A stretch of 64,000 nt of DNA from assembly GCA_027310725.1 (NCBI GenBank), contig DAIDAG010000001.1, positions 1 to 64,000 of the forward strand, in the 5' to 3' direction. How positions within the stretch are numbered: the stretch's first letter is position 1; each line of letters starts with the position of its first letter. The DNA is from Sideroxydans sp. GTDB lineage: Bacteria; Pseudomonadota; Gammaproteobacteria; Burkholderiales; Gallionellaceae. The notes under the pieces are model-generated. The model ran no database searches. It was given only the letters and a program-made list of their open reading frames with translations, and was not told the origin of the DNA. Of the stretch, positions 1 through 64,000 are shown in pieces. Both the position numbers and the translations under genes were made by a program.

Positions 1-35
1 CGCCTGATGCTGCTTAATATCGCCACGTTGATCAC
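1..35 (-). CDS. IS21-family transposase (IstA-like), N-terminal 11 codons only
   Basis: Only the first codons lie in the window. Read on the minus strand, a GTG at 35 starts VINVAILSSIRR, which resembles the N-terminus of IS21-type IstA transposases, where a short 'SxIRRW' helix precedes the helix-turn-helix. An ACAGGAG-like Shine-Dalgarno abuts this GTG; the in-frame GTG at 26 has better spacing and may be the real start. The transposon-end-like repeats at 80-133 sit on its 5' side, as expected for the left end of such an element. The assignment rests on very little sequence. Confidence 0.4.
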   Translation of the reverse strand, partial: MINVAILSSIR

Positions 36-79
36 TCCTGTTGCTCCCGCTCAAATAATGAGCGGGACAGTATCTATAC

Positions 80-133
80 GTGGGTCAAATTTGGATGCAT
101 ATTACTGACCTAGGTGGGTCAGATTTGGGTGCA
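80..133. repeat. Two 20-bp terminal repeats of an IS21-like element end
   Basis: GTGGGTCAAATTTGGATGCA (80-99) and GTGGGTCAGATTTGGGTGCA (114-133) are direct repeats with two mismatches and a 34-bp period. Repeated GTGGGTCA-TTT-GATGCA boxes are typical of transposase-binding sites at the ends of IS21-family elements. The transposase start at 35 points away from them, which fits a left end with the element extending out of the window. I could not identify the exact outer terminus or a target duplication. Confidence 0.5.
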
Positions 134-465
134 ATTCAACACCTCAGTCGAGACTGGACGGAGTCACTGAGTACTTGCCGATTTAGAAATATGTTAATCA
201 TTGCGAAAAGCGCGCTCCTGTTGGGTTTGAGGGCATGAAAGAGGGCACCACTTTCTGATTAATGAGGATTGGAGTAGCAGTTGATTTGGTCATATGTCCC
301 GGCTCCAAAGGCACTGGTGACGGGACATTCCGTAAAACAAGCATTAACGGGAAAGTTATGAGCCATCCGTGGTGAGCCCGGGGAAACCGGTTCAGACTTG
401 CAATAACGTAGCAGCCGTCCTACAGTGGTTTCTCCAATTAATGACCAGGAAAACGGACAAACGAA
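134..465. other. Intergenic stretch without a supportable gene
   Basis: About 330 bases between the IS21-like end and the XRE regulator. I see no ORF with a credible start and no RNA gene. It presumably holds the promoter of the regulator at 466. Confidence 0.5.
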
Positions 466-903
466 ATGGCCAATATCGCATCTGTACTGAAGGACGAAAT
501 CGTACGTCTGGCTCGCAAAGAGATTCGCACTGAAACAGCAGGATTCAAGAAGGCATCGGTGCAGTACCGATCAGAGATAGCTGCATTGAAGCGACGTGTG
601 GTGACGCTGGAACAGCAGCTGTCGCGCCTTGGAAAGACGACCACGAAGCGTGATGAGATAAAGGCAGAGTCCATCACTGAAACAAAAGTCCGGTTCGTGG
701 CAAAAGGGTTCAAGACACTGAGGCAGCGACTCGGTTTGACGGCTGGTGAAATGGGAAAGCTGCTTGGGGTATCTGCCCAATCGATCTATAGCTGGGAGGC
801 CGGGAACTCCAGTCCACGCAAACTGCAATTGGCCAAGATCGCCATGCTGCGAGGGATGGGCAAGCGTGAAGCCAATGCCATTCTGGCACAACTGGCCAGT
901 TAG
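466..903 (+). CDS. XRE-family helix-turn-helix regulator with N-terminal coiled coil
   Basis: A 145-aa protein. Residues 1-60 are charged and heptad-like (a DEIVRLARKEIR helix, then SEIAALKRRVVTLEQQLSRL), predicting a coiled coil for dimerisation. Residues about 80-130 form an XRE/Cro-type helix-turn-helix (LRQRLGLTAGEMGKLLGVSA, then QSIYSWEAGNSSPR). It is probably a DNA-binding regulator, but its target is unknown. The Shine-Dalgarno is weak; the ATG was chosen because the conserved-looking N-terminus begins there. It is followed after 39 bp by the UPF0149-like gene in the same direction, so the two may be cotranscribed. Confidence 0.7.
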   Translation: MANIASVLKDEIVRLARKEIRTETAGFKKASVQYRSEIAALKRRVVTLEQQLSRLGKTTTKRDEIKAESITETKVRFVAKGFKTLRQRLGLTAGEMGKLLGVSAQSIYSWEAGNSSPRKLQLAKIAMLRGMGKREANAILAQLAS

Positions 904-942
904 GCTTCTGTAAATTTCATCTGTGTTATCGAAAAATAGAAA

Positions 943-1941
943 ATGACTGACGACAATCCAAAGCCATTGCACTCACCCCTTGCACAATCCCTGACCCGAG
1001 ATGGGAAGACGGTGCAAATAGAAATATACGAAGACGGTGAAGGTGGCTGGCTCCTGGAAGTGGTCGATGAGCATGGAAACTCGACCATATGGGATGACCC
1101 GTTTCAGAGCGATAGTGATGCACTGGATGAAGCCCTGAAAACCATAGAGGAGGAGGGCATAGAATCTTTGATCGACGTTCCTGCTGATTCGACACTATCT
1201 CCACAAGAACCAAATTCACTGCAAATGATGGCACCGCTCTCTGACGAAGAGATGGATGAGCTAGACAGATTCTTGCTGTCGGACGCCACGTCAGATGAAA
1301 CCATGATGCTCGACTGTCTTGATGGATATCTGACCGCCATCGTCTCAGGCCCCGTAATGCTCAAGCCTAGTGAATGGTTGCCGAGCGTATGGGGACCGAC
1401 AACAAGAGATGAGCCGGCATTCGATACGTTCGCGCAGGCTGAACGGATTACAGGCCTAATCATGCGGCATTTGAACGGCATTATCTGGAGCCTGCAGCAG
1501 GATCCTGAAGCATTCGAGCCGGTATTCGATACTGTCATCTATCCTGACGATCCTCACGAATACAGCGATGGCGAGATGTGGGCATACGGATACATGACCG
1601 GCATTGAGCTCCAACGTAATAACTGGAACGCATTTTTTGATGAGCCGAATAGCTCAGTGGTGCTACGGCCGATCTATTTGCTTGGAGCAGAAGAAGTCGC
1701 TCCAGAAGAAGAGGTACTCACAGAAACACCTGCACAGCGAGAAGAATTATCCAATCAGATTCCAGCCAGCGTTGCCTGGATATACCGGTTTTGGCAACCC
1801 TATCGCCGGGCAGTGGCAGAGCGCACTATTGCTACCAGCTATCAGCGTGAGCATCCCAAAGTAGGGCGCAACGATCCATGCCCGTGTGGCAGCGGAAAAA
1901 AGTTCAAGAAGTGCTGTGGAGCATCAACGGTGCTGCATTGA
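943..1941 (+). CDS. UPF0149 (YgfB/YecA)-family protein with C-terminal SEC-C zinc motif
   Basis: A 332-aa soluble protein. Residues about 95-280 match the YecA/UPF0149 fold by eye ([14 protein letters not shown], then [17 protein letters not shown] and a later acidic helical part). The last 25 residues carry a SEC-C motif, [20 protein letters not shown], a Cys4-type zinc site also found at the SecA C-terminus. The N-terminal 90 residues are an acidic extension ([19 protein letters not shown]) not usual for YecA. YecA proteins have been linked to SecA or ribosome binding; the function here is unassigned. The ATG at 943 follows an A-rich leader with a weak Shine-Dalgarno. Confidence 0.75.
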
Positions 1942-2109
1942 ACACCGGGAAATGCAAGACTCGGTCGCGTGCCTTGCATGGCTGCTTATTGGCGAGGCTG
2001 TGTGAGAATCCACCTCCTTCTGCCGCCATCCCTTCTTATGTGTTATTGGAATAACGTCCGCGCGGAGGGGAGATGATGAAGCGATTCATAGAAGGCGAAG
2101 CGTCATTAA

Positions 2110-3282
2110 TCAACCCGCACGCAACCATGAAAACCGAGGCCACTTCATCAGTCGAATGAGCCCCGCCATGACAACCAGGATCGGAAGACCGGCGTATAGA
2201 TTGACCGTTTGCCAGCCAAGTGCATTGACCATGGTGCCGGAAAACAGGGTAGCTGTCGTGACGCCCAGAAATACGAGCGTATCGTTTAGCGCTTGGGCGC
2301 GGGCGGCCTCTTCCTTGCGGCAGCTCTCGGTCAGCAGGGCTGTGGCGCCAACGTAGAGAAAGTTCCAGCCGACCCCCAGCATAATTAACGCGAACTCGAA
2401 GTGGGCCAACTCGCTTCCTGCCAGACTTACCGTAATGCTCGCGAGATTCAGCAGGCAGCCCAACAGCATGACCGGCAAAATGCCGACTCTCTGAATGAGT
2501 ACCCCAGTGAAAAGTGAGGGAGCAAACATGGCAAGCACATGCCACTGAATGACTTCAGCGGTCTGGTTAAAACCGAGCCGCGAACACATCATAGCCAGCG
2601 GCGTGGCGGCCATCAGGAGATTCATCACGGCATAGCCAACGACTCCCCCTAGGACGGCCATGAAAAACTTGGGATTGCTGGCAATTTCAAACCATGATCG
2701 TCGCGTCTGATGGTTCTCCGCCCTCACCATTGGCGGCAGGCTGAGGCCCATCGCGAACATGGCTCCCAACAACGCCACCCCGGTCAGCGAGAGAAAACTG
2801 GCGTAGAAGGCGGGCTCAAGAGCATCCTTCGTCCACCGGGCGAGTGTCGGCCCGGCCACTGCAGCTAGGAGACCGCCGGCCAGGGTCCAAGAGATAGCCA
2901 AGCTTTTTCTCGCCGGGGCCACCGAATCGACCGCCGCAAACCGGTAGTATTGACCGACAGCACCAAAGGTGCCGATCAGGAACCCAGCCGCCGAGAACAG
3001 GGCGAAACTGCCAGTCCGAACCCCGAAAGCAGCACATGCCAAGCCGATCGCACCGACCAGAGCTCCAGCGCAGAAGGTGAAGCGGCGCCCAAAGCGTTCC
3101 ATGAGTCTGGCCGCCGGATAGAGCATCACCATGGTACCCAGGTATTGGATAGCCAATGGCACGGTAGCGAAATCAGTCGACGAGAGTTGAGCCCCCACCA
3201 GAGCCGACGATGAGAGCACAAGACTGATCGTGGTCATCACCGCCGCCTGGGAGAGTGCAAGCAGAAAGATGTTGCGGTTCAT
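2110..3282 (-). CDS. MFS transporter, probable exporter paired with the PvcA-like gene
   Basis: A 390-aa, 12-helix major facilitator superfamily protein. The loop 2-3 signature region reads RLMERFGRRFTF (about residues 60-71). Helices fill both halves and are separated by a basic central loop (residues about 188-200, RAENHQTRRSW). The start ATG overlaps the stop of the upstream PvcA-like gene as ATGA, so the pair is translationally coupled. An exporter encoded with a natural-product-type enzyme usually moves its product or gives self-resistance; that role is inferred from context and the substrate cannot be read from sequence. Confidence 0.75.
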   Translation of the reverse strand: MNRNIFLLALSQAAVMTTISLVLSSSALVGAQLSSTDFATVPLAIQYLGTMVMLYPAARLMERFGRRFTFCAGALVGAIGLACAAFGVRTGSFALFSAAGFLIGTFGAVGQYYRFAAVDSVAPARKSLAISWTLAGGLLAAVAGPTLARWTKDALEPAFYASFLSLTGVALLGAMFAMGLSLPPMVRAENHQTRRSWFEIASNPKFFMAVLGGVVGYAVMNLLMAATPLAMMCSRLGFNQTAEVIQWHVLAMFAPSLFTGVLIQRVGILPVMLLGCLLNLASITVSLAGSELAHFEFALIMLGVGWNFLYVGATALLTESCRKEEAARAQALNDTLVFLGVTTATLFSGTMVNALGWQTVNLYAGLPILVVMAGLIRLMKWPRFSWLRAG

Positions 3283-4499
3283 ACCCTTGTCTTCGACGGT
3301 TCGTAGAATTGCGTTAGCCCCTTCTCATCAACGACCCGGGTAAAGGACGGATTACCAATGACAGTTATTTCGTGACGGATTTCCATCCGTTTGGCATCGC
3401 CATTGTCGCCCGGGACCATGACTGCAATTCCATGATACGGGAGGAGACGGGAGCCCAGCTTGTATTCCGGATACAGACGAAGGCCCAATACCGGGATTTT
3501 CTTCGCGTGGATTGTAGCCCGAATGGCATTCGGGAAATGATGTTTTTCCCAGTTGGTATCAGCGGCGGCCGCCTTCAAGGCCCGGTACTCTGCAAGCGCC
3601 AGGGTGGCACTGTCATCGAGGTGTGCCAAGGAAATACCTGAATCGGCACAGAACAGAGTCGCCAATTGCTCGTAGGAAAATCCCATACGCCGAGAATTGA
3701 GCGTCGCGCGCATGCTGGCGTGCCAGCGCTGGTATTCATCTGCAAGCAGATCATGCGACAACGGATCAGACAGAAATTTGGCACGCCAAATCTCGAAGCG
3801 ATTATGGAAGAACTGGTTGTAATTGGAAAGATAGTCGGAAATGTCGTGAATCTTGATGGTGTCAGCTATCTGCAGTTCTTCGGTTCGCTGACGCAGTTGG
3901 ATCAGATAGTTCTGCGCCTCGACCGACGTAACCCCCAGCGGCAACGCATAGAAGGTGCTATCGCTGATCACATGGAAGATGGCTCCGGGTGGATAGATGC
4001 TCGCGATATGGCGGGCAATATTGTCCATATGGAGCAGCGACACATCATCTGCTGCGGTCACCTCGGTGGGTTGCACCCGCTTGGTCGGATTGCTAATTAC
4101 GCAGAATGCCAGGATCAGGATTTCAATCGGAGCACCTTTCTCACAAGCATCAGTGACCATCTGACGCCACTGGTCACATTCTCGGAATTTCTTTCGCGAA
4201 TTAAACTGGAAAGCATTGTGGTTCAGAAGTTCGATGATCCGCGATGGCAGGTCAAGCGCTTTGGTTCGCTCCAAGAACGCATCCACGTCGAAATGCTGTG
4301 AGATGCTGAGGCGCCGAATCCGAGCATTGTCACCGGGGCCATAGATTCGCTGCGGTTGCCATTGCGAGCGTGGGTCGCTCTTCGACCAGACAAATTCGTG
4401 CCCGATCTGGGACCTAGAAATGATCTCCCCGCTCAACCCAACCGAAAGTTGCTGATTGGCAGCGGGAACAGGCGCAGACAGCGATGCGGACATCAACAT
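3279..4499 (-). CDS. DIT1/PvcA-family protein (L-Tyr/L-Trp isonitrile synthase family)
   Basis: A 406-aa protein resembling the DIT1_PvcA family, whose members (PvcA, IsnA, yeast Dit1) convert the alpha-amino group of tyrosine or tryptophan to an isonitrile using ribulose-5-phosphate. Family landmarks seen: an N-terminal helix ending RIIELLNHNAF; the core strand GAPIEILILAFCVISNPTKR, where the family has an FPFKSxNPxK-like segment; IASIYPPGAIFHVISD, matching the YPPG-xx-xx-SDG stretch; and a C-terminal IRATIHAKKIPVLGLRLYP followed by LPYHGIAV, the 'RxSIH...WHG' region. The PFKS part is altered to CVIS, so the substrate or chemistry may differ. No PvcB-like Fe/2OG oxygenase lies beside it. AAGGAG lies 6 nt before the ATG. 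Divergent from the GlxA-type regulator. Confidence 0.7.
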   Translation of the reverse strand: MLMSASLSAPVPAANQQLSVGLSGEIISRSQIGHEFVWSKSDPRSQWQPQRIYGPGDNARIRRLSISQHFDVDAFLERTKALDLPSRIIELLNHNAFQFNSRKKFRECDQWRQMVTDACEKGAPIEILILAFCVISNPTKRVQPTEVTAADDVSLLHMDNIARHIASIYPPGAIFHVISDSTFYALPLGVTSVEAQNYLIQLRQRTEELQIADTIKIHDISDYLSNYNQFFHNRFEIWRAKFLSDPLSHDLLADEYQRWHASMRATLNSRRMGFSYEQLATLFCADSGISLAHLDDSATLALAEYRALKAAAADTNWEKHHFPNAIRATIHAKKIPVLGLRLYPEYKLGSRLLPYHGIAVMVPGDNGDAKRMEIRHEITVIGNPSFTRVVDEKGLTQFYEPSKTRV

Positions 4500-4529
4500 G
4501 GTTTTCTCCTTGTGTTGTGAGTGGTGCCA

Positions 4530-4557
4530 TTGACATGTTGCATGGATGGGTTAGAGT
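4530..4557 (+). promoter_or_regulatory. Sigma-70-like promoter for the GlxA-type regulator
   Basis: TTGACA (4530-4535), a 16-bp spacer, then TAGAGT (4552-4557). Transcription would begin near 4564, leaving a leader of about 24 nt before the ATG at 4588, where no clear Shine-Dalgarno is visible. The same 88-bp region must hold the opposing promoter for the PvcA-like operon, so the regulator could repress or activate both. Confidence 0.45.
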
Positions 4558-4587
4558 ACAAATGACATAGTTCCCTCGTTTTCTGCC

Positions 4588-5529
4588 ATGGCGCGTAAGT
4601 TGGTTTTTGCCGTTTTTTCCGATTTTCAGTTGCTGGATGTGGCCGGACCAATCGCGGCGTTCGAGATGGCCAACCAGATGGAACCAAGGGCGTATGAGCT
4701 AACTTTGGCCAGCCAAGCGGGGGGAGCGGTGAAGAGCTCGTCAGGTACCAAACTGTTGACCATGCCCTTCGCCCAAGTGCTCGATGCAGATACCGTGATC
4801 GCTGTGGGAGGTGAAGGAGTCATCGAAGCCGCTGCCAGCGCGGAGATGCTAACCTTCATCCGCAATCTCTCACAGAAAGCGCGACGCATGGCGAGCGTCT
4901 GTTCGGGTGCCTATCTGCTCGCCTCAGCCGGTTTGCTGAATGGAAAGAAGGCAACAACACACTGGCAGCGTAGCGCCGACTTCAGGCGCCGATTTCCCGA
5001 CGTGTCCCTTGATGAAGACCGAATCTATGTCAATGACGGCCATATTTGGACCTCAGCGGGGATCAGTGCGGGCATCGATCTTTCCCTGGCTCTAATCGCC
5101 CATGATCTTGGGGAGAAGATTGCTCGCCAGGTCGCCCGCCAACTCGTGGTGTATTACCGTCGCCCTGGCGGGCAATCCCAGTATTCAGCTTTATTGGAAA
5201 TGGGCATGGCGGACGGTCGCTTCGCCGGCCTGCTCGATTACATCCGCAGCAATCTGGATCAACCACTGACGGTTGGCGATCTCGCGGACCATGCGTGCAT
5301 GAGTCCAAGGCATTTTGCCCGATGCTTCACATCTGAAATCGGCACAACTCCAGCCCGAGCCATCGAACGATTAAGGGTAGAGGCAGCGAGCGCCGCTTTG
5401 GAAAGTGGTAATGGCTCGGTACAGGTTGTGGCGCGCCAATGTGGCTTCACAGACGTGGAACGAATGCGGCGCGCCTTTATCCGCCTCAAAGGGATCCCAC
5501 CTTCAGCCGTGAAACGACATTTCCGCTAG
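4588..5529 (+). CDS. GlxA-type AraC-family transcriptional regulator (DJ-1/PfpI domain plus AraC HTH)
   Basis: A 313-aa protein. Residues 1-180 form a DJ-1/PfpI-like sensor domain (LVFAVFSDFQLLDVAGPIAA, with the nucleophile-elbow stretch ASVCSGAYLLASAGLL around residue 108). Residues about 210-313 form a double helix-turn-helix AraC domain (LTVGDLADHACMSPRHFARC, then VARQCGFTDVERMRRAF). In this family the N-terminal domain is normally a ligand sensor rather than an enzyme. Divergent orientation with only 88 bp separating it from the PvcA-like/MFS operon makes it the likely local regulator. Confidence 0.85.
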   Translation: MARKLVFAVFSDFQLLDVAGPIAAFEMANQMEPRAYELTLASQAGGAVKSSSGTKLLTMPFAQVLDADTVIAVGGEGVIEAAASAEMLTFIRNLSQKARRMASVCSGAYLLASAGLLNGKKATTHWQRSADFRRRFPDVSLDEDRIYVNDGHIWTSAGISAGIDLSLALIAHDLGEKIARQVARQLVVYYRRPGGQSQYSALLEMGMADGRFAGLLDYIRSNLDQPLTVGDLADHACMSPRHFARCFTSEIGTTPARAIERLRVEAASAALESGNGSVQVVARQCGFTDVERMRRAFIRLKGIPPSAVKRHFR

Positions 5530-5702
5530 AACAGCATCCGCTTGCGAACTACGTCCATCCCGACAGGATGGCGCGCCCGAAGAGGAAAGAACTTCCTCTA
5601 TAGAAACAGCATCAGACTGAAATACTGGAAACCGAAATGTCTGCAATGCCGAACATCGGACAATATCTGTCGGATGAAGTCCTAATTATTACATTTTGAG
5701 CT

Positions 5703-5930
5703 TTACGGGCACTCCTTGGGGCAGGATGCTAATTGCAATCTCTCATCCTGCAACAGCAATTTGATCAGCTTCTCTTCATTCGTCCTGCCTTCGATTAAGG
5801 ACAAGTGCCAGTCTACAAACCGGTTCCATTCCTCCACTGTTTGGATATTCAGCGGCTTTACCCCTGTCAAATTGTAGAGCCGTTCAATGTCCTTCGCGTG
5901 CAGCCGAAGTCGAATTCCGTGTCGAAGCAT
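5703..5930 (-). CDS. Small hypothetical protein
   Basis: A 76-aa ORF when started at the ATG at 5930 (a TTG two codons upstream is also possible). The composition looks protein-like (LRLHAKDIERLYNLTGV, then WNRFVDWHLSLIEG) and the C-terminus carries two cysteines. There is no clear Shine-Dalgarno, no recognised domain and no operon partner, so it may be spurious. Confidence 0.35.
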   Translation of the reverse strand: MLRHGIRLRLHAKDIERLYNLTGVKPLNIQTVEEWNRFVDWHLSLIEGRTNEEKLIKLLLQDERLQLASCPKECP

Positions 5931-6227
5931 ATTCAAGATCCGGCATGTGGTTTATTTGCCTGGGTTGCTTAGGCTATTTCCATGATATGTAGCGATACAT
6001 CACTCGCATCTGCCACCAATAATTCAATTTCCGTTTTTGCGTTTTCTCAGCATCCTGATCAGCGCAATCAATGGCGCAAAATATCCCGCTGACTCCGCCA
6101 AATGAACGCGCGGACTTTCTTGCTTGTTTCTGCCTTCACTCTGTACCTCCTATATAATCAGCACGAATAACTAAAAACATTCGTCTTTCAGCCTGGGCGC
6201 GCGACAGAGTTGGAACCCGGAAAAGCC
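5931..6227. other. Intergenic region upstream of the IHF-like gene
   Basis: AT-richer than its surroundings, with stretches such as TATATAATC near 6152-6160 that could serve as a -10 element for the IHF-like gene at 6228. No gene is supportable here. Confidence 0.35.
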
Positions 6228-6509
6228 ATGACCCGCAACGAAATCATCCAGAACCTTTCCCTATCCTTTCCCCAATTCCCTCTCAAGGACATCGATCTGA
6301 CCGTCCGCGTGATAGTCGACAAGTTGTCCCATACGCTGGCCCAAGGGGGCAGGGTAGAGATCCGTGGCTTCGGCAGTTTTGCATTGAATCACCGCCCACC
6401 CCGCAAAGGGCGCAACCCGAAGACCGGTGCCACCGTCATGATTCCGGCCAAATACGTACCCCATTTCAAACCCGGCAAAGAAATGCGCGAGCGCGTCGAT
6501 TACCCGTAA
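6228..6509 (+). CDS. IHF-beta-like nucleoid DNA-bending protein (copy 1)
   Basis: A 93-aa protein of the HU/IHF family, closest by eye to the IHF beta subunit: [40 protein letters not shown] and GKEMRERV are the diagnostic DNA-binding arm and C-terminal helix. The proline that intercalates into DNA sits in the RKGRNPKTG arm. The ATG at 6228 aligns with the usual IHF start, so the upstream TTG was not used. A second, closely similar gene of identical length is at 62647. Likely a paralogue acting in DNA bending or recombination rather than the housekeeping ihfB. Confidence 0.85.
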   Translation: MTRNEIIQNLSLSFPQFPLKDIDLTVRVIVDKLSHTLAQGGRVEIRGFGSFALNHRPPRKGRNPKTGATVMIPAKYVPHFKPGKEMRERVDYP

Positions 6510-6512
6510 GCC

Positions 6513-7127
6513 TCAATGCACCCCACCGGCTGCTTCGGTGCAGAGCAGTACATAGATCAGCTTGGCTTCCTGGTGGAACAGCAGGTCAAATTCCTGATTG
6601 ACCGGATGCGCCTGGCAGACCGCGAGCGGCAGCAAGGCCTTGCCGCAGAGTTTCTGGCTATGCAGGCGAGTCATGCGAATCGCCATCAATGCATTCACCG
6701 CCTTGAAATCCACCACTTCGCATGATTTGTCATCGGCAATGCCGAATACCGCAAAATGTTCATCATCGCGCCGGTTCAGCTTCAAGCCGATTTTCCGGCT
6801 GATCTCCTGCTTCGTCTCCTTGCTCAAGTAGTCCGGCTTCTGGGTACGCAGGTTGTGCATGAAGACCAGCTCCACTTCCAGTACGCGCATGTCCGGGTAC
6901 TTGTCGGAGACGGAATGGACCTCCGCCTTCAGCCCGGTCAGGAATGTCTCATGGTCGTTGGCGATGATCCAGGCATGGTGGAAACGCAGCGTTCCTTCAC
7001 AGGTGAGCCGGAAACCGAGGAAATAGCAGTCATCGATCGAAACGTCGTTCGTCGGCTTCTGTCGCGCATCGATGATGACTTTGCAGCCACCGGAATGCTC
7101 GTAGCGTAATGCCGGTACCGTACTCAT
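6513..7127 (-). CDS. Conserved-looking hypothetical protein
   Basis: A 204-aa soluble protein without signal peptide or membrane segments; I do not recognise the family. It has alternating strands and helices (SIDDCYFLGFRLTCEGTLRF, then EVVDFKAVNALMAIRMTRLH). It is the last gene of a leftward three-gene set: its start overlaps the stop of the 75-aa gene by 4 bp, and that gene overlaps the membrane-protein gene by 11 bp. It ends 3 bp from the stop of the IHF-like gene, in convergent orientation. Confidence 0.6.
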   Translation of the reverse strand: MSTVPALRYEHSGGCKVIIDARQKPTNDVSIDDCYFLGFRLTCEGTLRFHHAWIIANDHETFLTGLKAEVHSVSDKYPDMRVLEVELVFMHNLRTQKPDYLSKETKQEISRKIGLKLNRRDDEHFAVFGIADDKSCEVVDFKAVNALMAIRMTRLHSQKLCGKALLPLAVCQAHPVNQEFDLLFHQEAKLIYVLLCTEAAGGVH

Positions 7128-7351
7128 TTCGTGTCCCCCTTCACATCACCGGCAGCTTCTGACTTTTCAGGCGGTTCCAGGCAGACCGCCATAAGTTCGT
7201 CATATCTGGAGATCAGCTCCTTTAGCGCCTCCAGCTCCTTTTCATCGGCCTCGGTAAACATCCTTGGACGCATCAGTACGCCCAGCAGGCGATATTCGAT
7301 GGCGGTACGCCCCGATCTGACCATTTCACATAGCTCAGTCCTAGTGACCAT
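7124..7351 (-). CDS. Small hypothetical protein
   Basis: A 75-aa, mostly helical, acidic protein (MFTEADEKELEALKELISRY) with no recognised domain. It sits between two overlapping genes (ATGA overlap downstream, 11-bp overlap upstream), and this tight coupling is the main support for its being real. Confidence 0.55.
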   Translation of the reverse strand: MVTRTELCEMVRSGRTAIEYRLLGVLMRPRMFTEADEKELEALKELISRYDELMAVCLEPPEKSEAAGDVKGDTK

Positions 7352-7829
7352 GGGGATTCTCCCGTTGCAGATACTTCACCGTGAGCCGTACCGAGAACGG
7401 CACCAGCAGCACACAAACAAACTCCCAGGCGATCAGTAACCACTGATGCGAGGTCCATGGCTGTTCTGGCATGGGTATGGATGCAACCAGCTGATGCTCG
7501 GGAATCCTGATCGTATCCCCCTCAACCTTGATGCGTCCGCCAGCGTCCAGCAGATTGGGGCGAAAGCCGAGTTGTACCCGGCAGGTACTGGCTTCAGGCT
7601 GCGGCAACGTGGCGATGCCGAGCTGGCGCAGATGCGTGCATCCCTCCTGGTTCAGGATCAATACCGACTGCCTGTACTCGAACTGGCCGAGGAGATAGGA
7701 AGTGGAGGCCAGCAGGGCCACCACGGACGAGAACACAAACGTGATCAGGGCGTATTCCACAAACAGGCGCCATGCCTTGCGCAGCCTGCTCCGGGTATTG
7801 CGGTTGATGACGGGTTTGCTGTTTTGCAT
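7341..7829 (-). CDS. Membrane protein, two transmembrane helices, unknown function
   Basis: A 162-aa protein with a basic cytoplasmic start (RNTRSRLRKAWR), a first helix around residues 24-47, a periplasmic loop of about 75 residues with two cysteines (GCTHL and STCRV), and a second helix near 128-150. AAAGGAG is placed 6 nt before the ATG. First gene of the leftward three-gene unit. The family is not recognised. Confidence 0.6.
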   Translation of the reverse strand: MQNSKPVINRNTRSRLRKAWRLFVEYALITFVFSSVVALLASTSYLLGQFEYRQSVLILNQEGCTHLRQLGIATLPQPEASTCRVQLGFRPNLLDAGGRIKVEGDTIRIPEHQLVASIPMPEQPWTSHQWLLIAWEFVCVLLVPFSVRLTVKYLQRENPHGH

Positions 7830-8041
7830 CGATTGCTCCTTTCAGTTGAGAGGAACAAGTTAGCAAATCAGCCCCATTCTCCGAAACGCAATTTGCAGAT
7901 GGGGCGTGATTCCGGGCGGCGCCATCCGTCTCGGACAGGGAAAGTCCTGAGGCAGGCGAAACCGCTTCGGGATTTTGTCGATTTTGGTAGATTGGTCGGT
8001 TCGGCCCCGATTTCAGGGCGCGAACAGACGATGGCAGGGCG
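7830..8041. other. Short intergenic region without a supportable gene
   Basis: About 210 bases that should contain the promoter of the leftward three-gene unit and the end of the XRE transcript. I see no gene in it. Confidence 0.4.
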
Positions 8042-8299
8042 CTACTTCGTGTTGGTCTTGCGAGGTTTGTCCGGCTCGGTGAGCAGCTCGGCCATGGTCA
8101 CGCCCAGCGCGCAGGCAATGCGCTCGATATTGCCGATCGAGATGTTGCGCTGGCCGCGTTCGACCGAGCTGATGTAGTTGGTATGCAGTCCGGCCCCCTC
8201 TGCCAGGAGTTCCTGGGTCAGGTTCCTTTCCAGGCGCAAGCGCCTGACATTGCTGGCAAATAGCAGCTGGGCACTGAACTTTTGGGTTGGATTCCGCAT
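8042..8299 (-). CDS. XRE-family transcriptional regulator
   Basis: An 85-aa single-domain Cro/CI-type repressor. The helix-turn-helix spans residues about 12-70 (NVRRLRLERNLTQELLAEGA, HTNYISSVERGQRNISIGNI, then a helix ending ALGVTMAELL). The ATG at 8299 is preferred because the upstream in-frame extension runs through the presumed operator region. Divergent from the lipoprotein genes at 8432, with a 15-bp direct repeat between, suggesting that it controls them and perhaps itself. Confidence 0.8.
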   Translation of the reverse strand: MRNPTQKFSAQLLFASNVRRLRLERNLTQELLAEGAGLHTNYISSVERGQRNISIGNIERIACALGVTMAELLTEPDKPRKTNTK

Positions 8300-8335
8300 G
8301 CTGACAGTGTTGACGACCGGCACATGAGAATCCAC

Positions 8336-8390
8336 ACACTTTGGGTTTGATTTAACCCCGTCTTCGGGTAGAGTAACACTTTGAGTTTGA
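8336..8390. promoter_or_regulatory. 15-bp direct repeats, probable operator between XRE gene and lipoprotein gene
   Basis: ACACTTTGGGTTTGA at 8336-8350 and ACACTTTGAGTTTGA at 8376-8390 differ at one base and are exactly 40 bp apart, about four helical turns, so bound proteins would lie on the same DNA face. They sit between the divergent XRE regulator and the lipoprotein gene. The natural candidate binder is that regulator (inference). Confidence 0.5.
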
Positions 8391-8431
8391 CGAGGGATTC
8401 CGTGTGTGGAATCTGGGAAGAAAGGGGAGAC

Positions 8432-9124
8432 ATGCATTCAGGGGAAGTTTGGAAGGCCGGCGCGAGCGTGCTGTATGCAGCATTGCTGATGACATTGCTG
8501 ATGGGATGCACCGGAATTTCGCCGGAGCGCCTGGCCGGGATGGCCACGGTAGAGGTGGCTGACGGCCACACGATGCATTCCGTCGACTCGGAAATGAAAC
8601 TGTTCACCGACTCGGTGAATGTGGAGCCGGGTATCCACGTTTTCGAGATGACGACCAGCTGCTACAGCAACAATTGCTTCTATCGAACGTACCGATTCAA
8701 GGCAGAAGCAGGATACTTGTACCGGCTCATGCCGGACCAGTCGATCCTGGTGCTGGATCGCAATGACCGCCATCAGCGAAAACTGGGGGAACTGACCCCG
8801 TATGGCAGCAGTGGCATCGATTATGGAACCAGCGGACAAATCCAGGCGTACCGCCAGGATGTGGCGAAACAGCAGGCTGCCGCACAGGCAGCCCTGATCG
8901 ATCAGCGTCGGCAAAACCTGCCCTTGATGACAAAGCCGGGAGCGAAGCTGTGTCAGGTGCAAGGCCAGATCCGCTATGTCGGATTCGTCGAAGCGGTCAC
9001 CGCTGACAAGGTGCAGATCCGCGTGGTCGAAGGCATGTTCAACGATAACAACGGATATGCACTGGCCAATTTCAAGCCTCAGATCGTTTGGGACTCTCCC
9101 CTGAATTGGGATTTGTGCGAGTAA
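8432..9124 (+). CDS. Predicted lipoprotein, unknown function (copy A)
   Basis: A 230-aa protein with a lipoprotein signal (helix VLYAALLMTLL, lipobox MGC). The mature part starts TGISPERLAGMATVEV, then a domain with paired cysteines (TTSCYSNNCFYRTYRFKAEA), a Gln/Ala-rich helix and a C-terminal beta region. The ATG at 8432 has AAGGGGAGA upstream. It shares layout with the next gene (GI-PE-L after the lipobox, then a Cys-containing YxF/YK-LKVKAG-like stretch), so the two look paralogous. Outer-membrane anchored, function unknown. Confidence 0.65.
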   Translation: MHSGEVWKAGASVLYAALLMTLLMGCTGISPERLAGMATVEVADGHTMHSVDSEMKLFTDSVNVEPGIHVFEMTTSCYSNNCFYRTYRFKAEAGYLYRLMPDQSILVLDRNDRHQRKLGELTPYGSSGIDYGTSGQIQAYRQDVAKQQAAAQAALIDQRRQNLPLMTKPGAKLCQVQGQIRYVGFVEAVTADKVQIRVVEGMFNDNNGYALANFKPQIVWDSPLNWDLCE

Positions 9125-9216
9125 GGGATGTCCAGCCGCCACGACTGGACACATTGTCCGGCAGAGTCCTGCCGAACGATAAAGCAGTGGCATTCATCAA
9201 GAAAGGCGAGGCAGGA

Positions 9217-9648
9217 ATGTTGAAGAAAAATGCGGGTACGTTGGTGGCGCTGCTGGTCGGTGCGGTCGTCTTGAGTGGCTGTGCCGGGATGGGCGATGGG
9301 ATTCCGCCGGAGAAACTGGGGGAATATGCATTGATCGAGTCGCATATCGGCACGCGTGGCAACAACATGGACACGCTGCCCTCCTCCATGAGGGGTTTTG
9401 AAAACACGGCATACATCAGTTGGGTTAACGGCAAGGTTGCTTTACCGGCGTTAGAGTCAATGAATGTCCTGCCGGGTGAATACACCTTCCAGGTCGGCAT
9501 CGGGTGCGACAACACGGCGACGTGTCGTCCAGGGTATCCCTACAAGCTGAAAGTGAAAGCCGGCCAGCGCTATGTGCTGCTCCCGACCGGAGTTCTGGTC
9601 AGTGATCGTTCCGTTCCGCGCGCGGCGGCGAAGGAAGTCCGCTACTGA
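9217..9648 (+). CDS. Predicted lipoprotein, unknown function (copy B)
   Basis: A 143-aa lipoprotein: signal MLKKNAGTLVALLVGAVVLS with lipobox SGC, then GIPPEKLGEYALIESH. The C-terminal half (GEYTFQVGIGCDN, YKLKVKAGQRYVLLPTG) parallels the preceding lipoprotein. Good Shine-Dalgarno (GGCAGGA) before the ATG at 9217; longer upstream starts would destroy the signal peptide. Separated from copy A by 92 bp in the same orientation. Confidence 0.65.
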   Translation: MLKKNAGTLVALLVGAVVLSGCAGMGDGIPPEKLGEYALIESHIGTRGNNMDTLPSSMRGFENTAYISWVNGKVALPALESMNVLPGEYTFQVGIGCDNTATCRPGYPYKLKVKAGQRYVLLPTGVLVSDRSVPRAAAKEVRY

Positions 9649-9772
9649 TCTATCACCTGTTATTTGTCCTTGCAAGGTTGTTCGCGAACACCGGGATCGT
9701 GGATCCGTCGTTCAAATACCGTTTTGTGAATTCGTCGTTATCTATACATTCGATGCATGAAAGGAGCAGGTG

Positions 9773-9964
9773 ATGGAGATATTGGTTGTGGTAGTAGTCA
9801 TGATGGTGATCATGTTGATCGCCGCTCGATTCGGTGATGGTGCGGGCTCGTCCGGCAGGACAGAACATGGCAATGAGCGGAATCATTCCAGTATGGACGA
9901 CGATTGGAGCACTGACCCAACACGATCGTTCCTCCTGGGAAACATCTGGCATAACGATGACTGA
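9773..9964 (+). CDS. Small single-pass membrane protein
   Basis: A 63-aa protein with an N-terminal hydrophobic helix (MEILVVVVVMMVIMLIAARF) and a polar, acidic tail. AAGGAG lies 6 nt before the ATG. It overlaps the next ORF by 8 bp, indicating translational coupling. Family unknown. Confidence 0.5.
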   Translation: MEILVVVVVMMVIMLIAARFGDGAGSSGRTEHGNERNHSSMDDDWSTDPTRSFLLGNIWHNDD

Positions 9965-10244
9965 TGGCATGAGAGCGAACAACGAAGACAGTCTGGACGT
10001 CAATTCTCCGAGGTTCTTCAAGCAGGTCGCCATCGGCATCGCCATTGCGGCCCCGTTGATCGCCTTGATTCAGTGGAAGGTGCACGAGTTCTCAACAGAT
10101 GATTCCTACAAGTGCCGGAATATGTCTCGTGAGGAATGCGAATCGATGAAGAAAACGGAGGCCATGCTCAGGGAGCGCATGCGTCAATCCTCGATCTCCA
10201 ACGCCAAGGACGCGCCGAAAGAAGCGGGCGCGTCGTCGCGATGA
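9957..10244 (+). CDS. Small single-pass membrane protein
   Basis: A 95-aa protein with one transmembrane helix (QVAIGIAIAAPLIALIQW, about residues 24-41), then a soluble region with two cysteines and a charged helix (SREECESMKKTEAMLRERMR). The ATG at 9957 overlaps the preceding gene; the longer upstream reading is discarded because it overlaps that gene completely. Unknown function. Confidence 0.5.
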   Translation: MTDGMRANNEDSLDVNSPRFFKQVAIGIAIAAPLIALIQWKVHEFSTDDSYKCRNMSREECESMKKTEAMLRERMRQSSISNAKDAPKEAGASSR

Positions 10245-10250
10245 TTTCAG

Positions 10251-10278
10251 GCCCGATCATTGGGCTGATTGATCGGGC
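10251..10278. terminator. Hairpin, possible terminator
   Basis: GCCCGATCA (10251-10259) pairs perfectly with TGATCGGGC (10270-10278) around a 10-nt loop, 6 bp after the stop at 10244. The following T-tract is poor, so termination by this hairpin alone is uncertain. Confidence 0.45.
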
Positions 10279-10408
10279 ATTCTGCCAGATGCCGGTTGCA
10301 GCGGATGGGCATGAAGGGGTTTTGCTCTTCAGAAAATGACTGAACAAATACCGTTTCGGAGAAGTGAATGGTTTTGCTATCTTGGCTGCATCAATCCAGG
10401 AGACCCGC

Positions 10409-10756
10409 ATGAATCAGGACAATCCCAGCCACAACGCAACCGGAAAGACCCTGAGTGACATGCCCTTGTTCTCATCATTCCGGAAATCGGAGGACAACTT
10501 GCCTTTGTCGGAAAGGCTGGTCGAGTTTTCTGATCAGTTTTCCGAATTCGTCTGCGTCAATGCATTCTTGAGTGAGGCTTTCTCAAACATGCTGGCGGAG
10601 CAGGAAGCGATGAATGACGAAATCGTTCGTGGGGCGCAGTATTGCGCCGAATCACTGAGAACGAGATCGTTCGAATTGAGACGTGACCTCGACCGGGTGT
10701 GCGAGCGATATCTGGCTGAGCATGAACAGCAGCTGGATCCAGATGGCAGTTCCTAG
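10409..10756 (+). CDS. Hypothetical helical protein
   Basis: A 115-aa soluble protein, largely alpha-helical (SERLVEFSDQFSEFVCVNAF, then SLRTRSFELRRDLDRVCERY). CAGGAGA before the ATG at 10409 decides the start. No recognised family; length and composition are compatible with a small regulatory or accessory protein. Confidence 0.5.
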   Translation: MNQDNPSHNATGKTLSDMPLFSSFRKSEDNLPLSERLVEFSDQFSEFVCVNAFLSEAFSNMLAEQEAMNDEIVRGAQYCAESLRTRSFELRRDLDRVCERYLAEHEQQLDPDGSS

Positions 10757-10813
10757 GCGATTGGTCGAGCATTTCTTTAAAAGCCTCACTTTCAAATTGA
10801 AAAGGAAGAAACA

Positions 10814-10915
10814 ATGAAACAGAGGAAAGTTGTTGCCGCGCAGCCTATTTCGCGATCAACACAATTGTCCTTTGGGTCTTTTGGGATTTACGCGATTTCG
10901 CCATTGAGCTATTGA
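10814..10915 (+). CDS. Very small ORF (33 aa), possible leader peptide
   Basis: MKQRKVVAAQPISRSTQLSF begins a 33-codon ORF with a good Shine-Dalgarno (GGAAG, 6 nt before ATG), ending 12 bp before the start codon of the secreted protein gene at 10928. It could be a leader or small protein, but coding support is only the ribosome site and its position. Confidence 0.3.
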   Translation: MKQRKVVAAQPISRSTQLSFGSFGIYAISPLSY

Positions 10916-10927
10916 AAGGATATGAGT

Positions 10928-11617
10928 ATGAAACAATTCAAATTCGTTGCAGCAGCCATTTTATTAATTGGTGCGCTCAATGCGTGGGCTGATAATGCCA
11001 AGCCTGCCGAACAGCCAGTCCATGTAAGTCTGCTATCAGTCGATAACAGCAAACTTGGCGCTGATATAAAAGTCGCTCCAGCAGACTATCCAAACGGGGT
11101 ATTTGTCAAAATAAAGGAGGGCTTTAGCGAGCGTCCTATCAGCGCATCAATCTTTGCTGCAAAACTGAAAAAACTCGGATTCAAGATCGTTGAAAAGCCA
11201 GAGGACGCTGATGTAATTTTTAGGGTTGGTAGCATAAACATCAGCTTCAGAGAAATTGAACAGAATGCTGACGGCATCGACGCGCGCAAAGTGGATCTGA
11301 CCATCGGTACGATAGGCACCGCGATTGCAACAGGCGGCATAAGTTTGCTTGTTGCAACTGATTGGTCTGGCTTTGGAAATACAAGACCCGAGAACAAAAT
11401 TATGCTTGTCATCCTCGAAAACCCGAAGACGGGAAAACAGAGTGAAACAGCAATCACGGGCATCATCAAAGCAGACGAGAGCGGCGTCAAAGCAACTATC
11501 GCGACATTCAACATATTATCGGACGAGTGGATGATAGCTCACGTTGTTGGCTACACTGATGTCCAGAAAGACAACCTGCAGCCAGCACCAGCTTCTGCTG
11601 TATCTGCAAGCAAATAA
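10928..11617 (+). CDS. Secreted protein, unknown function
   Basis: A 229-aa protein with a Sec signal peptide (MKQFKFVAAAILLIGALNAW, cleavage near ADN). The mature protein is mixed alpha/beta with a glycine-rich hydrophobic patch in the middle (TIGTIGTAIATGGISLLVAT). AAGGA is better spaced to the ATG at 10928 than to the in-frame ATG at 10922. The family is not recognised; periplasmic or surface location is predicted. Confidence 0.55.
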   Translation: MKQFKFVAAAILLIGALNAWADNAKPAEQPVHVSLLSVDNSKLGADIKVAPADYPNGVFVKIKEGFSERPISASIFAAKLKKLGFKIVEKPEDADVIFRVGSINISFREIEQNADGIDARKVDLTIGTIGTAIATGGISLLVATDWSGFGNTRPENKIMLVILENPKTGKQSETAITGIIKADESGVKATIATFNILSDEWMIAHVVGYTDVQKDNLQPAPASAVSASK

Positions 11618-12092
11618 GCTGTATCTGATCCTGCTGATCATCGGACTGATAGAAATCGCCTTTGTGCTCTACCTGCTGCATGAAGCAAGGAAATATCGGG
11701 CACGGCGGCGGGACGAACAAGGCAGACTCAGCTCAGACAACGAATCTGCCACGATTACGCCATACATGGTCTCCAGTTATTTGCGTACCGAGGAGGAGAT
11801 GGCGCTGTACGTACAGGCCTGTATCGAGGAAGCAGACGGCGATTCGGAGTTTGTGACCAAGGCCTTTTGCGATGTTGCCCGGGCAAAGCGGATCCAGGAT
11901 GTTCTGGGCTGGCGCAGTCTTGCGTTCATGGTCGTCGAGGAGGAAGGCGCCTATGTTGCGACCTGTCCTGAGCTCGATATCGCGTCTGAAGGCGACATGA
12001 TCGAGGAGAGCGTGGATAACCTGCTGGAAGCAGTAGAGCTCTATTTTCTCGGCAACGAGCCTTTCCCCCGTTGGAGGGAAGAGCACAAATGA
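11544..12092 (+). CDS. Chimeric ORF: membrane segment, truncated addiction-module antidote, HicB-like domain
   Basis: A 182-aa continuous frame built of three unlike pieces. Residues about 18-55 are a transmembrane helix with a basic tail (LYLILLIIGLIEIAFVLYLL). Residues about 72-118 match the start of addiction-module antidote proteins of the HI1420/HigA-like type (ITPYMVSSYLRTEEEMALYV, then a helix ending DVARAKRI), but stop where the DNA-binding helix-turn-helix should begin. The rest (FMVVEEEGAYVATCPELDIA, then EESVDNLLEAVELYFL) is a HicB-type antitoxin domain. No toxin partner is intact nearby. The start overlaps the upstream gene and is uncertain. Probably a decayed fusion made by deletion. 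Confidence 0.5.
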   Translation: MLATLMSRKTTCSQHQLLLYLQANKLYLILLIIGLIEIAFVLYLLHEARKYRARRRDEQGRLSSDNESATITPYMVSSYLRTEEEMALYVQACIEEADGDSEFVTKAFCDVARAKRIQDVLGWRSLAFMVVEEEGAYVATCPELDIASEGDMIEESVDNLLEAVELYFLGNEPFPRWREEHK

Positions 12093-12469
12093 CTCTCAGA
12101 AATTTGGCCAGCGGGGTCATAAAATAATCGCATCCCTCAACAGCGGGCGCAAAGACAGTGTCGTGAGGGTGGTTACATCGGCAATGAAAATTCGATAGCG
12201 ACTCGACAAAATCAGACAACTCATGAATAACTTTATCTGCAACATCGCCTGCCTTCGGTTTCTGGGCTAACGGGGTTCGGCATCGGAATGAACTTGGTCG
12301 TTTGGGCCGGTGTGGCGCCTGCATCCTTCCTTCGGCAGTCGCTTATTTATCCCATCTTAATTGGGGACGCCAGTTTCAACCAACGATTGAAATTACGATT
12401 TAGAACAAAACAGGACAGAAATCGTCTTCGCCGCCAGATTTACGCGGATTTCAATAGCTGTTCACAAAC
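12093..12469. other. Intergenic debris without a supportable gene
   Basis: Between the chimeric antitoxin ORF and the oxidoreductase fragment. An ATGA overlap at 12089 would start only a 12-codon frame, so no HicA partner survives. I see no other coding or RNA feature. Confidence 0.4.
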
Positions 12470-12531
12470 TTATTTCATCACTTCAATCACTACTTTTCCG
12501 AAGTGGGCCGCCTTTTCCAGATGTGTATTAA
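12470..12531 (-). pseudogene. 3'-end fragment of a quinone oxidoreductase gene
   Basis: Minus-strand codons read THLEKAAHFGKVVIEVMK then stop, nearly the same as the C-terminus of the intact gene at 63192 (THLEKAAHFGKVVIEVVK). Nothing of the rest of the gene is present. The shared 57 bp (12472-12528 and 63194-63250) have two mismatches and the same orientation. It is either a displaced gene end left by an insertion event or a product of recombination. Confidence 0.75.
12472..12528. repeat. 57-bp direct repeat, left copy (partner 63194-63250)
   Basis: 55 of 57 positions are identical to 63194-63250, in direct orientation and 50.7 kb apart. Similarity stops sharply just beyond both ends. Direct repeats of a gene's 3' end flanking tens of kilobases are the layout left by integrative elements that insert in gene 3' ends, although no integrase was recognised between the copies. 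Confidence 0.7.
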
Positions 12532-12574
12532 GCACATTGATCACTCAAGGTTACATAGTGTTATTATTCCGCCC

Positions 12575-12988
12575 ATGAGGAACTACTCTGCATCCTATCG
12601 CTTGACCCCGTCATCGCAACGAAAGGTGGCGTGGATCGTTTTGTTTGCGTTGCTGCTCATTCAGATCAGAGTGGCTGTAGGCGGCTGCCTGGTCTCGGGT
12701 TACGTGCCGTCTCCGCAGCAGACGGAACAGTCCATGCAAATGAAAATGTCCAGCGATCCCTGCGCAGAGCACAGGTCGCCCGACAAGCAGTCGTGCATGA
12801 AGCATTGCGAGCAAAGTTCAGATACTCCCAAATTCACCTTTGACCTGCCGCTTTTCGCACCAGTCGTTCTTCCAACCAGTGTGTCATTGTTCGCAGTGGC
12901 GGATGCTGCCAGCTTCGAAACACCCACGCAGCCACACGCCACTACCGGACCACCCATCTATCTGCGCTTTCTCAGGCTGCTGAATTAG
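12575..12988 (+). CDS. Small Cys/Met-rich periplasmic protein at the head of the copper region
   Basis: A 137-aa protein with an N-terminal hydrophobic export helix (VAWIVLFALLLIQIRVAVGG), then a segment rich in Met, Cys and His (MQMKMSSDPCAEHRSPDK, SCMKHCEQ) suited to soft-metal binding, and a Pro-rich C-terminus. The ATG at 12575 was chosen since the longer reading runs into the oxidoreductase fragment. A protein of similar design starts the next metal cluster at 28224. A copper or silver role is inferred from context. Confidence 0.5.
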   Translation: MRNYSASYRLTPSSQRKVAWIVLFALLLIQIRVAVGGCLVSGYVPSPQQTEQSMQMKMSSDPCAEHRSPDKQSCMKHCEQSSDTPKFTFDLPLFAPVVLPTSVSLFAVADAASFETPTQPHATTGPPIYLRFLRLLN

Positions 12989-13074
12989 CCGTTCTCCCGT
13001 TAGACCCCGTTTGTTCGCACCTGCTGTGATGCAGCGGTGCGCGCCTGAATTCGAATTTTGTTCGGGAGAACATC

Positions 13075-13323
13075 ATGAAATTCACTACTTTCGTGGCTGC
13101 CTCTGCAGTCCTTGCTTTTACGTCTGTCGCTCAGGCAAGCGACAAAGACAACACATATTTCTGGCTGCATCCCAAGCTAGGGATGGTCCGGGTGGATAAA
13201 GCTACCAATGCCTTGGTGACCTCTGCCCGGCCGCAGACGAAGGACGCCAAGACGACTTTGTGGATTGACCCCAAAGGCAACGTTCGGCGCATATCTAAAC
13301 CCGCGCCGGAACCCAGGCCGTAA
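13075..13323 (+). CDS. Small secreted protein in the cus region
   Basis: An 82-aa protein: signal peptide MKFTTFVAASAVLAFTSVAQ (cleavage after QA), then a short mature domain ending in a Pro-rich tail. GGGAGAA precedes the ATG. Unknown family; position suggests an accessory role in the metal cluster. Confidence 0.5.
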   Translation: MKFTTFVAASAVLAFTSVAQASDKDNTYFWLHPKLGMVRVDKATNALVTSARPQTKDAKTTLWIDPKGNVRRISKPAPEPRP

Positions 13324-13341
13324 TCGATACAGCCATGCGCA

Positions 13342-13361
13342 GCCCGGAACAAGTTCCGGGC
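13342..13361. other. Perfect 9-bp hairpin between small gene and cusF
   Basis: GCCCGGAAC (13342-13350), an AA loop, and GTTCCGGGC (13353-13361). There is no T-tract, so it is more likely an mRNA stability or processing element, or a weak terminator, than an efficient intrinsic terminator. Confidence 0.4.
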
Positions 13362-13416
13362 GGGCACGGCATGCCGAACCAATTAACACATTTCTCAATT
13401 TAAAGGAGTTTTTGTC

Positions 13417-13836
13417 ATGAAAAAATCTACATTCGCCGCTTCCGTAATGACCTTTGCAGCGCTGTCTGGCATCGGCTCGATATTCCATGCACAGACTGCC
13501 GATGCATATCCGCTCAGCCAGATGGTTGCCGATGCCGGCATGGACATGAATGGAATGAACATGAAAAACATGAACATGAATGGCATGAAGATGGAGACGG
13601 CTCCCGTCATCCACCGGGGTTCCGGCACCGTCCAGAAGATTGATGCCGCCAAGGAGGTGGTGACGTTGGTGCATGGTCCGATCGCCTCCCTCAATTGGCC
13701 CGCCATGACCATGAGTTTCAAATTGAAGAATGCGGCGCTTGCAAAGGGAATCAAGGCCGGCGAAACCGTCGACTTCGAACTCGTCCAGTCTGGCAGCGAT
13801 TATGTGGTCACGCACCTTCAGCCGTCCGGCAAATAA
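13417..13836 (+). CDS. cusF: CusF-like periplasmic copper/silver chaperone
   Basis: A 139-aa exported protein. After the signal peptide comes a Met-rich linker (repeats of the type MNGMNMKNMNM, about residues 42-60), then a CusF OB-fold domain. The copper site is visible as HGPIASLNWPAMTMSFKL: His, Trp, Met, Met, the ligands that bind Cu(I)/Ag(I) with a cation-pi contact from Trp. It hands metal to the CusCBA pump encoded immediately downstream. AAAGGAG precedes the start. The Met-rich linker may add further metal-binding capacity. Confidence 0.85.
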   Translation: MKKSTFAASVMTFAALSGIGSIFHAQTADAYPLSQMVADAGMDMNGMNMKNMNMNGMKMETAPVIHRGSGTVQKIDAAKEVVTLVHGPIASLNWPAMTMSFKLKNAALAKGIKAGETVDFELVQSGSDYVVTHLQPSGK

Positions 13837-13922
13837 GCAGGCAGCGGGGGTAGCGGTTATCGTTACTCCCGCATTTGTGAAATCGAACGGCAACAGCGAT
13901 TCTTTCGCTGTCTGGAGGTTTT

Positions 13923-15251
13923 ATGCATTCTTTATTATCCGGTTTTGGCAGGAGCACGCTGTTTCGCACCGGTCAGATCGGCATTTACATCAAGGTGTTG
14001 GCAATATTGCTGGCGTTTCCGCTATCGGCGTTTGCGCAAAACGAATTGTCGCTGGCAGATGCGCAGCGATTGGCCGTTGATCGCTCGCGCCAGTTGGCCG
14101 GACAAGATGCGGCTGTTGCGGCCGACCGCGATCTGGCAGTCTCCGCAGCGCAGAATCCCGATCCCGTATTAAGTGCCGGCATCGACAATCTGCCAGTTAC
14201 GGGTGCGGACCAGTACAGCATCGGCAACGATTTCATGACCCAGCGTCGTATTGGTGTGATGCAGGAATTCACGCGCGGGGAGAAGAAACGGCTGCGCGGT
14301 GAGCATTATGAGCAAGAGGCCGAGAAGACACTGATCGAAAAAGCCGAAATGACTCTTGTTATTCAGCGCGACACTGCGCTGGCCTGGCTGGATCGCTACT
14401 ACGCCGAAGCGAGTGCCAGGCTGATTGAAGACCAGATTCGGCAGGCGCAGGGTGAAATTGAAGCGGCGGAGACCGCATACCGGGCCGGCCGCGGCAGCCA
14501 GCCCGATGTTCTGGCTGCCCGAGCGGCGCTAGTGGGATTGCAAGACCGAGCCAGCGAAATCGCACGCAAGGTACGCATTGCAAAAATAGCACTGGTACGC
14601 GAAATCGGCGAACCGGGCGATCTTCCTTTGGCTCAGAAACCCTCGATCGACCAGATTCCGATCAACCCCGGTGCACTCGATCAGCATATTGCAATGCACC
14701 CGGGCATCGCCCTGTTGGCAAAGCAGGAAGATCTGGCGGCAATCGACGCACAGGTTGCCCAAGCCAACAAGCAATCGGACTGGAGCGTCGAGTTGTCCTA
14801 TGCGCAGCGCGGATCGCAGTATTCCAATATGGCTTCGATAGGGGTTTCGATCCCGTTGCAGTGGGATCAGGCAAACCGCCAGGATCGTGAAGTGGCAGCC
14901 AGATTTGCGCAGGCCAGCCAAATCCGCGCGCAACGCGAAGAAGCCATGCGCACCGAGACTGCCGAAGTACGCTCGATGATCGCCGAATGGGAGAGTGCAC
15001 GCGAGCGGCAATCCCGCTTCGAACGCGAACTCGTCCCGCTCTCGAACGAACGCACCCAGGCCGAGCTATCGGCTTACCGCAGCGGAAAATCGTCGTTGAA
15101 CAACATACTCGCTGCTCGTCGCAACGAAACCGACGCCCGTCTGCAAGCGTTGCAAATGGAGGCGGAAGCCGCGCGCCTGTGGGCGCAACTCAACTTCCAT
15201 TTTCTGCATGATGATACCGGGCGCGTCGCGCCAGACAAGGATGCACAATGA
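13923..15251 (+). CDS. cusC: TolC-family outer-membrane channel of the Cus efflux pump
   Basis: A 442-aa outer membrane factor: signal peptide (VLAILLAFPLSAFA), then two TolC repeats rich in long helices (DAQRLAVDRSRQLAGQDAAV; later RQSRFERELVPLSNERTQAE). It provides the exit duct for metal across the outer membrane. The ATG at 13923 leads into the signal peptide through a longer n-region; an internal start is possible. The stop overlaps the start of the adaptor gene (ATGA), forming a coupled operon. Confidence 0.85.
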   Translation: MHSLLSGFGRSTLFRTGQIGIYIKVLAILLAFPLSAFAQNELSLADAQRLAVDRSRQLAGQDAAVAADRDLAVSAAQNPDPVLSAGIDNLPVTGADQYSIGNDFMTQRRIGVMQEFTRGEKKRLRGEHYEQEAEKTLIEKAEMTLVIQRDTALAWLDRYYAEASARLIEDQIRQAQGEIEAAETAYRAGRGSQPDVLAARAALVGLQDRASEIARKVRIAKIALVREIGEPGDLPLAQKPSIDQIPINPGALDQHIAMHPGIALLAKQEDLAAIDAQVAQANKQSDWSVELSYAQRGSQYSNMASIGVSIPLQWDQANRQDREVAARFAQASQIRAQREEAMRTETAEVRSMIAEWESARERQSRFERELVPLSNERTQAELSAYRSGKSSLNNILAARRNETDARLQALQMEAEAARLWAQLNFHFLHDDTGRVAPDKDAQ

Positions 15252-16786
15252 AAATCAAATTACTCGCCTTTTTCTTTGCCGCGCTCGCGATAATCGCCGC
15301 AGTGAGCTATGGCAGCTACCGCCTTGGTCTGCACCAGCACATGAATCCGTCACCGATGCCGGTACCGGCAGGCACCGGCACTGCCGAAGCCGGTACTGCG
15401 ACAGATTCGGCGACGGGCAGGAAAGTGTTGTACTGGCATGATCCGATGGTGCCCGGCCAGCGCTTCGACAAACCCGGCAAGTCGCCTTTCATGGACATGC
15501 AACTGGTGCCTGTTTATGCCGATGAAGGCGGCGATGAAGGAACAGTCTCGATCAATCCGCGCATTCAGCAGAATCTGGGGATTCGTACTGCCGAAGTCAC
15601 CCGGGGCAGTTTGGATTCCAGCATCGAAGCAGTGGGTAACGTAGCCTACAACGAGCGCGAATTGGCAGTGGTTCAAGCGCGCGCCGCCGGTTATGTCGAG
15701 AAGCTCTACGTCCGGGCGACGCTGGATCCGGTGCACAAAGGACAGGCACTCGCCGAGCTGTATGTGCCGGATTGGGTCGCGGCGCAGGAAGATTTCTTAA
15801 CCGCGAAACGTTTGACGACTCAAGGCGATGACGCATCCGGCCTGAATCTGGTCGATGCCGCGCGCCAGCGCATGCGGCTGGCGGGCATGTCGGAAGAGCA
15901 GATGCAACTGGTCGAGTCGGCCGGTAAAGTTCAGGCTCGGCTGATTGTTGTAGCTCCCGCGAGCGGAGTCATCACCGGGTTGGATGCACGCGAGGGCATG
16001 ACGGTCACGAATGGTGCGCCGCTGTTCCGTATCAACGGGCTGGATACGGTTTGGGTCAACGCCGAAGTGCCAGAAGGCTCGGCCGCGCAAGTGCATCCCG
16101 GCAATGGGGTCGAAGTTCGCACGACGACGCTTCCCGGCATCGTGTTCAAAGGCAAGGTCGGCGCAGTACTGCCGGACGTTAATTCCGAGACGCGCACATT
16201 GAAGGCGCGAATCGAGTTGGCCAACCCCCGCCAGCAACTTGTGCCGGGCATGTTCGCGACGGTGAATTTCTCGCCCGATGCGCACAAGGACGTGCTGCTC
16301 GTGCCGAGCGAAGCGGTGATACAGACCGGCAAGCGCAGCGTCGCGATTGTGGCGCAGGCCGATGGCAAGTTTGCTCCGGTAGATATTGTGACGGGGCGCG
16401 AAAGCAATGTACAGACGGAAATCCGTCAAGGCTTGGAGTTGGGCCAGAAGGTTATCGTTTCCGGGCAATTCCTGATCGATTCGGAAGCCAGTCTCAGGGG
16501 CACTGCGCTGCGCATGGGCAGTGCATCCGCATCGGCTGCCAGCACGCCTGCGACACATCGCGGCAACGGCAAGGTCGAGGCGATCGACAAGAACGAAATC
16601 ACGCTCTCGCATGGCCCGATTCCCACCCTGCAATGGGGTGCGATGACCATGGGCTTCAAGCTGCCCGCCAGCGGGCTGCCGCCAGGCATCAAGGTCGGTG
16701 ACCGCGTGGACTTCGAGATTCGACCGGCTGCGGATGGGGCATTCGAAATCGTGTCGATTGCACGGGCAACGGGAGCAAAGCCATGA
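15248..16786 (+). CDS. cusB: CusB-type RND periplasmic adaptor with fused C-terminal CusF domain
   Basis: A 512-aa protein. N-terminal membrane anchor ([20 protein letters not shown]), a heavy-metal-binding motif near residues 58-90 ([23 protein letters not shown]), then hairpin, lipoyl-like and beta-barrel adaptor domains ([36 protein letters not shown]). The last 75 residues are a CusF-like domain with the same copper site ([18 protein letters not shown]). Carrying both a separate chaperone (13417) and a fused copy should help load the pump. Overlaps both neighbours by 4 bp. Confidence 0.9.
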
Positions 16787-19700
16787 TCGCCCGGCTGATT
16801 CGCTGGTCGATTGCCAACCGCTTTCTGGTGCTGCTGGCCACGCTGATGGTGGCGGCATGGGGCATCTGGTCGCTGATCAAGACGCCGCTCGATGCCTTGC
16901 CCGACCTGTCCGACGTGCAGGTGATCATCCGCACGACCTGGCCCGGCCAGGCGCCGCAGATCGTCGAGAATCAGGTGACCTATCCGCTGACGACGACCAT
17001 GCTGTCGGTGCCGGGAGCCAAGACGGTGCGCGGCTATTCCTTCTTCGGCGATTCGTTCGTCTACATCCTGTTCGAGGATGGGACCGACCCGTATTGGGCG
17101 CGCTCGCGCGTGCTCGAATACCTGAACCAGGTGCAGTCACGTTTGCCGCCGCAGGCCAGCGCCTCGCTCGGGCCGGATGCGACCGGTGTGGGCTGGGTGT
17201 ACGAATACGCGCTGGTCGATCGCAGCGGCAAGCTCGATTTGTCGCAACTGCGGGCATTGCAGGACTGGTTCCTGAAGTATGAACTGAAAACCGTGCCCAA
17301 TGTGTCGGAAGTAGCCAGCATCGGCGGCATGGTACGCCAGTACCAGATCGTGCTCGACCCCGACCGGTTGCGTGCCTACAACATCCCCCAAGGCAAAGTG
17401 ATCGAGGCGATCGGCAGGGCCAATCAGGAAACCGGAGGTTCGGTGCTCGAACTGGGCGAAGCCGAATATATGGTGCGCGCTTCGGGCTACCTGCAATCGC
17501 TGGATGATTTCCGCAAGATCCCGCTGACGGCTACCGGCACGGGCGTGCCGGTGCGGTTGGGCGATGTGGCCCGCATCCAGACCGGCCCGGAGATGCGGCG
17601 CGGTATTGCGGAATTGAACGGTGAAGGCGAAGTCGCAGGCGGGGTGATCGTGATGCGCTCCGGCAAAAATGCACTGGAAACGATAGCAGCCGTCAAGGCG
17701 AAGCTGGAGGCGCTCAAGGCGAGTTTGCCCGCGGGCGTCGAGATCGTCCCGACCTATGACCGCTCCGGACTCATCAACCGCGCGGTCGACAACCTGACCC
17801 ACAAATTGATCGAGGAATTCATCGTCGTCACCCTCGTGTGCGCGTTATTCCTTTTCCATCTGCGCTCCGCCCTGGTCGCCATCGTATCGTTGCCGCTGGG
17901 CATCCTTGCTGCCTTCATCGTCATGCGCTATCAGGGGGTGAATGCGAACATCATGTCGCTGGGCGGTATCGCGATCGCGATCGGCGCCATGGTCGATGCG
18001 GCGGTGGTCATGATTGAGAACGCGCACAAGCATATCGAAGAGTGGAGGCACGGCCATCCCGGACAGCCTCTTGCCGGCAGCAGCCAATGGGGGGTGATTG
18101 CGGATGCCGCTGCCGAAGTCGGCCCCGCGCTGTTCTTCTCGCTGCTGATCATCACGTTCTCGTTCATTCCGGTGTTTACGCTCGAAGCGCAGGAAGGACG
18201 GCTGTTCTCGCCGCTGGCCTTCACCAAGACCTATGCGATGGCCGCTGCTGCCGGACTGGCGGTCACGCTGATTCCCGTGCTGATGGGCTATCTGATCCGA
18301 GGCTCCATTCCTGACGAGCAGAAAAACCCAATCAACCGCTTCCTGATCAGCATCTACCGACCCTTGCTCGACGGTGTGCTGCGCCGGCCCAAGACAATCA
18401 TGCTGCTGGCGGCTCTGCTGGCGGTCGGGACACTGTGGCCGGTCAGTCGCCTGGGGGGAGAATTCATGCCGCCGCTGGATGAGGGAGATTTGCTGTATAT
18501 GCCGACGGCACTGCCGGGTATAGGCGCGGGCAAAGTCGCCGAGCTGTTGCAGCAAACCGACCGCCTGATCAGGACGGTGCCGGAAGTGGAAAGCGTGTTC
18601 GGCAAGGCTGGCCGCGCCGAGACCGCGACCGACCCGGCGCCGCTGGAGATGTTCGAAACCACGATTCGTTTCAAGCCACGCGATCAATGGCGGCCCGGCA
18701 TGACGCAGGACAAACTGGTCGAAGAACTCGACCGCACCGTGAAAGTACCCGGGTTGACCAACATCTGGGTGCCGCCGATCCGCAACCGCATCGACATGCT
18801 CGCCACCGGCATCAAGAGTCCGGTGGGCATCAAGGTGGCGGGTGCGAATCTCGCCGAGATTGACAGGCTGACGGCAGAGATAGAGCGCGCAGTGAAACCG
18901 GTCTCCGGCGTCTCGTCCGCGCTGGCGGAGCGGCTGACCGGCGGGCGCTATATCGATGTGGATATCGACCGCGATGCCGCCGCGCGCTACGGGTTGAATG
19001 TCGCGGACGTGCAAAGCGTCGTCTCCTCGGCGATCGGTGGCGAAAACATCGGCGAGACCATCGAGGGCTTGCAGCGCTTCCCGATCAACGTGCGCTATCC
19101 GCGGGAGGTCCGCGATTCGCTCGAAAACCTGCGCAATCTGCCGGTGCAGACCGAGCGCGGTGCGCAGATCCGCCTGGGAGACGTCGCCGCCATCCATATT
19201 GCAGACGGGCCGCCGATGCTGAAGAGCGAGAATGCGCGCCTGTCCGGCTGGGTGTATGTGGATATCCGCGGCCGCGATCTGAGTTCCGCTGTGCGTGACA
19301 TGCAGACTGCGGTGGCCATGGAGGTGAAACTGCCGCCCGGCTATTCGATCGCATGGTCGGGACAGTTCGAGTTCATGGAGCGCGCAAAGGCGAAGCTCAA
19401 GATCGTCGTACCGGCGACGCTCATGATCATTTTCGTACTGCTGTACCTCACGTTTGGAAGCTTTGCCGAGGCACTGCTGATCATGGCGACACTGCCGTTC
19501 GCGCTCGCTGGCGGCGTCTGGTTCATGTGGATTCTGGGCTACAACCTGTCGGTTGCGAGCGGTGTGGGGTTTATTGCCTTGGCGGGCGTGGCGGCGGAGT
19601 TCGGTGTGATCATGCTGCTCTACCTCAAGAATGCATGGGGTGACCGGCTCAGTGACGGTAAAACCGGATTCTCGGATTTACTGGATGCAATTCGCGAGGG

Positions 19701-19911
19701 AGCGGTATTGCGTGTACGCCCCAAGGCGATGACCGTTGCCGTGATCATCGCGGGACTGATGCCGATTATGTGGGGGAGCGGAACCGGTTCAGAGCTTATG
19801 CAGCGCATTGCCGCACCGATGGTAGGGGGGATGGTTACGGCACCGTTGTTGTCGATGTTCGTCATCCCGGCCGCTTATTTACTGATGCGTCGAGGACAAC
19901 AAAACAGATAA
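16783..19911 (+). CDS. cusA: CusA-type heavy-metal RND permease
   Basis: A 1042-aa inner-membrane proton/metal antiporter of the HME-RND class with 12 helices and two large periplasmic loops. The TM4 signature [20 protein letters not shown] (about residues 394-413) carries the proton-relay acidic residue. The periplasmic stretch [20 protein letters not shown] is typical of the CusA/SilA/CzcA group. Genomic linkage to CusF domains argues for Cu(I)/Ag(I) rather than Co/Zn/Cd. Full length, with no sign of damage. Confidence 0.92.
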
Positions 19912-20045
19912 GAGGTCAGAATACATCAGTAGTGTCCGGTTAACTTACTAAATTCTGAGCCAAGATTGAGTATTGGCAGGGGTTTTGAAGCGATTTATTT
20001 TGGTGCCGATTTGAAAAATAAATCATGGCAGCAAAACTTGAATAG

Positions 20046-21365
20046 CTAATCCGCAACAGAGAGCTGAAACTTGACACTGAATGTTGCACCTGCATCATTT
20101 GCTCCATTGCATACCTCGACAGTTGCACCATGGCGTTCAGCAATTTGTTTGACAATGGCAAGTCCGAGACCGCTGCCTTGCACCTCATTACCTGCAACTC
20201 TGAAGAACCGTTCGAAGATCCGCTCGCGATCCTCGAATGGAATGCCAGGGCCGGAGTCTTTTACCCTGAGAACCAAACCGCTGCTGCCATTGTCCAGTGT
20301 CACGTCAATCTTTCCACCTTGCGGTGTGTAACGAATGGCATTGTCCACCAGGTTTCCAACCAATGTCCTTAAAGATTCTTTATCCCCGTTCATGAACTCG
20401 GATTGACCGGCATCAACGCCAAGATCGATCTTCTTCAAATCAGCCAACGGGGCAAACTCCCCAATCACCTGGCGAACCAATGCCGCCAGATCAAGTTGCT
20501 CGGAGGGGCGTTGCGCGTCCGGCTCCTGATGCGCAAGGGTCAGCAGCTGGCTCACCAAATGTGACGCACGGGCAATGCCCTGACGCAAATTCTTGATTGC
20601 CTCATTACGTTCCCCGGAATCCTGTGCTTGCTCTACCAATTGCGCCTGTAGCGACAAAGCAGTCAACGGTGTGCGCAGCTCATGTGCTGCATCTGCCACG
20701 AAGCGACGCTGCGTCTCCATGGAACCATCCAGGCGATGTAACAGCCCGTTAAGCGCCTTCAGCAGAGGGCGGATTTCCTCAGGAACCGCATGAATCTCCA
20801 GTGGGGACATTGCGAATGCGTCGCGCCGTTCCACTTCCGCAGTTACTCGCGCCATGGGGGCAAGGCTTCGCCGTACTGCAATCCAGGCCAGGAGCGCCAA
20901 GGCCGGAACCAGTACGGCAAGAGGTGCAAGCATACGCAACGCCATGCTTGCAGCGGTTTCCCAGCGGGCATCGTCGGGCAGCGCGGCCTGTACGAAGCGA
21001 TCACCAGAGATCACGCTGAACGTGCGCCAGCCGCCATCGGAATTCCTGATGTCCGAAAAACCCGGCGCAGACGCCTTGGGCAATTTGATGGAAGGCTGCG
21101 AAGAATAGAGTTGTTCGCCGTTCGTGTTCCACACCTGAACCACAAAATCGTTGTCATCGCCGGTTGAATCGCCGATGTTGTCCATCTGCCCCGGCATAAA
21201 GCTGGTGGAATGTTGCATGGAATAGGCAATCTGCCGCAACTCGTAATCGAGCATTTCGTCCACTTCTTCCTGAGTCTTGAAGTAAGTGGCAATCCCAGTA
21301 CCCAATCCGGCAACGAATAATCCCGTCAGCAGCCAGATCAGCAAATTTTTACGAATCGACATCAT
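20046..21365 (-). CDS. Sensor histidine kinase of a PmrB/QseC-type two-component system
   Basis: A 439-aa membrane kinase: TM1 around residues 8-28, a periplasmic sensor of about 120 residues, TM2 near 150-172, then HAMP-like linker, HisKA (FVADAAHELRTPLTALSLQA, with the phosphorylated His) and HATPase (NLVDNAIRYTPQGG N-box, VKDSGPGIPFEDRERIFERF G1/F-box, GSGLGLAIVKQI G2). The gene starts inside the 3' end of the response regulator gene (17-bp overlap). Convergent to cusA. The signal is not deducible; the neighbouring PepSY protein and pumps suggest metal or envelope stress. Confidence 0.88.
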   Translation of the reverse strand: MMSIRKNLLIWLLTGLFVAGLGTGIATYFKTQEEVDEMLDYELRQIAYSMQHSTSFMPGQMDNIGDSTGDDNDFVVQVWNTNGEQLYSSQPSIKLPKASAPGFSDIRNSDGGWRTFSVISGDRFVQAALPDDARWETAASMALRMLAPLAVLVPALALLAWIAVRRSLAPMARVTAEVERRDAFAMSPLEIHAVPEEIRPLLKALNGLLHRLDGSMETQRRFVADAAHELRTPLTALSLQAQLVEQAQDSGERNEAIKNLRQGIARASHLVSQLLTLAHQEPDAQRPSEQLDLAALVRQVIGEFAPLADLKKIDLGVDAGQSEFMNGDKESLRTLVGNLVDNAIRYTPQGGKIDVTLDNGSSGLVLRVKDSGPGIPFEDRERIFERFFRVAGNEVQGSGLGLAIVKQIAERHGATVEVCNGANDAGATFSVKFQLSVAD

Positions 21366-22023
21366 TTAGCATCGACACCCGGTAACCGGCACCGCGTACA
21401 TTGAGAATGGCAGGGCTGCCGAGTTTGTTGCGTAAATTGTGGATGTGCACCTCAACCGCGTTGCTGCCGATCTCTTCGTCCCAACCGTATAGCGCTTCTT
21501 CCAATTCTGCGCGGGACAGCACCGCTCCGGGCACGGCCATGAGTGCACGCAGCAGAGAGAATTCCCTAGCAGAGAGCGCGATCGATTCGCCGCGCAAAGT
21601 AACCCGGTGCGCAACGGGATCCAATGTCAACGGACCATAACTCATAATCGGATTCCCGCTGCCACTGCGGCGACGCATGATGGCATTCACTCGTGCATTA
21701 AGTTCGGTGAAATCGAAAGGTTTGACCAGATAATCGTCGGCCCCGCTGTTCAGTCCTGCCACTTTGTCTTCCACAGCATCGCGGGCGGTGACGATCAATA
21801 CTGGCAGATCGTTTCCCTGTCCGCGCAACTGGCTGAGCAACTCCAGCCCGCCTTTGCCGGGGAGCCCAAGGTCGAGGATCATCAAGTCATACACCCCGTT
21901 TCCCAGTGCCAATTCGGCGTCTTTTCCGTCGCGTACCCAGTCAACGGTAAGGCCAGACTTTCTGAGTCCGCGCTGCATGCTGTCCCCGATCATCGGGTCG
22001 TCTTCCACCACCAAAAGCCGCAT
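21349..22023 (-). CDS. OmpR/PhoB-family response regulator (PmrA/QseB-like)
   Basis: A 224-aa regulator: receiver domain with the acidic pocket EDDP, phospho-acceptor in DLMILDLGLPGKGGLELL (Asp about 51), a conserved Thr (LIVTARD) and Lys (YLVKPFDF); winged-helix output domain with LSAREFSLLRALMAVPGAVL and the recognition segment SNAVEVHIHNLRNKLG. Subfamily features resemble PmrA/QseB, whose boxes are CTTAAG-type direct repeats; matching boxes lie upstream of its own operon and of the second RND pump. Follows the PepSY gene and overlaps the kinase gene. Confidence 0.9.
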   Translation of the reverse strand: MRLLVVEDDPMIGDSMQRGLRKSGLTVDWVRDGKDAELALGNGVYDLMILDLGLPGKGGLELLSQLRGQGNDLPVLIVTARDAVEDKVAGLNSGADDYLVKPFDFTELNARVNAIMRRRSGSGNPIMSYGPLTLDPVAHRVTLRGESIALSAREFSLLRALMAVPGAVLSRAELEEALYGWDEEIGSNAVEVHIHNLRNKLGSPAILNVRGAGYRVSMLNDVDS

Positions 22024-22038
22024 GATGATATTTCTCCG

Positions 22039-22347
22039 TCAGTCGGGATTCGCACCTTCAGGCGCGTTTTCCAATACTTTGCCTGTCACCGCATCTACGC
22101 CCACTTCCTGGGTTTTGGTTGACTTGTCACCTTTGATGTCGAATGAATAGCGCAAACCGCTGCCGCCTTTCTCTTTTTCCAGTTCCTCATCGGTGATCTT
22201 TCCGGGGAAAGCCTTGAGTGCGATGGCACGAGCATCCTTCAGACTTACTTTGGCATCCCTGGCAAGTTCCTCGCCAGTATAGGCTTGAGCCGAAAGTAAA
22301 AATGCGGATAAACAAACTGCGCCTGTTGCAACAATCAATTTCTTCAT
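22039..22347 (-). CDS. PepSY-domain periplasmic protein
   Basis: A 102-aa exported protein: signal peptide MKKLIVATGAVCLSAFLLSA (cleavage near AQA), then one PepSY domain (VSLKDARAIALKAFPGKITD, then a strand ending VGVDAVTGKVLENAPEG). AAGGAG precedes the ATG at 22347, so the longer upstream reading is rejected. First gene of the regulator-kinase operon. PepSY proteins commonly accompany two-component systems and may modulate signalling or proteases in the periplasm. Confidence 0.85.
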   Translation of the reverse strand: MKKLIVATGAVCLSAFLLSAQAYTGEELARDAKVSLKDARAIALKAFPGKITDEELEKEKGGSGLRYSFDIKGDKSTKTQEVGVDAVTGKVLENAPEGANPD

Positions 22348-22411
22348 TTCAATCTCCTTTATATTCACCTGGCGAGAATGTTCGCCAAGTGAGCAAGGAT
22401 GCAACATCGAC

Positions 22412-22429
22412 ACTTAAGGCCGACTTAAC
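22412..22429 (-). promoter_or_regulatory. PmrA/QseB-type box upstream of the PepSY-regulator-kinase operon
   Basis: CTTAAG (22413-22418), 5 nt, CTTAAC (22424-22429), an 11-bp-period direct repeat of the type bound by PmrA/QseB regulators. It lies about 65 bp upstream of the PepSY start and touches the 3' end of the RND permease gene. Probable autoregulation by the response regulator at 21349. The second half-site has one mismatch to CTTAAG. Confidence 0.55.
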
Positions 22430-25400
22430 TACGCACCCCGTTGCGTTTCAATTTTTGCATCAGGTCGAACAATACCGGCATGACGATCAACACGAGCGGA
22501 AATTGCACGACCAGTCCAGCAATGATGGCCACTGCCAGCGGTTGTTGCATGGCCGATCCCTGACCGATTGCCAGCGCCAGCGGCATCAGGGTCAGGATGG
22601 TCGCCAGCGTGGTCATGGCAATGGGACGCATGCGGTTCTTGCCCGCCTGAATCAGGGCATCCCGGGACGGTGTATTTTCTGCCAGAACCTGATATTCCGA
22701 AAAATAGAAGATCGCCACTTCGGTCACGATACCCACGATCATGGTCATTCCCATCATGGCCGAGATGTTGAGTTCAATGCCGGTAGCCCACAAGGCGACA
22801 AAGACTGCAGACAGCGACATGACGGGAATCAGCATCACGGAAGTTGCCACGAGGAATCGTTCATACAGAAACAGGAGCAACAGGAAAACCAGTGCCACTG
22901 CCGCAGCCAGCACTGCCAGCAAACCGTGGAACGCGCTCTGCTGCTGCTGATAAAGCCCCCCAAGGTTGTAGTACATGCCGGGCGGCAACATGCCCGGTGC
23001 ATCCATGACCTGTTTCACATCCCGGATTACCGACCCCATATCCCGGCCGCTGATGCGCCCGGTGACGGCTATCATGCGCTTCAGGTTGTCCCGGTTGATT
23101 TGCGGCTGGCCAGAGACAGGCTTGATGTTCGCGACCCGTTTTAATGGAAAGAGATGTCCATCCGGTGCGCGCATCAGCAGGCCGGCAAGCTTGTCGTCGG
23201 TATTGCGCAAATCGGCCGGAGACCACACGCGCACGCCGACCATCTTCGGGCCGCTCTGGATTTCAGTCGTGATGTTGCCGCCCAACAGGCTGCCCAGCAT
23301 ACGCGTCACGCTTTCCGGATCAACGCCTTCGAGTGCGGCCCTGACTCGATCCACATGAACCTCCAGCGCATCTCCGGCCGGATTGATGCCATTGCGCACA
23401 TCGACCACACCCGGAATATGTCCAATAGCCTCGGCTGTTTTCTTTGCCAGGGTCGACAGCTTTGCCTGGTCGTCGGAATAGATTTTCACCTCGATGGGCT
23501 GGGGCACGGCAGTCAGATCGCCAATCATGTCCTCCATCAATTGTGCGAGTTCGATGTTGAGACCCGGCACTTCCTTCTCCACGCGCATACGAATTTGCTC
23601 CATGACATCATCAATGGAAGCGCGTGGTTGCGGCTTGAGGCGGATGAAAAAGTCTCCCTCGTTCGCCTCGGTAAGCCCGCCGCCCAGTTGCGTGCCGGTG
23701 CGCCGAGAATAGGTGTCGACATTGGCATTGGACTTGATGATGTCTTCCACCTCGCGCAGCAGTCTGTCCGTTTCGGTGAGCGAGGTGCCGGGTGCGCTGC
23801 GGTAATCCAGAATGAAACCTCCCTCGTCCATGGACGGCATGAAGCCCGTGCCTACTGCCTGATAGGCCAGCAGGCCGGCCAACAGCAGCGGCAGAATGCC
23901 CGCCAGCAGCCATGACGGGCGAGACACAAGTTTATTCATCAAGGTTTCATAAGCGGCATAAATGCGGATCGTTAACCGTTCCCCCCGCTCGGACAAGGAG
24001 TGTGCATCCTTTTCCGAAAGCCAGTGATCGGCCAGGATGGGCACGGCCAGCCAGGTTACGATAAACGATATGAACAAACTGGCCGCCATGGTCAGGGACA
24101 GTGCCTTGAAAAATGCGCCAGTCACGCCACTCAGGAAAGCCAGCGGTACGAAGATCACCAGAGTGGCAGCGCTGGAGCCTGCCAGCGGCCTCAGAAACTC
24201 CACGGCAGCATCCATCACCCGCTGATGGAAAGGCAATGTTCCTTCCCGCAACCGGCGCATGATATGTTCCACCATCACGAGGGCATCGTCGATGATAAGC
24301 CCCACTGCCGCCGCCATGCCGCCCAGCGTCATGATGTTGAAACTCATGCCGAGAACATGCAGCAACACCACCGTGGTGGCGAGCACGGTCGGCACCACCA
24401 GCACCGCAATGAGTGTGACCTTGATGTTTCGCAGGAATACATACAGGACCAGCGCGGCCAACGCGATGCCGACAAGAATGGCGTCGCGCACGCTGGCGGC
24501 CGAATTCACCACCAGCTCCCCCTGATCGTACCAATTGGCAATCTTGACACCGGTTGGCAGACGGCTCTCCAACGTCGCAAGTTGCGCCTTGATATCCTTC
24601 GCTATCTGTACGCTGTTGGCGCCGGGTTGCTGGTAAATCTGGAACAGCACTGCATCGTGACCGTCGGCATTGACCTTTATCCATTCGGGCAGAACGGATC
24701 TTTTTACATCGGCTACGTCTTTCAGGTGCACCAATCCGTTGCTGCCGGTCTTGAGTACAGTCGTGCTTATTTGTTCGGCATTGAGCAGGCGGGCATCGGC
24801 AATCGCGAGGTAGAGCTTGTAATGATCCTCCAGCCGGCCAATGGCAGTGATGACATTGGAAGCAGACAGGGCGCGGGAAACATCATCCATGGACAAGCCA
24901 TAAGCCTGCAACCGGGCAGGATCAACCATCACCTGGAATTCTTCCTGCGCGCCGCCCATCACCTGGACTCTCGCCACGCCGTCAACGGATGACAGCAATG
25001 GTCGAATCTCGTACTGGGCGAGATCGCGCAACTGGGTAAGGGTCAGCGTATCCGAGATCAGGCTGTAGGCGATGATGGGAAATACGGTCGGATCCATGCG
25101 CCGTGTCTCCAGCCGGGTGCCGACGGGAAGCGTTGGCATGATCTGCGATATGGCCGCATTGACTTGCAGCGTGGCCGCAGCCATGTCAGCGCCCCAGTTG
25201 AAATTGATGGATACGTCCGCCGTGCCCCGGCTGGTGGTGGAACGGACATTCCTGACCCCGGGAACCCGGCGTATCGCTTCTTCCACCGGAATGGTGACCT
25301 GCAGCAACATCTGTTCGGCTGGCCGGTCGCCCGCATCCAGTGCGACCACCACTCGGGGAAAGTCCACGGTGGGAAAGAGCGAGACCGGCAGATTGAACGC

Positions 25401-25484
25401 GGCAAATATCCCGCCTCCAGCCAGCATGGCCAGCAAAAAGAGGATGGAGCGCCGATGCAACTGGACCCAGTCGGTAACTTTCAA
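22425..25484 (-). CDS. RND efflux permease (second tripartite system)
   Basis: A 1019-aa inner-membrane transporter with the full RND layout: TM1 (ILFLLAMLAGGGIFAAF), large periplasmic loops, and the TM4 relay GGMAAAVGLIIDDALVMVEH with the paired aspartates typical of drug/organic-substrate (HAE-like) RND pumps, unlike the single acidic residue of the CusA type. Substrate not assignable. Overlaps the adaptor gene by 4 bp. It is the last gene of a TolC-adaptor-permease operon that carries a PmrA/QseB-type box upstream. Confidence 0.88.
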   Translation of the reverse strand: MKVTDWVQLHRRSILFLLAMLAGGGIFAAFNLPVSLFPTVDFPRVVVALDAGDRPAEQMLLQVTIPVEEAIRRVPGVRNVRSTTSRGTADVSINFNWGADMAAATLQVNAAISQIMPTLPVGTRLETRRMDPTVFPIIAYSLISDTLTLTQLRDLAQYEIRPLLSSVDGVARVQVMGGAQEEFQVMVDPARLQAYGLSMDDVSRALSASNVITAIGRLEDHYKLYLAIADARLLNAEQISTTVLKTGSNGLVHLKDVADVKRSVLPEWIKVNADGHDAVLFQIYQQPGANSVQIAKDIKAQLATLESRLPTGVKIANWYDQGELVVNSAASVRDAILVGIALAALVLYVFLRNIKVTLIAVLVVPTVLATTVVLLHVLGMSFNIMTLGGMAAAVGLIIDDALVMVEHIMRRLREGTLPFHQRVMDAAVEFLRPLAGSSAATLVIFVPLAFLSGVTGAFFKALSLTMAASLFISFIVTWLAVPILADHWLSEKDAHSLSERGERLTIRIYAAYETLMNKLVSRPSWLLAGILPLLLAGLLAYQAVGTGFMPSMDEGGFILDYRSAPGTSLTETDRLLREVEDIIKSNANVDTYSRRTGTQLGGGLTEANEGDFFIRLKPQPRASIDDVMEQIRMRVEKEVPGLNIELAQLMEDMIGDLTAVPQPIEVKIYSDDQAKLSTLAKKTAEAIGHIPGVVDVRNGINPAGDALEVHVDRVRAALEGVDPESVTRMLGSLLGGNITTEIQSGPKMVGVRVWSPADLRNTDDKLAGLLMRAPDGHLFPLKRVANIKPVSGQPQINRDNLKRMIAVTGRISGRDMGSVIRDVKQVMDAPGMLPPGMYYNLGGLYQQQQSAFHGLLAVLAAAVALVFLLLLFLYERFLVATSVMLIPVMSLSAVFVALWATGIELNISAMMGMTMIVGIVTEVAIFYFSEYQVLAENTPSRDALIQAGKNRMRPIAMTTLATILTLMPLALAIGQGSAMQQPLAVAIIAGLVVQFPLVLIVMPVLFDLMQKLKRNGVRS

Positions 25485-26506
25485 GGGGTGGACTCCCTGA
25501 CCGCCATGTTGTCCTGCAACTCGTAATTGCCGAGCGTCACCACCGGCGCATTCGGTACAAGCGAATTTTGCACTTCAATCCAGCCGCTGTCTTCCAGGCC
25601 GGTTTTTACGTCGGTCCGGTGCGCTCTGCCGTTGATTATCTGGAACACATACGCACCGCCGGCATCACGCAAGACTGCCTGCCTGGGTACGACCTGCGCC
25701 TCATGCCCGATGATCGCGATGTCGCCCTTGACCTTGGTGCCGGGCAACAAGTTATTTCCTTTGAAGCGCACTGTGATGTCAACCAATTGCGTCTGCGGAT
25801 CGATTTGTCCGGCCACCTGCATCACCTCGCCCTCCAACGTATCTTGCGGACTGAAAACCGACGCGAGACGAACCTTCATCCCGCGGGTAATTTGACGGCT
25901 CACTTCCGGTTCGATGCCCAGCCGCACCCGCAGGAAATCCGTATGTACCAATTGCACCAGGTTGGTACCGGCCGCGAACCGGTCGCCCGGTGCCAGTGCA
26001 ACCAATATGACTGTTCCATTGAATGGAGATTTCAGCGTGTCCTGTCTTGCCCCCTGGCCCAATGCGCTTTGCGCAGCCAGTGCCTCTTCAGCATCCTTGA
26101 GTGCCCTGTGTGCCGATTCCACTTGGGATCGCGTGGCCAGCTGCCGCTCGAACAAGGACTTTATGCGGTCCAGTTCACCCCGTGCATAAACGGCCGCATT
26201 CTCGGCCTGGCTGTATGCCAGGGTCCCCGCAGGATCGGTGGTAATTTCAAGAAGATCGGCGCCACGATTGACCTGCTGACCCGGACTCACGAACAGCCGC
26301 GTCACTCTGCCCGCCTTGGGGAAATTGAGATTCATCGTGGCACCAAGCTCAGGCACAACCGTGCCATAGCCCGAGACCCTGCTGTACAAATTCATCTGGC
26401 GCAGTGCGGCGGTTTGCACCAGGGCGCTTACGCCATCCTGTTCTCCCGCCAGCGCTGCGTTGCACAGGCTCAACAACAGCCATGCGGCGAGAATTCTCAT
26501 GTTCAT
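25481..26506 (-). CDS. RND periplasmic adaptor (membrane-fusion protein)
   Basis: A 341-aa exported protein: signal peptide (RILAAWLLLSLCNAALA), lipoyl-like half-motif (KAGRVTRLFVSPGQQVNRGA), alpha-hairpin (QAENAAVYARGELDRIKSLF), second lipoyl part (DTLKSPFNGTVILVALAPGD) and beta-barrel. It links the permease to the outer-membrane channel. Translationally coupled to both neighbours by 4-bp overlaps. An alternative ATG lies two codons downstream of the one used. Confidence 0.87.
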   Translation of the reverse strand: MNMRILAAWLLLSLCNAALAGEQDGVSALVQTAALRQMNLYSRVSGYGTVVPELGATMNLNFPKAGRVTRLFVSPGQQVNRGADLLEITTDPAGTLAYSQAENAAVYARGELDRIKSLFERQLATRSQVESAHRALKDAEEALAAQSALGQGARQDTLKSPFNGTVILVALAPGDRFAAGTNLVQLVHTDFLRVRLGIEPEVSRQITRGMKVRLASVFSPQDTLEGEVMQVAGQIDPQTQLVDITVRFKGNNLLPGTKVKGDIAIIGHEAQVVPRQAVLRDAGGAYVFQIINGRAHRTDVKTGLEDSGWIEVQNSLVPNAPVVTLGNYELQDNMAVRESTP

Positions 26507-27888
26507 GGATGCCTCTCCTCAATTCCATTTCGGGTATCAAAATTTCCGCCCAGCAATGTAAGCAGGGCTATGCGGTTCTCCAGCAATGCCTGCCGCAGAT
26601 TGGTGACCTCGACATGCTTCGCGATACGGGAGGATTGAAAAATTGCGTAGCCGCTTCCATCCAGATCACCTTGGGCTAACGCTTGCGCCGCGTTGGCGGC
26701 GGTTTCATCGAATGTACGCAATCCGGCTTCGGACATCCGCAATTGCGCCGTAAGCAGACGGCTATCCGCTACCAGTCGTTTTACTTCCGCATAAGCCGAA
26801 TTGAGTCTTATCTGATACTCATCGCGCAATCGTTGACGAGTTGCCTCCTCGATCCTGATGTTGCCGCGATTACCGTTCAAAATGGGCAGCGCAAAGGACA
26901 ATGCAAATCCCTGCATGTTCACGCCTGTGTTGTCGCGAGTACGGTTAATGACCAGATTGAATGGCGGGAATTGAGCCAGAATGGCCTGCCGGTAGCGCGC
27001 ATCCTCGGCGGCGTAGCCTGCCTTCAGCGCCATCAGGTCCGGACGGCGTTTTGTCAATTCGGCCAATGCCTGATCGACTTCATTTTCATCCGGCATGCCC
27101 AGCGCTTCGTCATCTGCGAGCTTAAGGTCCGTCCCCGGCGCAAGTCCAAGCAGCGCATCCAGATCATTGCGGGTCTGCAACTGTTGCCGCTCCAGCTCGT
27201 TGGCCTGTCTGGAGATGTCTTGCCAGGCCGATAGCGTTGCATTAAATGCGTCGCTGGTAAGGTTTCCGTCATTCAAAGCCAATTTTGCGTTCGCGTACCG
27301 GCCGGCCAGCAAATTCCGGTTATCGGTCAGCCAAAGCAGCAGGTTTTCCTGCGCAATTGCCCGGGAAAATAGAAGACGTGCCTGGGCTACTACTTGCCAC
27401 TCTTGCCACAGCAGATTGAGATCGGCTTTTTGACTTTCGAATCGTCCAGCCGAAGAACTTGCGGCATGGGTCACCAAGCTGCCAAGGTCGTACCCTACGC
27501 CAGCGCCAAACGCTTTGAAAACGCCTGGTGCGGGTTGCACCGGAATATCTCTAGAGAGATTGACTTGGGGGTCAGGCAATAGTCCTGCAGCAAATGCCTG
27601 CGCATGACCAATTTTTGCATCGTCTCTCGCGAGTATTAGGTTCGGGTTATTGGCCACGGCCAGCATGGCCACTTCGGTCATGTCCCATCCATCCGACGGA
27701 TCGAACTTGTGAGTGGACAAGAAATGAAACGGCAGGGATTTGGCGTCGACCATAAGGTGCGATGCAGACGCCTCCAACGTGATCTTGTCGTCCAACGGCA
27801 ATGGCTGGTATGACGCACAGCCTGCCATGCCTATGCCAAACACGAACAGGAACAATGTCTGCAATTTCATCTGGAAATTTTTCGCCAT
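26503..27888 (-). CDS. TolC-family outer-membrane lipoprotein channel
   Basis: A 461-aa outer membrane efflux protein with a lipoprotein signal (KLQTLFLFVFGIGMAGC). Long helical repeats follow (MTEVAMLAVANNPNLILARD; LMALKAGYAAEDARYRQAIL). The in-frame ATG six codons downstream (27870) would give a more typical signal n-region and may be the true start. First gene of the second RND operon; the promoter region upstream contains an exact CTTAAG-N5-CTTAAG box. Confidence 0.85.
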   Translation of the reverse strand: MAKNFQMKLQTLFLFVFGIGMAGCASYQPLPLDDKITLEASASHLMVDAKSLPFHFLSTHKFDPSDGWDMTEVAMLAVANNPNLILARDDAKIGHAQAFAAGLLPDPQVNLSRDIPVQPAPGVFKAFGAGVGYDLGSLVTHAASSSAGRFESQKADLNLLWQEWQVVAQARLLFSRAIAQENLLLWLTDNRNLLAGRYANAKLALNDGNLTSDAFNATLSAWQDISRQANELERQQLQTRNDLDALLGLAPGTDLKLADDEALGMPDENEVDQALAELTKRRPDLMALKAGYAAEDARYRQAILAQFPPFNLVINRTRDNTGVNMQGFALSFALPILNGNRGNIRIEEATRQRLRDEYQIRLNSAYAEVKRLVADSRLLTAQLRMSEAGLRTFDETAANAAQALAQGDLDGSGYAIFQSSRIAKHVEVTNLRQALLENRIALLTLLGGNFDTRNGIEERHP

Positions 27889-27986
27889 TTTCTTGCGAAC
27901 TCATGTCGGGAATACTTGCCCATCTTAACTCGTCGTTCCGCTTTATAAGCCGAGCATATTCAGAGGCCACAAGATATGTTTTGCAG

Positions 27987-28004
27987 ACTTAAGAGAAACT
28001 TAAG
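27987..28004 (-). promoter_or_regulatory. PmrA/QseB-type box upstream of the TolC-adaptor-permease operon
   Basis: CTTAAG (27988-27993), 5 nt, CTTAAG (27999-28004), an exact 11-bp-period repeat about 100 bp upstream of the TolC-family gene. It matches the arrangement upstream of the PepSY-regulator-kinase operon (22412-22429). A looser CTTTAAG half-site is at 28095-28101. Confidence 0.6.
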
Positions 28005-28223
28005 GGCGCTTCAGGTAAGCAATAATGTGTACGAAGCAAGTGGGTTGCTGGCTATGGCGAATGAGCTGCGAGTGGTAGGGAAAATCAAGAGCAACTTTAA
28101 GTTGACTGAATGTTGTCGGCTTGTTGTCAATTCCAATCGGAGCGACATCGGATTTGAAGTTCAATATTGAAACAGCAAAGTAAAGTGATTGACAAGTTAG
28201 GCTAGCTTAGCCACACTGCACTT
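28005..28223. other. Divergent intergenic region between the second RND operon and the next copper cluster
   Basis: AT-rich region holding promoters in both directions. A TTGACA at 28189-28194 could serve the rightward genes, but I do not see a convincing -10 at 17 bp. A 64-codon frame beginning at 27976 runs over the regulatory box and lacks a ribosome site, so I do not call it. Confidence 0.4.
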
Positions 28224-28607
28224 ATGTTTTGCTTATCCAGAAAATTCATTGCCAAATTGCTGCTGCTGTGGCTGCCGATTTTCACAGGCAATGCACTGGC
28301 GGCTTCGGTGTCCATGCAGTTGCATCCGGCTTCCTGCCATGAAGCGGCCGTATCGCCCGAGATGCCTGGCATGGACATGGATGAGCATCACCGACATCAC
28401 GGCGAGAAACATGCTGCGGACAATGAATCCGGTTCTTCCTGCAGCACTTGCAGCGTCTGCCATCTGGCGTGCACGGGTTACTTGGCTGTACCCAGCGTTG
28501 AATTGACTGCTGTACATACGGTTGCACGTGAAATCACTCCCTATCTTGTTGCATTCCACTCCGTTACTACCACTCCTCTCGTTCCGCCACCGCTCGTTCG
28601 CGTCTGA
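28224..28607 (+). CDS. His/Cys/Met-rich periplasmic protein, probable copper-cluster accessory
   Basis: A 127-aa protein: hydrophobic export segment (KFIAKLLLLWLPIFTGNALA), then a metal-binding-like region (PGMDMDEHHRHHGEKHAAD, followed by SSCSTCSVCHLAC) and a Thr/Val-rich tail. Clusters of His, Met and CxxC-type cysteines suit soft-metal binding. It is analogous in design to the protein at 12575. First gene of a rightward run ending in the copper ATPase; function inferred from context. Confidence 0.5.
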   Translation: MFCLSRKFIAKLLLLWLPIFTGNALAASVSMQLHPASCHEAAVSPEMPGMDMDEHHRHHGEKHAADNESGSSCSTCSVCHLACTGYLAVPSVELTAVHTVAREITPYLVAFHSVTTTPLVPPPLVRV

Positions 28608-28719
28608 CGCAGGACGAGTACGTCTACTGATTCAATAACCTGACTCTCGTCCCGCGTCGTTCGGCGGCGGCTGTTGGCTGTCCGTTTGTATTGCAATTGC
28701 AGCTTACGGGATGAATAAC

Positions 28720-29157
28720 ATGAAAATTCGAGAATTGCTGGTGACCTTATGGGTTCTTGCCCTGTTTGGAATTGGCACTGCACATGCCGCAACGGCTGTA
28801 ACTGTTTATATAAGCCCAATTTGTGGCTGCTGCGAGAAGTATGTGGACTATCTGCGCGAAAACGGTTTTGCGGTAAGCGCAGTGAATACATCGGATATGG
28901 ATGCCATCAAGAAGAAATATGGCATGTCTCACATCGCCAGTTGCCACACGGCGCTGGTGAATGGCTATGTAGTCAAGGGCCATGTCCCTGCCGGCACCAC
29001 CCGTAAAATGCTCAGGGAAAAACCCTCCATCATCGGCATCAGCGCGCCCGGCATGCCGCTGAATTCGCATGGCATGGAAGAAATGCAGAAAGGAACGCTG
29101 GCCATTTATGCCGTGCCGAAAGATGGAAAAGAGCCGTACCAATTCTCAGTCGAGTAA
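28720..29157 (+). CDS. DUF411-family metal-associated periplasmic protein
   Basis: A 145-aa exported protein: signal peptide (MKIRELLVTLWVLALFGIGT, ending TAHA), then the DUF411 thioredoxin-like core with the vicinal-cysteine motif SPICGCCEKYVDYLRENGF and later IASCHTALVNGYVVKGHVPA. DUF411 proteins are recurrently found in copper and other metal resistance clusters and are thought to bind metal through these cysteines. The ATG at 28720 is better spaced from GGGA than the one at 28711. Confidence 0.8.
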   Translation: MKIRELLVTLWVLALFGIGTAHAATAVTVYISPICGCCEKYVDYLRENGFAVSAVNTSDMDAIKKKYGMSHIASCHTALVNGYVVKGHVPAGTTRKMLREKPSIIGISAPGMPLNSHGMEEMQKGTLAIYAVPKDGKEPYQFSVE

Positions 29158-29212
29158 ACAGCAGCAAGAGTGCATGACTCATTTCATGAACAACACGATG
29201 AAGGCGGAAATA

Positions 29213-29446
29213 ATGCGGAAATACCAAACAGGAGAAGCAATCTTGGCAGTCATGGTCGTGATGATGGCGGCCATCTGGCTAGTTAGCGGTCATCAAGGCG
29301 TAATGGAAGGGATGATGGGGCATGGTGCCCATGCCGAAGAATTGGCAGATCCGCAGCAACAAACTGCGACGATGACTCGATCCGTACCGGATCAACCTGC
29401 TGCAGGACTTCAGACCGAACGCCAACAATTCGAGGGGCAATCGTGA
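29213..29446 (+). CDS. Small single-pass membrane protein in the copper cluster
   Basis: A 77-aa protein with one transmembrane helix (AILAVMVVMMAAIWLVSG) followed by a Met/His-rich patch (VMEGMMGHGAHAEEL), a likely periplasmic metal-binding face. AAGGCGG precedes the ATG at 29213; an ATG at 29174 would add 13 residues. Overlaps the next gene by 4 bp, so probably cotranslated with it. Confidence 0.55.
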   Translation: MRKYQTGEAILAVMVVMMAAIWLVSGHQGVMEGMMGHGAHAEELADPQQQTATMTRSVPDQPAAGLQTERQQFEGQS

Positions 29447-29958
29447 TCGAAATTATCCCCAATTGGCATCCGGTATTCGTGCATTTTCCGATTGCCTTTG
29501 CAACGGCGTCGGTCTGCTTTTTTGTTGCCGCAAAATTGCTCAAAGGAAAAACACTGGCCGCGCAATGCCTGAATACAGCCCGCTGGATGTTGCAGGCCGC
29601 AGCGATTTCCGCCTGCATTGCCGCGGTGTTCGGCTGGCTGGCCTTCAACAGTGTCGAGCATGACGAGGGGGGACATCTGGCCATGGCATTGCACCGCAAT
29701 TGGGCACTGGGTGCGCTTGGCACACTGATATTGCTTGCCGTTTGGGATTTGTCGTTCCGGCAGACTGCCAAGCCGCCAACCGGCGGATTTCTGATCCTGC
29801 TGATCGGAGGGTGGCTGTTGGTGGTCAGCGCGGCCTGGCATGGCGGCGAATTGGTGTATCGCCACGGCCTGGGTGTAATGGCTTTGCCCGACATGCACGA
29901 CGAACAGGATGCAGCGGCGCATGGCGCCGGGGGGCACGAACATACCCATATACACTAG
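29443..29958 (+). CDS. DUF2231-type four-helix membrane protein
   Basis: A 171-aa inner-membrane protein starting at a GTG that overlaps the upstream stop. It begins IIPNWHPVFVHFPIAFATAS, the His-containing first helix typical of DUF2231, and has four transmembrane helices. The C-terminus is His-rich (AAHGAGGHEHTHIH). DUF2231 proteins often sit with redox or metal proteins and may bind heme or metal through the helix histidines. No enzymatic role can be assigned. Confidence 0.75.
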   Translation: MIEIIPNWHPVFVHFPIAFATASVCFFVAAKLLKGKTLAAQCLNTARWMLQAAAISACIAAVFGWLAFNSVEHDEGGHLAMALHRNWALGALGTLILLAVWDLSFRQTAKPPTGGFLILLIGGWLLVVSAAWHGGELVYRHGLGVMALPDMHDEQDAAAHGAGGHEHTHIH

Positions 29959-30071
29959 CTTACTAAATTTTATCGATACGAAAGGAGGGGTTACGAAAAT
30001 CTAAATTTCAAGACTAGCTATTCGATTTTTTTTGTATGACTCTTAATTAACCGGATTATCAGGAGAACAAA

Positions 30072-30329
30072 ATGAAACTGAAGACAACATTGCTTGCGGC
30101 AATACTCGCTGCATTCGCCGCCTCTACCGTTTATGCAGCCGACGATGCCATGGGCAAAAAGGCCGATTCACCTACAGCCGAAAAATCCGAGGCAAAGAAA
30201 CCGGCGAAGAAACACAGCCATCCTGAAGAAAAAGGCATACCGGCGGCGGAATCCAAGGCCGGCAAGAGCCACCGCGAGACCATGGATAAAGACATGCCCA
30301 TGCATGACCACACACAAGAAAAGCATTAA
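30072..30329 (+). CDS. Small periplasmic Lys/His-rich protein
   Basis: An 85-aa protein: signal peptide MKLKTTLLAAILAAFAASTV (ending YAA), then a low-complexity Lys/Glu/Ala region ending in a Met/His cluster (ETMDKDMPMHDHTQEKH). CAGGAGAA precedes the ATG. Likely an unstructured periplasmic metal-binding or buffering protein, by composition and by its place before the copper ATPase. Confidence 0.55.
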   Translation: MKLKTTLLAAILAAFAASTVYAADDAMGKKADSPTAEKSEAKKPAKKHSHPEEKGIPAAESKAGKSHRETMDKDMPMHDHTQEKH

Positions 30330-30450
30330 ACGTCGCCCACGGTGTGCGGCGAGATTGCCGCACACCGGCCATATTCGGTTTGAAATCGCTCATGCGCTTT
30401 TTCGCATGACACAAAACGCAACGGATTGTTGAAATCGAGAGGTAAATGTC

Positions 30451-32853
<2,403 letters not shown>

Positions 32854-32923
32854 CGCATGGCGCGGGGATACGCACCTGCCGGCGTTACGGCAGACTGGAT
32901 TGTTATTGCGGGAGGAATACTCC

Positions 32924-33613
32924 GTGGCTAATTGCTGCAACGACAAAACCTGCGAGATCGACATGCTCCGCATCCGCCAGAGCGCGACACTTAAAATCGT
33001 GCTGGCGATCAATGCGGCCATGTTCATGGTGGAACTCACGGCAGGGTTGCTCGGAAATTCCATTTCCCTGGTGGCGGATTCGCTGGATATGCTCGGTGAT
33101 GCACTGGTGTACGGTTTCAGTCTCTACGTTGTCGCGCACAGCCCGGCCATGAAAGCAAAAGCGGCTCTGCTCAAAGGAATCATCATGGCGATTTTTGCTC
33201 TTTTCGTGCTTGGGCAAGCAATATACCGGATTGTCTTCCCGCAGCTTCCGGTGTTCGAGGCTATCGGGGCCGTAGGATTGCTTGCGCTTGCCGCGAATGG
33301 CATGTGTTTCTTCCTGCTTTGGCGGCATCGTGCGGATGACATCAATATGAGTTCGGTCTGGTTGTGTTCCCGCAACGACATTATTGCGAACGTCTCGGTA
33401 TTGTTTGCCGCAGCAGGGGTGTGGTTCACCCGATCCGGTTGGCCCGACATCCTGATTGGACTGGCACTGGCTGCACTTTTCTTTCGCTCGGCGCTAACCG
33501 TGCTGCGCGATGCCCTCAAGGAACCCGGCGTCGGCCGTCATGAAAATGGCGGCGCCGCCACGATTCTGGATGATGTGAACTTTCATGCAAAAGGAGAACG
33601 TGATGGAACATGA
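32924..33613 (+). CDS. Cation diffusion facilitator (CDF)-type transporter
   Basis: A 229-aa membrane protein starting at GTG (32924) behind GGGAGG; it opens with cysteines (VANCCNDKTCEIDMLRIRQS). TM helices include the CDF metal-site stretch AAMFMVELTAGLLGNSISLV followed by ADSLDMLGDALVYGFSLYV (an Asp-rich TM2 and nearby TM5-type CSRNDIIANVSVLFAA). Lacks most of the usual C-terminal cytoplasmic domain. CDF proteins export Zn2+, Co2+, Fe2+ or related divalent ions by proton exchange. Overlaps the start of the next gene. Confidence 0.8.
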   Translation: MANCCNDKTCEIDMLRIRQSATLKIVLAINAAMFMVELTAGLLGNSISLVADSLDMLGDALVYGFSLYVVAHSPAMKAKAALLKGIIMAIFALFVLGQAIYRIVFPQLPVFEAIGAVGLLALAANGMCFFLLWRHRADDINMSSVWLCSRNDIIANVSVLFAAAGVWFTRSGWPDILIGLALAALFFRSALTVLRDALKEPGVGRHENGGAATILDDVNFHAKGERDGT

Positions 33614-33845
33614 CGAACATACCGGGCACGGCTCGCAACCCGCCCCACGCGGATACAACTGGGTTTTCATTGCCTTCCTGGCGATTGCTGCTTTCTACTT
33701 GTTCACCGAACACCGTGCCCACCTGCTTGGCGCGTTGCCGTTCCTGTTGCTGTTAGCCTGTCCGTTGATGCATGTGTTTATGCACCATGGACATGGGGGC
33801 GCACACGGCAGTCCCAACGAGAATAGCGAAAGGAACAAAAAATGA
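33603..33845 (+). CDS. DUF2933-like small membrane protein
   Basis: An 80-aa protein with a His-rich start (MEHDEHTGHGSQ), two hydrophobic helices (YNWVFIAFLAIAAFYLF; LLGALPFLLLLACPLMHVFM) and a His/Gly-rich end (HHGHGGAHGS). This layout fits DUF2933 proteins common in metal-resistance clusters. AAAAGGAGA precedes the ATG. Overlaps the CDF gene at its start and the next gene at its stop. Confidence 0.7.
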   Translation: MEHDEHTGHGSQPAPRGYNWVFIAFLAIAAFYLFTEHRAHLLGALPFLLLLACPLMHVFMHHGHGGAHGSPNENSERNKK

Positions 33846-34504
33846 ACTCCGCACAGAACGCATATGGCCTGTGGTCGCTGGTCATCATCAACTCAGCATT
33901 CTTTATCTTTTTCGCTTTCAGCTTCTTCAAGCCGCAATCGCAACGTGACTGGCGCACACTTGGTCTTTACTCGGCTTTCATCGTGGCGCTGTTCACCGAA
34001 ATGTACGGTTTCCCGCTGACGATTTATCTGCTGTCCGGTTGGCTGCAGAGCCACTATCCGGGAGTGAACTGGTGGTCCCACGATGCCGGGCATCTGCTTG
34101 AAATGATGTTTGGCTGGCGCTCCAATCCTCACTTCGGGCCATTTCATATACTCAGCATGATCTTCATCGGCGGCGGCTTCTGGTTGCTAGCTTCCTCCTG
34201 GCCCGTGCTTTACCGGGCAGTACAGCGAAACGAGCTGGCTACTGCCGGTCCTTATGCACGTATTCGTCATCCCCAATACGTGGCGTTCGCGCTGGTGATG
34301 TTCGGTTTCCTGCTGCAATGGGTAACGCTGATCACACTGCTCATGTTTCCCGTATTGCTCTTGATTTATGTCCGCCTGGCGCATGCGGAAGAACGGGATA
34401 CGGAGGCACGCTTTGGCGATCAATGGCGCGAGTATGCCGCCCGCACCCCCAGGTTCGTTCCGCAGGGGTTCCGGGCAGTTTTCTCCAGCGGACATTCGAA
34501 ATGA
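33842..34504 (+). CDS. Isoprenylcysteine carboxyl methyltransferase (ICMT)-like membrane protein
   Basis: A 220-aa protein with about five transmembrane helices and the C-terminal signature of the ICMT/PEMT-like membrane methyltransferase fold: GPYARIRHPQYVAFALVMFG, then EERDTEARFGDQWREYAART. Such bacterial proteins recur in metal-efflux clusters; the substrate is unknown. The start overlaps the DUF2933-like gene (ATGA-type) and the stop overlaps the following decayed gene. Confidence 0.75.
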   Translation: MNSAQNAYGLWSLVIINSAFFIFFAFSFFKPQSQRDWRTLGLYSAFIVALFTEMYGFPLTIYLLSGWLQSHYPGVNWWSHDAGHLLEMMFGWRSNPHFGPFHILSMIFIGGGFWLLASSWPVLYRAVQRNELATAGPYARIRHPQYVAFALVMFGFLLQWVTLITLLMFPVLLLIYVRLAHAEERDTEARFGDQWREYAARTPRFVPQGFRAVFSSGHSK

Positions 34505-34952
34505 TTCTGGGCGGAGACAAATATGTCTGGCTGGTTTGGGCTCTCGCTTTTCTGGTTCCCTGGAGAGCGATGTACATCGCTTTCCCCGGGCAGCGGCGCA
34601 TCATGCTGCTGAGCAGCTCGCTGACATCGCTGTTCGGTTTAACCGAACCGATTTTCGTGCCCCGGTATTGGAATCCGCCCAGCGTGTTCGATTTGGGCAC
34701 GGCGCACCGGTTTCGATATTGAAAGCCTGATATTCTGTTTTGGCATCGGCGGCGTGGGGGGCGGTACTGTACAACGGATTAACCAGCAAGCATCTGGCGC
34801 CGATAAGTCATCATGAGCGCAGCAATCCAGGGCACCGTTTCCACGGGGCAGCATTGGGCACCTTTCCAATCGAAGAATTATTGTTCGGCTTTGGCATAGG
34901 CGCTTATTGGTCGGGGGTGTATGAGCATCTTTCCTGGCACCGCAGCACTTGA
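34501..34952 (+). pseudogene. Lycopene-cyclase-domain-type membrane gene, frameshifted and internally deleted
   Basis: Pieces in different frames form one degraded protein. Frame of 34501: YVWLVWALAFLVPWRAMYIA, then FVPRYWNPPSVFDLGTAHRF and a stop at 34722. The next frame continues DIESLIFCFGIGGVG, then a run of six G (34756-34761) shifts again to AVLYNGLTSKH, and ends FPIEELLFGFGIGAYWSGVY at 34952. The PxEE-LF-FxxGAYWSGVYE end and YWNPPSxFDL start resemble lycopene cyclase domain proteins; the middle is missing. It follows the methyltransferase gene with a 4-bp overlap, so it was once part of that operon. Confidence 0.55.
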
Positions 34953-35002
34953 TTCACTGGTCGGGCAGGGTTAAATACGGCAATTGTTATAGGAGAGTCT
35001 GC

Positions 35003-35476
35003 ATGTATAAATTGGTCAAAGATCCCGTTTGTCACATGGTGGTTTCTGAGGCATCGTTTGCCACCCAATATGAAGGGATAGCTTATGCATTCTGTTCGCC
35101 GCAATGCAAGGATCGATTCCTGGCGAATCCGCATTTGTATATTGGTTTGCCCGGGAAAAAAGCCGTCGCGCAGCAGGGAAAGGTGATCATCAAACAACGC
35201 TGCATGATCTTGTCTGCACCACCGGATTCCGAGCAGTCCGAACTCGTAAAACACGCATTGCGTGCGATGATGGGAGTTAAGGATGTTTGCATTGAAGGCA
35301 CAGCAATAAAACTCCAGTACGACTTGATGCAAGTGACCGCTGATCAAATTGCGGAGAAATTGGCGCTAATTGGGACTGAGCTAGGTGACGGCTGGATGGA
35401 ACAGCTCAAACTGGCTTTTATCAATTATCAGGAAGAATGCGAGATCGGCAATCTCGAAGTTGCAAATAAGAAATAA
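35003..35476 (+). CDS. YHS-domain protein with a C-terminal HMA-like fold
   Basis: A 157-aa soluble protein. Residues 5-45 are a YHS domain (LVKDPVCHMVVSEASFATQY; AFCSPQCKDRFLANP), the same type as at the N-terminus of the copper ATPase. Residues about 58-130 look like a ferredoxin-type HMA domain without the CxxC pair (VIIKQRCMILSAPPDSEQSE; VKDVCIEGTAIKLQYD). AGGAGAG precedes the ATG at 35003. Possibly a cytoplasmic metal chaperone or sensor; inferred. Confidence 0.7.
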   Translation: MYKLVKDPVCHMVVSEASFATQYEGIAYAFCSPQCKDRFLANPHLYIGLPGKKAVAQQGKVIIKQRCMILSAPPDSEQSELVKHALRAMMGVKDVCIEGTAIKLQYDLMQVTADQIAEKLALIGTELGDGWMEQLKLAFINYQEECEIGNLEVANKK

Positions 35477-35532
35477 GGAATTGTCGCCGCAAATATTCAC
35501 AACTTAACCAAACAACGCAAAGGAGGGGCGAT

Positions 35533-35781
35533 ATGATGAACCAGTGGAACGGCTTCTGGGGTTGGGGAATGGGTTTAGGTTTCGTATTCATGCTGCTGTT
35601 CTGGGGATTCATCATTCTTGGAATCGCGGCGCTGATTCGTTGGCTGATGACGCAATCGTCGCCAAGTCGCAGCTCGCGCGATAAATCGCCAATGGAGATC
35701 GTGCAGGAACGCTATGCGCGCGGCGAGATAGGCCGGGAAGAATACGAACAGAAAAGGCGTGACCTGGAACAGCAAGCATGA
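35533..35781 (+). CDS. SHOCT-domain small membrane protein (copy A)
   Basis: An 82-aa protein: one membrane helix (GLGFVFMLLFWGFIILGIAA) and a C-terminal SHOCT motif (MEIVQERYARGEIGREEYEQ). AAAGGAGGGG precedes the start. Nearly identical to the minus-strand gene at 37605-37847. SHOCT domains are short oligomerisation modules; function unknown. Confidence 0.8.
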   Translation: MMNQWNGFWGWGMGLGFVFMLLFWGFIILGIAALIRWLMTQSSPSRSSRDKSPMEIVQERYARGEIGREEYEQKRRDLEQQA

Positions 35782-35905
35782 AAAGGCCGATCTTATTTTT
35801 ATTACAATGCAGCCACCCCGGTGGCGCTGGAAGCGGTTAATGCGATCCTGCCGTTTCCGATAAGCATTTCGGCAATCCTTCATCCCTCCAAATTCTTTAT
35901 GAGTG
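35778..35905 (+). pseudogene. Cysteine desulfurase 5' fragment (copy A), frameshifted
   Basis: An ATG overlapping the SHOCT stop starts MKRPI, then the frame breaks. Another frame reads YYNAATPVALEAVNAILPF and, after a further shift, DKHFGNPSS, the N-terminus of NifS/IscS-type aminotransferases (usual form: IYLDYNATTP...HFGNPSS). No active-site Lys or Cys region follows. The second copy of this arrangement is at 37459. Confidence 0.65.
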
Positions 35906-35914
35906 AACTCCAGT

Positions 35915-36778
35915 ATGTTGAATTTCCGCGGACGCTGGGCGATCGCATTCCTTGCCCTGATGGCACTGGGGTTGAGCGGATGCGCCACTACGACCAATAC
36001 GCCGCTTGCCCAGGCACAGATGAAGACCCCCATCAGAGTATTGGTGGTACGGGTGCCGATGGCGATGGATGCGGCCCGGCTTCAAGCTGTATTGGCCCCG
36101 GATATCAAGCCGACATTGCCCATTTCAGACGAGCGCCTTCAGCAGGGCATGAAACATGCGCAAGAGCATGCTTCGGCCGCAATGGAATCGGCCCTGGCCG
36201 GGGAGCCGAGGCTCCTCATCATGGTACCGCCGACGGAAGAAAAGCAGCTTATCGATCATATCCAGGGCCAAGGCTTGGGAAGCGCCATGACACAGGAGGA
36301 GGCGGATCGTCTCCAAGGGGTCACGGGGGCGGACTTACTGCTGCGATTCGGCATTACGGATTACGGTCTGACGCCGCGATCCTGGCGGAATGGCTACATC
36401 GCATTCGAGGTCACGTCGACGCTGGCACTTGCTGCGGTCGTTGCCTATTCCGGGTCCACTGCTGCGAAAGCCGCAGCGGGAATTTATCTGGCGCAGGAGA
36501 CGGTTGAAGAAACAGTAGAGGCGTATGCCGGTTTCTGGGCAGTGGACGAAGTATATCGTCCCGTCAGAATCGAAGCAGAGCTGATCGGCTTGAGTCCGGT
36601 CACCACACTATGGAAAACCAGCGACACGGGGTTCTCCGACACAAGCTTATCCCGGCTCGTCAGGAAGGTCGGAGCGGATGAACGCAACAGACAATTGAAC
36701 CAGGCGACTGACGAAGCCGTCAGGAAAATTGCGTCCGATCTGTCAGACACCTTTGAGCACAGAAAGCCTGAGCCATGA
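35915..36778 (+). CDS. Predicted lipoprotein, unknown function
   Basis: A 287-aa outer-membrane lipoprotein: signal FRGRWAIAFLALMALGLSGC, then a mixed domain with a central Ala-rich hydrophobic stretch (ALAAVVAYSGSTAAKAAAGI, about residues 170-190) and a charged C-terminus. A GTG at 35903 is an alternative start; neither has a strong Shine-Dalgarno. It lies between the two inverted SHOCT/desulfurase copies. Family not recognised. Confidence 0.55.
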   Translation: MLNFRGRWAIAFLALMALGLSGCATTTNTPLAQAQMKTPIRVLVVRVPMAMDAARLQAVLAPDIKPTLPISDERLQQGMKHAQEHASAAMESALAGEPRLLIMVPPTEEKQLIDHIQGQGLGSAMTQEEADRLQGVTGADLLLRFGITDYGLTPRSWRNGYIAFEVTSTLALAAVVAYSGSTAAKAAAGIYLAQETVEETVEAYAGFWAVDEVYRPVRIEAELIGLSPVTTLWKTSDTGFSDTSLSRLVRKVGADERNRQLNQATDEAVRKIASDLSDTFEHRKPEP

Positions 36779-37458
36779 TTTTTTCGAGACTAACGGCCAG
36801 GCGCCTAAATTTCCCGATTGGTATATTGCAAGCTGAATATCTAATGCTGCGCAGCAATTCCGGTCTGGATGCGCATGATATTGGACTGAATGATCAAATT
36901 CACTGGTCCCCGGCGACAGCCGGGAGTTCGATACTCTGATCAAGCAGGCCGATACTGCGCAGTACCAGGCCAAGGATGGCTTACATTGCAGTCGTGGCAC
37001 ATCCAGGTGGATGGCGACTATTTTTCCGTCGGATGGCATATCCCTGTTGAACAGGGTCTTTTGCGCATGCTTGATCGTATCGTTGGAGCAACCACAGTGC
37101 AGACAGAGTCGTGAAATTACTAGCGGCTGCGCTCTTAGCAACGTACCCGCACGGGTTAATGGCACGATGTTTTGCGCCAACGAAACCTAATTTCCCCGGT
37201 TTACTGTATATGGGATTACAGGTTAGTTTTGAATGCCAGTTGCGCCTGGCGGCGATCTTCCTCACGAGGAGGAAAAATCCGGGGCGATAAAAAACGGTCG
37301 CGATTACGCTCGAAAAGTGCAAGCGGGAACGTTTTCTCTGGATGGAATGGTTGATTTAGGTACTACGGATGCCAGAAGGCTGGTTTGAATGCCCCGAGTC
37401 TTTAATACCCGAGGCGGCAGGCAGTCGAATACTACCGGAGAGCGTTGATTGAATTGAA
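36779..37458. other. Non-coding debris between lipoprotein gene and second desulfurase fragment
   Basis: About 680 bases with no intact gene. It contains one recognisable coding relic, listed separately at 36912, and several short frames without starts or partners (for example a minus-strand frame across 36981-37322) that I do not support. Confidence 0.5.
36912..36980 (+). pseudogene. Relic of a GGDEF (diguanylate cyclase) domain end
   Basis: In-frame codons read REFDTLIKQADTAQYQAKDG, the conserved last helix of GGDEF domains (usual form: LIKQADxALYQAKxxGRN). Nothing upstream gives the catalytic GGDEF motif and the frame ends shortly after. It is a small remnant of a deleted gene. Confidence 0.5.
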
Positions 37459-37602
37459 TCAATCTTCGGCAGATGCCACCCACCGGAAAACCCGGATATC
37501 CGGATTACCGAAGTGCTCGTCCAAAAACGGTTGGATCGCATCGGCTACCTCCTGCGCCACGGGTGTGGTCGCGTTGTAGTCGAGATAAATCGGCCTTTGC
37601 AT
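37459..37602 (-). pseudogene. Cysteine desulfurase 5' fragment (copy B)
   Basis: A 47-codon minus-strand frame starting MQRPIYLDYNATTPVAQEVA and reaching HFGNP, a clean NifS/IscS-type N-terminus, after which it diverges (DIRVFRWVASAED) and stops. The remaining roughly 330 residues, including the PLP Lys and catalytic Cys, are missing. It lies 2 bp after the SHOCT copy B stop, mirroring copy A at 35778. Confidence 0.7.
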
Positions 37603-37604
37603 GC

Positions 37605-37847
37605 TTACTGCTCCAGGTCGCGCTTTTTCTGTTCGTATTCTTCCCGGTCTATTTCACCACGCGCATAGCGTTCCTGCAGTATCTCCAAAGGCGATTTGTC
37701 ATGCGAACCGCGAATTGGAGACGACTGCGTCATCAGCCATCGGATCAGTGCCGTGATTCCGAGAATGATAAATCCCCAGAACAACAACATAAATAAAAAG
37801 CCCAAGCCCATTCCCCACCCCCAGAAACCGTTCCAATTATTCATCAT
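37605..37847 (-). CDS. SHOCT-domain small membrane protein (copy B)
   Basis: An 80-aa protein almost identical to the plus-strand gene at 35533: same helix (GLGFLFMLLFWGFIILGITA) and SHOCT tail (LEILQERYARGEIDREEYEQ). It is in inverted orientation and followed by the same kind of desulfurase fragment, so the block was duplicated and inverted. Located downstream of the methyltransferase gene with a 102-bp gap. Confidence 0.8.
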   Translation of the reverse strand: MMNNWNGFWGWGMGLGFLFMLLFWGFIILGITALIRWLMTQSSPIRGSHDKSPLEILQERYARGEIDREEYEQKKRDLEQ

Positions 37848-37949
37848 GTCATGCCTCCTCTGTGTTACATGGTTGAAGTCAGGATTCTTGACGAAATTCG
37901 AGATGGCTATTGTCGTTGCTCAAAAGATCGAACATGGCATCCCTCTAGA

Positions 37950-38615
37950 TTATGGGCGTTGATCCTGCAGCACATCTGCTGCAACGGCAATGAAGGCGCC
38001 ACATCCCGGCAACCAGCGCCGCAGCGTCGGTTCGAGGCGACGACTCCAGCGTTTGCCACCGGGCATTACGATAACGGTACCGAGACCGGCATGACACATT
38101 GGCAAACCGTTGAACAGGCGCAATGCCTCAGCGTGCGTATGCCAGCGCGCGCCTCGGTAGGCACCTAGACCGCCGTTCCTGCCTTTGGAAAAATGGAGCA
38201 GGCTGTGCCGGTTGAGCAGCCCCAGCACCACCCGGCGCCGGGCCACGCGCAACATCTCGCTGAGCGCCTGCTTCTCATTCTGGATGAAGCATAAAGCGGT
38301 AACGCTGACGACCAGATCGAAACTCTTGTCGCGGAAAGGCAATTGGCGCGCATCCGCAGCCACGAAGCCGATGCTACGATCAGAATGTCCGTCGGCAAAG
38401 CGGAGCATGTCAGGATCGATGTCGGCGCCGACCACATTTCCGTTTGCAAGATTGGCCGCGAAGCGGCGCGTGAAATAGCCAGTTCCGCACCCGACGTCGA
38501 GCAGCGTTTCACCCGGGGTTGGTGCAAGCAGCGAATCGAGCAGGCGATACTCTTCTCCCCCGATCCAAGCGCCCCTCTGTGTTGCATACCAGGCATCGTA
38601 CTGTTCCGGCTTCAT
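37950..38615 (-). CDS. Class I SAM-dependent methyltransferase
   Basis: A 221-aa cytoplasmic protein with the Rossmann methyltransferase motifs: motif I LLDVGCGTGYFTRRFA (about residues 37-52), the acidic end of strand 2 VVGADIDPDMLRFADG, and the post-I/IV stretch FDLVVSVTALCFIQNEKQAL. Methyltransf_11-type. The substrate cannot be deduced. Last gene of the leftward six-gene sulfur operon (10-bp gap from the amidotransferase gene). Confidence 0.82.
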   Translation of the reverse strand: MKPEQYDAWYATQRGAWIGGEEYRLLDSLLAPTPGETLLDVGCGTGYFTRRFAANLANGNVVGADIDPDMLRFADGHSDRSIGFVAADARQLPFRDKSFDLVVSVTALCFIQNEKQALSEMLRVARRRVVLGLLNRHSLLHFSKGRNGGLGAYRGARWHTHAEALRLFNGLPMCHAGLGTVIVMPGGKRWSRRLEPTLRRWLPGCGAFIAVAADVLQDQRP

Positions 38616-38625
38616 ACTGTTCGTT

Positions 38626-39408
38626 TCAGTGAGGTGCCGAACCGGAATGAAGTATCAGCTGAGTCATGACTTGCCCCATCAACTTGCCAGCGCGGTAAAC
38701 ACGCAATTCGCCCGGTTTGAACGCAGTCCACTTATCATTCTCATCCAACGGTTCGGTCGCAATCAAAACCCTGTTGACGGGAGTACCATCGGGCTGGTCT
38801 GGACTTGTGCATTCCAGATAATGCAGCCGGTCATGTCCGTAGGCGATCAGGTGTTCCCCATCGGACATCAGGAAATTGAACTTGCCGAGCGAGGCAAGCA
38901 GGCCGCTCTCCAGCGCCAGATTCTCGAACCAGGAGGACGGGGCAGCGGTAGGCAAGCCATGGAAATATTGGGCGATATGGCCGAGCAGATGGCAGAAGGC
39001 ATATTCAGAGTCCGTCCTGCCCGTGGGGCAGCAGACCGGGTTATTGCTGGACAGTTCTATATCCACGATATCCGGCACCATGCCGTTGTGAGCAAATACC
39101 CATTCCTTGCCACAACATACGCGCTGAAACGGGTGCGTATTGCTTATATCGATGTCAGGAGGAAAACTCGCCTTGCGGATATGCGCGATGATCAAGTTTG
39201 AATGCGTATTGCCGCTCAGTTGCGCGAACAGCTTGCTTTGGTGCGCCGGCGTTGGCTCCTTGACCAGGCGGAATGTACCGTTCTCCTGCCAGGCGAGTCC
39301 CCATCCATCAGGATTGTCCGCTTCTTGACCTCCACGCAAACGAAACGCGTGGAGCTCGTGGCTCGCAGATATTGGATAATCGGACGATATTCCAAAGAGC
39401 TCACACAT
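38626..39408 (-). CDS. Class II glutamine amidotransferase (YafJ-like)
   Basis: A 260-aa Ntn-hydrolase: the catalytic nucleophile is Cys2 (MCELFGISSDYP), followed by the glutamine-binding stretches DNPDGWGLAWQ, IAHIRKASFP and VFAHNGMVPDI. It has only the amidotransferase domain, as in YafJ-type proteins, and would release ammonia from glutamine or process a gamma-glutamyl compound. Its place in a persulfide operon is unusual; a glutathione-derived substrate is an attractive but unproven idea. Gap of 9 bp from the flavoprotein gene. Confidence 0.82.
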   Translation of the reverse strand: MCELFGISSDYPISASHELHAFRLRGGQEADNPDGWGLAWQENGTFRLVKEPTPAHQSKLFAQLSGNTHSNLIIAHIRKASFPPDIDISNTHPFQRVCCGKEWVFAHNGMVPDIVDIELSSNNPVCCPTGRTDSEYAFCHLLGHIAQYFHGLPTAAPSSWFENLALESGLLASLGKFNFLMSDGEHLIAYGHDRLHYLECTSPDQPDGTPVNRVLIATEPLDENDKWTAFKPGELRVYRAGKLMGQVMTQLILHSGSAPH

Positions 39409-39417
39409 GGCACTATT

Positions 39418-40545
39418 CTATCGGTATTTGCGCAAGTACCAGGATTCGAAGAATGATTTGGCATTGTGCATCAGGCCGAGTGGCGGCAACGACATTTCGC
39501 TGTCCGGAGTGCGCCGGACCAGCATGCCGGCATCGAGGCTATCGACGATGCAGAGCAATTCCACCCTGAATGTCTTATCCGGAATTTTGCCATCGAGTTC
39601 CATCAACAAATTCGCGGCTGCTGTTTCGCCCTGCAGATCGGCCATGTGCGCCTGCTTGGGCATCCAGTCCGGCCCCGGAAAACTGCCGGAATCGCCGACG
39701 ACATACACCGCCGGTAAACCTTCGACGCGGCACTGTGCATCCGCCTTGATGAGCCCGCCCGGTGAGCGGGGCAAACTGGTCTGATCGAACCAGGCATTGC
39801 CGGTCAAACCGGGCATGAAGATGATGAGGTCGGCGGCGAACTCGCCGCCTTCGGTCTTCACTTTATCCGCTTCGAAACCGACCAGTTTGTGACCGAGTTG
39901 CTTGTTGATGCCGCGCTTATCCATTTCCGCCAGCAAGCGTTTTACGGCGCGCGCTCCGAGCCGGTTGCCGGGATTCGGCATGGGATTGAAGAAGGTAAGA
40001 TTGATCTTTTCCCGTCTTCCTTCGCGGCGCAATTGGGTATCCAGCCCGAACAGGAACTCGAACATCGGACCGCCGCGCATGGCGGTCGGCTCATTCGGGT
40101 TGCCCGCAAATCCCAGCGCAATGTTGCCTTGTTTGAGTGCGCCGACTCGCTCGCGAATTTTCTCTGCCGCAGCAATGCCTTCGCAAGGCAGGATGGCATG
40201 CTCGATGCCCGGCAGCTTCTTGATGAAACGTCCGCCACAGGCAATGATCAGGCCGTCGTTTGCCACCTTGCCTGTTGTCGTCAGTACGGTGCGTCCGTTA
40301 TCTTCCAACCCCGTGGCTTCGCCCGCAACGAATTGGATGCGGTTGTCGCTGAAGAAACGCGCAAGTGGAACAACCAGGTCCTCCGGTCTGCGCTTTCCGG
40401 AAGGGATCCAGATCAGGCTTGGCAGGAATATCAGTTCAGCCCTGGGAGCAACTACGGTGATCTCGGCTGTGATATCAAGCTGGCGCAACTTCCGCGCCGC
40501 AGACAGCGCAGCGAATCCGGTGCCGATGATAGTGATTCGTTTCAT
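39418..40545 (-). CDS. SQR/FCSD-like FAD-dependent oxidoreductase
   Basis: A 375-aa flavoprotein with two nucleotide-binding folds: ITIIGTGFAALSAARKLRQL at the N-terminus (GxGxxA FAD motif) and a C-terminal VYVVGDSGSFPGPDW FAD-contact motif. Overall layout matches sulfide:quinone oxidoreductase and flavocytochrome c sulfide dehydrogenase relatives. A cysteine is seen in IIACGGRF and in AILPCEG; the full Cys pattern of true SQR is not clearly present. Oxidation of sulfide to persulfide is likely from the context of the persulfide-dioxygenase-like and DsrE-like genes. Confidence 0.75.
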   Translation of the reverse strand: MKRITIIGTGFAALSAARKLRQLDITAEITVVAPRAELIFLPSLIWIPSGKRRPEDLVVPLARFFSDNRIQFVAGEATGLEDNGRTVLTTTGKVANDGLIIACGGRFIKKLPGIEHAILPCEGIAAAEKIRERVGALKQGNIALGFAGNPNEPTAMRGGPMFEFLFGLDTQLRREGRREKINLTFFNPMPNPGNRLGARAVKRLLAEMDKRGINKQLGHKLVGFEADKVKTEGGEFAADLIIFMPGLTGNAWFDQTSLPRSPGGLIKADAQCRVEGLPAVYVVGDSGSFPGPDWMPKQAHMADLQGETAAANLLMELDGKIPDKTFRVELLCIVDSLDAGMLVRRTPDSEMSLPPLGLMHNAKSFFESWYLRKYR

Positions 40546-40596
40546 GGTTTATTCCCCTGTTTTACCCGCCACAAATAATGCCGATCGCAGGAAAGT

Positions 40597-41913
40597 TCAT
40601 GGCATCGCCGGGTTGAGTCTGGGATGCGTTTCTTCCGCCCGCAAGGCCAGGTAAGCGCCCGATATGGCCAGGATAACGGCGGTGAACCAGAATGCATTCT
40701 CGACACTGTTGGTCCATTGTGCGACTACGCCCAGCGCAATCGCGCCGATCGCATAGCCCGTATCGCGCCAGTAGCGGTAGGTTCCGAGGGCGGAGCTGCG
40801 CCAGTTGGGATGGGAAATATCCGCCAGCGCGGCAATGAGGTTGGGATAAAGCAGAGCCATGCCTATTCCCATGATTGCCGCACTGATGGTCCACGCGATA
40901 ACGCCATGCACCAAGGGAACGCCTGCAATGCCGATGCCGAGCAACCATAACCCGGCGATGATGGGCTTTTTGCGCCCTATGGCATCGGACAAAGCGCCGG
41001 TCAACAGTTGAGCGGCCCCCCAGACAAGGCCGTAGACAGCTGTGATCCAGCCGATTTGCACGATTCCCAAGCCCTGGTTGTGCAGGTAGACAGGAAACAA
41101 CACCCATAACAGGGCGTCTGCGATCTTGTTCGCCACGCCCGCCTGGCAGAGCGCATTAAAGGTCGGATGCCGGAAGGAAACCAGGGTAAAAACCTCCCAG
41201 GTTCCAGGGTGTTCCGAAACTCCTGCCGGAAAACGCGGCTTATGCCCGGCATAGTTTCCGTTTGCGTGCTCTTTGCTTTCAACTTTTGCCCAGGGCAAGG
41301 TTTCTTTAATAAAGACAATCGCAATCAGCATACCGGTCATGATTACGGCAAGGCCAAAACCGAAAAGTGCATCACGGGGGCCGTAAATGACTGACAGATA
41401 GCCTGTCACCAGCCCGCCGATACCTACGGCCGCGTATCCCGCGAATTCGTTGACTCCGGTGGCAAACCCGCGCTGCTCGGCACGGGTGATGTCCACCTTG
41501 CTGGTCACCGTCATGCTCCAGGCGAAGCCTTGATTGACGCCCAGAAACATATTGGCAGCAACGATCCATCCCCAACTGGGCGCATACAGGATCATGAAAG
41601 GGATGGGAAGGGCGGCGGCCCAGCCCAGCAGCAATACCTTCTTGCGACCGATGCGCTCGGACAGCCGCCCGGCAACGAAATTCAGGATGCCTTTTACAAA
41701 GCCGAATGAGACCACGAATGACATCAGGAAAAGGAATGATCCCTTGGGCACCCCAAAATCCTGGCTCAGCACGGGCAGCACATTGCGCTCCATGCCAATC
41801 ACGAGTCCGACGAAGAATACCTGGATGGCCTGCTGGATAAACTGGTGCAAATTGGCCCGGATACCGCGGATGTAAACGGCTTCTGCTGCAAAGGCATGAG
41901 TCTGTCTGGACAT
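40597..41913 (-). CDS. MFS transporter in the sulfur operon
   Basis: A 438-aa 12-helix major facilitator protein with RLSERIGRKKVLLLGWAAAL (loop 2-3 motif) and ALSDAIGRKKPIIAGLWLLG (loop 8-9 repeat of the motif). The start at 41913 (MSRQTHAF) has AAAGAGA upstream; the longer reading would overlap the MBL gene. Substrate unknown; in this setting it may export a sulfur compound. Confidence 0.75.
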   Translation of the reverse strand: MSRQTHAFAAEAVYIRGIRANLHQFIQQAIQVFFVGLVIGMERNVLPVLSQDFGVPKGSFLFLMSFVVSFGFVKGILNFVAGRLSERIGRKKVLLLGWAAALPIPFMILYAPSWGWIVAANMFLGVNQGFAWSMTVTSKVDITRAEQRGFATGVNEFAGYAAVGIGGLVTGYLSVIYGPRDALFGFGLAVIMTGMLIAIVFIKETLPWAKVESKEHANGNYAGHKPRFPAGVSEHPGTWEVFTLVSFRHPTFNALCQAGVANKIADALLWVLFPVYLHNQGLGIVQIGWITAVYGLVWGAAQLLTGALSDAIGRKKPIIAGLWLLGIGIAGVPLVHGVIAWTISAAIMGIGMALLYPNLIAALADISHPNWRSSALGTYRYWRDTGYAIGAIALGVVAQWTNSVENAFWFTAVILAISGAYLALRAEETHPRLNPAMP

Positions 41914-41926
41914 GTGTCTGTTCTCT

Positions 41927-42658
41927 TTATCCGGCAATATTGGCCGCAACCATCTTGTCCATCTCGGCGGGGCGGGGCGGGATTTCCTTGGTCAAATATT
42001 CGATAAAGGCTTCCTTGTCCATCGACAGCCCCGGATTCCAACGCTTCTCGAAACCGATGGTCGAACTCGGTTTTCCGGATAGTCCGGCACCACAGACGCT
42101 GCCTGCCTGATGGCCCGGGAATAGCTCGACTTCAGGGGATAGATACAATAGTTTGGAATGAATGCTGTCGTAGAGTTGGGCCGCCATTTCTTTCTCGCGA
42201 CCCAGCAAGTCGGGCCGCCCGATGGAACCAACAAATAGCGTATCGCCTGTAACGACGAACCAGGGTAACTCTCCGCGGCGCATGTCCGTCACCAGCAGGC
42301 AGACGCTGTCGGGCGTGTGGCCAGGGGTATGCAGCACTTCCACATTGACGTTGCCGAGGTTAAGCGATTGACCGTCGTTCAAGGGTTCGAAGTCGAATTT
42401 CACCAGCCCCTTATCCGATTCGTGCAAGCAGTAGGGTGCGCCGACCATCTGTGCGAGTTTCCTGCCGCCTGAATAATGGTCTGCATGGACATGGGTATCG
42501 ATGACGTAATTGATGGTGACGTTGGCCTTTTTTGCTTCCTCGATGAACCATTCCTCGTCGCCTGCGACCACGTCCACGGCCATGGACTTGCCCTTGGTGC
42601 CGCAGCCGAAGAAATATGACAGTGAAGACTCTTTCGTTGCCAGTTGTTTGAAAAACAT
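41927..42658 (-). CDS. Persulfide dioxygenase-like MBL-fold hydrolase
   Basis: A 243-aa metallo-beta-lactamase-fold protein. Metal ligands are visible in DTHVHADHYSGG (HxHxDH), VLHTPGHTPDSVCL, TGDTLFVGSIGRPDL and FPGHQAGSVCG, a pattern shared with ETHE1/Blh-type persulfide dioxygenases, which oxidise glutathione persulfide to sulfite at a mononuclear iron. Placed 16 bp after the DsrE-like gene and 13 bp before the MFS gene. Confidence 0.82.
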   Translation of the reverse strand: MFFKQLATKESSLSYFFGCGTKGKSMAVDVVAGDEEWFIEEAKKANVTINYVIDTHVHADHYSGGRKLAQMVGAPYCLHESDKGLVKFDFEPLNDGQSLNLGNVNVEVLHTPGHTPDSVCLLVTDMRRGELPWFVVTGDTLFVGSIGRPDLLGREKEMAAQLYDSIHSKLLYLSPEVELFPGHQAGSVCGAGLSGKPSSTIGFEKRWNPGLSMDKEAFIEYLTKEIPPRPAEMDKMVAANIAG

Positions 42659-42674
42659 AACTCTCTCCCTGAAA

Positions 42675-43025
42675 TTAAAACACCAGAACTTTGTCTGCCC
42701 ACACCGTCCACTCGGCCAATTCCGCCAGGGTGCTGCGGTGTGTCTTGTCGGCGATATCGCTATCGCTCATGCCGCGCGCATCCATGCAGGTACCGCAGAT
42801 GCTGACTTCTCCGCCATGCCGGATCACGTTACCGAGCATCGTCTCAACGTTGTAGAAGCCAGCGGGTACTTTCTGGTTGCGATGTGAGGCTGAAGCCGCA
42901 TCACCGATCAAAAAAACTCGCACCGCATTGCCTTCCAGCTTGGAAACGGCGCCCGCCAGGCGCAGGCCGTTATAGGTGCGTTCGCTGCCGTATGGGGCAT
43001 CGTTGAGGATATAAAGGTGATTCAT
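42675..43025 (-). CDS. DsrE-family sulfur-carrier-like protein
   Basis: A 116-aa cytoplasmic protein of the DsrE/F fold: LYILNDAPYGSERTYNGLRL at the start and the cysteine-bearing loop GGEVSICGTCMDARGM near residues 71-86, where DsrE-type sulfurtransferases hold the persulfide-carrying Cys. First gene of the leftward operon, immediately behind a palindromic operator and divergent from the ArsR-rhodanese gene. Likely relays sulfane sulfur to the next enzymes. Confidence 0.8.
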   Translation of the reverse strand: MNHLYILNDAPYGSERTYNGLRLAGAVSKLEGNAVRVFLIGDAASASHRNQKVPAGFYNVETMLGNVIRHGGEVSICGTCMDARGMSDSDIADKTHRSTLAELAEWTVWADKVLVF

Positions 43026-43046
43026 GGAGAACTCCTTACTCGAATT

Positions 43047-43072
43047 ATCATTCTAATAATAATTGGAATGAT
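43047..43072. promoter_or_regulatory. Inverted repeat, probable ArsR-type operator of the sulfur operon
   Basis: ATCATTC (43047-43053), 12-nt AT-rich spacer, GAATGAT (43066-43072), a perfect 7-bp inverted repeat. Located 22-47 bp upstream of the DsrE-like start and about 80 bp from the regulator start. ATTC...GAAT palindromes are what persulfide-sensing ArsR repressors such as BigR/SqrR bind (general knowledge); the regulator at 43151 is the likely binder. Confidence 0.55.
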
Positions 43073-43150
43073 TGAACCACGCATTGCGAAACGATGTCAA
43101 TATGATTTAAAGTAACAAACATATATTCCAAAATCGGATGGATTGACAAG

Positions 43151-43798
43151 ATGAAAGATGCACGCAAGATCAAAGACCTGCTTTACGAACAGGTGGCGCG
43201 GATAGGCAAGGTTTTCTCCAGCCCCAAGCGGCTGGAGTTAATTGATTTGCTATGCCAAGGTGAGAAAACGGTAGAGACCTTGGCGCGAGAGGCTTCAATT
43301 AGTTTGAAGCTGGCCAGTTCGCATTTGCGCGAGTTACGTATGGCGCATCTGGTGGAAACCGAGCGACAAGGCAAGAACATTTACTACCGCCTCGCTGACA
43401 AATCGGTGGCCGATCTGTGGGTCCAGGTTCATACCTTGGCGGAAGAACGTCTGATCGATTTGCAACTGGCATTGCAGAAGATCGCCGCCCAGCCGGATGA
43501 TCTAATACCCAGCGACCGTGAAAGTCTGATCAAGGCTGCGCGTAAGGGTGAGATCGTGGTTCTCGATGTCAGACCGACTGAGGAGTATCTGAATGCGCAT
43601 CTACCGTTCGCCCGCTCGATCCCCCTTGAGGAGCTGCGCAAACGTTTGGCAGAGCTACCTAAAGATCGTTCAATTGTGGCTTACTGCCGTGGCCCTTATT
43701 GCCTGATGGCAGTGGATGCTGTCGAACTCCTCAAGAAGGAGGGGTATTCAGCGATTCACCTGCGAGATGGTATCGCCGAGTGGGCGGCAGTCAAGTAG
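43151..43798 (+). CDS. ArsR-family repressor fused to a rhodanese domain
   Basis: A 215-aa protein. Residues 10-95 are an ArsR winged helix (FSSPKRLELIDLLCQGEKTV; ASISLKLASSHLRELRMAHL). Residues about 120-213 are a rhodanese domain with the active-site loop VAYCRGPYCLMAVDAVELL, its Cys positioned to accept sulfane sulfur. The fusion suggests that the repressor itself reads persulfide through rhodanese chemistry. Divergent from a sulfur-oxidation operon with a shared palindrome between them. Confidence 0.88.
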   Translation: MKDARKIKDLLYEQVARIGKVFSSPKRLELIDLLCQGEKTVETLAREASISLKLASSHLRELRMAHLVETERQGKNIYYRLADKSVADLWVQVHTLAEERLIDLQLALQKIAAQPDDLIPSDRESLIKAARKGEIVVLDVRPTEEYLNAHLPFARSIPLEELRKRLAELPKDRSIVAYCRGPYCLMAVDAVELLKKEGYSAIHLRDGIAEWAAVK

Positions 43799-43912
43799 CT
43801 CGTTATCCGACAATATCCTTCGGAACGATTATTAAGCATGTATAGACATCCAATGGATTAGATGTAAGATGAATACATCTTTTATTCGGCACGATCTAGG
43901 TAAGGCTAAAAG

Positions 43913-45742
43913 ATGATGTGCCCAAATACAAAGCGAACAGATTATCTGCCCCAAGAACTGCATGTTGGGACTGAAGATATTGCGCAACGTAAAAGATTTC
44001 TAGAATTCTCTGATGCCGACATTGAATTGCTGGGTGAGATTCACAAGTATCTGGAGGATAAGTCAATTGATGAATTCTTTATCGATTCGTTTTACCAGCA
44101 TTTATATTCTTTCCCTGCGCTGCAAAAATTACTTCCTGATGAGTCCACAATTAACCGGTTAAAAGCTGTTCAGAGACAATATTTCATGCGCCTGACGGCA
44201 GGTGATTATGGCGATGACTATGTTTTGGATCGCCTGCGAGTGGGGTATGCACATCAGAGGGTTGGGCTAGAGCCCAAGTGGTATACCGGAGCCTATCGGA
44301 AATATTTGTCCTCCTTGCAGCCCATATTGCATGAAATGTATGGCCACGATCATGTTAAATTCATGGCTGCCTATGATGCGTTGTTGAAAGTTGTGTTTTT
44401 GGACATGGAGCTGGCGCTGGATACTTATTTCCACACCACCACGCAAGAATTACTCCGGCTGGCTAACTACGACGCTCTCACGGGCTTGCCTAACCGGGTT
44501 TTGTTCAATGACCGGGTGGAGCAGGAACTCAAAAAAGCTCGCCGCGCTGAGTCTCCTTTGGCGATATTGATGATCGACTTGGATCGATTTAAAGAAGTCA
44601 ATGACACATTGGGGCACGGGAAAGGCGATGTGTTATTGATAGAAGCTGCAAAGCGCATCAGTGGATGCATGCGCGAAACCGATACGGTTGCCCGCTTTGG
44701 GGGCGATGAATTCACAGTTATCTTGCCTGGACTGATTGACAATTTTTATGCTGAGCGCATCGCGCAGAACATAATCCAAGAATTGCACAAGCCGTTTATG
44801 CTGGATACCAATATGGTTAACATTTCAGCCAGTATTGGAATTGCTATTTTCCCAGTTGAAGCACAGGATGTTGAAAGCTTGTTAAAACACGCCGACCAGG
44901 CGATGTATGTGGCCAAGGCGGAAGGGCGGAACCGCTTCAGCTACTTTACTGAGTCCATGCAGCAAGCGGCCAATGAAAAACATGCACTGACTAACGACTT
45001 GCGGCAAGCGCTTTCTCGCCATGAATTGCATGTTTATTACCAGCCCATTGTGGAACTTCGCAGTGGTCGAATTCTCAAGGCCGAAGCTTTGTTACGTTGG
45101 AAGCACCCCAAGCGCGGCATGGTCAGTGCCGCCACCTTCATTCCCTTGGCAGAAGAATCCGGTCTCATTCATGAAATTGGAGATTGGGTACTTAACGAAT
45201 CCATAGATAGTGTGAGGCGCTGGCTCAATCAATATGGGCGCATAATTCAAGTCAGCGTGAACAAATCTCCCATTCAATTTGATCGGAGAGAAGAGATTAC
45301 CTGGGCTGACGCGCTGGACAATTTGAAGTTGCCCGGAAATAGCATCACTGTCGAAATCACTGAGGGGTTGCTGCTCAAGGATTCAAGCAAAGTCAAACAA
45401 CAACTGTTGGAATTCAGGAACAGCGGCATTGAAGTTTCGATAGATGACTTTGGTACGGGTTTTTCCGCACTGTCGTACCTGAAGAAATTTGACATCGACT
45501 ACCTCAAGATTGATCGCTCTTTCATTAAGGATCTGGAACTGGAAGAGAATGATATGGCGCTAACTGAGGCGATCATCGTAATGGCGCACAAGTTGGGCTT
45601 CAAGACTATCGCTGAGGGCGTGGAAACTGAGGGGCAGTTCAGTTTGTTGAAGTCATTCGGATGCGATTATGCGCAAGGTTTTCTATTTTCGCCTGCCGTG
45701 CCCGGGGCGGAATTTGAGCAAATCATTGCTCGACAATCGTGA
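43913..45742 (+). CDS. Globin-coupled diguanylate cyclase/phosphodiesterase (GCS-GGDEF-EAL)
   Basis: A 609-aa cytoplasmic sensor. Residues about 20-175 are a globin-coupled sensor domain with the proximal-heme-His region RVGYAHQRVGLEPKWYTGAY. GGDEF spans about 180-345 with an intact catalytic motif ARFGGDEF and an I-site RETD five residues upstream, so feedback binding of c-di-GMP is expected. EAL spans about 360-605 with AEALLRWKHP and IDDFGTGFSALSYL. It probably couples O2 or NO binding to c-di-GMP synthesis or breakdown. An in-frame second ATG follows directly at 43916. Confidence 0.9.
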   Translation: MMCPNTKRTDYLPQELHVGTEDIAQRKRFLEFSDADIELLGEIHKYLEDKSIDEFFIDSFYQHLYSFPALQKLLPDESTINRLKAVQRQYFMRLTAGDYGDDYVLDRLRVGYAHQRVGLEPKWYTGAYRKYLSSLQPILHEMYGHDHVKFMAAYDALLKVVFLDMELALDTYFHTTTQELLRLANYDALTGLPNRVLFNDRVEQELKKARRAESPLAILMIDLDRFKEVNDTLGHGKGDVLLIEAAKRISGCMRETDTVARFGGDEFTVILPGLIDNFYAERIAQNIIQELHKPFMLDTNMVNISASIGIAIFPVEAQDVESLLKHADQAMYVAKAEGRNRFSYFTESMQQAANEKHALTNDLRQALSRHELHVYYQPIVELRSGRILKAEALLRWKHPKRGMVSAATFIPLAEESGLIHEIGDWVLNESIDSVRRWLNQYGRIIQVSVNKSPIQFDRREEITWADALDNLKLPGNSITVEITEGLLLKDSSKVKQQLLEFRNSGIEVSIDDFGTGFSALSYLKKFDIDYLKIDRSFIKDLELEENDMALTEAIIVMAHKLGFKTIAEGVETEGQFSLLKSFGCDYAQGFLFSPAVPGAEFEQIIARQS

Positions 45743-45880
45743 GCAGTTGTATTGACGAATTTGCTTGAAAGCTGATGGAGTTTGACATCTGCCTTAGTGA
45801 AATTCGACTATCTGGTTTGGGTCAGATTCGGATAAACAGCTTGCAAGATGGCACTGATCGGATAACTAAGGAGATACATC

Positions 45881-46075
45881 ATGACTATGAAGAACAAACC
45901 AATCGATGTGGAGTGCGTCGCCTGCGAGGTATGCTTGAAAGAAGTGCCCAAATCCACAGCGATAGCTTCAGAAACGACGGACTATGTTGCGTATTTTTGT
46001 GGCCTGAACTGCTATGAGAAGTGGAAGAATCAGAGTGTAAAAACTAGTGATCAATCTAAAAAGTCTTCCTTATAG
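45881..46075 (+). CDS. DUF3330-like small Cys-rich protein
   Basis: A 64-aa cytoplasmic protein: VECVACEVCLKEVPKSTAI, then TTDYVAYFCGLNCYEKWKNQ. The CxxC plus CxxxC arrangement is a small treble-clef-like metal site. The sequence matches DUF3330 proteins often found in mercury/metal resistance and transposon cargo. AAGGAG lies 7 nt before the ATG. Monocistronic here; function unknown. Confidence 0.75.
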   Translation: MTMKNKPIDVECVACEVCLKEVPKSTAIASETTDYVAYFCGLNCYEKWKNQSVKTSDQSKKSSL

Positions 46076-46244
46076 AAATCATCGCCAATGCTTGCGCGGA
46101 TGATATTAAAAACTATCGATAGTTTGTTTGTTTCGATTGCGAATGTAGTAAAAAAGATCAATTGCAGCAGTCCAGTTTCAACCTCGGGACAATAGCCCTG
46201 AATAGCTTGAGCTAGGCCCGTAATAATTTGACGCGATCACGATC

Positions 46245-46631
46245 ATGTCTCCCACTTTTATCCTATTTCTCGCCGTTTTTGCCCTCGCCGTTTTTGCGGT
46301 CGTGATTTTTGCTTGGGGTATGTTCTTCATCCTATTCACACGTAGCCGTTCGTATGGCGCTAAAACATTAACCTGTGGATGTCTTGGTGGGGTCGGTATC
46401 ATGCTGACGATTCTGGCGTTGAGATTGGCTTTCCGCTCATCCGACAATGCACCTTCGTTTGAAACTTTGCTGGTTGTTTTCGGAGCAGGATTTGGTCTTG
46501 CCGGCGGATTTTATGCTGTTGTTGGCTTTTTCTCGCCATTGTTTAGCTACAACAATCGCTGGTCTGCCCGGAAACGTATTGCCAACAACACCCATCAGGT
46601 GTTGAATTTGGAACGGACGTTGGACAAATGA
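46245..46631 (+). CDS. Hypothetical membrane protein, three helices
   Basis: A 128-aa protein with hydrophobic helices (FILFLAVFALAVFAVVIFAW; a Gly-rich second helix; LLVVFGAGFGLAGGFYAVVG) and a short polar C-terminus. No clear Shine-Dalgarno. The family is not recognised, but the membrane topology is convincing. Confidence 0.5.
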   Translation: MSPTFILFLAVFALAVFAVVIFAWGMFFILFTRSRSYGAKTLTCGCLGGVGIMLTILALRLAFRSSDNAPSFETLLVVFGAGFGLAGGFYAVVGFFSPLFSYNNRWSARKRIANNTHQVLNLERTLDK

Positions 46632-46878
46632 TGAAGTAATACGCGTAATACGGTTGATTTTTTGTCATGTATGAGCTTGGTGGCTGTGCCTTGTTCATCG
46701 CCAGCTTGTAATGACCAATAAGTTTTAATACTACAATAACTTGCATCAGCCGGAATTGCATTCCAGACGAACGCCGCCCCCGCGACGTGAACGGAGATGA
46801 CTGGGCCAGGTGTATGGAGCATGCATGGTTCATAGAACAATTCAGTCGCGAATCGCTCTGCTCAATACTTCCTGCCTG
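46632..46878. other. Convergent intergenic region
   Basis: Lies between the stop of the membrane protein gene and the stop of the folB-like gene. I see no gene and no clear hairpin with a T-tract. Confidence 0.35.
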
Positions 46879-47205
46879 CTACCTGGTTCGCGCGATCCGG
46901 ATCCCCACTCGCGCAAGTTCGCCCAGGGCGCCGGGTTTCTCGATTCCGAGCACAACCCGGCTGCAGGCCCAGTGCCTGAACATGCATTGGGCAAGATATT
47001 CAGCCTGCGCCTCCAGCAATCGATAGCGGCACGGAATCAGCCAGTCGGACAACCGCCCGGCGACCTCGACGCGATCCAGATCAAGCGGTCGTTCGCTGGC
47101 GAGCTGCACATCAAAAACGAGCGGCCGGACCGCCTCCCGTTCCCATTCATATACGCCGATGATGGCAAACAGCTTAATGCCTTCGTGGCGTTGCACATGA
47201 GGCAT
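46879..47205 (-). CDS. FolB-like (dihydroneopterin aldolase-family) protein, divergent
   Basis: A 108-aa protein resembling dihydroneopterin aldolase: KLFAIIGVYEWEREAVRPLV at the N-terminus (usual IGVYxWE), and RLLEAQAEYLAQ plus IEKPGALGELARVGIRI at the end (usual KPGAV). The segment that in FolB carries the conserved DY motif and extra helix is shortened, so activity is doubtful. Its ATG overlaps the metE stop as TGATG, giving tight coupling. The link to metE fits a folate role, but the exact reaction is uncertain. Confidence 0.6.
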   Translation of the reverse strand: MPHVQRHEGIKLFAIIGVYEWEREAVRPLVFDVQLASERPLDLDRVEVAGRLSDWLIPCRYRLLEAQAEYLAQCMFRHWACSRVVLGIEKPGALGELARVGIRIARTR

Positions 47206-49478
47206 CAGATCGTGCGCAACTGCCGGGCTGCCGCAACCATATTCCGCAGCGCCGGAATCACTTCCGCCCACTGCCGCGTCTTGAGACCGCAATCCGGATT
47301 CACCCACAGGCGTTCCGCTGGAATGCGCGCCTCCGCTCGGCGCATCAATTGCACGATGTGCTCCCGGGTGGGAATGTTGGGCGAATGGATGTCGTACACG
47401 CCCGGTCCGATCTCGTTGGGATATTTGAAGCCATCGAAGGCATCGAGCAACTCCATGTCGGAACGCGAAGTCTCGATCGTGATCACGTCGGCATCCATGT
47501 CGGCTATCGCCGCCATGATATCGTTGAACTCCGAATAGCACATGTGGGTGTGTATCTGCGTATCATCCTGCACGCCGTTGGCGGCGATGCGGAACGCGTC
47601 CACCGCCCAGTCCAGATACTGCCGCCATTGAGCCTTGCGCAACGGCAGGCCTTCCCGCAAAGCGGCTTCGTCGATCTGGATCACGCGCACGCCGGCTTTT
47701 TCCAGATCCAGGACTTCCGCGCGGATCGCTAGGGCGATCTGGCGGCAGGACACCGAGCGCGGCTGGTCGTCACGCACGAAAGACCAGTTGAGGATGGTAA
47801 CCGGCCCGGTCAACATGCCTTTCATCGGCTTGGCGGTGAGAGATTGCGCATACTTGATCCACTCGACCGTCATTGCTTTCGGGCGGCTGATATCGCCGAA
47901 CAGGATAGGCGGTTTGACGCAGCGCGAACCATAGGATTGAACCCAGCCGAATTGGCTGAACGCATAGCCGTCGAGCTGTTCGCCGAAATACTCGACCATG
48001 TCATTGCGCTCGGGTTCGCCGTGCACCAGCACATCGAGTTCCAGGGCTTCCTGCTCGTGCACGCAGCGAGCGATTTCGGCCTGCATCGCTACCTTGTAGC
48101 CGGCTTCGTCGAGTTCACCGCTCTTGAACCGGCTGCGAGCCAGGCGGATTTCGGCGGTCTGGGGGAACGAGCCGATGGTGGTGGTCGGATAGGCCGGCAG
48201 ATTCAGCAATGCTGCTTGCTGCCTGGCACGCACCGCATAGACGCTCTTGCGCCGACCGGATGCGGGTGTGATGCCCGCGAGCGCAGCCTTGACGGCCGGA
48301 TTGTTTACGCGCGCTGAAGCACGCCGGGCGGCGATGGCGGCCCGGTTATCCTCCAGTTCGGCGGCGACGGCAGCGCGGCCTTGGTTGAGCGCTGCGGCCA
48401 GAATCTTCAGCTCATCAAGCTTTTGCAGCGCGAACGCGAGCCAGGACCGGATTTCCGGGTCGAGCTTCCGTTCGCCGGAGAGATCGACTGGTACATGCAA
48501 AAGCGAGCACGACGGTGCGATCCACAAGCGGTCGCCCAGCCTGTGGTGGACCGGTTGCAGCCAATCCAGCGTGGCATCGAGGTCCGTCTTCCAGATATTG
48601 CGGCCGTTGACGACGCCCAGCGACAGTACCTTGTACGAGGGCAGCAGATCGGCGAGCTGCGTCACCTCGCTTTGAGCATTGATGGCGTCCAGATGGATGC
48701 CGGCCACCGGCAGCGTGCAGGCGAGATGCAGGTTGTCCTGCAACTGCCCGAAATAGGTTGCCAGGAGCAGCTTGACGCGACTGGTCTTGAGATGATGGTA
48801 GGCTAATGTCAGGGCATGCCGCCACTCGGTGTCCAGTTCGGTGACGAGCACGGGTTCGTCGATCTGCACCCATTCCACGCCATGGGCTGCCAGCAGGTTC
48901 AGCAACTCGCCGTAGACGGGCAGCAGGCGCTCCAGCAACGCCAGCTTGTCCGAACCGTCCTTGGTCTTGCCGATCCACAGATAGGTCACCGGTCCAATGA
49001 TGACCGGCTTGACGTTGATGCCTTGAGCCCGAGCTTCGGCCAGCTGCGCCAGCAAGCGGCTGGCGTCGAGCGCGAATTCCGTCGTGGCAGCGAACTCCGG
49101 CACGATGTAGTGATAGTTGGTGTCGAACCACTTGGTCATTTCGCCGGCCTGCACGCCGCAACACGCATCCTGACTGACCGAGCGGCCGCGCGCGACGCGG
49201 AAATAGTTGTCCAGCGCCTCGCCCTGGAAACCGCGCACACGCTCCGGCAGGTTGCCCAGGGTGAAACTCATGTCGAGGATATGGTCGTAAAAGGAGAAGT
49301 CGCCCACCGGTACAAAGTCGAGGCCGGACTGGTTCTTCCAGTGCCGTTGACGCAGTTGCGCGCCCAGCGAATTCAATTCATCGCGCGAGGACTGCCCCTT
49401 CCAGTAGGCTTCGAGCGCGAACTTCAGTTCGCGTCCGGCCCCGATGCGCGGAAATCCGAGATTGTGTGTCGTAACCAT
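47205..49478 (-). CDS. metE: Cobalamin-independent methionine synthase
   Basis: A 757-aa enzyme transferring the methyl group of 5-methyltetrahydropteroyltriglutamate to homocysteine. It starts [20 protein letters not shown], as MetE does. C-terminal zinc/catalytic motifs are seen: [28 protein letters not shown] (the HxC zinc pair) and [17 protein letters not shown] (the third Cys). Length is normal for MetE. GGAGCAAGGC before the ATG at 49478 is a proper Shine-Dalgarno, so this start is preferred over the ATG at 49490. Divergent from metR with a MetR box between. Confidence 0.93.
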
Positions 49479-49533
49479 GCCTTGCTCCATGCCTGTCAGA
49501 TAAAGAAGGGCGCATGGTAAGCCCGTCTGTCGA

Positions 49534-49556
49534 TGAAATATAATGGTATTATTTCA
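49534..49556. promoter_or_regulatory. MetR operator between metE and metR
   Basis: TGAAATA (49534-49540), 9-nt spacer, TATTTCA (49550-49556), a perfect 7-bp inverted repeat containing the TGAA...TTCA core of MetR sites. It lies about 30 bp upstream of metR and 56 bp upstream of metE, in position to control both. Confidence 0.65.
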
Positions 49557-49586
49557 ACAATCAATTACTTTAATTCATATGTTGCG

Positions 49587-50468
49587 ATGATTGAAAAGAT
49601 CCATCTGTCCATCGTTCGCGAAGTGGAGCGGCAAGGTTCGCTGACGGCTGCGGCCGGCGTACTGTGTCTGACCCAGTCCGCCTTAAGTCACACGATGAAG
49701 AAACTCGAGCTGAACCTCGGAACCGACATCTGGCTGCGCGAAGGACGCAGTCTCAGATTGACTCAGGCAGGGCAATACCTGCTGGGAGTCGCCGAGCGGG
49801 TGCTGCCGCAACTCTCCCATGCCGAGGAGCGCATGCGCCAATATGCGCAGGGCGAGCGCGGCACGCTGCGCATCGGGATGGAGTGCCATCCATGCTATCA
49901 ATGGCTGCTCAAAGTGGTATCGCCCTATCTGGCAAACTGGCCGGAGGTGGATGTCGATGTCAACCAGCGGTTCCAGTTCGGCGGCATCGGCGCCTTGTTC
50001 GGCTACGAAATCGATCTGCTGGTCACCCCTGACCCTTTGTACAAGCCGGGATTGCGTTTCGAGCCCGTGTTTGACTATGAACAAGTGCTGGCGGTCAGTC
50101 GCCGGCATCCCTTGGCGGCCGCAGCGCATGTCGAGCCGGAACAGTTGCTCAACGAGGTGCTGATCACGTACCCGGTCGAAATCGATCGCCTCGATATTTA
50201 CAACCAGTTCCTGATGCCGGCCGGCATCAGCCCGAAGCGGCACAAGGTCATCGAAACGACCGACATCATGCTGCAAATGGTAGCGAGCGGACGGGGAGTG
50301 ACGGCATTGCCGCGCTGGCTGGTGGAGGAGTACGCGGACAAGGTGGGAATTGCCGCGGTGCGCCTGGGGCGTCAAGGCATTGCCAAACAGATATTCCTCG
50401 GCGCGCGCGAGGCGGATATCGATATCGATTATCTGAAGGCGTTCGTCGAGCTGGCGCGCCAGCGGTAA
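49587..50468 (+). CDS. metR: LysR-type regulator MetR
   Basis: A 293-aa LysR-family activator: N-terminal winged helix (LSIVREVERQGSLTAAAGVL; TQSALSHTMKKLELNLGTDI) and a C-terminal two-lobed substrate-binding domain. In MetR the co-inducer is homocysteine and the targets are metE and related genes. The ATG at 49587 puts the helix-turn-helix at the usual position; an upstream ATG at 49533 would place the operator inside the coding frame and is rejected. Divergent from metE. Confidence 0.88.
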   Translation: MIEKIHLSIVREVERQGSLTAAAGVLCLTQSALSHTMKKLELNLGTDIWLREGRSLRLTQAGQYLLGVAERVLPQLSHAEERMRQYAQGERGTLRIGMECHPCYQWLLKVVSPYLANWPEVDVDVNQRFQFGGIGALFGYEIDLLVTPDPLYKPGLRFEPVFDYEQVLAVSRRHPLAAAAHVEPEQLLNEVLITYPVEIDRLDIYNQFLMPAGISPKRHKVIETTDIMLQMVASGRGVTALPRWLVEEYADKVGIAAVRLGRQGIAKQIFLGAREADIDIDYLKAFVELARQR

Positions 50469-50568
50469 ATTTGTTCGTCTTGCCTTCGATACCCTAGGCG
50501 CTACCGGTGGATCCGCAAGAAATTTTTTCCGGGGGCAACATTATCCTGGATGCAGTCCCCGCCGATGT

Positions 50569-52581
50569 TCACTTGTCGTGACTCCCCGACAAGAATTCAG
50601 CCGCCGAATCTGCCGGCAGGGGCCTGCCATAAAAATACCCCTGAACCTCATTGCATCCAAGTGCGTTAAGGAATGCCAATTGCTCTTTGGTCTCGACTCC
50701 CTCCGCGATCACCTTCATGTGCAGGCTGCCCGCAATCCCAATGATCGCCTTGACGATTGCCGCGTCATCCTGATTGTTCGGCAATCCCCTCACAAAGGAC
50801 TGATCGATCTTGAGCTTGTAAACAGGCAATCGTTTCAGGTAGCTGAGCGAGGAATAACCGGTACCGAAGTCGTCAATCAGCAACTTGACGCCCATTTTCT
50901 TCAGCTTCTCCAGCACATCGAGTACCATATCGGCGTTCGACAGAAGCAGGCTTTCGGTCAACTCCAGCTCGATATACGCGATATCAAGCTCGCTATCTTT
51001 CAGAGCAGACTCCACCGAAGCCAGGAAGCCTTGTTGGCGGAATTGGACTGAAGACACATTGACGGCCACAGGCACTATCCTGAATCCCTGTGCTTGCCAT
51101 TGCCTGGCCTGGAAACAGGCCTTCCGCATCACTTGCTCGCCGATCTGAACAATCAAACCCGCATCCTCGGCAACGGAGATGAATTGGTCCGGCGGCACCA
51201 TGCCGCGGTCTGGATGGTTCCAACGCACCAAGGCTTCGAATCCCACCAGGGTATTCGTCGACAGGTCCAATTGAGGCTGGTAGTGGACAACCAACTCGTC
51301 GTTTTTCAGGGCCTGGCGCAGTTCGTTTTCCATCAGCAATCGCTCGGCCGACATGACATTCATGTCAGTCGTAAAGAAACGGAAACTTCCCCGCTCGCCG
51401 GCTTTGGCAAAATACATCGCCGCATTGGCATTGGTAATCAGCACATCGGGATCGATGCCATGCTCGGGATAAATGCTGATCCCGATCGTGCAGGTGACAA
51501 CGACCTGATGATCCGCAATGAGGAATGATTCCTGCATTTCTTCCAGAATTCTCTGTGCGGTCTGACTTGCGTTTTCGGGATGCTCGACTTCCTGCAGCAG
51601 TATCAGGAATTCATCGCCGGAAAGCCTGGCGATCGAGTCCTCCCCACGCACATGTCGGGCAAGTCGGTCTGCAAAATTCTTGATCAGCAGATCGCCGACA
51701 GGAAGTCCGAACGTGTCGTTGACCGATTTCAGCCGGTCAATATTCACCGCAAGCACGGCCAGCTTCTTGTCGTGCCTCTGGGCAAAGGAAATAGCCGTGG
51801 CGATCCGGTCTTTCATCAGGGCACGATTGGGCAGCCCGGTCAGCGGATCGTAATGGGCCAGGAAATTGATGCGTTCTTCTGCCGCTCTCTGGTCCGTGAT
51901 GTCTTGCAGCGTTCCGAATGACCGTTGAACTTTGCCGGTATCGTCGGCTTCGACCTTGGCCCTGGCATGAATATGGCGAATCTGGCCGTCCGCGCGCACA
52001 ATGCGGAACTCGATGTCGAATGGGCCATTATTCGTAAGGGCCAGGCTCATCCACTTTGCCAAGTGCGATTTGTCTTCCGGATGCACATAGTGCAAGAACG
52101 TTCCCGGGGTGGCCGTCATCGATTGGCGAGTCAGGCCCAATATCTGGTATGTCTCATCCGACCAGTAACTCGAGCCCGCGGATGGATCGTAATCCCAGCT
52201 CCCAATATGCGCGAGTTGTTGGGCCTCGGTCAGTCTTCTGCCGCTCTCGACCAGCTCTGCGGTACGTCCCTGAACGATCTCTTCCAGATTATCCCGTTGC
52301 CACTTGAGCCTTTCTTCCGTTGCCTCCAGCGCATCCACGTGGGCATTCAGGGGGCGAAACATGAATATGTACAGAACGGGAAAAACCAGAGTGGTCAGCA
52401 GAACACCATCCAGGATAGTCTCCTGCAGATACGACATCCCCGGTAGTTGTTCGAATAAGATCATCAGGCTCATCTCGATAAGCATGATCGAAATGGCGAC
52501 AATGAGTAACAGCCTGAAGGGCGATCTTGAGGAGCGATCTTTAAGGTGATTTTTCTGCATTCCGGCGGCTTCTCTCAACAT
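50569..52581 (-). CDS. Membrane PAS-GGDEF-EAL protein with SGDEF motif
   Basis: A 670-aa protein: two transmembrane helices (about residues 24-46 and 56-78), a coiled linker (LEATEERLKWQRDNLEEIV), a PAS domain of PAS_3/PAC type (about 115-235; IGSWDYDPSAGSSYWSDETY), GGDEF (about 240-405) and EAL (about 420-660; VGFEALVRWNHPDRGMVPPD). The GGDEF motif is SGDEF with an I-site RGED upstream. SGDEF cyclases can retain activity, but many with an intact EAL act mainly as phosphodiesterases. Divergent from the sigma-54-like/GIY-YIG gene. Confidence 0.88.
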   Translation of the reverse strand: MLREAAGMQKNHLKDRSSRSPFRLLLIVAISIMLIEMSLMILFEQLPGMSYLQETILDGVLLTTLVFPVLYIFMFRPLNAHVDALEATEERLKWQRDNLEEIVQGRTAELVESGRRLTEAQQLAHIGSWDYDPSAGSSYWSDETYQILGLTRQSMTATPGTFLHYVHPEDKSHLAKWMSLALTNNGPFDIEFRIVRADGQIRHIHARAKVEADDTGKVQRSFGTLQDITDQRAAEERINFLAHYDPLTGLPNRALMKDRIATAISFAQRHDKKLAVLAVNIDRLKSVNDTFGLPVGDLLIKNFADRLARHVRGEDSIARLSGDEFLILLQEVEHPENASQTAQRILEEMQESFLIADHQVVVTCTIGISIYPEHGIDPDVLITNANAAMYFAKAGERGSFRFFTTDMNVMSAERLLMENELRQALKNDELVVHYQPQLDLSTNTLVGFEALVRWNHPDRGMVPPDQFISVAEDAGLIVQIGEQVMRKACFQARQWQAQGFRIVPVAVNVSSVQFRQQGFLASVESALKDSELDIAYIELELTESLLLSNADMVLDVLEKLKKMGVKLLIDDFGTGYSSLSYLKRLPVYKLKIDQSFVRGLPNNQDDAAIVKAIIGIAGSLHMKVIAEGVETKEQLAFLNALGCNEVQGYFYGRPLPADSAAEFLSGSHDK

Positions 52582-52820
52582 ATCGTTTCCGCATTGGCAT
52601 CAAACTCGCGGGACTCCCGGTTAAGGTAACTGAGCCCGCTTCCCGAAGTCAATCGGGCTCACAAGACACGACTCGAATGCCCATTGGTGGGGTTAAGAAG
52701 CGTTCGATATGATCAAGTGTCTCGGCACGACTTTCATTCGGATGCGGAAGGTCGGGATGCCCGCTCATTCCGGTAAAAGACCATGTCAGGCAAAGGCAGA
52801 AGCACGACGAGAACGGAAGA
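52582..52820. other. Divergent intergenic region upstream of the sigma-54-like/GIY-YIG gene
   Basis: 240 bases between two divergent genes. I see no ORF with a credible start. The promoter for the downstream fusion gene must lie here. A short repeated GGAAG-type A/G-rich patch precedes the ATG at 52821, only 1-2 nt from it, so the ribosome site is unusual. Confidence 0.35.
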
Positions 52821-54125
52821 ATGGACGCACATGCTCCGATAGGGCATTATCGCGGCCAAAATACTTTGTCAGCGGAACGGCACTTGCAGTACAACAAAAA
52901 CAGGATTGATGCTTCTTTGCTTGGCAAAATTGTCCTTGCCCGCTTCCTGGAACTCCCTCTCCGGACATTTGACCGCTTCGTCGTTCAAGCGGGAACACCT
53001 GCCAATATTAGCGCCCTGAGTTCGTGGGTGACTGAGGGCTGCTTGGGAGGGGCGCAAGTGGCACATGAGGCGGCCGCAAAATCCATGGGCCATCCATCCT
53101 CAGTTCTGGGAGAAGTTCGTGAAATTGGGGAGGAACTGACGTTTTTCTATCACCGCGATAGCTGCACGCGGGAATACCGGTTCAACGAAGAAGGCATAAG
53201 CCGCTTGATGTCCGATGCGGACTTTCCGCTGGAGTGGGGGCGCGTGCTGCGCAGATTGAGGCTCATCAATACTCGCAATCGTCTGACCCACGGGTTGATT
53301 CGGACGGTGGTGAACCTGCAGGCGGCATATTTGCGCACAGGACAAGGGATGTCGCTCTTGCCATTGACCCAGACAGACATCTCTGCCCGGTTAAGGTTGG
53401 AAGCGAATCTTTCGGTGGTGGCGGATCCTGGCAGGATATCCAGACTGGTGCGCGGATTGTCAATCATGCTGCCGAACAAGAAGGTGATACCGTTAAACAC
53501 CTTGTTCCCAAAGCCTCGGCAGGTCCATTGCCATTTCATTGACCATGTGATAAAAGCCGAAAATGTATGGATGGCCGAAGGGGCTTTGCGCGAGCCGTTG
53601 ACGGACACAGACGTAGCCGATGTTCTGGATCGCGAGTACGGTATTTTCGTGTCGCGGCGCACTGTGACCAATATCCGGCACGATTTGGGGATTCCCGACC
53701 GTCGAAGCCGTGGTCAACGCACGAACTATTTGGCAGCGACGGCGGAGTTTTCTGCATTGGTACCGATGACCCATCAAGCGCTGAGAACGGTAGTCCCTGC
53801 ACATCCTGGAGTGTATGAGATTCAAGCGGCTTCCGCTTCATGGGATGATGAAGAAAATGCAATCTGGGCGACAAGGAGAAGTATGCCGACAATACCCCAC
53901 GGTGTGGTTTATATCGGTTCGACGGGAGACTTGCGCAAGCGCCTTGCGGATCACTTGCGCGGCAACAGCGATAATACGTTGCTCCATCGGCACATCGCAG
54001 GCGGCGCTGCGCGGGTGCGATATCGCCTGCTCAGTGAAGAATGGCGCTTGGCGGAACGGGAGTTGTACCGGGTATTCTGTGAAACCTTTGGCGAGCCGCC
54101 GCTATGTAATCGCATGAGTCCATAA
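52821..54125 (+). CDS. Fusion of a sigma-54 (RpoN)-like DNA-binding region with a GIY-YIG nuclease domain
   Basis: A 434-aa protein. Residues 1-150 match nothing I recognise. Residues about 150-290 read like the C-terminal part of RpoN: INTRNRLTHGLIRTVVNLQA, the HTH-like LLPLTQTDISARL then RISRLVRGLSIMLPNKKVIP, and an RpoN-box equivalent YGIFVSRRTVTNIRHDLGIP (RpoN: ARRTVAKYRE). The sigma-54 activator-interacting N-terminus is absent. Residues about 325-434 form a GIY-YIG domain: HPGVYEIQ, VVYIGSTGDLRKRLADHL, RELYRVF and LCNRMSP supply the Tyr, Tyr, Arg, Glu and Asn expected at the active site. Monocistronic, between c-di-GMP genes. A site-specific nuclease guided by a -24-type DNA reader is possible (inference). 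Confidence 0.75.
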   Translation: MDAHAPIGHYRGQNTLSAERHLQYNKNRIDASLLGKIVLARFLELPLRTFDRFVVQAGTPANISALSSWVTEGCLGGAQVAHEAAAKSMGHPSSVLGEVREIGEELTFFYHRDSCTREYRFNEEGISRLMSDADFPLEWGRVLRRLRLINTRNRLTHGLIRTVVNLQAAYLRTGQGMSLLPLTQTDISARLRLEANLSVVADPGRISRLVRGLSIMLPNKKVIPLNTLFPKPRQVHCHFIDHVIKAENVWMAEGALREPLTDTDVADVLDREYGIFVSRRTVTNIRHDLGIPDRRSRGQRTNYLAATAEFSALVPMTHQALRTVVPAHPGVYEIQAASASWDDEENAIWATRRSMPTIPHGVVYIGSTGDLRKRLADHLRGNSDNTLLHRHIAGGAARVRYRLLSEEWRLAERELYRVFCETFGEPPLCNRMSP

Positions 54126-54202
54126 GAAATATGTCTATAATGTCACCGCTCGTCGAGGTTTCTGCGCAACTGAAAATTAAAGAATAACAGGTAAGGGAAT
54201 CT

Positions 54203-56956
54203 ATGGAAGAAATCTTGCGCAAGCAAGCAAGCAAGCAAGCAAGCAAGCCTGATAGCAGTCTTGCTCCCACTTCCCTGCTCTGGACTGCGAGGCCGGGGAT
54301 GATGCGGTCTCTCAATGAGAGCATCGCGATAGTTGTGCGCACACTGGGTATTGATGAAGCTGCCGTCGCCAGGCGCAAAGCCTTTCTGGAAATTTCCGAT
54401 GCCGATGTGGCATGTTTGCAGACGCTGCACGCATCTTTGCAGGGTAGAACGCCGGATTTCGTTGACGCCTTTTATTCCCATCTATTGTCATACGAAGAAA
54501 CCCGCCGCTTTATTCCCGATCCCCATGTACTGGAACACCTGAAGCAGACCCAGGCAGCTTACTTTGATAGCCTGACTGCCGGCGACTATGGGCAAGACTA
54601 TATACATCACCGTCTTCGGGTCGGAGTTGCTCACCAACACGTCGGTCTCGCGCCGGAATGGTATTTGGGAGCGTACAGCAAATATCTGGCTGGATTGTTC
54701 CCTGAAATCTGGCAGCGCCTCGATGCGAACCCGGAAGCATTTATTGCCACCTGCCAGGCACTTATCAAGATTGTCCTGCTGGATATGGGCTTGGCCATGG
54801 ATACCTATATGCAGGCCAATTCGCAAACTATCCAGACCCTGAAGGAGTATGCCGACGTCGTATTTGCCAGCATTCCGGATGGACTGGTTGTACTTTCGCC
54901 CAACCTCACTATTCTGTCCGCCAACAGGGATTTCCTGAAGCGTTTCGGACTGACGGAAGCAATCGTGCACGGTGCCTGTCTGACGGATGTGCTGGTGGCC
55001 GATGGATTGCGTGGGCGAGCCCTGGAAGTATTGGCTACCGGAGATGCCCAGCATGATCTGCCTTTCAGTATGGGGCTGGTCGGCAGTTCCGAGCGTAAGC
55101 CGATGAGCGTAACCATCGCTGGAATACGCCTTGCAGAAGAAGAAGAAGAAGAAGCGCGCCTGCTTTTGATTGTGAAGGACCTTACCGAAGAAGAGAAATT
55201 GCGTACAGCCGCATTGGAATCCGAACGGCGTTTCAGGGATCTTGCCGAAACTGCGCACGACGGTATTATCATGAGCGATTCAGAAGGGCAGATTGTCTAT
55301 TTCAATCGGGCTGCAGAGCATATGTTCGGCTATCGCCGCAATCAGGTCATGGCGCGGCCGATCACAATCGTTCTGCCGGAACTGTTTTCTGACCAGTTGG
55401 AAGAAAGAAGGCGGCGCACGGCGGTGTGGGAGGCTTTGGGGAAACGCCGTGATGATACCGTCTTCATGGTGGAGGGCTCTAGCAGCGCCTTCAAAGGCGC
55501 CAAGGGCGAGATTATTACCTATATGTTGCGAGACCTGACCGAGCGCAAACAATTCGAGAACCAGTTGATGCATCTGGCGCATCACGATTCGCTGACCAAT
55601 CTTCCCAACCGCAAGTTTTTCCGGGAACGCCTCGGCATCAGCCTGAACGAGGCGACGCTGAAAGGCGAACAGCTGGCGGTTCTGTTTCTCGATCTGGATC
55701 GGTTCAAACTGATCAACGATACGCTCGGGCATACGATGGGCGACAGGCTGCTACTGATGGTGGGCGAACGGCTTGCCGGCTGTTTCCGCAGGGGCGACGT
55801 GCTGGCCCGCTTGGGAGGGGATGAGTTCGTGATGTTGTTGCAGGGACTTTCCGAAATACAGGATGCCGCGCTCGTTGCCCAGAAAATCCAGGTTGCCTTA
55901 TCTCAGCCGTTTCAGCTGGAAGAACATGAGGTTTTTGCGGCAGCCAGCATCGGCATCGCACTTTATCCCTCGGATGCCACTGATGCGGACAGCCTCATCC
56001 GGTGTGCCGACTGCGCCATGTACCAGGCCAAAGAGCAAGGGGCGGGGTATCAGTTCTATCAGCCCGAACTGGAAGGCTTGTCGGCCGAACGGCTTGTACT
56101 GGAGAACAGCTTGCGCAAGGCCATGGAACGAGGCGAACTGCTGCTGCACTATCAGCCCAAGATTGAGCTTGCAAGCGGCACAGTGATCGGACTGGAGGCG
56201 CTGCTGCGCTGGAATCACCCAACCAAGGGCATGATCTCGCCGGACCAGTTTATTCCGCTTGCGGAGGAAACCGGGCTGATCGTCCCGATCGGCGAATGGG
56301 TTTTGCGGACAGCGTGCTTGCAAATCAAGGACTGGCAGCAGAAGGGCATCTTGATTCCTGTGGCGATTAATCTGTCGGCTCGTCAATTCAGGCATCTGTC
56401 GACCGTCAGCGAAACGAGGGAAGGCAATCATCGGGAAGGACATGCAGAACGGGGCCTGGTGGAGACTATCGACAAAGTGCTTAGTGAGACGGGAGTAGAT
56501 CCCTCCAGCCTGGAACTGGAGATTACCGAAAGCATTTTGATGCAGAATATCTCGATGGCGGCTAACATCTTGCAGGCGTTGAGCGGGAAAGGGATGCGCA
56601 TCTTTATCGACGATTTCGGGACCGGCTATTCTTCGCTGAGCTATCTCAAGCGTCTGCCTATCGATACCATCAAGATCGACAAATCTTTTGTGAGGGATAT
56701 TACGACCGATCAGGACGATGCGGCGATCGTGGCGACTATTATCGCCATGGCTCGCAGCTTGCGCCTCAAGGTGGTGGCCGAAGGAGTGGAAACTCGGGAA
56801 CAGTTTGATTTTCTGCTCGAGCACGGCTGCGATGCCATGCAAGGCTATTTATACAGCCAACCGCTGGCAGCGGAAGACATCCCCCTTTTGCTATGGAGGT
56901 CGCACAATTCCGGCACCCTGGTTACTGGCGAGAAATCGATTCCCGCAGGGGTATAG
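54203..56956 (+). CDS. Globin-PAS-PAS-GGDEF-EAL c-di-GMP protein with a repeat-bearing 5' end
   Basis: A 917-aa sensor. Residues 7-16 are encoded by (AAGC)7 and read KQASKQASK-like; then a globin-coupled sensor (about 40-205; RVGVAHQHVGLAPEWYLGAY), two PAS domains (about 215-325 and 345-455; SIPDGLVVLSPNL and TAHDGIIMSDSEGQIVYFNR), GGDEF (ARLGGDEF, I-site RRGD) and EAL (GLEALLRWNHPTKGMISPDQ; IDDFGTGYSSLSYLKRLPID). The EAL domain carries a short charged insertion (SETREGNHREGHAE). TAAGGGA precedes the ATG. An in-frame ATGATG near 54300 just ahead of the globin domain could serve as a second start if the repeat shifts the frame. Confidence 0.88.
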   Translation: MEEILRKQASKQASKPDSSLAPTSLLWTARPGMMRSLNESIAIVVRTLGIDEAAVARRKAFLEISDADVACLQTLHASLQGRTPDFVDAFYSHLLSYEETRRFIPDPHVLEHLKQTQAAYFDSLTAGDYGQDYIHHRLRVGVAHQHVGLAPEWYLGAYSKYLAGLFPEIWQRLDANPEAFIATCQALIKIVLLDMGLAMDTYMQANSQTIQTLKEYADVVFASIPDGLVVLSPNLTILSANRDFLKRFGLTEAIVHGACLTDVLVADGLRGRALEVLATGDAQHDLPFSMGLVGSSERKPMSVTIAGIRLAEEEEEEARLLLIVKDLTEEEKLRTAALESERRFRDLAETAHDGIIMSDSEGQIVYFNRAAEHMFGYRRNQVMARPITIVLPELFSDQLEERRRRTAVWEALGKRRDDTVFMVEGSSSAFKGAKGEIITYMLRDLTERKQFENQLMHLAHHDSLTNLPNRKFFRERLGISLNEATLKGEQLAVLFLDLDRFKLINDTLGHTMGDRLLLMVGERLAGCFRRGDVLARLGGDEFVMLLQGLSEIQDAALVAQKIQVALSQPFQLEEHEVFAAASIGIALYPSDATDADSLIRCADCAMYQAKEQGAGYQFYQPELEGLSAERLVLENSLRKAMERGELLLHYQPKIELASGTVIGLEALLRWNHPTKGMISPDQFIPLAEETGLIVPIGEWVLRTACLQIKDWQQKGILIPVAINLSARQFRHLSTVSETREGNHREGHAERGLVETIDKVLSETGVDPSSLELEITESILMQNISMAANILQALSGKGMRIFIDDFGTGYSSLSYLKRLPIDTIKIDKSFVRDITTDQDDAAIVATIIAMARSLRLKVVAEGVETREQFDFLLEHGCDAMQGYLYSQPLAAEDIPLLLWRSHNSGTLVTGEKSIPAGV
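54221..54248 (+). repeat. (AAGC)7 tetranucleotide repeat inside a coding start
   Basis: Seven perfect AAGC units, preceded by GC of a partial unit, starting seven codons after the ATG of the globin-PAS-GGDEF-EAL gene. Gain or loss of one 4-bp unit would shift the frame, the classic basis of contingency loci. Confidence 0.8.
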
Positions 56957-57154
56957 TCACTATCTGAGTTTCGGTAATTCGCAGATGTGGCATAAATGCA
57001 CAGCAGCTAGGTATTGCCGATGGTCAGCTGGCGCCGCGGCTATAGGTATTACCTGATTGTCCGGATATGAACGGACCGGCTCAGATAGAAATTCCGTCCG
57101 CTGAATACCCATAATCATTTCATGTGTTAGATGGATGCGAGAAGATATAGATCA
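56957..57154. other. Intergenic region, no gene seen
   Basis: First part of the 440-base gap between the globin-PAS-GGDEF-EAL gene and the hybrid kinase gene. No credible ORF. The hairpin-like palindrome of the gap is listed separately at 57155. Confidence 0.35.
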
Positions 57155-57180
57155 AGATATATGTCTTTCGGCATATATCT
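57155..57180. promoter_or_regulatory. Perfect 9-bp inverted repeat upstream of the hybrid kinase
   Basis: AGATATATG (57155-57163), 8-nt spacer, CATATATCT (57172-57180). AT-rich, without a following T-run, so an operator is more likely than a terminator. It lies 215 bp upstream of the kinase start. Confidence 0.45.
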
Positions 57181-57394
57181 AAACGTAAGTCCTGCTGTTA
57201 TATTGAAGAAGGAAGTTGTGTTTCCATAATTTCATAAGTGTATGGAAAACATCAGTTCAGTTGCCGGTTAAACAAGACCCGATAAGCGCTGTTATCCTGC
57301 GCATCATTCCAGGTAGCCCACGCCACGCATAGGGCACAAAGGCAGTGCTAATAGCTGGTGATGCCAGCTCCACCTGGTTATTTGGAGGCGCACG

Positions 57395-60300
57395 ATGCAC
57401 GCTCCTAATCGAACTTGGTTGCGCCCGTCTCTTGCGATGTTGCCTCCGATTATTGCATTCGGTCTGCAATGGGTGTTCTGGTCCGCTATTCGGCCATACG
57501 CATGGCTCCTGTTTCTCCCTACCGTATTTATCAGTTCCTGGATCGGCGGACTCATTCCGGGGCTGATATCCACAGTCTTATCCGCTACACTTGTCAGCTG
57601 GTTCTTCATTCCGCCCCAATTTTCTTTCAGCGGTAAGACGCCCATGTCGCTTTCTTCGATCGGCCTATTTTGCATCATGGGTGTTCTGTTCAGCATATTT
57701 CATGATCGGCTGAGAAGAGCGAATCAGAAGGCTGAAGAGATCAATGCCAGTTTGCGCACCAGCGAGGAGAATCTTTCCGTCACGCTTAGTTCGATTGGCG
57801 ATGCGGTAATGACTACCGATGCGCAAGGACGTGTCACCCGCCTGAATGTCATAGCAGAACGCCTTACCGGCTGGTCGCAGGCGGAGGCGATTACCCTTCC
57901 GGTGGCCGATATCTTTCACATCATCAACCAGAATACGCGTCAGCCCGCACCGAATCCCGTGGAAGCTGCCTTGGCGCAAGGCATCGTTCATGGCTTGGCC
58001 AATGACACCGTGTTGATTGCGCGTGACGGCAGCGAGATTCCAATCGCTGACAGTTGTGCCCCCATTCGCAATCGCGATGGGCTTGTAATCGGGACCATAC
58101 TGGTCTTCCACGATGTAACCAGGGAATACGCTGCTCAGAAGGCGTTGCGGGACAGCTCCACGCGCATTCAGACCATTCTCAATACCGTTGTTGAAGGCAT
58201 CATCAGTATCAATGAACAAGGCATCATTGAGACCCTGAACCCGGCAGCAGAGCGCATCTTCGACTATTCCGCCGCCGAGATTATTGGGCAGAACGTCAAC
58301 GTCCTGATGCCCGAACCTTACCATAGCCAGCACGACGGATTCATCGAGCGCTACTGCACTACCGGCAAAGCGCATATCATCGGTAACAGCAGCGGACGCG
58401 AGGTGAAAGGTCGACGCAGGGACGGCAGCACATTCCCTCTGGAGCTGGCGGTGAGTGAGATGTGGCTGGGTGATCGTCGCTACTTCACCGGAAGCACGCG
58501 CGACATATCGGCGCGCAAGGAGGCCGAGAATCAGCTGGACCGCTTTTTCTCGCTCTCGCTGGATATGCTATGCATCTCCAGTGCAGAAGGGTATTTCAAG
58601 CGCGTCAATCCTGCGTTTACGCTGGCGCTGGGCTGGAGTGTCGAGGAGATGTTGTCGCATCCATTCCTTTTTTTCGTGCACCCGGATGATCAGGTCGCAA
58701 CGTTGCACGAAGTCGAAAGGCAAATTAAGGCCGGTGAGAGTGTTCTGCATTTCGAGAACCGCTATCGGCACAAGAATGGCTCATGGCGTCTGCTGTCATG
58801 GGTATCCAAACCTCATACCGGCGGACTCATGTTCGCGACCGCGCGCGATATCACCGAACAACGACAAGCTGAACAAGCCCTGATTGCCGCAAGGGATCAA
58901 GCCGAATTGGCCAATCATGCCAAGGATTCGTTCCTCGCCACCATGAGCCATGAAATCCGGACGCCTCTTACCGGCATGCTGGGGATGCTTGAACTGCTTT
59001 CCATGAGCGATCTTGACAAAGAACAACGCGAAACGCTGGACGTGGCATGGGAATCCGGCCGGGGTTTGTTGCGCATCGTCAGCGATATCCTCGATTGGTC
59101 CAAGATTGAGGAGGGCAAGCTGGAGCTGTCGCTACGCTCCACTTCAATATCGCAGTTGCTGATCGAAGTGGTCAACACCTATTCGCGCGTGGCCAGTTCC
59201 AAGAGCCTCATCTTGAAACAGCGCCTCGATCCGCGCATCAGCTCTGCGCACATCGTCGACCCTCTGCGCCTTGCGCAGGTGCTGAACAACTTTGTCAGCA
59301 ATGCGATCAAGTTCACCGAACATGGAGAAATCGAGTTGCGCGCGGAATTCCAGGAGAGGTGCGACAGCGACGAGAGAATACGCTTCTCTGTCAGGGATAC
59401 CGGCATCGGGATATCCATGGCAGCCCAGCAGCGCCTGTTTCAGCATTACCGGCAGGAGAGAGCGCGGACACAGCCCGGATGTATGGGGGTACCGGGCTGG
59501 GGTTGGCGATCTGCCGGCGATTGTCGGAGATGATGGACGGGCAAATCGGAGTGGAAAGCGAGCTGGGCCGGGGATCCACCTTCAGCATCACGCTAACACT
59601 GCCGATTTCCGCTGCAATTGGGGAGGGACTGCAAATTCAAAGCTTGGAGGTAAAACACAAGAAAATTGAGCCGCTGTTTGATGGTGGCACGGAGGCCCCG
59701 TTGGTGCTGGCGGTCGATGACCATCCGATCAACCGCGATTTACTGGCGCGCCAGATCAGGTTGCTCGGCCTGCGCGCTGAAACGGCCGAGAATGGACTGG
59801 TGGCACTCTCAATGTGGAAGGAGGGAGGCTTTATGCTGGTCATTACCGATTGCCACATGCCCGAAATGGATGGTTATGCACTTTCGCGCGCGATACGCAA
59901 GATCGAGGCCGAACAGGGGAGGGCGCACATGCCTATCATCGCATGGACGGCCAACGCGCTTGCCGAGGAATCGGATCGTTGCCAAGCTGCCGGCATGGAT
60001 GAATTGCTGGTCAAACCGGCCGACATGACGCGATTAAGAAAGATTTTGGCGAAGCAGCTTGCTGTCGCCGAACCCGGTGACACTCAGCCCGCTGCATCAT
60101 TGCATGATGCCGAAAACGGGGAAGCCGGAAGTCTGATCGATTATGACGTGTTGAATATGGTGGTGCCGGACAAGGAAGCCCAAATTCGATTGCTGAGGGA
60201 TTTCCAGGCTCATATCCGAACAGACCTCGCCAAGCTGATGGAAGCTCTGTTGCAAGATGAACCCGTTGATGCGGCAAACATCGTCCACCGCATGAAGGGC

Positions 60301-60483
60301 TCCAGTCGCATGGTCGGTGCCATGCGTATGGCAAATGCCTGTGCAGCCATCGAACAGGCTGCACGCAATGCCGATATGGCTGGGGCACGGCAGAAGAAGG
60401 TGTTTCTGGATAATATTATCGTGCAAATGGAAACATTGATTGACTCTTTAATGAGCGCAGCAAACCCGATGGCGACCAAATGA
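57395..60483 (+). pseudogene. Hybrid sensor histidine kinase (DUF4118-like TM, PAS x3, HisKA, HATPase, REC, HPT) broken by a frameshift
   Basis: Frame 1 (57395-59533) gives about four N-terminal transmembrane helices, three PAS domains (near residues 125-245, 255-370 and 375-500) and HisKA with FLATMSHEIRTPLTGMLGML, then enters HATPase (FSVRDTGIGISMAAQQRLFQ). At a GAGAGAG run (59456-59462) it loses frame and stops. The other frame resumes exactly there with ARMYGGTGLGLAICRRLSEM and continues through a receiver domain (LVLAVDDHPINRDLL; VITDCHMPEMDGYAL; LLVKPAD) and an HPT domain (ANIVHRMKGSSRMVGAMRMA) to 60483. The full product would be about 1030 aa. Either a genuine slippage mutation or a base error. 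TTGGAGG precedes the ATG; the stop overlaps the next gene (ATGA). Confidence 0.8.
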
Positions 60484-62423
60484 AGATCGATGAATTGAAC
60501 CTGTTGGTTGTGGAGGATGACGACTTCCAACGCCAGACACTGCTAAACATGTTGCGTTCATTGGGGGCGGCATCGGTTGTCGGCGCGGGGAACGGCAAGC
60601 AGGCACTCGAAATTATTCGCAGAGCCGATTCCAGGCCGGTGGATATTGCCTTTTGCGATTTGAACATGCCGGAAATGGATGGCATGGAATTCCTGCGGCA
60701 TCTCAGTCAGGAACACCGGAATATAGCGATCATCATTCTCAGCTCGTTGGATAGTAAACTGCTGGCTTCGGTGGGCAGGATGACGAACATGTACGGCATC
60801 CAGTTGCTCGGCGCAGTCGAGAAACCTATCCTGCCGTCTCATCTCAAGGAAATATTCTCCAAATACGACAGCTCGGCGGGCAAAAGGGAACCCCAACCCA
60901 GTCCCGTAAAGAGCTATACGCTGGAAGAAATACATCAGGGAATCCGCGCAAATCAATTCGTGCCGTACTTCCAACCCAAGGTGGATTTGCGCACGGGCCG
61001 CCTGATCGGGGCTGAGGCGCTGGCGCGCTGGATTCACCCGGAACATGGGGTAGTCAGTCCCTATGCCTTCATTCCCCTCCTGGAGCAGACAAGGAATATC
61101 GATGGCCTGACTTTTCATATTCTCAAGGAGTCTGCGGTTGCGTGCCGCTCCTTTCATGATCAGGGCCACTTATTGACTATTTCCGTCAATCTCTCGCTTG
61201 TCTCGCTGAATGATACTGCGTTGGCTGACAAGATCACCAGGGTGGTACGCGAAGCGGGGGTCGATCCGCAGTATATCGTTCTGGAAATCACCGAATCCGC
61301 GGCCATGACCGATGGCGCTCATGCTCTGGAGAATCTCGCTCGATTGTGCATGAATGGATTCGCACTCTCCATCGATGATTACGGAACTGGGTATTCCAGT
61401 TTGCAGCAACTCACGCGCATTGCTTTCAGCGAATTGAAGATCGATCAATCTTTCGTGAAGGACTTCTTTGCCAACAAGGCGTTGCGCGTGGTTGTCGAAT
61501 CGAGCATCGATATGGCGCATAAACTACTGGTGAAGAGCGCGGCCGAAGGAGTGGAAAGTCAGCGGGACTGGGATGCGTTAGCGAGCATTGGATGCGATAC
61601 AGCACAGGGCTATTTCATCGCCATGCCGATGGATGCAACGGCTTTCCAAGACTTCATGTTGAACTATAAGCCAAAATCCATTGCCGGAATGCCGCGACAG
61701 ACCCAGCACTTCACTCATGAGAGCAGCAAGGTAAAAATCCTGGTTGTCGATGACGACAGTTTTACGCGCAGAATCATTCTGCAAGTCCTCCACGATTTCG
61801 GATTCTCGAATATCACGGATACAGATAACGCGGAGTCTGCGATCAACCTGTTCGAGAACAACGCATTCGATTTGATTATTACTGACGTTAATATGTCCGG
61901 GATGAACGGTCTGGAATTCACCCGCTTGATCCGGGCTGGCAAGACATATGCAAAACCGGAGACCAGAATCATGGTGTTGAGCTCTTTCTCGCAAACGCAG
62001 ATTCTTGGGACTGCGTTGGCGCTGGATATAAACGGTTTTCTGGTCAAACCCATCATTCCGGCCATATTGGAAGAGAAAATTGCTCAGGCCATGTCTGAAC
62101 GTCTCCATCTCCACTCGCCATTAGCCTATGAGGCCGTCAAGACTGAATTGAATAGCCTTTCGGGCGTAACAGGGCGCGCTCCTGAAGCGGCCATCACGTT
62201 GGGAAATGGCCACGCAGCAAGCCATATCGAACACCAGCCGCCCCGTCGTCTTTCCCTGTATAGGCTGCGCCCCGGAATGACCTTGAAGGAGAATGTCCAT
62301 CTCAAGGACGGAACACTGATCCTGTCGTCCGGGCATACCCTTTCCGAGTTGTCGATCAATCGCCTGATCGATCTCAAGGTGCTGCTGCCTGCAACCGGCA
62401 TTGCTATTCAGGAATACATCTAA
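60480..62423 (+). CDS. REC-EAL-REC response regulator phosphodiesterase
   Basis: A 647-aa cytoplasmic protein: receiver 1 (residues 1-125; LLVVEDDDFQRQTLLNMLR, FCDLNMPEMDGMEFL), EAL phosphodiesterase (about 150-390; IGAEALARWIHPEHGVVSPY, IDDYGTGYSSLQQLTRIAF), receiver 2 (about 420-545; ILVVDDDSFTRRIILQVLHD, IITDVNMSGMNGLEF, FLVKPI) and a C-terminal tail of about 100 residues (RLRPGMTLKENVHLKDGTLI) like the start of VpsR/HDOD-linked regulators. Coupled by ATGA to the hybrid kinase, so it is the obvious phosphorelay output: kinase HPT to REC, altering c-di-GMP hydrolysis. Confidence 0.88.
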   Translation: MKIDELNLLVVEDDDFQRQTLLNMLRSLGAASVVGAGNGKQALEIIRRADSRPVDIAFCDLNMPEMDGMEFLRHLSQEHRNIAIIILSSLDSKLLASVGRMTNMYGIQLLGAVEKPILPSHLKEIFSKYDSSAGKREPQPSPVKSYTLEEIHQGIRANQFVPYFQPKVDLRTGRLIGAEALARWIHPEHGVVSPYAFIPLLEQTRNIDGLTFHILKESAVACRSFHDQGHLLTISVNLSLVSLNDTALADKITRVVREAGVDPQYIVLEITESAAMTDGAHALENLARLCMNGFALSIDDYGTGYSSLQQLTRIAFSELKIDQSFVKDFFANKALRVVVESSIDMAHKLLVKSAAEGVESQRDWDALASIGCDTAQGYFIAMPMDATAFQDFMLNYKPKSIAGMPRQTQHFTHESSKVKILVVDDDSFTRRIILQVLHDFGFSNITDTDNAESAINLFENNAFDLIITDVNMSGMNGLEFTRLIRAGKTYAKPETRIMVLSSFSQTQILGTALALDINGFLVKPIIPAILEEKIAQAMSERLHLHSPLAYEAVKTELNSLSGVTGRAPEAAITLGNGHAASHIEHQPPRRLSLYRLRPGMTLKENVHLKDGTLILSSGHTLSELSINRLIDLKVLLPATGIAIQEYI

Positions 62424-62646
62424 GGTAGCAATCGAGGATGGCTGAGATATCCAGGGCTTTATGCGGTGCAGGCTGTATGATCTTAGGTGGCGGGTTTGAT
62501 ATCGTTTTGCATGGCGGAACTCATGGTAACCGCACATGTTCCCTGATTTTGTCGCACGGCTCCTAAATGCGACATCCATCCTGTATGATTTCCAACTTGT
62601 CGTTCCACACGTCATACCATATCAATCGAGCAACTCCTGTATCGAC

Positions 62647-62928
62647 ATGAACCGCGCAGACCTTATTCAGCTTCTGGCGAATAAATTCCATCCGCTCACG
62701 GCCGGGGATGTCGAGCTGTCAGTCCGCACCCTCCTGGACGGCATAGCGCATACCTTGGCCAAGGGGGATAGGATAGAGATACGCGGATTCGGCAGCTTCT
62801 GCCTTAACTATCGTCCGCCGCGCAAAGGGCGCAACCCAAAGTCCGGCGCAACCGTCTTGATTCCGGCCAAGTACGTACCGCATTTCAAAGCCGGCAAGGA
62901 ATTGCGAGAGCGCGTCGATATCCGATGA
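62647..62928 (+). CDS. IHF-beta-like nucleoid DNA-bending protein (copy 2)
   Basis: A 93-aa protein with the same length and layout as the gene at 6228: [48 protein letters not shown]. The ATG at 62647 aligns with the IHF start; the frame is open upstream to 62536 but lacks family similarity there. Two such copies in one window suggest lateral acquisition or duplication rather than the housekeeping subunit. Confidence 0.85.
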
Positions 62929-62947
62929 CCGGTATAAGGCAAAGCCA

Positions 62948-63058
62948 GTGAACAAGGATACAATCATCCTCCCCGTATTTTTTGTGGTGGGCACTTTCAT
63001 CGGCCTCGTTCTATTTGTGATCTGGGCAGACAAGCTAGAGAAAGCAAACAGGAAATAG
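62948..63058 (+). CDS. 36-aa single-pass membrane ORF
   Basis: GTG start at 62948 with AAGGC upstream; NKDTIILPVFFVVGTFIGLV continues to a helix ending FVIWADKLEKANRK. A clean transmembrane segment with charged flanks, 19 bp after the IHF-like gene, so probably cotranscribed. Small size means coding is probable, not certain. Confidence 0.45.
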   Translation: MNKDTIILPVFFVVGTFIGLVLFVIWADKLEKANRK

Positions 63059-63191
63059 GTTTGGCGAAATTCTCTTCGACTCAATGCCTGGCGTTTCCCA
63101 GTGATGGTAGCCACGGATGCATTTCCATCAAAAACAAATCTCCCCGCCAGCACCGACTTGGCCAGCGAGCCCATAATACTTTCCCCTCAAC

Positions 63192-64000
63192 TCATTTCAC
63201 CACTTCAATCACTACTTTTCCGAAGTGGGCCGCTTTTTCCAGATGTGTATAAGCATCGCGCGCCTGCTCGAATAGAAAGACACGATCAACGATCGGATGA
63301 ATTTCAGCCACACTCAGAAACCGATTGAGGTCTTCAAACATGCTGCGGCTACCCACGAAGATCCCGGACAAGCGCTTGGCCCCACCGATCAGCGCGAACG
63401 GACTGAGTTCACCACCGAAACCGAAGCCGCTGACACCGCCGATAATGGCAACCGTGCCGCCCATCCTGGTGCTCGCAATTGAACGCGTCAGCGTGCCCTG
63501 ACCGCCGACTTCCAAAACAAGGTCAACGCCACGCCCTTCGGTCAACCGCAAGACCTCGTCCTGCCATTCGGGCGTGGTCTTGTAGTTGATCGTTGCTGCA
63601 GCACCCAAGCCACGTGCACGCTCCAGCTTTTCATCGCTGGATGAAGTGATGATGGCACGCAGGCCCGCAGCTTTGGCTAACTGTAGCGCCCAGATCGATA
63701 CGCCGCCGGTACCAAGCAGCAGAACGCTATCCCCAGCCCTGAGACGGCCTTCGACGAACAGCGAATTCCAAGCTGTGACCCCAGCACAGGGTATGGTGGC
63801 AGCTTCAACATAGGAGAGATGTGACGGTATCGTAACCAGGGCATCTTCATGTAGAACCACCTCTTCGGCCAACATGCCGTCCACGGCAGCCCCGAGCGCG
63901 CCTGCCGTGTTTTGTGCTGTAGGTGCACCATATACCCAATCCGGGAAGAATGATGCCGCAACACGATCGCCGACGCGAAAACGCGTCACTTGCGCACCCA
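63192..64000 (-). CDS. Zinc-type alcohol dehydrogenase/NAD(P)H:quinone oxidoreductase, 5' end outside window
   Basis: The C-terminal 269 codons of a medium-chain dehydrogenase/reductase. The frame stays open to the window edge (GAQVTRFRVGDRV), so the true start is beyond 64000. NAD(P) fold: LLLGTGGVSIWALQLAKAAG, ending KVVIEVVK at the stop (63194-63192). Cofactor strand AIITSSSDEKLERARGLGAA. QOR-like; substrate unknown. Its last 57 bp recur as a solitary fragment at 12472. Confidence 0.85.
   Translation of the reverse strand, partial: GAQVTRFRVGDRVAASFFPDWVYGAPTAQNTAGALGAAVDGMLAEEVVLHEDALVTIPSHLSYVEAATIPCAGVTAWNSLFVEGRLRAGDSVLLLGTGGVSIWALQLAKAAGLRAIITSSSDEKLERARGLGAAATINYKTTPEWQDEVLRLTEGRGVDLVLEVGGQGTLTRSIASTRMGGTVAIIGGVSGFGFGGELSPFALIGGAKRLSGIFVGSRSMFEDLNRFLSVAEIHPIVDRVFLFEQARDAYTHLEKAAHFGKVVIEVVK
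63194..63250. repeat. 57-bp direct repeat, right copy (partner 12472-12528)
   Basis: The intact copy inside the 3' end of the quinone oxidoreductase gene. 55 of 57 bases match the left copy in the same orientation. This is where an element could have inserted while keeping the gene whole. Confidence 0.7.

Follow-up and report, generated by a model that had tools for sequence, protein, structure and literature searches.

We identified a nuclease-like gene on a 64,000-nucleotide stretch of a Sideroxydans sp. genome (hereafter, the window). An open reading frame of 434 amino acids (52821-54125, plus strand) had been predicted from sequence alone to combine the C-terminal DNA-binding layout of the sigma factor RpoN (sigma-54) with a GIY-YIG nuclease domain. 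It is the first gene of a two-gene cassette of approximately 4 kb, in which the partner is usually a sensor-GGDEF-EAL gene. The window partner contains two microsatellite tracts, each adjoining a sequence that resembles a sigma-54 promoter (Table 1).

Table 1. Features of the nuclease cassette in the window
Feature	Position	Strand	Basis or context
Sigma-54-like/GIY-YIG nuclease gene	52884..54125	+	Conserved TTG start; listed ORF from ATG 52821
Sigma-54 DNA-binding domain (ELH-HTH and RpoN-box part)	53259..53711	+	Pfam PF04552; PDB profile match
RpoN-box equivalent SRRTVTNIRH	53652..53681	+	Arg pair lines up with the RpoN-box RR
GIY-YIG catalytic domain	53793..54122	+	Pfam, invariant residues, Foldseek
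Partner: Protoglobin-PAS-PAS-GGDEF-EAL protein, 917 aa read through tract	54203..56956	+	ORF list, Pfam
-24/-12-like site 1, TGGAAGAAATCTTGC (GG-N10-GC)	54204..54218	+	Directly before (GCAA)n
Tetranucleotide tract (GCAA)7.5 = TTGCG(CAAG)7	54219..54248	+	5' end of downstream ORF
-24/-12-like site 2, TGGAATACGCCTTGC	55120..55134	+	Within PAS coding region, directly before (GAA)n
In-frame trinucleotide tract (AGA/GAA)6.7, poly-Glu	55135..55154	+	PAS region of partner

Residues 147-297 of the nuclease match the Pfam family Sigma54_DBD (E 5.3e-8; 33.2 bits, cut-off 22.8), and the same stretch matches the NCBIfam model rpoN_sigma (TIGR02395, E 3.1e-9). We aligned the window protein with 36 full-length homologues from 41 loci (L035, L039, L041, L050 and L055, being partial or broken, were omitted). 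Sigma54_DBD is matched by all 37 aligned sequences and GIY-YIG by 35 of them at E ≤ 0.01; the window protein taken alone reaches 18.7 bits at residues 361-389 (E 0.0021), under the GIY-YIG cut-off of 22.6. Eight residues that we take to be of the GIY-YIG catalytic type (G309, Y311, Y343, G345, R353, H357, E391 and N409, numbered from the TTG start) are invariant in 37/37, in agreement with the original prediction. A PDB search with the 37-sequence profile recovered RpoN (5ui5) at E 3e-15 with the RpoN-box arginine pair aligned. The AlphaFold2 model of the nuclease (mean pLDDT 85, pTM 0.75) likewise agrees with an RpoN-like central part: sigma-54 chains rank first in Foldseek (E 1.8e-8), and much weaker matches follow to R.Eco29kI (E 0.028) and UvrC (target TM ~0.65). 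The fusion homologues, which come from Pseudomonadota and Chloroflexota, among others, keep the two parts in a single gene beside a conserved neighbor; carriers include Diaphorobacter sp. JS3051 and Sulfuricystis multivorans. An assembly artefact or accidental fusion is excluded by the 36 further full-length homologues with the same fusion.

The match to TIGR02395 covers only model positions 291-433 and scores 36.4 bits, where the equivalog cut-off is 277.35; a full-length RpoN equivalog, including the activator-contacting Region I, is not found with this model, and Region I is absent as had been predicted. Since the cut-off is missed so widely, we regard the protein as carrying a sigma-54-derived DNA reader and do not file it as a sigma factor. 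Sigma-54 no longer binds the -24 element when R455 or R456 is changed to alanine, and its ELH-HTH region binds -12 (PMC7175178). A search of the window genome with PF04552 matched only the two nuclease copies that it carries; no ordinary RpoN gene was found with this model in an assembly that is 65% complete.

A TTG codon (often TTGCAG) matching window position 52884 is kept in most homologue starts compared, and homology between loci begins at approximately this position. Because of these two observations, the 21 N-terminal residues read from ATG 52821 are probably not translated as part of the protein. Read by eye, the sequence ahead of the TTG start shows a GG-N10-GC arrangement in the window and in its paralogue; none was seen in the other homologue starts inspected in this way.

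Pairwise comparisons of loci (plus strand, E 1e-10) delimit the cassette. The stretch that many loci share runs from the start of the nuclease gene to approximately the end of the next gene and then stops. The window genome contains a second cassette copy on contig C36 (nuclease 71% identical), and its two copies are 78% identical over 4.1 kb; L015 and L024 are 90% identical over 3.6 kb, and L008 and L009 82% over 3.9 kb. Longer flanks are shared by close relatives, such as L017/L019, L031/L034 and L032/L033. No shared cassette ends or terminal repeats were seen when the ends were compared by eye. Elsewhere in the window genome (G000:C2:21724-21801), a 26-residue fragment shares 81% identity with the N-terminal portion of the nuclease and is perhaps the relic of a third copy.

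In almost all loci examined, the partner is a signaling gene. A globin domain resembling the one in the window partner is encoded downstream in 28 of 46 loci, a count that leaves aside L001, which repeats the window, and includes several loci that end too early. Other GGDEF-EAL partners, typed with Pfam, are led by PilJ (L016), GAF (L032), DUF4118 (L036) or dCache (L048). In Chloroflexota, the partners include a GAF-PAS-GGDEF protein (L051) and a histidine kinase (L049). The L047 partner is a GAF-only protein, and the exception to signaling partners is L054, whose next gene encodes an HTH-cupin regulator. PilJ-type partners occupy two separate places in the partner tree, suggesting that sensors have been exchanged. 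Two plasmid relatives each have a gene annotated as 'GIY-YIG nuclease family protein' with an 'EAL domain-containing protein' next in order. Two copies of the site plus tract flank a GGDEF gene in L031 and L034 (approximately +100 to +2440 downstream of the nuclease), which looks like a second cargo gene inserted at the tract. Two further signaling genes lie in the window itself: another globin-GGDEF-EAL gene (43913-45742, by eye), which has neither a perfect microsatellite of at least 15 nt nor an adjoining nuclease and is thus a natural control, and a hybrid histidine kinase (57395-60483) apparently split into two overlapping frames (712 and 374 amino acids), perhaps by a frameshift in the gene or the assembly.

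Neither the nuclease nor the partner has a PADLOC match, and the earlier idea of a defense device finds no support. The conserved partner is a signaling gene and not a methylase; a cytosine methyltransferase annotated on one plasmid lies approximately 7 kb away and is not adjacent. We found no nuclease match in phage records or in two IMG/VR scans, from which the tract pattern is also absent; matches in PHROGs have E 0.053 or worse, and the best viral fold match has E 1.2e-3.

These observations bear on a selfish or homing origin, in which a free-standing GIY-YIG nuclease would spread together with a signaling gene and the tracts would mark its cut site as scars of repair or points of recombination. 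Homology limited to the gene pair between many loci (L015/L024 and the window-genome copies, for example), a patchy distribution (6 of 399 genomes, below), the two plasmid copies and the additional gene between site-plus-tract copies in L031/L034 would all fit such an element. However, a homing endonuclease usually lacks its own target or interrupts it, whereas the putative target sites here are intact both beside and inside the element. A signaling partner in nearly every locus examined, L054 excepted, and the lack of matches in phages or viral contigs also speak against homing, which we consider rather improbable. The original suggestion of a selfish element keeps a low probability, given that the gene pair moves as a cassette.

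The first tract lies at the 5' end of the partner. Of the 41 loci, 37 extend beyond the nuclease gene, and 33 of these have TTGCG(CAAG)n starting 30-518 bp after it. The tract in L054 is an imperfect AAGC repeat without the GG, and three Chloroflexota loci have no GCAA tract. The two cassette copies are the only places in the window genome with CAAGCAAGCAAGCAAG. The number of units (n) ranges from 3 to 31 across loci. Both n = 28 and n = 31 occur in genome G106 (L084 and L085; contigs C9 and C30), a hint that tract length is influenced in trans, genome-wide; the C9 tract (n = 28) follows a nuclease relic, and an intact copy lies elsewhere in the same genome. In L042, a run of N interrupts the tract, with at least nine GCAA units to either side.

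The reading frame of the leader depends on n. Over 42 distinct tracts (L042 entered by its first part), n mod 3 is 2 in 20, 0 in 15 and 1 in 7. A start codon lies four codons before the TTG in 38/42, and in the frame that reads TTG CGC a TGA stop follows right after the tract in 18/42. The same frame continues into the globin-GGDEF-EAL reading frame in the window, where n = 7, and in its paralogue, where n = 4. Internal starts may permit translation in every state, and ATG 54299 is a possible alternative start of the window partner. Because such later starts exist, on/off switching of the partner by a change of one GCAA unit is only plausible.

The second tract, (GAA)n, lies within the partner gene in 33 listed cases, Chloroflexota included; L032, L036, L047 and L048 have the first tract and no second tract of at least 18 nt. 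The glutamate runs, detected by at least four GAA so that interrupted runs could be missed, contain 297 GAA and 0 GAG codons; downstream in the same 34 genes there are 670 GAA and 738 GAG. We count the exclusive use of GAA as a probable sign of tract turnover. Perfect microsatellites are otherwise scarce. Only three of at least 15 nt occur in the 64 kb window, namely the two cassette tracts and a GGCGG repeat. We scanned 571,729 bases of loci, which overlap or are nearly identical in part, for perfect repeats of at least 18 nt (units of 1-8) and found (GCAA)n, (GAA)n and only two others. L023 has a perfect CGGAATCA octamer array of 16.8 copies located 5.8 kb before the end of the nuclease gene.

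Sigma-54 -24/-12 sites have GG-N10-GC spacing, and this spacing recurs beside both tracts. The motif TGG[AC]A-N6-TTGC, derived from the first-tract set, is found exactly and directly before the tract in 38 of those 42 distinct tracts. Its GG is complete in 42 of 43 first-site rows (the L083r row is the same record as L020), the form TGGCA-N6-TTGC is present in L040, L047 and L084r, and L046 is two bases off. The first site overlaps the leader start codon (RTG-G), so the start alone could preserve the TG; L017, L037 and L053, three of the four tracts without a start, have lost the overlapping codon and kept the GG.

Before (GAA)n, the exact motif is present in 27 of 33 rows. Deviations include L028, which is unreadable (N), L038 and L046, each one base off, and three Chloroflexota with TGGCA-N6-TTGA. 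In both contexts, which are unrelated, the tract begins 0 or 1 nt after TTGC. The second site lies in coding sequence, and codon usage there can be examined in genes chosen only by the protein motif that surrounds LAE. In 29/30 genes, T is the third codon base ahead of GG although the amino acid varies (ACT, GCT, TCT, AAT; L038 has ACC), and the leucine codon of the site is CTT in 30/30, whereas CTT makes up 12% of leucine codons downstream in 29 of these genes. By this codon evidence, two synonymous positions of site 2 are kept constant at the DNA level.

The motif and the repeats go together at these loci. We counted 88 motif sites in 1.23 Mb of loci (both strands), of which 64 are followed by a repeat of at least 12 nt and 24 are not; random positions have such a repeat in 75 of 20,000 cases. 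The window genome contains 160 TGGMA-N6-TTGC sites and 34 matches to the reversed pattern. Among the first 30 of the 160, a repeat of at least 12 nt follows only the two cassette sites, and one other site has a 10-nt match. The site alone thus does not make a repeat.

One alternative is that the protein is a regulator that binds both sites to control transcription, through autoregulation, a road-block or competition with sigma-54 polymerase, and that the repeats slip on their own. The sigma-54 domain is the most widely recognized part of the protein (37/37, against 35/37 for GIY-YIG), and the stop codon of the nuclease gene overlaps the leader ATG as ATGA in several loci, an adjacency that makes feedback control natural. 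Such a role would not, however, lead one to expect catalytic-type residues invariant in every aligned sequence, a binding site inside PAS coding sequence flush with a second kind of repeat, or tracts that begin 0-1 nt after TTGC in both contexts. We therefore regard a purely regulatory role as unlikely, if still worth weighing.

Both tracts vary in length between nearly identical sequences. L008 (a Diaphorobacter plasmid) and two metagenome-assembled genomes (L044 and L045) align over 9.4 kb with one substitution; their indels are one additional GCAA unit and six or five additional GAA units, a three-base gap at the very end being an alignment edge. L044 and L045 differ by no substitution and by one GAA unit. 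In L016 and L018, whose flanks are 98-99% identical, n is 6 and 5. Over 73 pairs with similar flanks, n is equal in 22. Length polymorphism between otherwise identical sequences, by which contingency loci are judged, is therefore seen at both tracts. Ordinary slippage could account for this variation.

The distribution of the tracts follows that of the nuclease. Among 399 genomes of the order, six encode the nuclease (profile search, E 1e-20). TTGCG(CAAG)3 occurs in the same six, each tract lying just downstream of the nuclease gene or, in G106:C9, of its relic. TTGCR(GAA)n occurs in five genomes, all of them nuclease carriers and always at the cassettes; in the sixth carrier (G044), the partner is cut short before the (GAA)n point. 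Reversed-pattern controls gave 0 matches in the 399 genomes. The loci have common ancestry, and some hardly differ from one another; the locus counts therefore greatly exceed the number of independent coincidences.

The family also occurs in 2 of 398 genomes sampled across the phylum and in 2 of 266 sampled across the class, the only new member being G931, which was found after the motif had been defined. Here (AGA)6.7 follows TGGTATGTACCTTGC, and both GG-N10-GC and TTGC recur; the fourth base of the motif differs (TGGTA) and there is no GCAA tract. The (AGA)6.7 tract is the only repeat of at least 14 nt (units of 2-8) in 14 kb, and the next gene encodes a PAS-GGDEF-EAL protein (by eye). A site before a repeat was thus predicted out of sample and found in one case of one.

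This distribution also bears on whether the sites are simply true sigma-54 promoters beside ordinary contingency repeats, the nuclease being a passenger of sigma-54 ancestry with no action on them. The sites fit the sigma-54 consensus, and three of the first kind have TGGCA-N6-TTGC. Against this explanation, sites with tracts occur only where the nuclease occurs in the 399 genomes, one of the sites lies mid-gene, and tracts that begin at TTGC are left unexplained. We judge it very improbable.

With moderate confidence, we favor a reading of the sequence data in which the nuclease is addressed to the sites by its sigma-54-like module and nicking or cutting there drives changes in repeat length, switching and tuning c-di-GMP signaling. 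The module would bind TGG[AC]A-N6-TTGC with its RpoN box on -24 and its HTH on -12. The GIY-YIG domain would then nick or cut the DNA at TTGC or immediately 3' of it, at the point where the tracts start, and slippage during repair would add or remove repeat units. The A:T pair opened by the sigma-54 holoenzyme lies immediately 3' of the -12 GC (PMC4496707), and both tract types start at this position. A one-unit change in (GCAA)n would shift the leader frame of the sensor-GGDEF-EAL gene, a possible on/off switch, and a change in (GAA)n would alter an acidic loop in the partner's PAS domain, possibly tuning it. The outcome would be a portable, self-diversifying cassette for c-di-GMP signaling. 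In a variant of this mechanism, the enzyme would trim over-long tracts.

Of the roles first suggested for the protein, a nuclease directed to -24/-12-like promoter DNA fits best, given the sites before both tracts. The original prediction had overlooked the repeats and the conserved downstream gene. Because each site abuts a hypervariable microsatellite, the likely function of that nuclease differs from the one first envisaged. A broader version, to which we give about even chances, is a microsatellite-writing enzyme: -24/-12-like sequences would serve as address tags, and the fused nuclease would make any short repeat 3' of a tag hypermutable. The parts of the linked system are known, and the function proposed for it is probable. 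We found no description of a linked nuclease-site-tract system among the matches listed in the open-access full-text literature, outside of which subscription journals mostly lie.

Several known systems resemble parts of the cassette. Contingency loci, such as those of tetranucleotide phase variation in Haemophilus, likewise have a length-variable, frame-shifting tetranucleotide tract near the start of a gene; here, by contrast, the tracts are linked to a nuclease gene and to address sites that resemble promoters. The usual explanation of phase-variable microsatellites is passive slippage together with general modifiers, and we know of no simple-sequence contingency locus with a dedicated linked nuclease. 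A term search of a 2025 review (PMC11868660) gave no instance of 'nuclease' or 'endonuclease' in its main text. Region III of sigma-54 shares the ELH-HTH, the RpoN box with its arginine pair and a -24/-12 site with GG-N10-GC, whereas the protein described here lacks Region I, has a C-terminal GIY-YIG nuclease and is associated with sites that abut microsatellites. GIY-YIG nucleases (the UvrC N-domain, R.Eco29kI and free-standing homing endonucleases) share the catalytic fold and residues; unlike theirs, the DNA-binding part here comes from a sigma factor and the conserved partner is a signaling gene rather than a methyltransferase. The cassette can also be compared with diversity-generating retroelements and Hin-type invertases, in which a dedicated enzyme acts with cis sites to switch or diversify a gene linked to it. 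It differs in having a nuclease in place of a reverse transcriptase or recombinase and a microsatellite as the variable element.

If this interpretation is correct, a cis-bound, promoter-guided nuclease serving two kinds of microsatellite would represent a new way of programming local hypermutation, in which the DNA reader of a sigma factor has taken on a targeting role. A gene of any kind could become locally hypervariable once it carries the tag. Site, repeat and enzyme together form a simple test system and would offer an experimental handle on the expansion and contraction of repeat tracts. As a portable cassette that switches and tunes c-di-GMP signaling, the system would add a new layer of c-di-GMP control in environmental bacteria.
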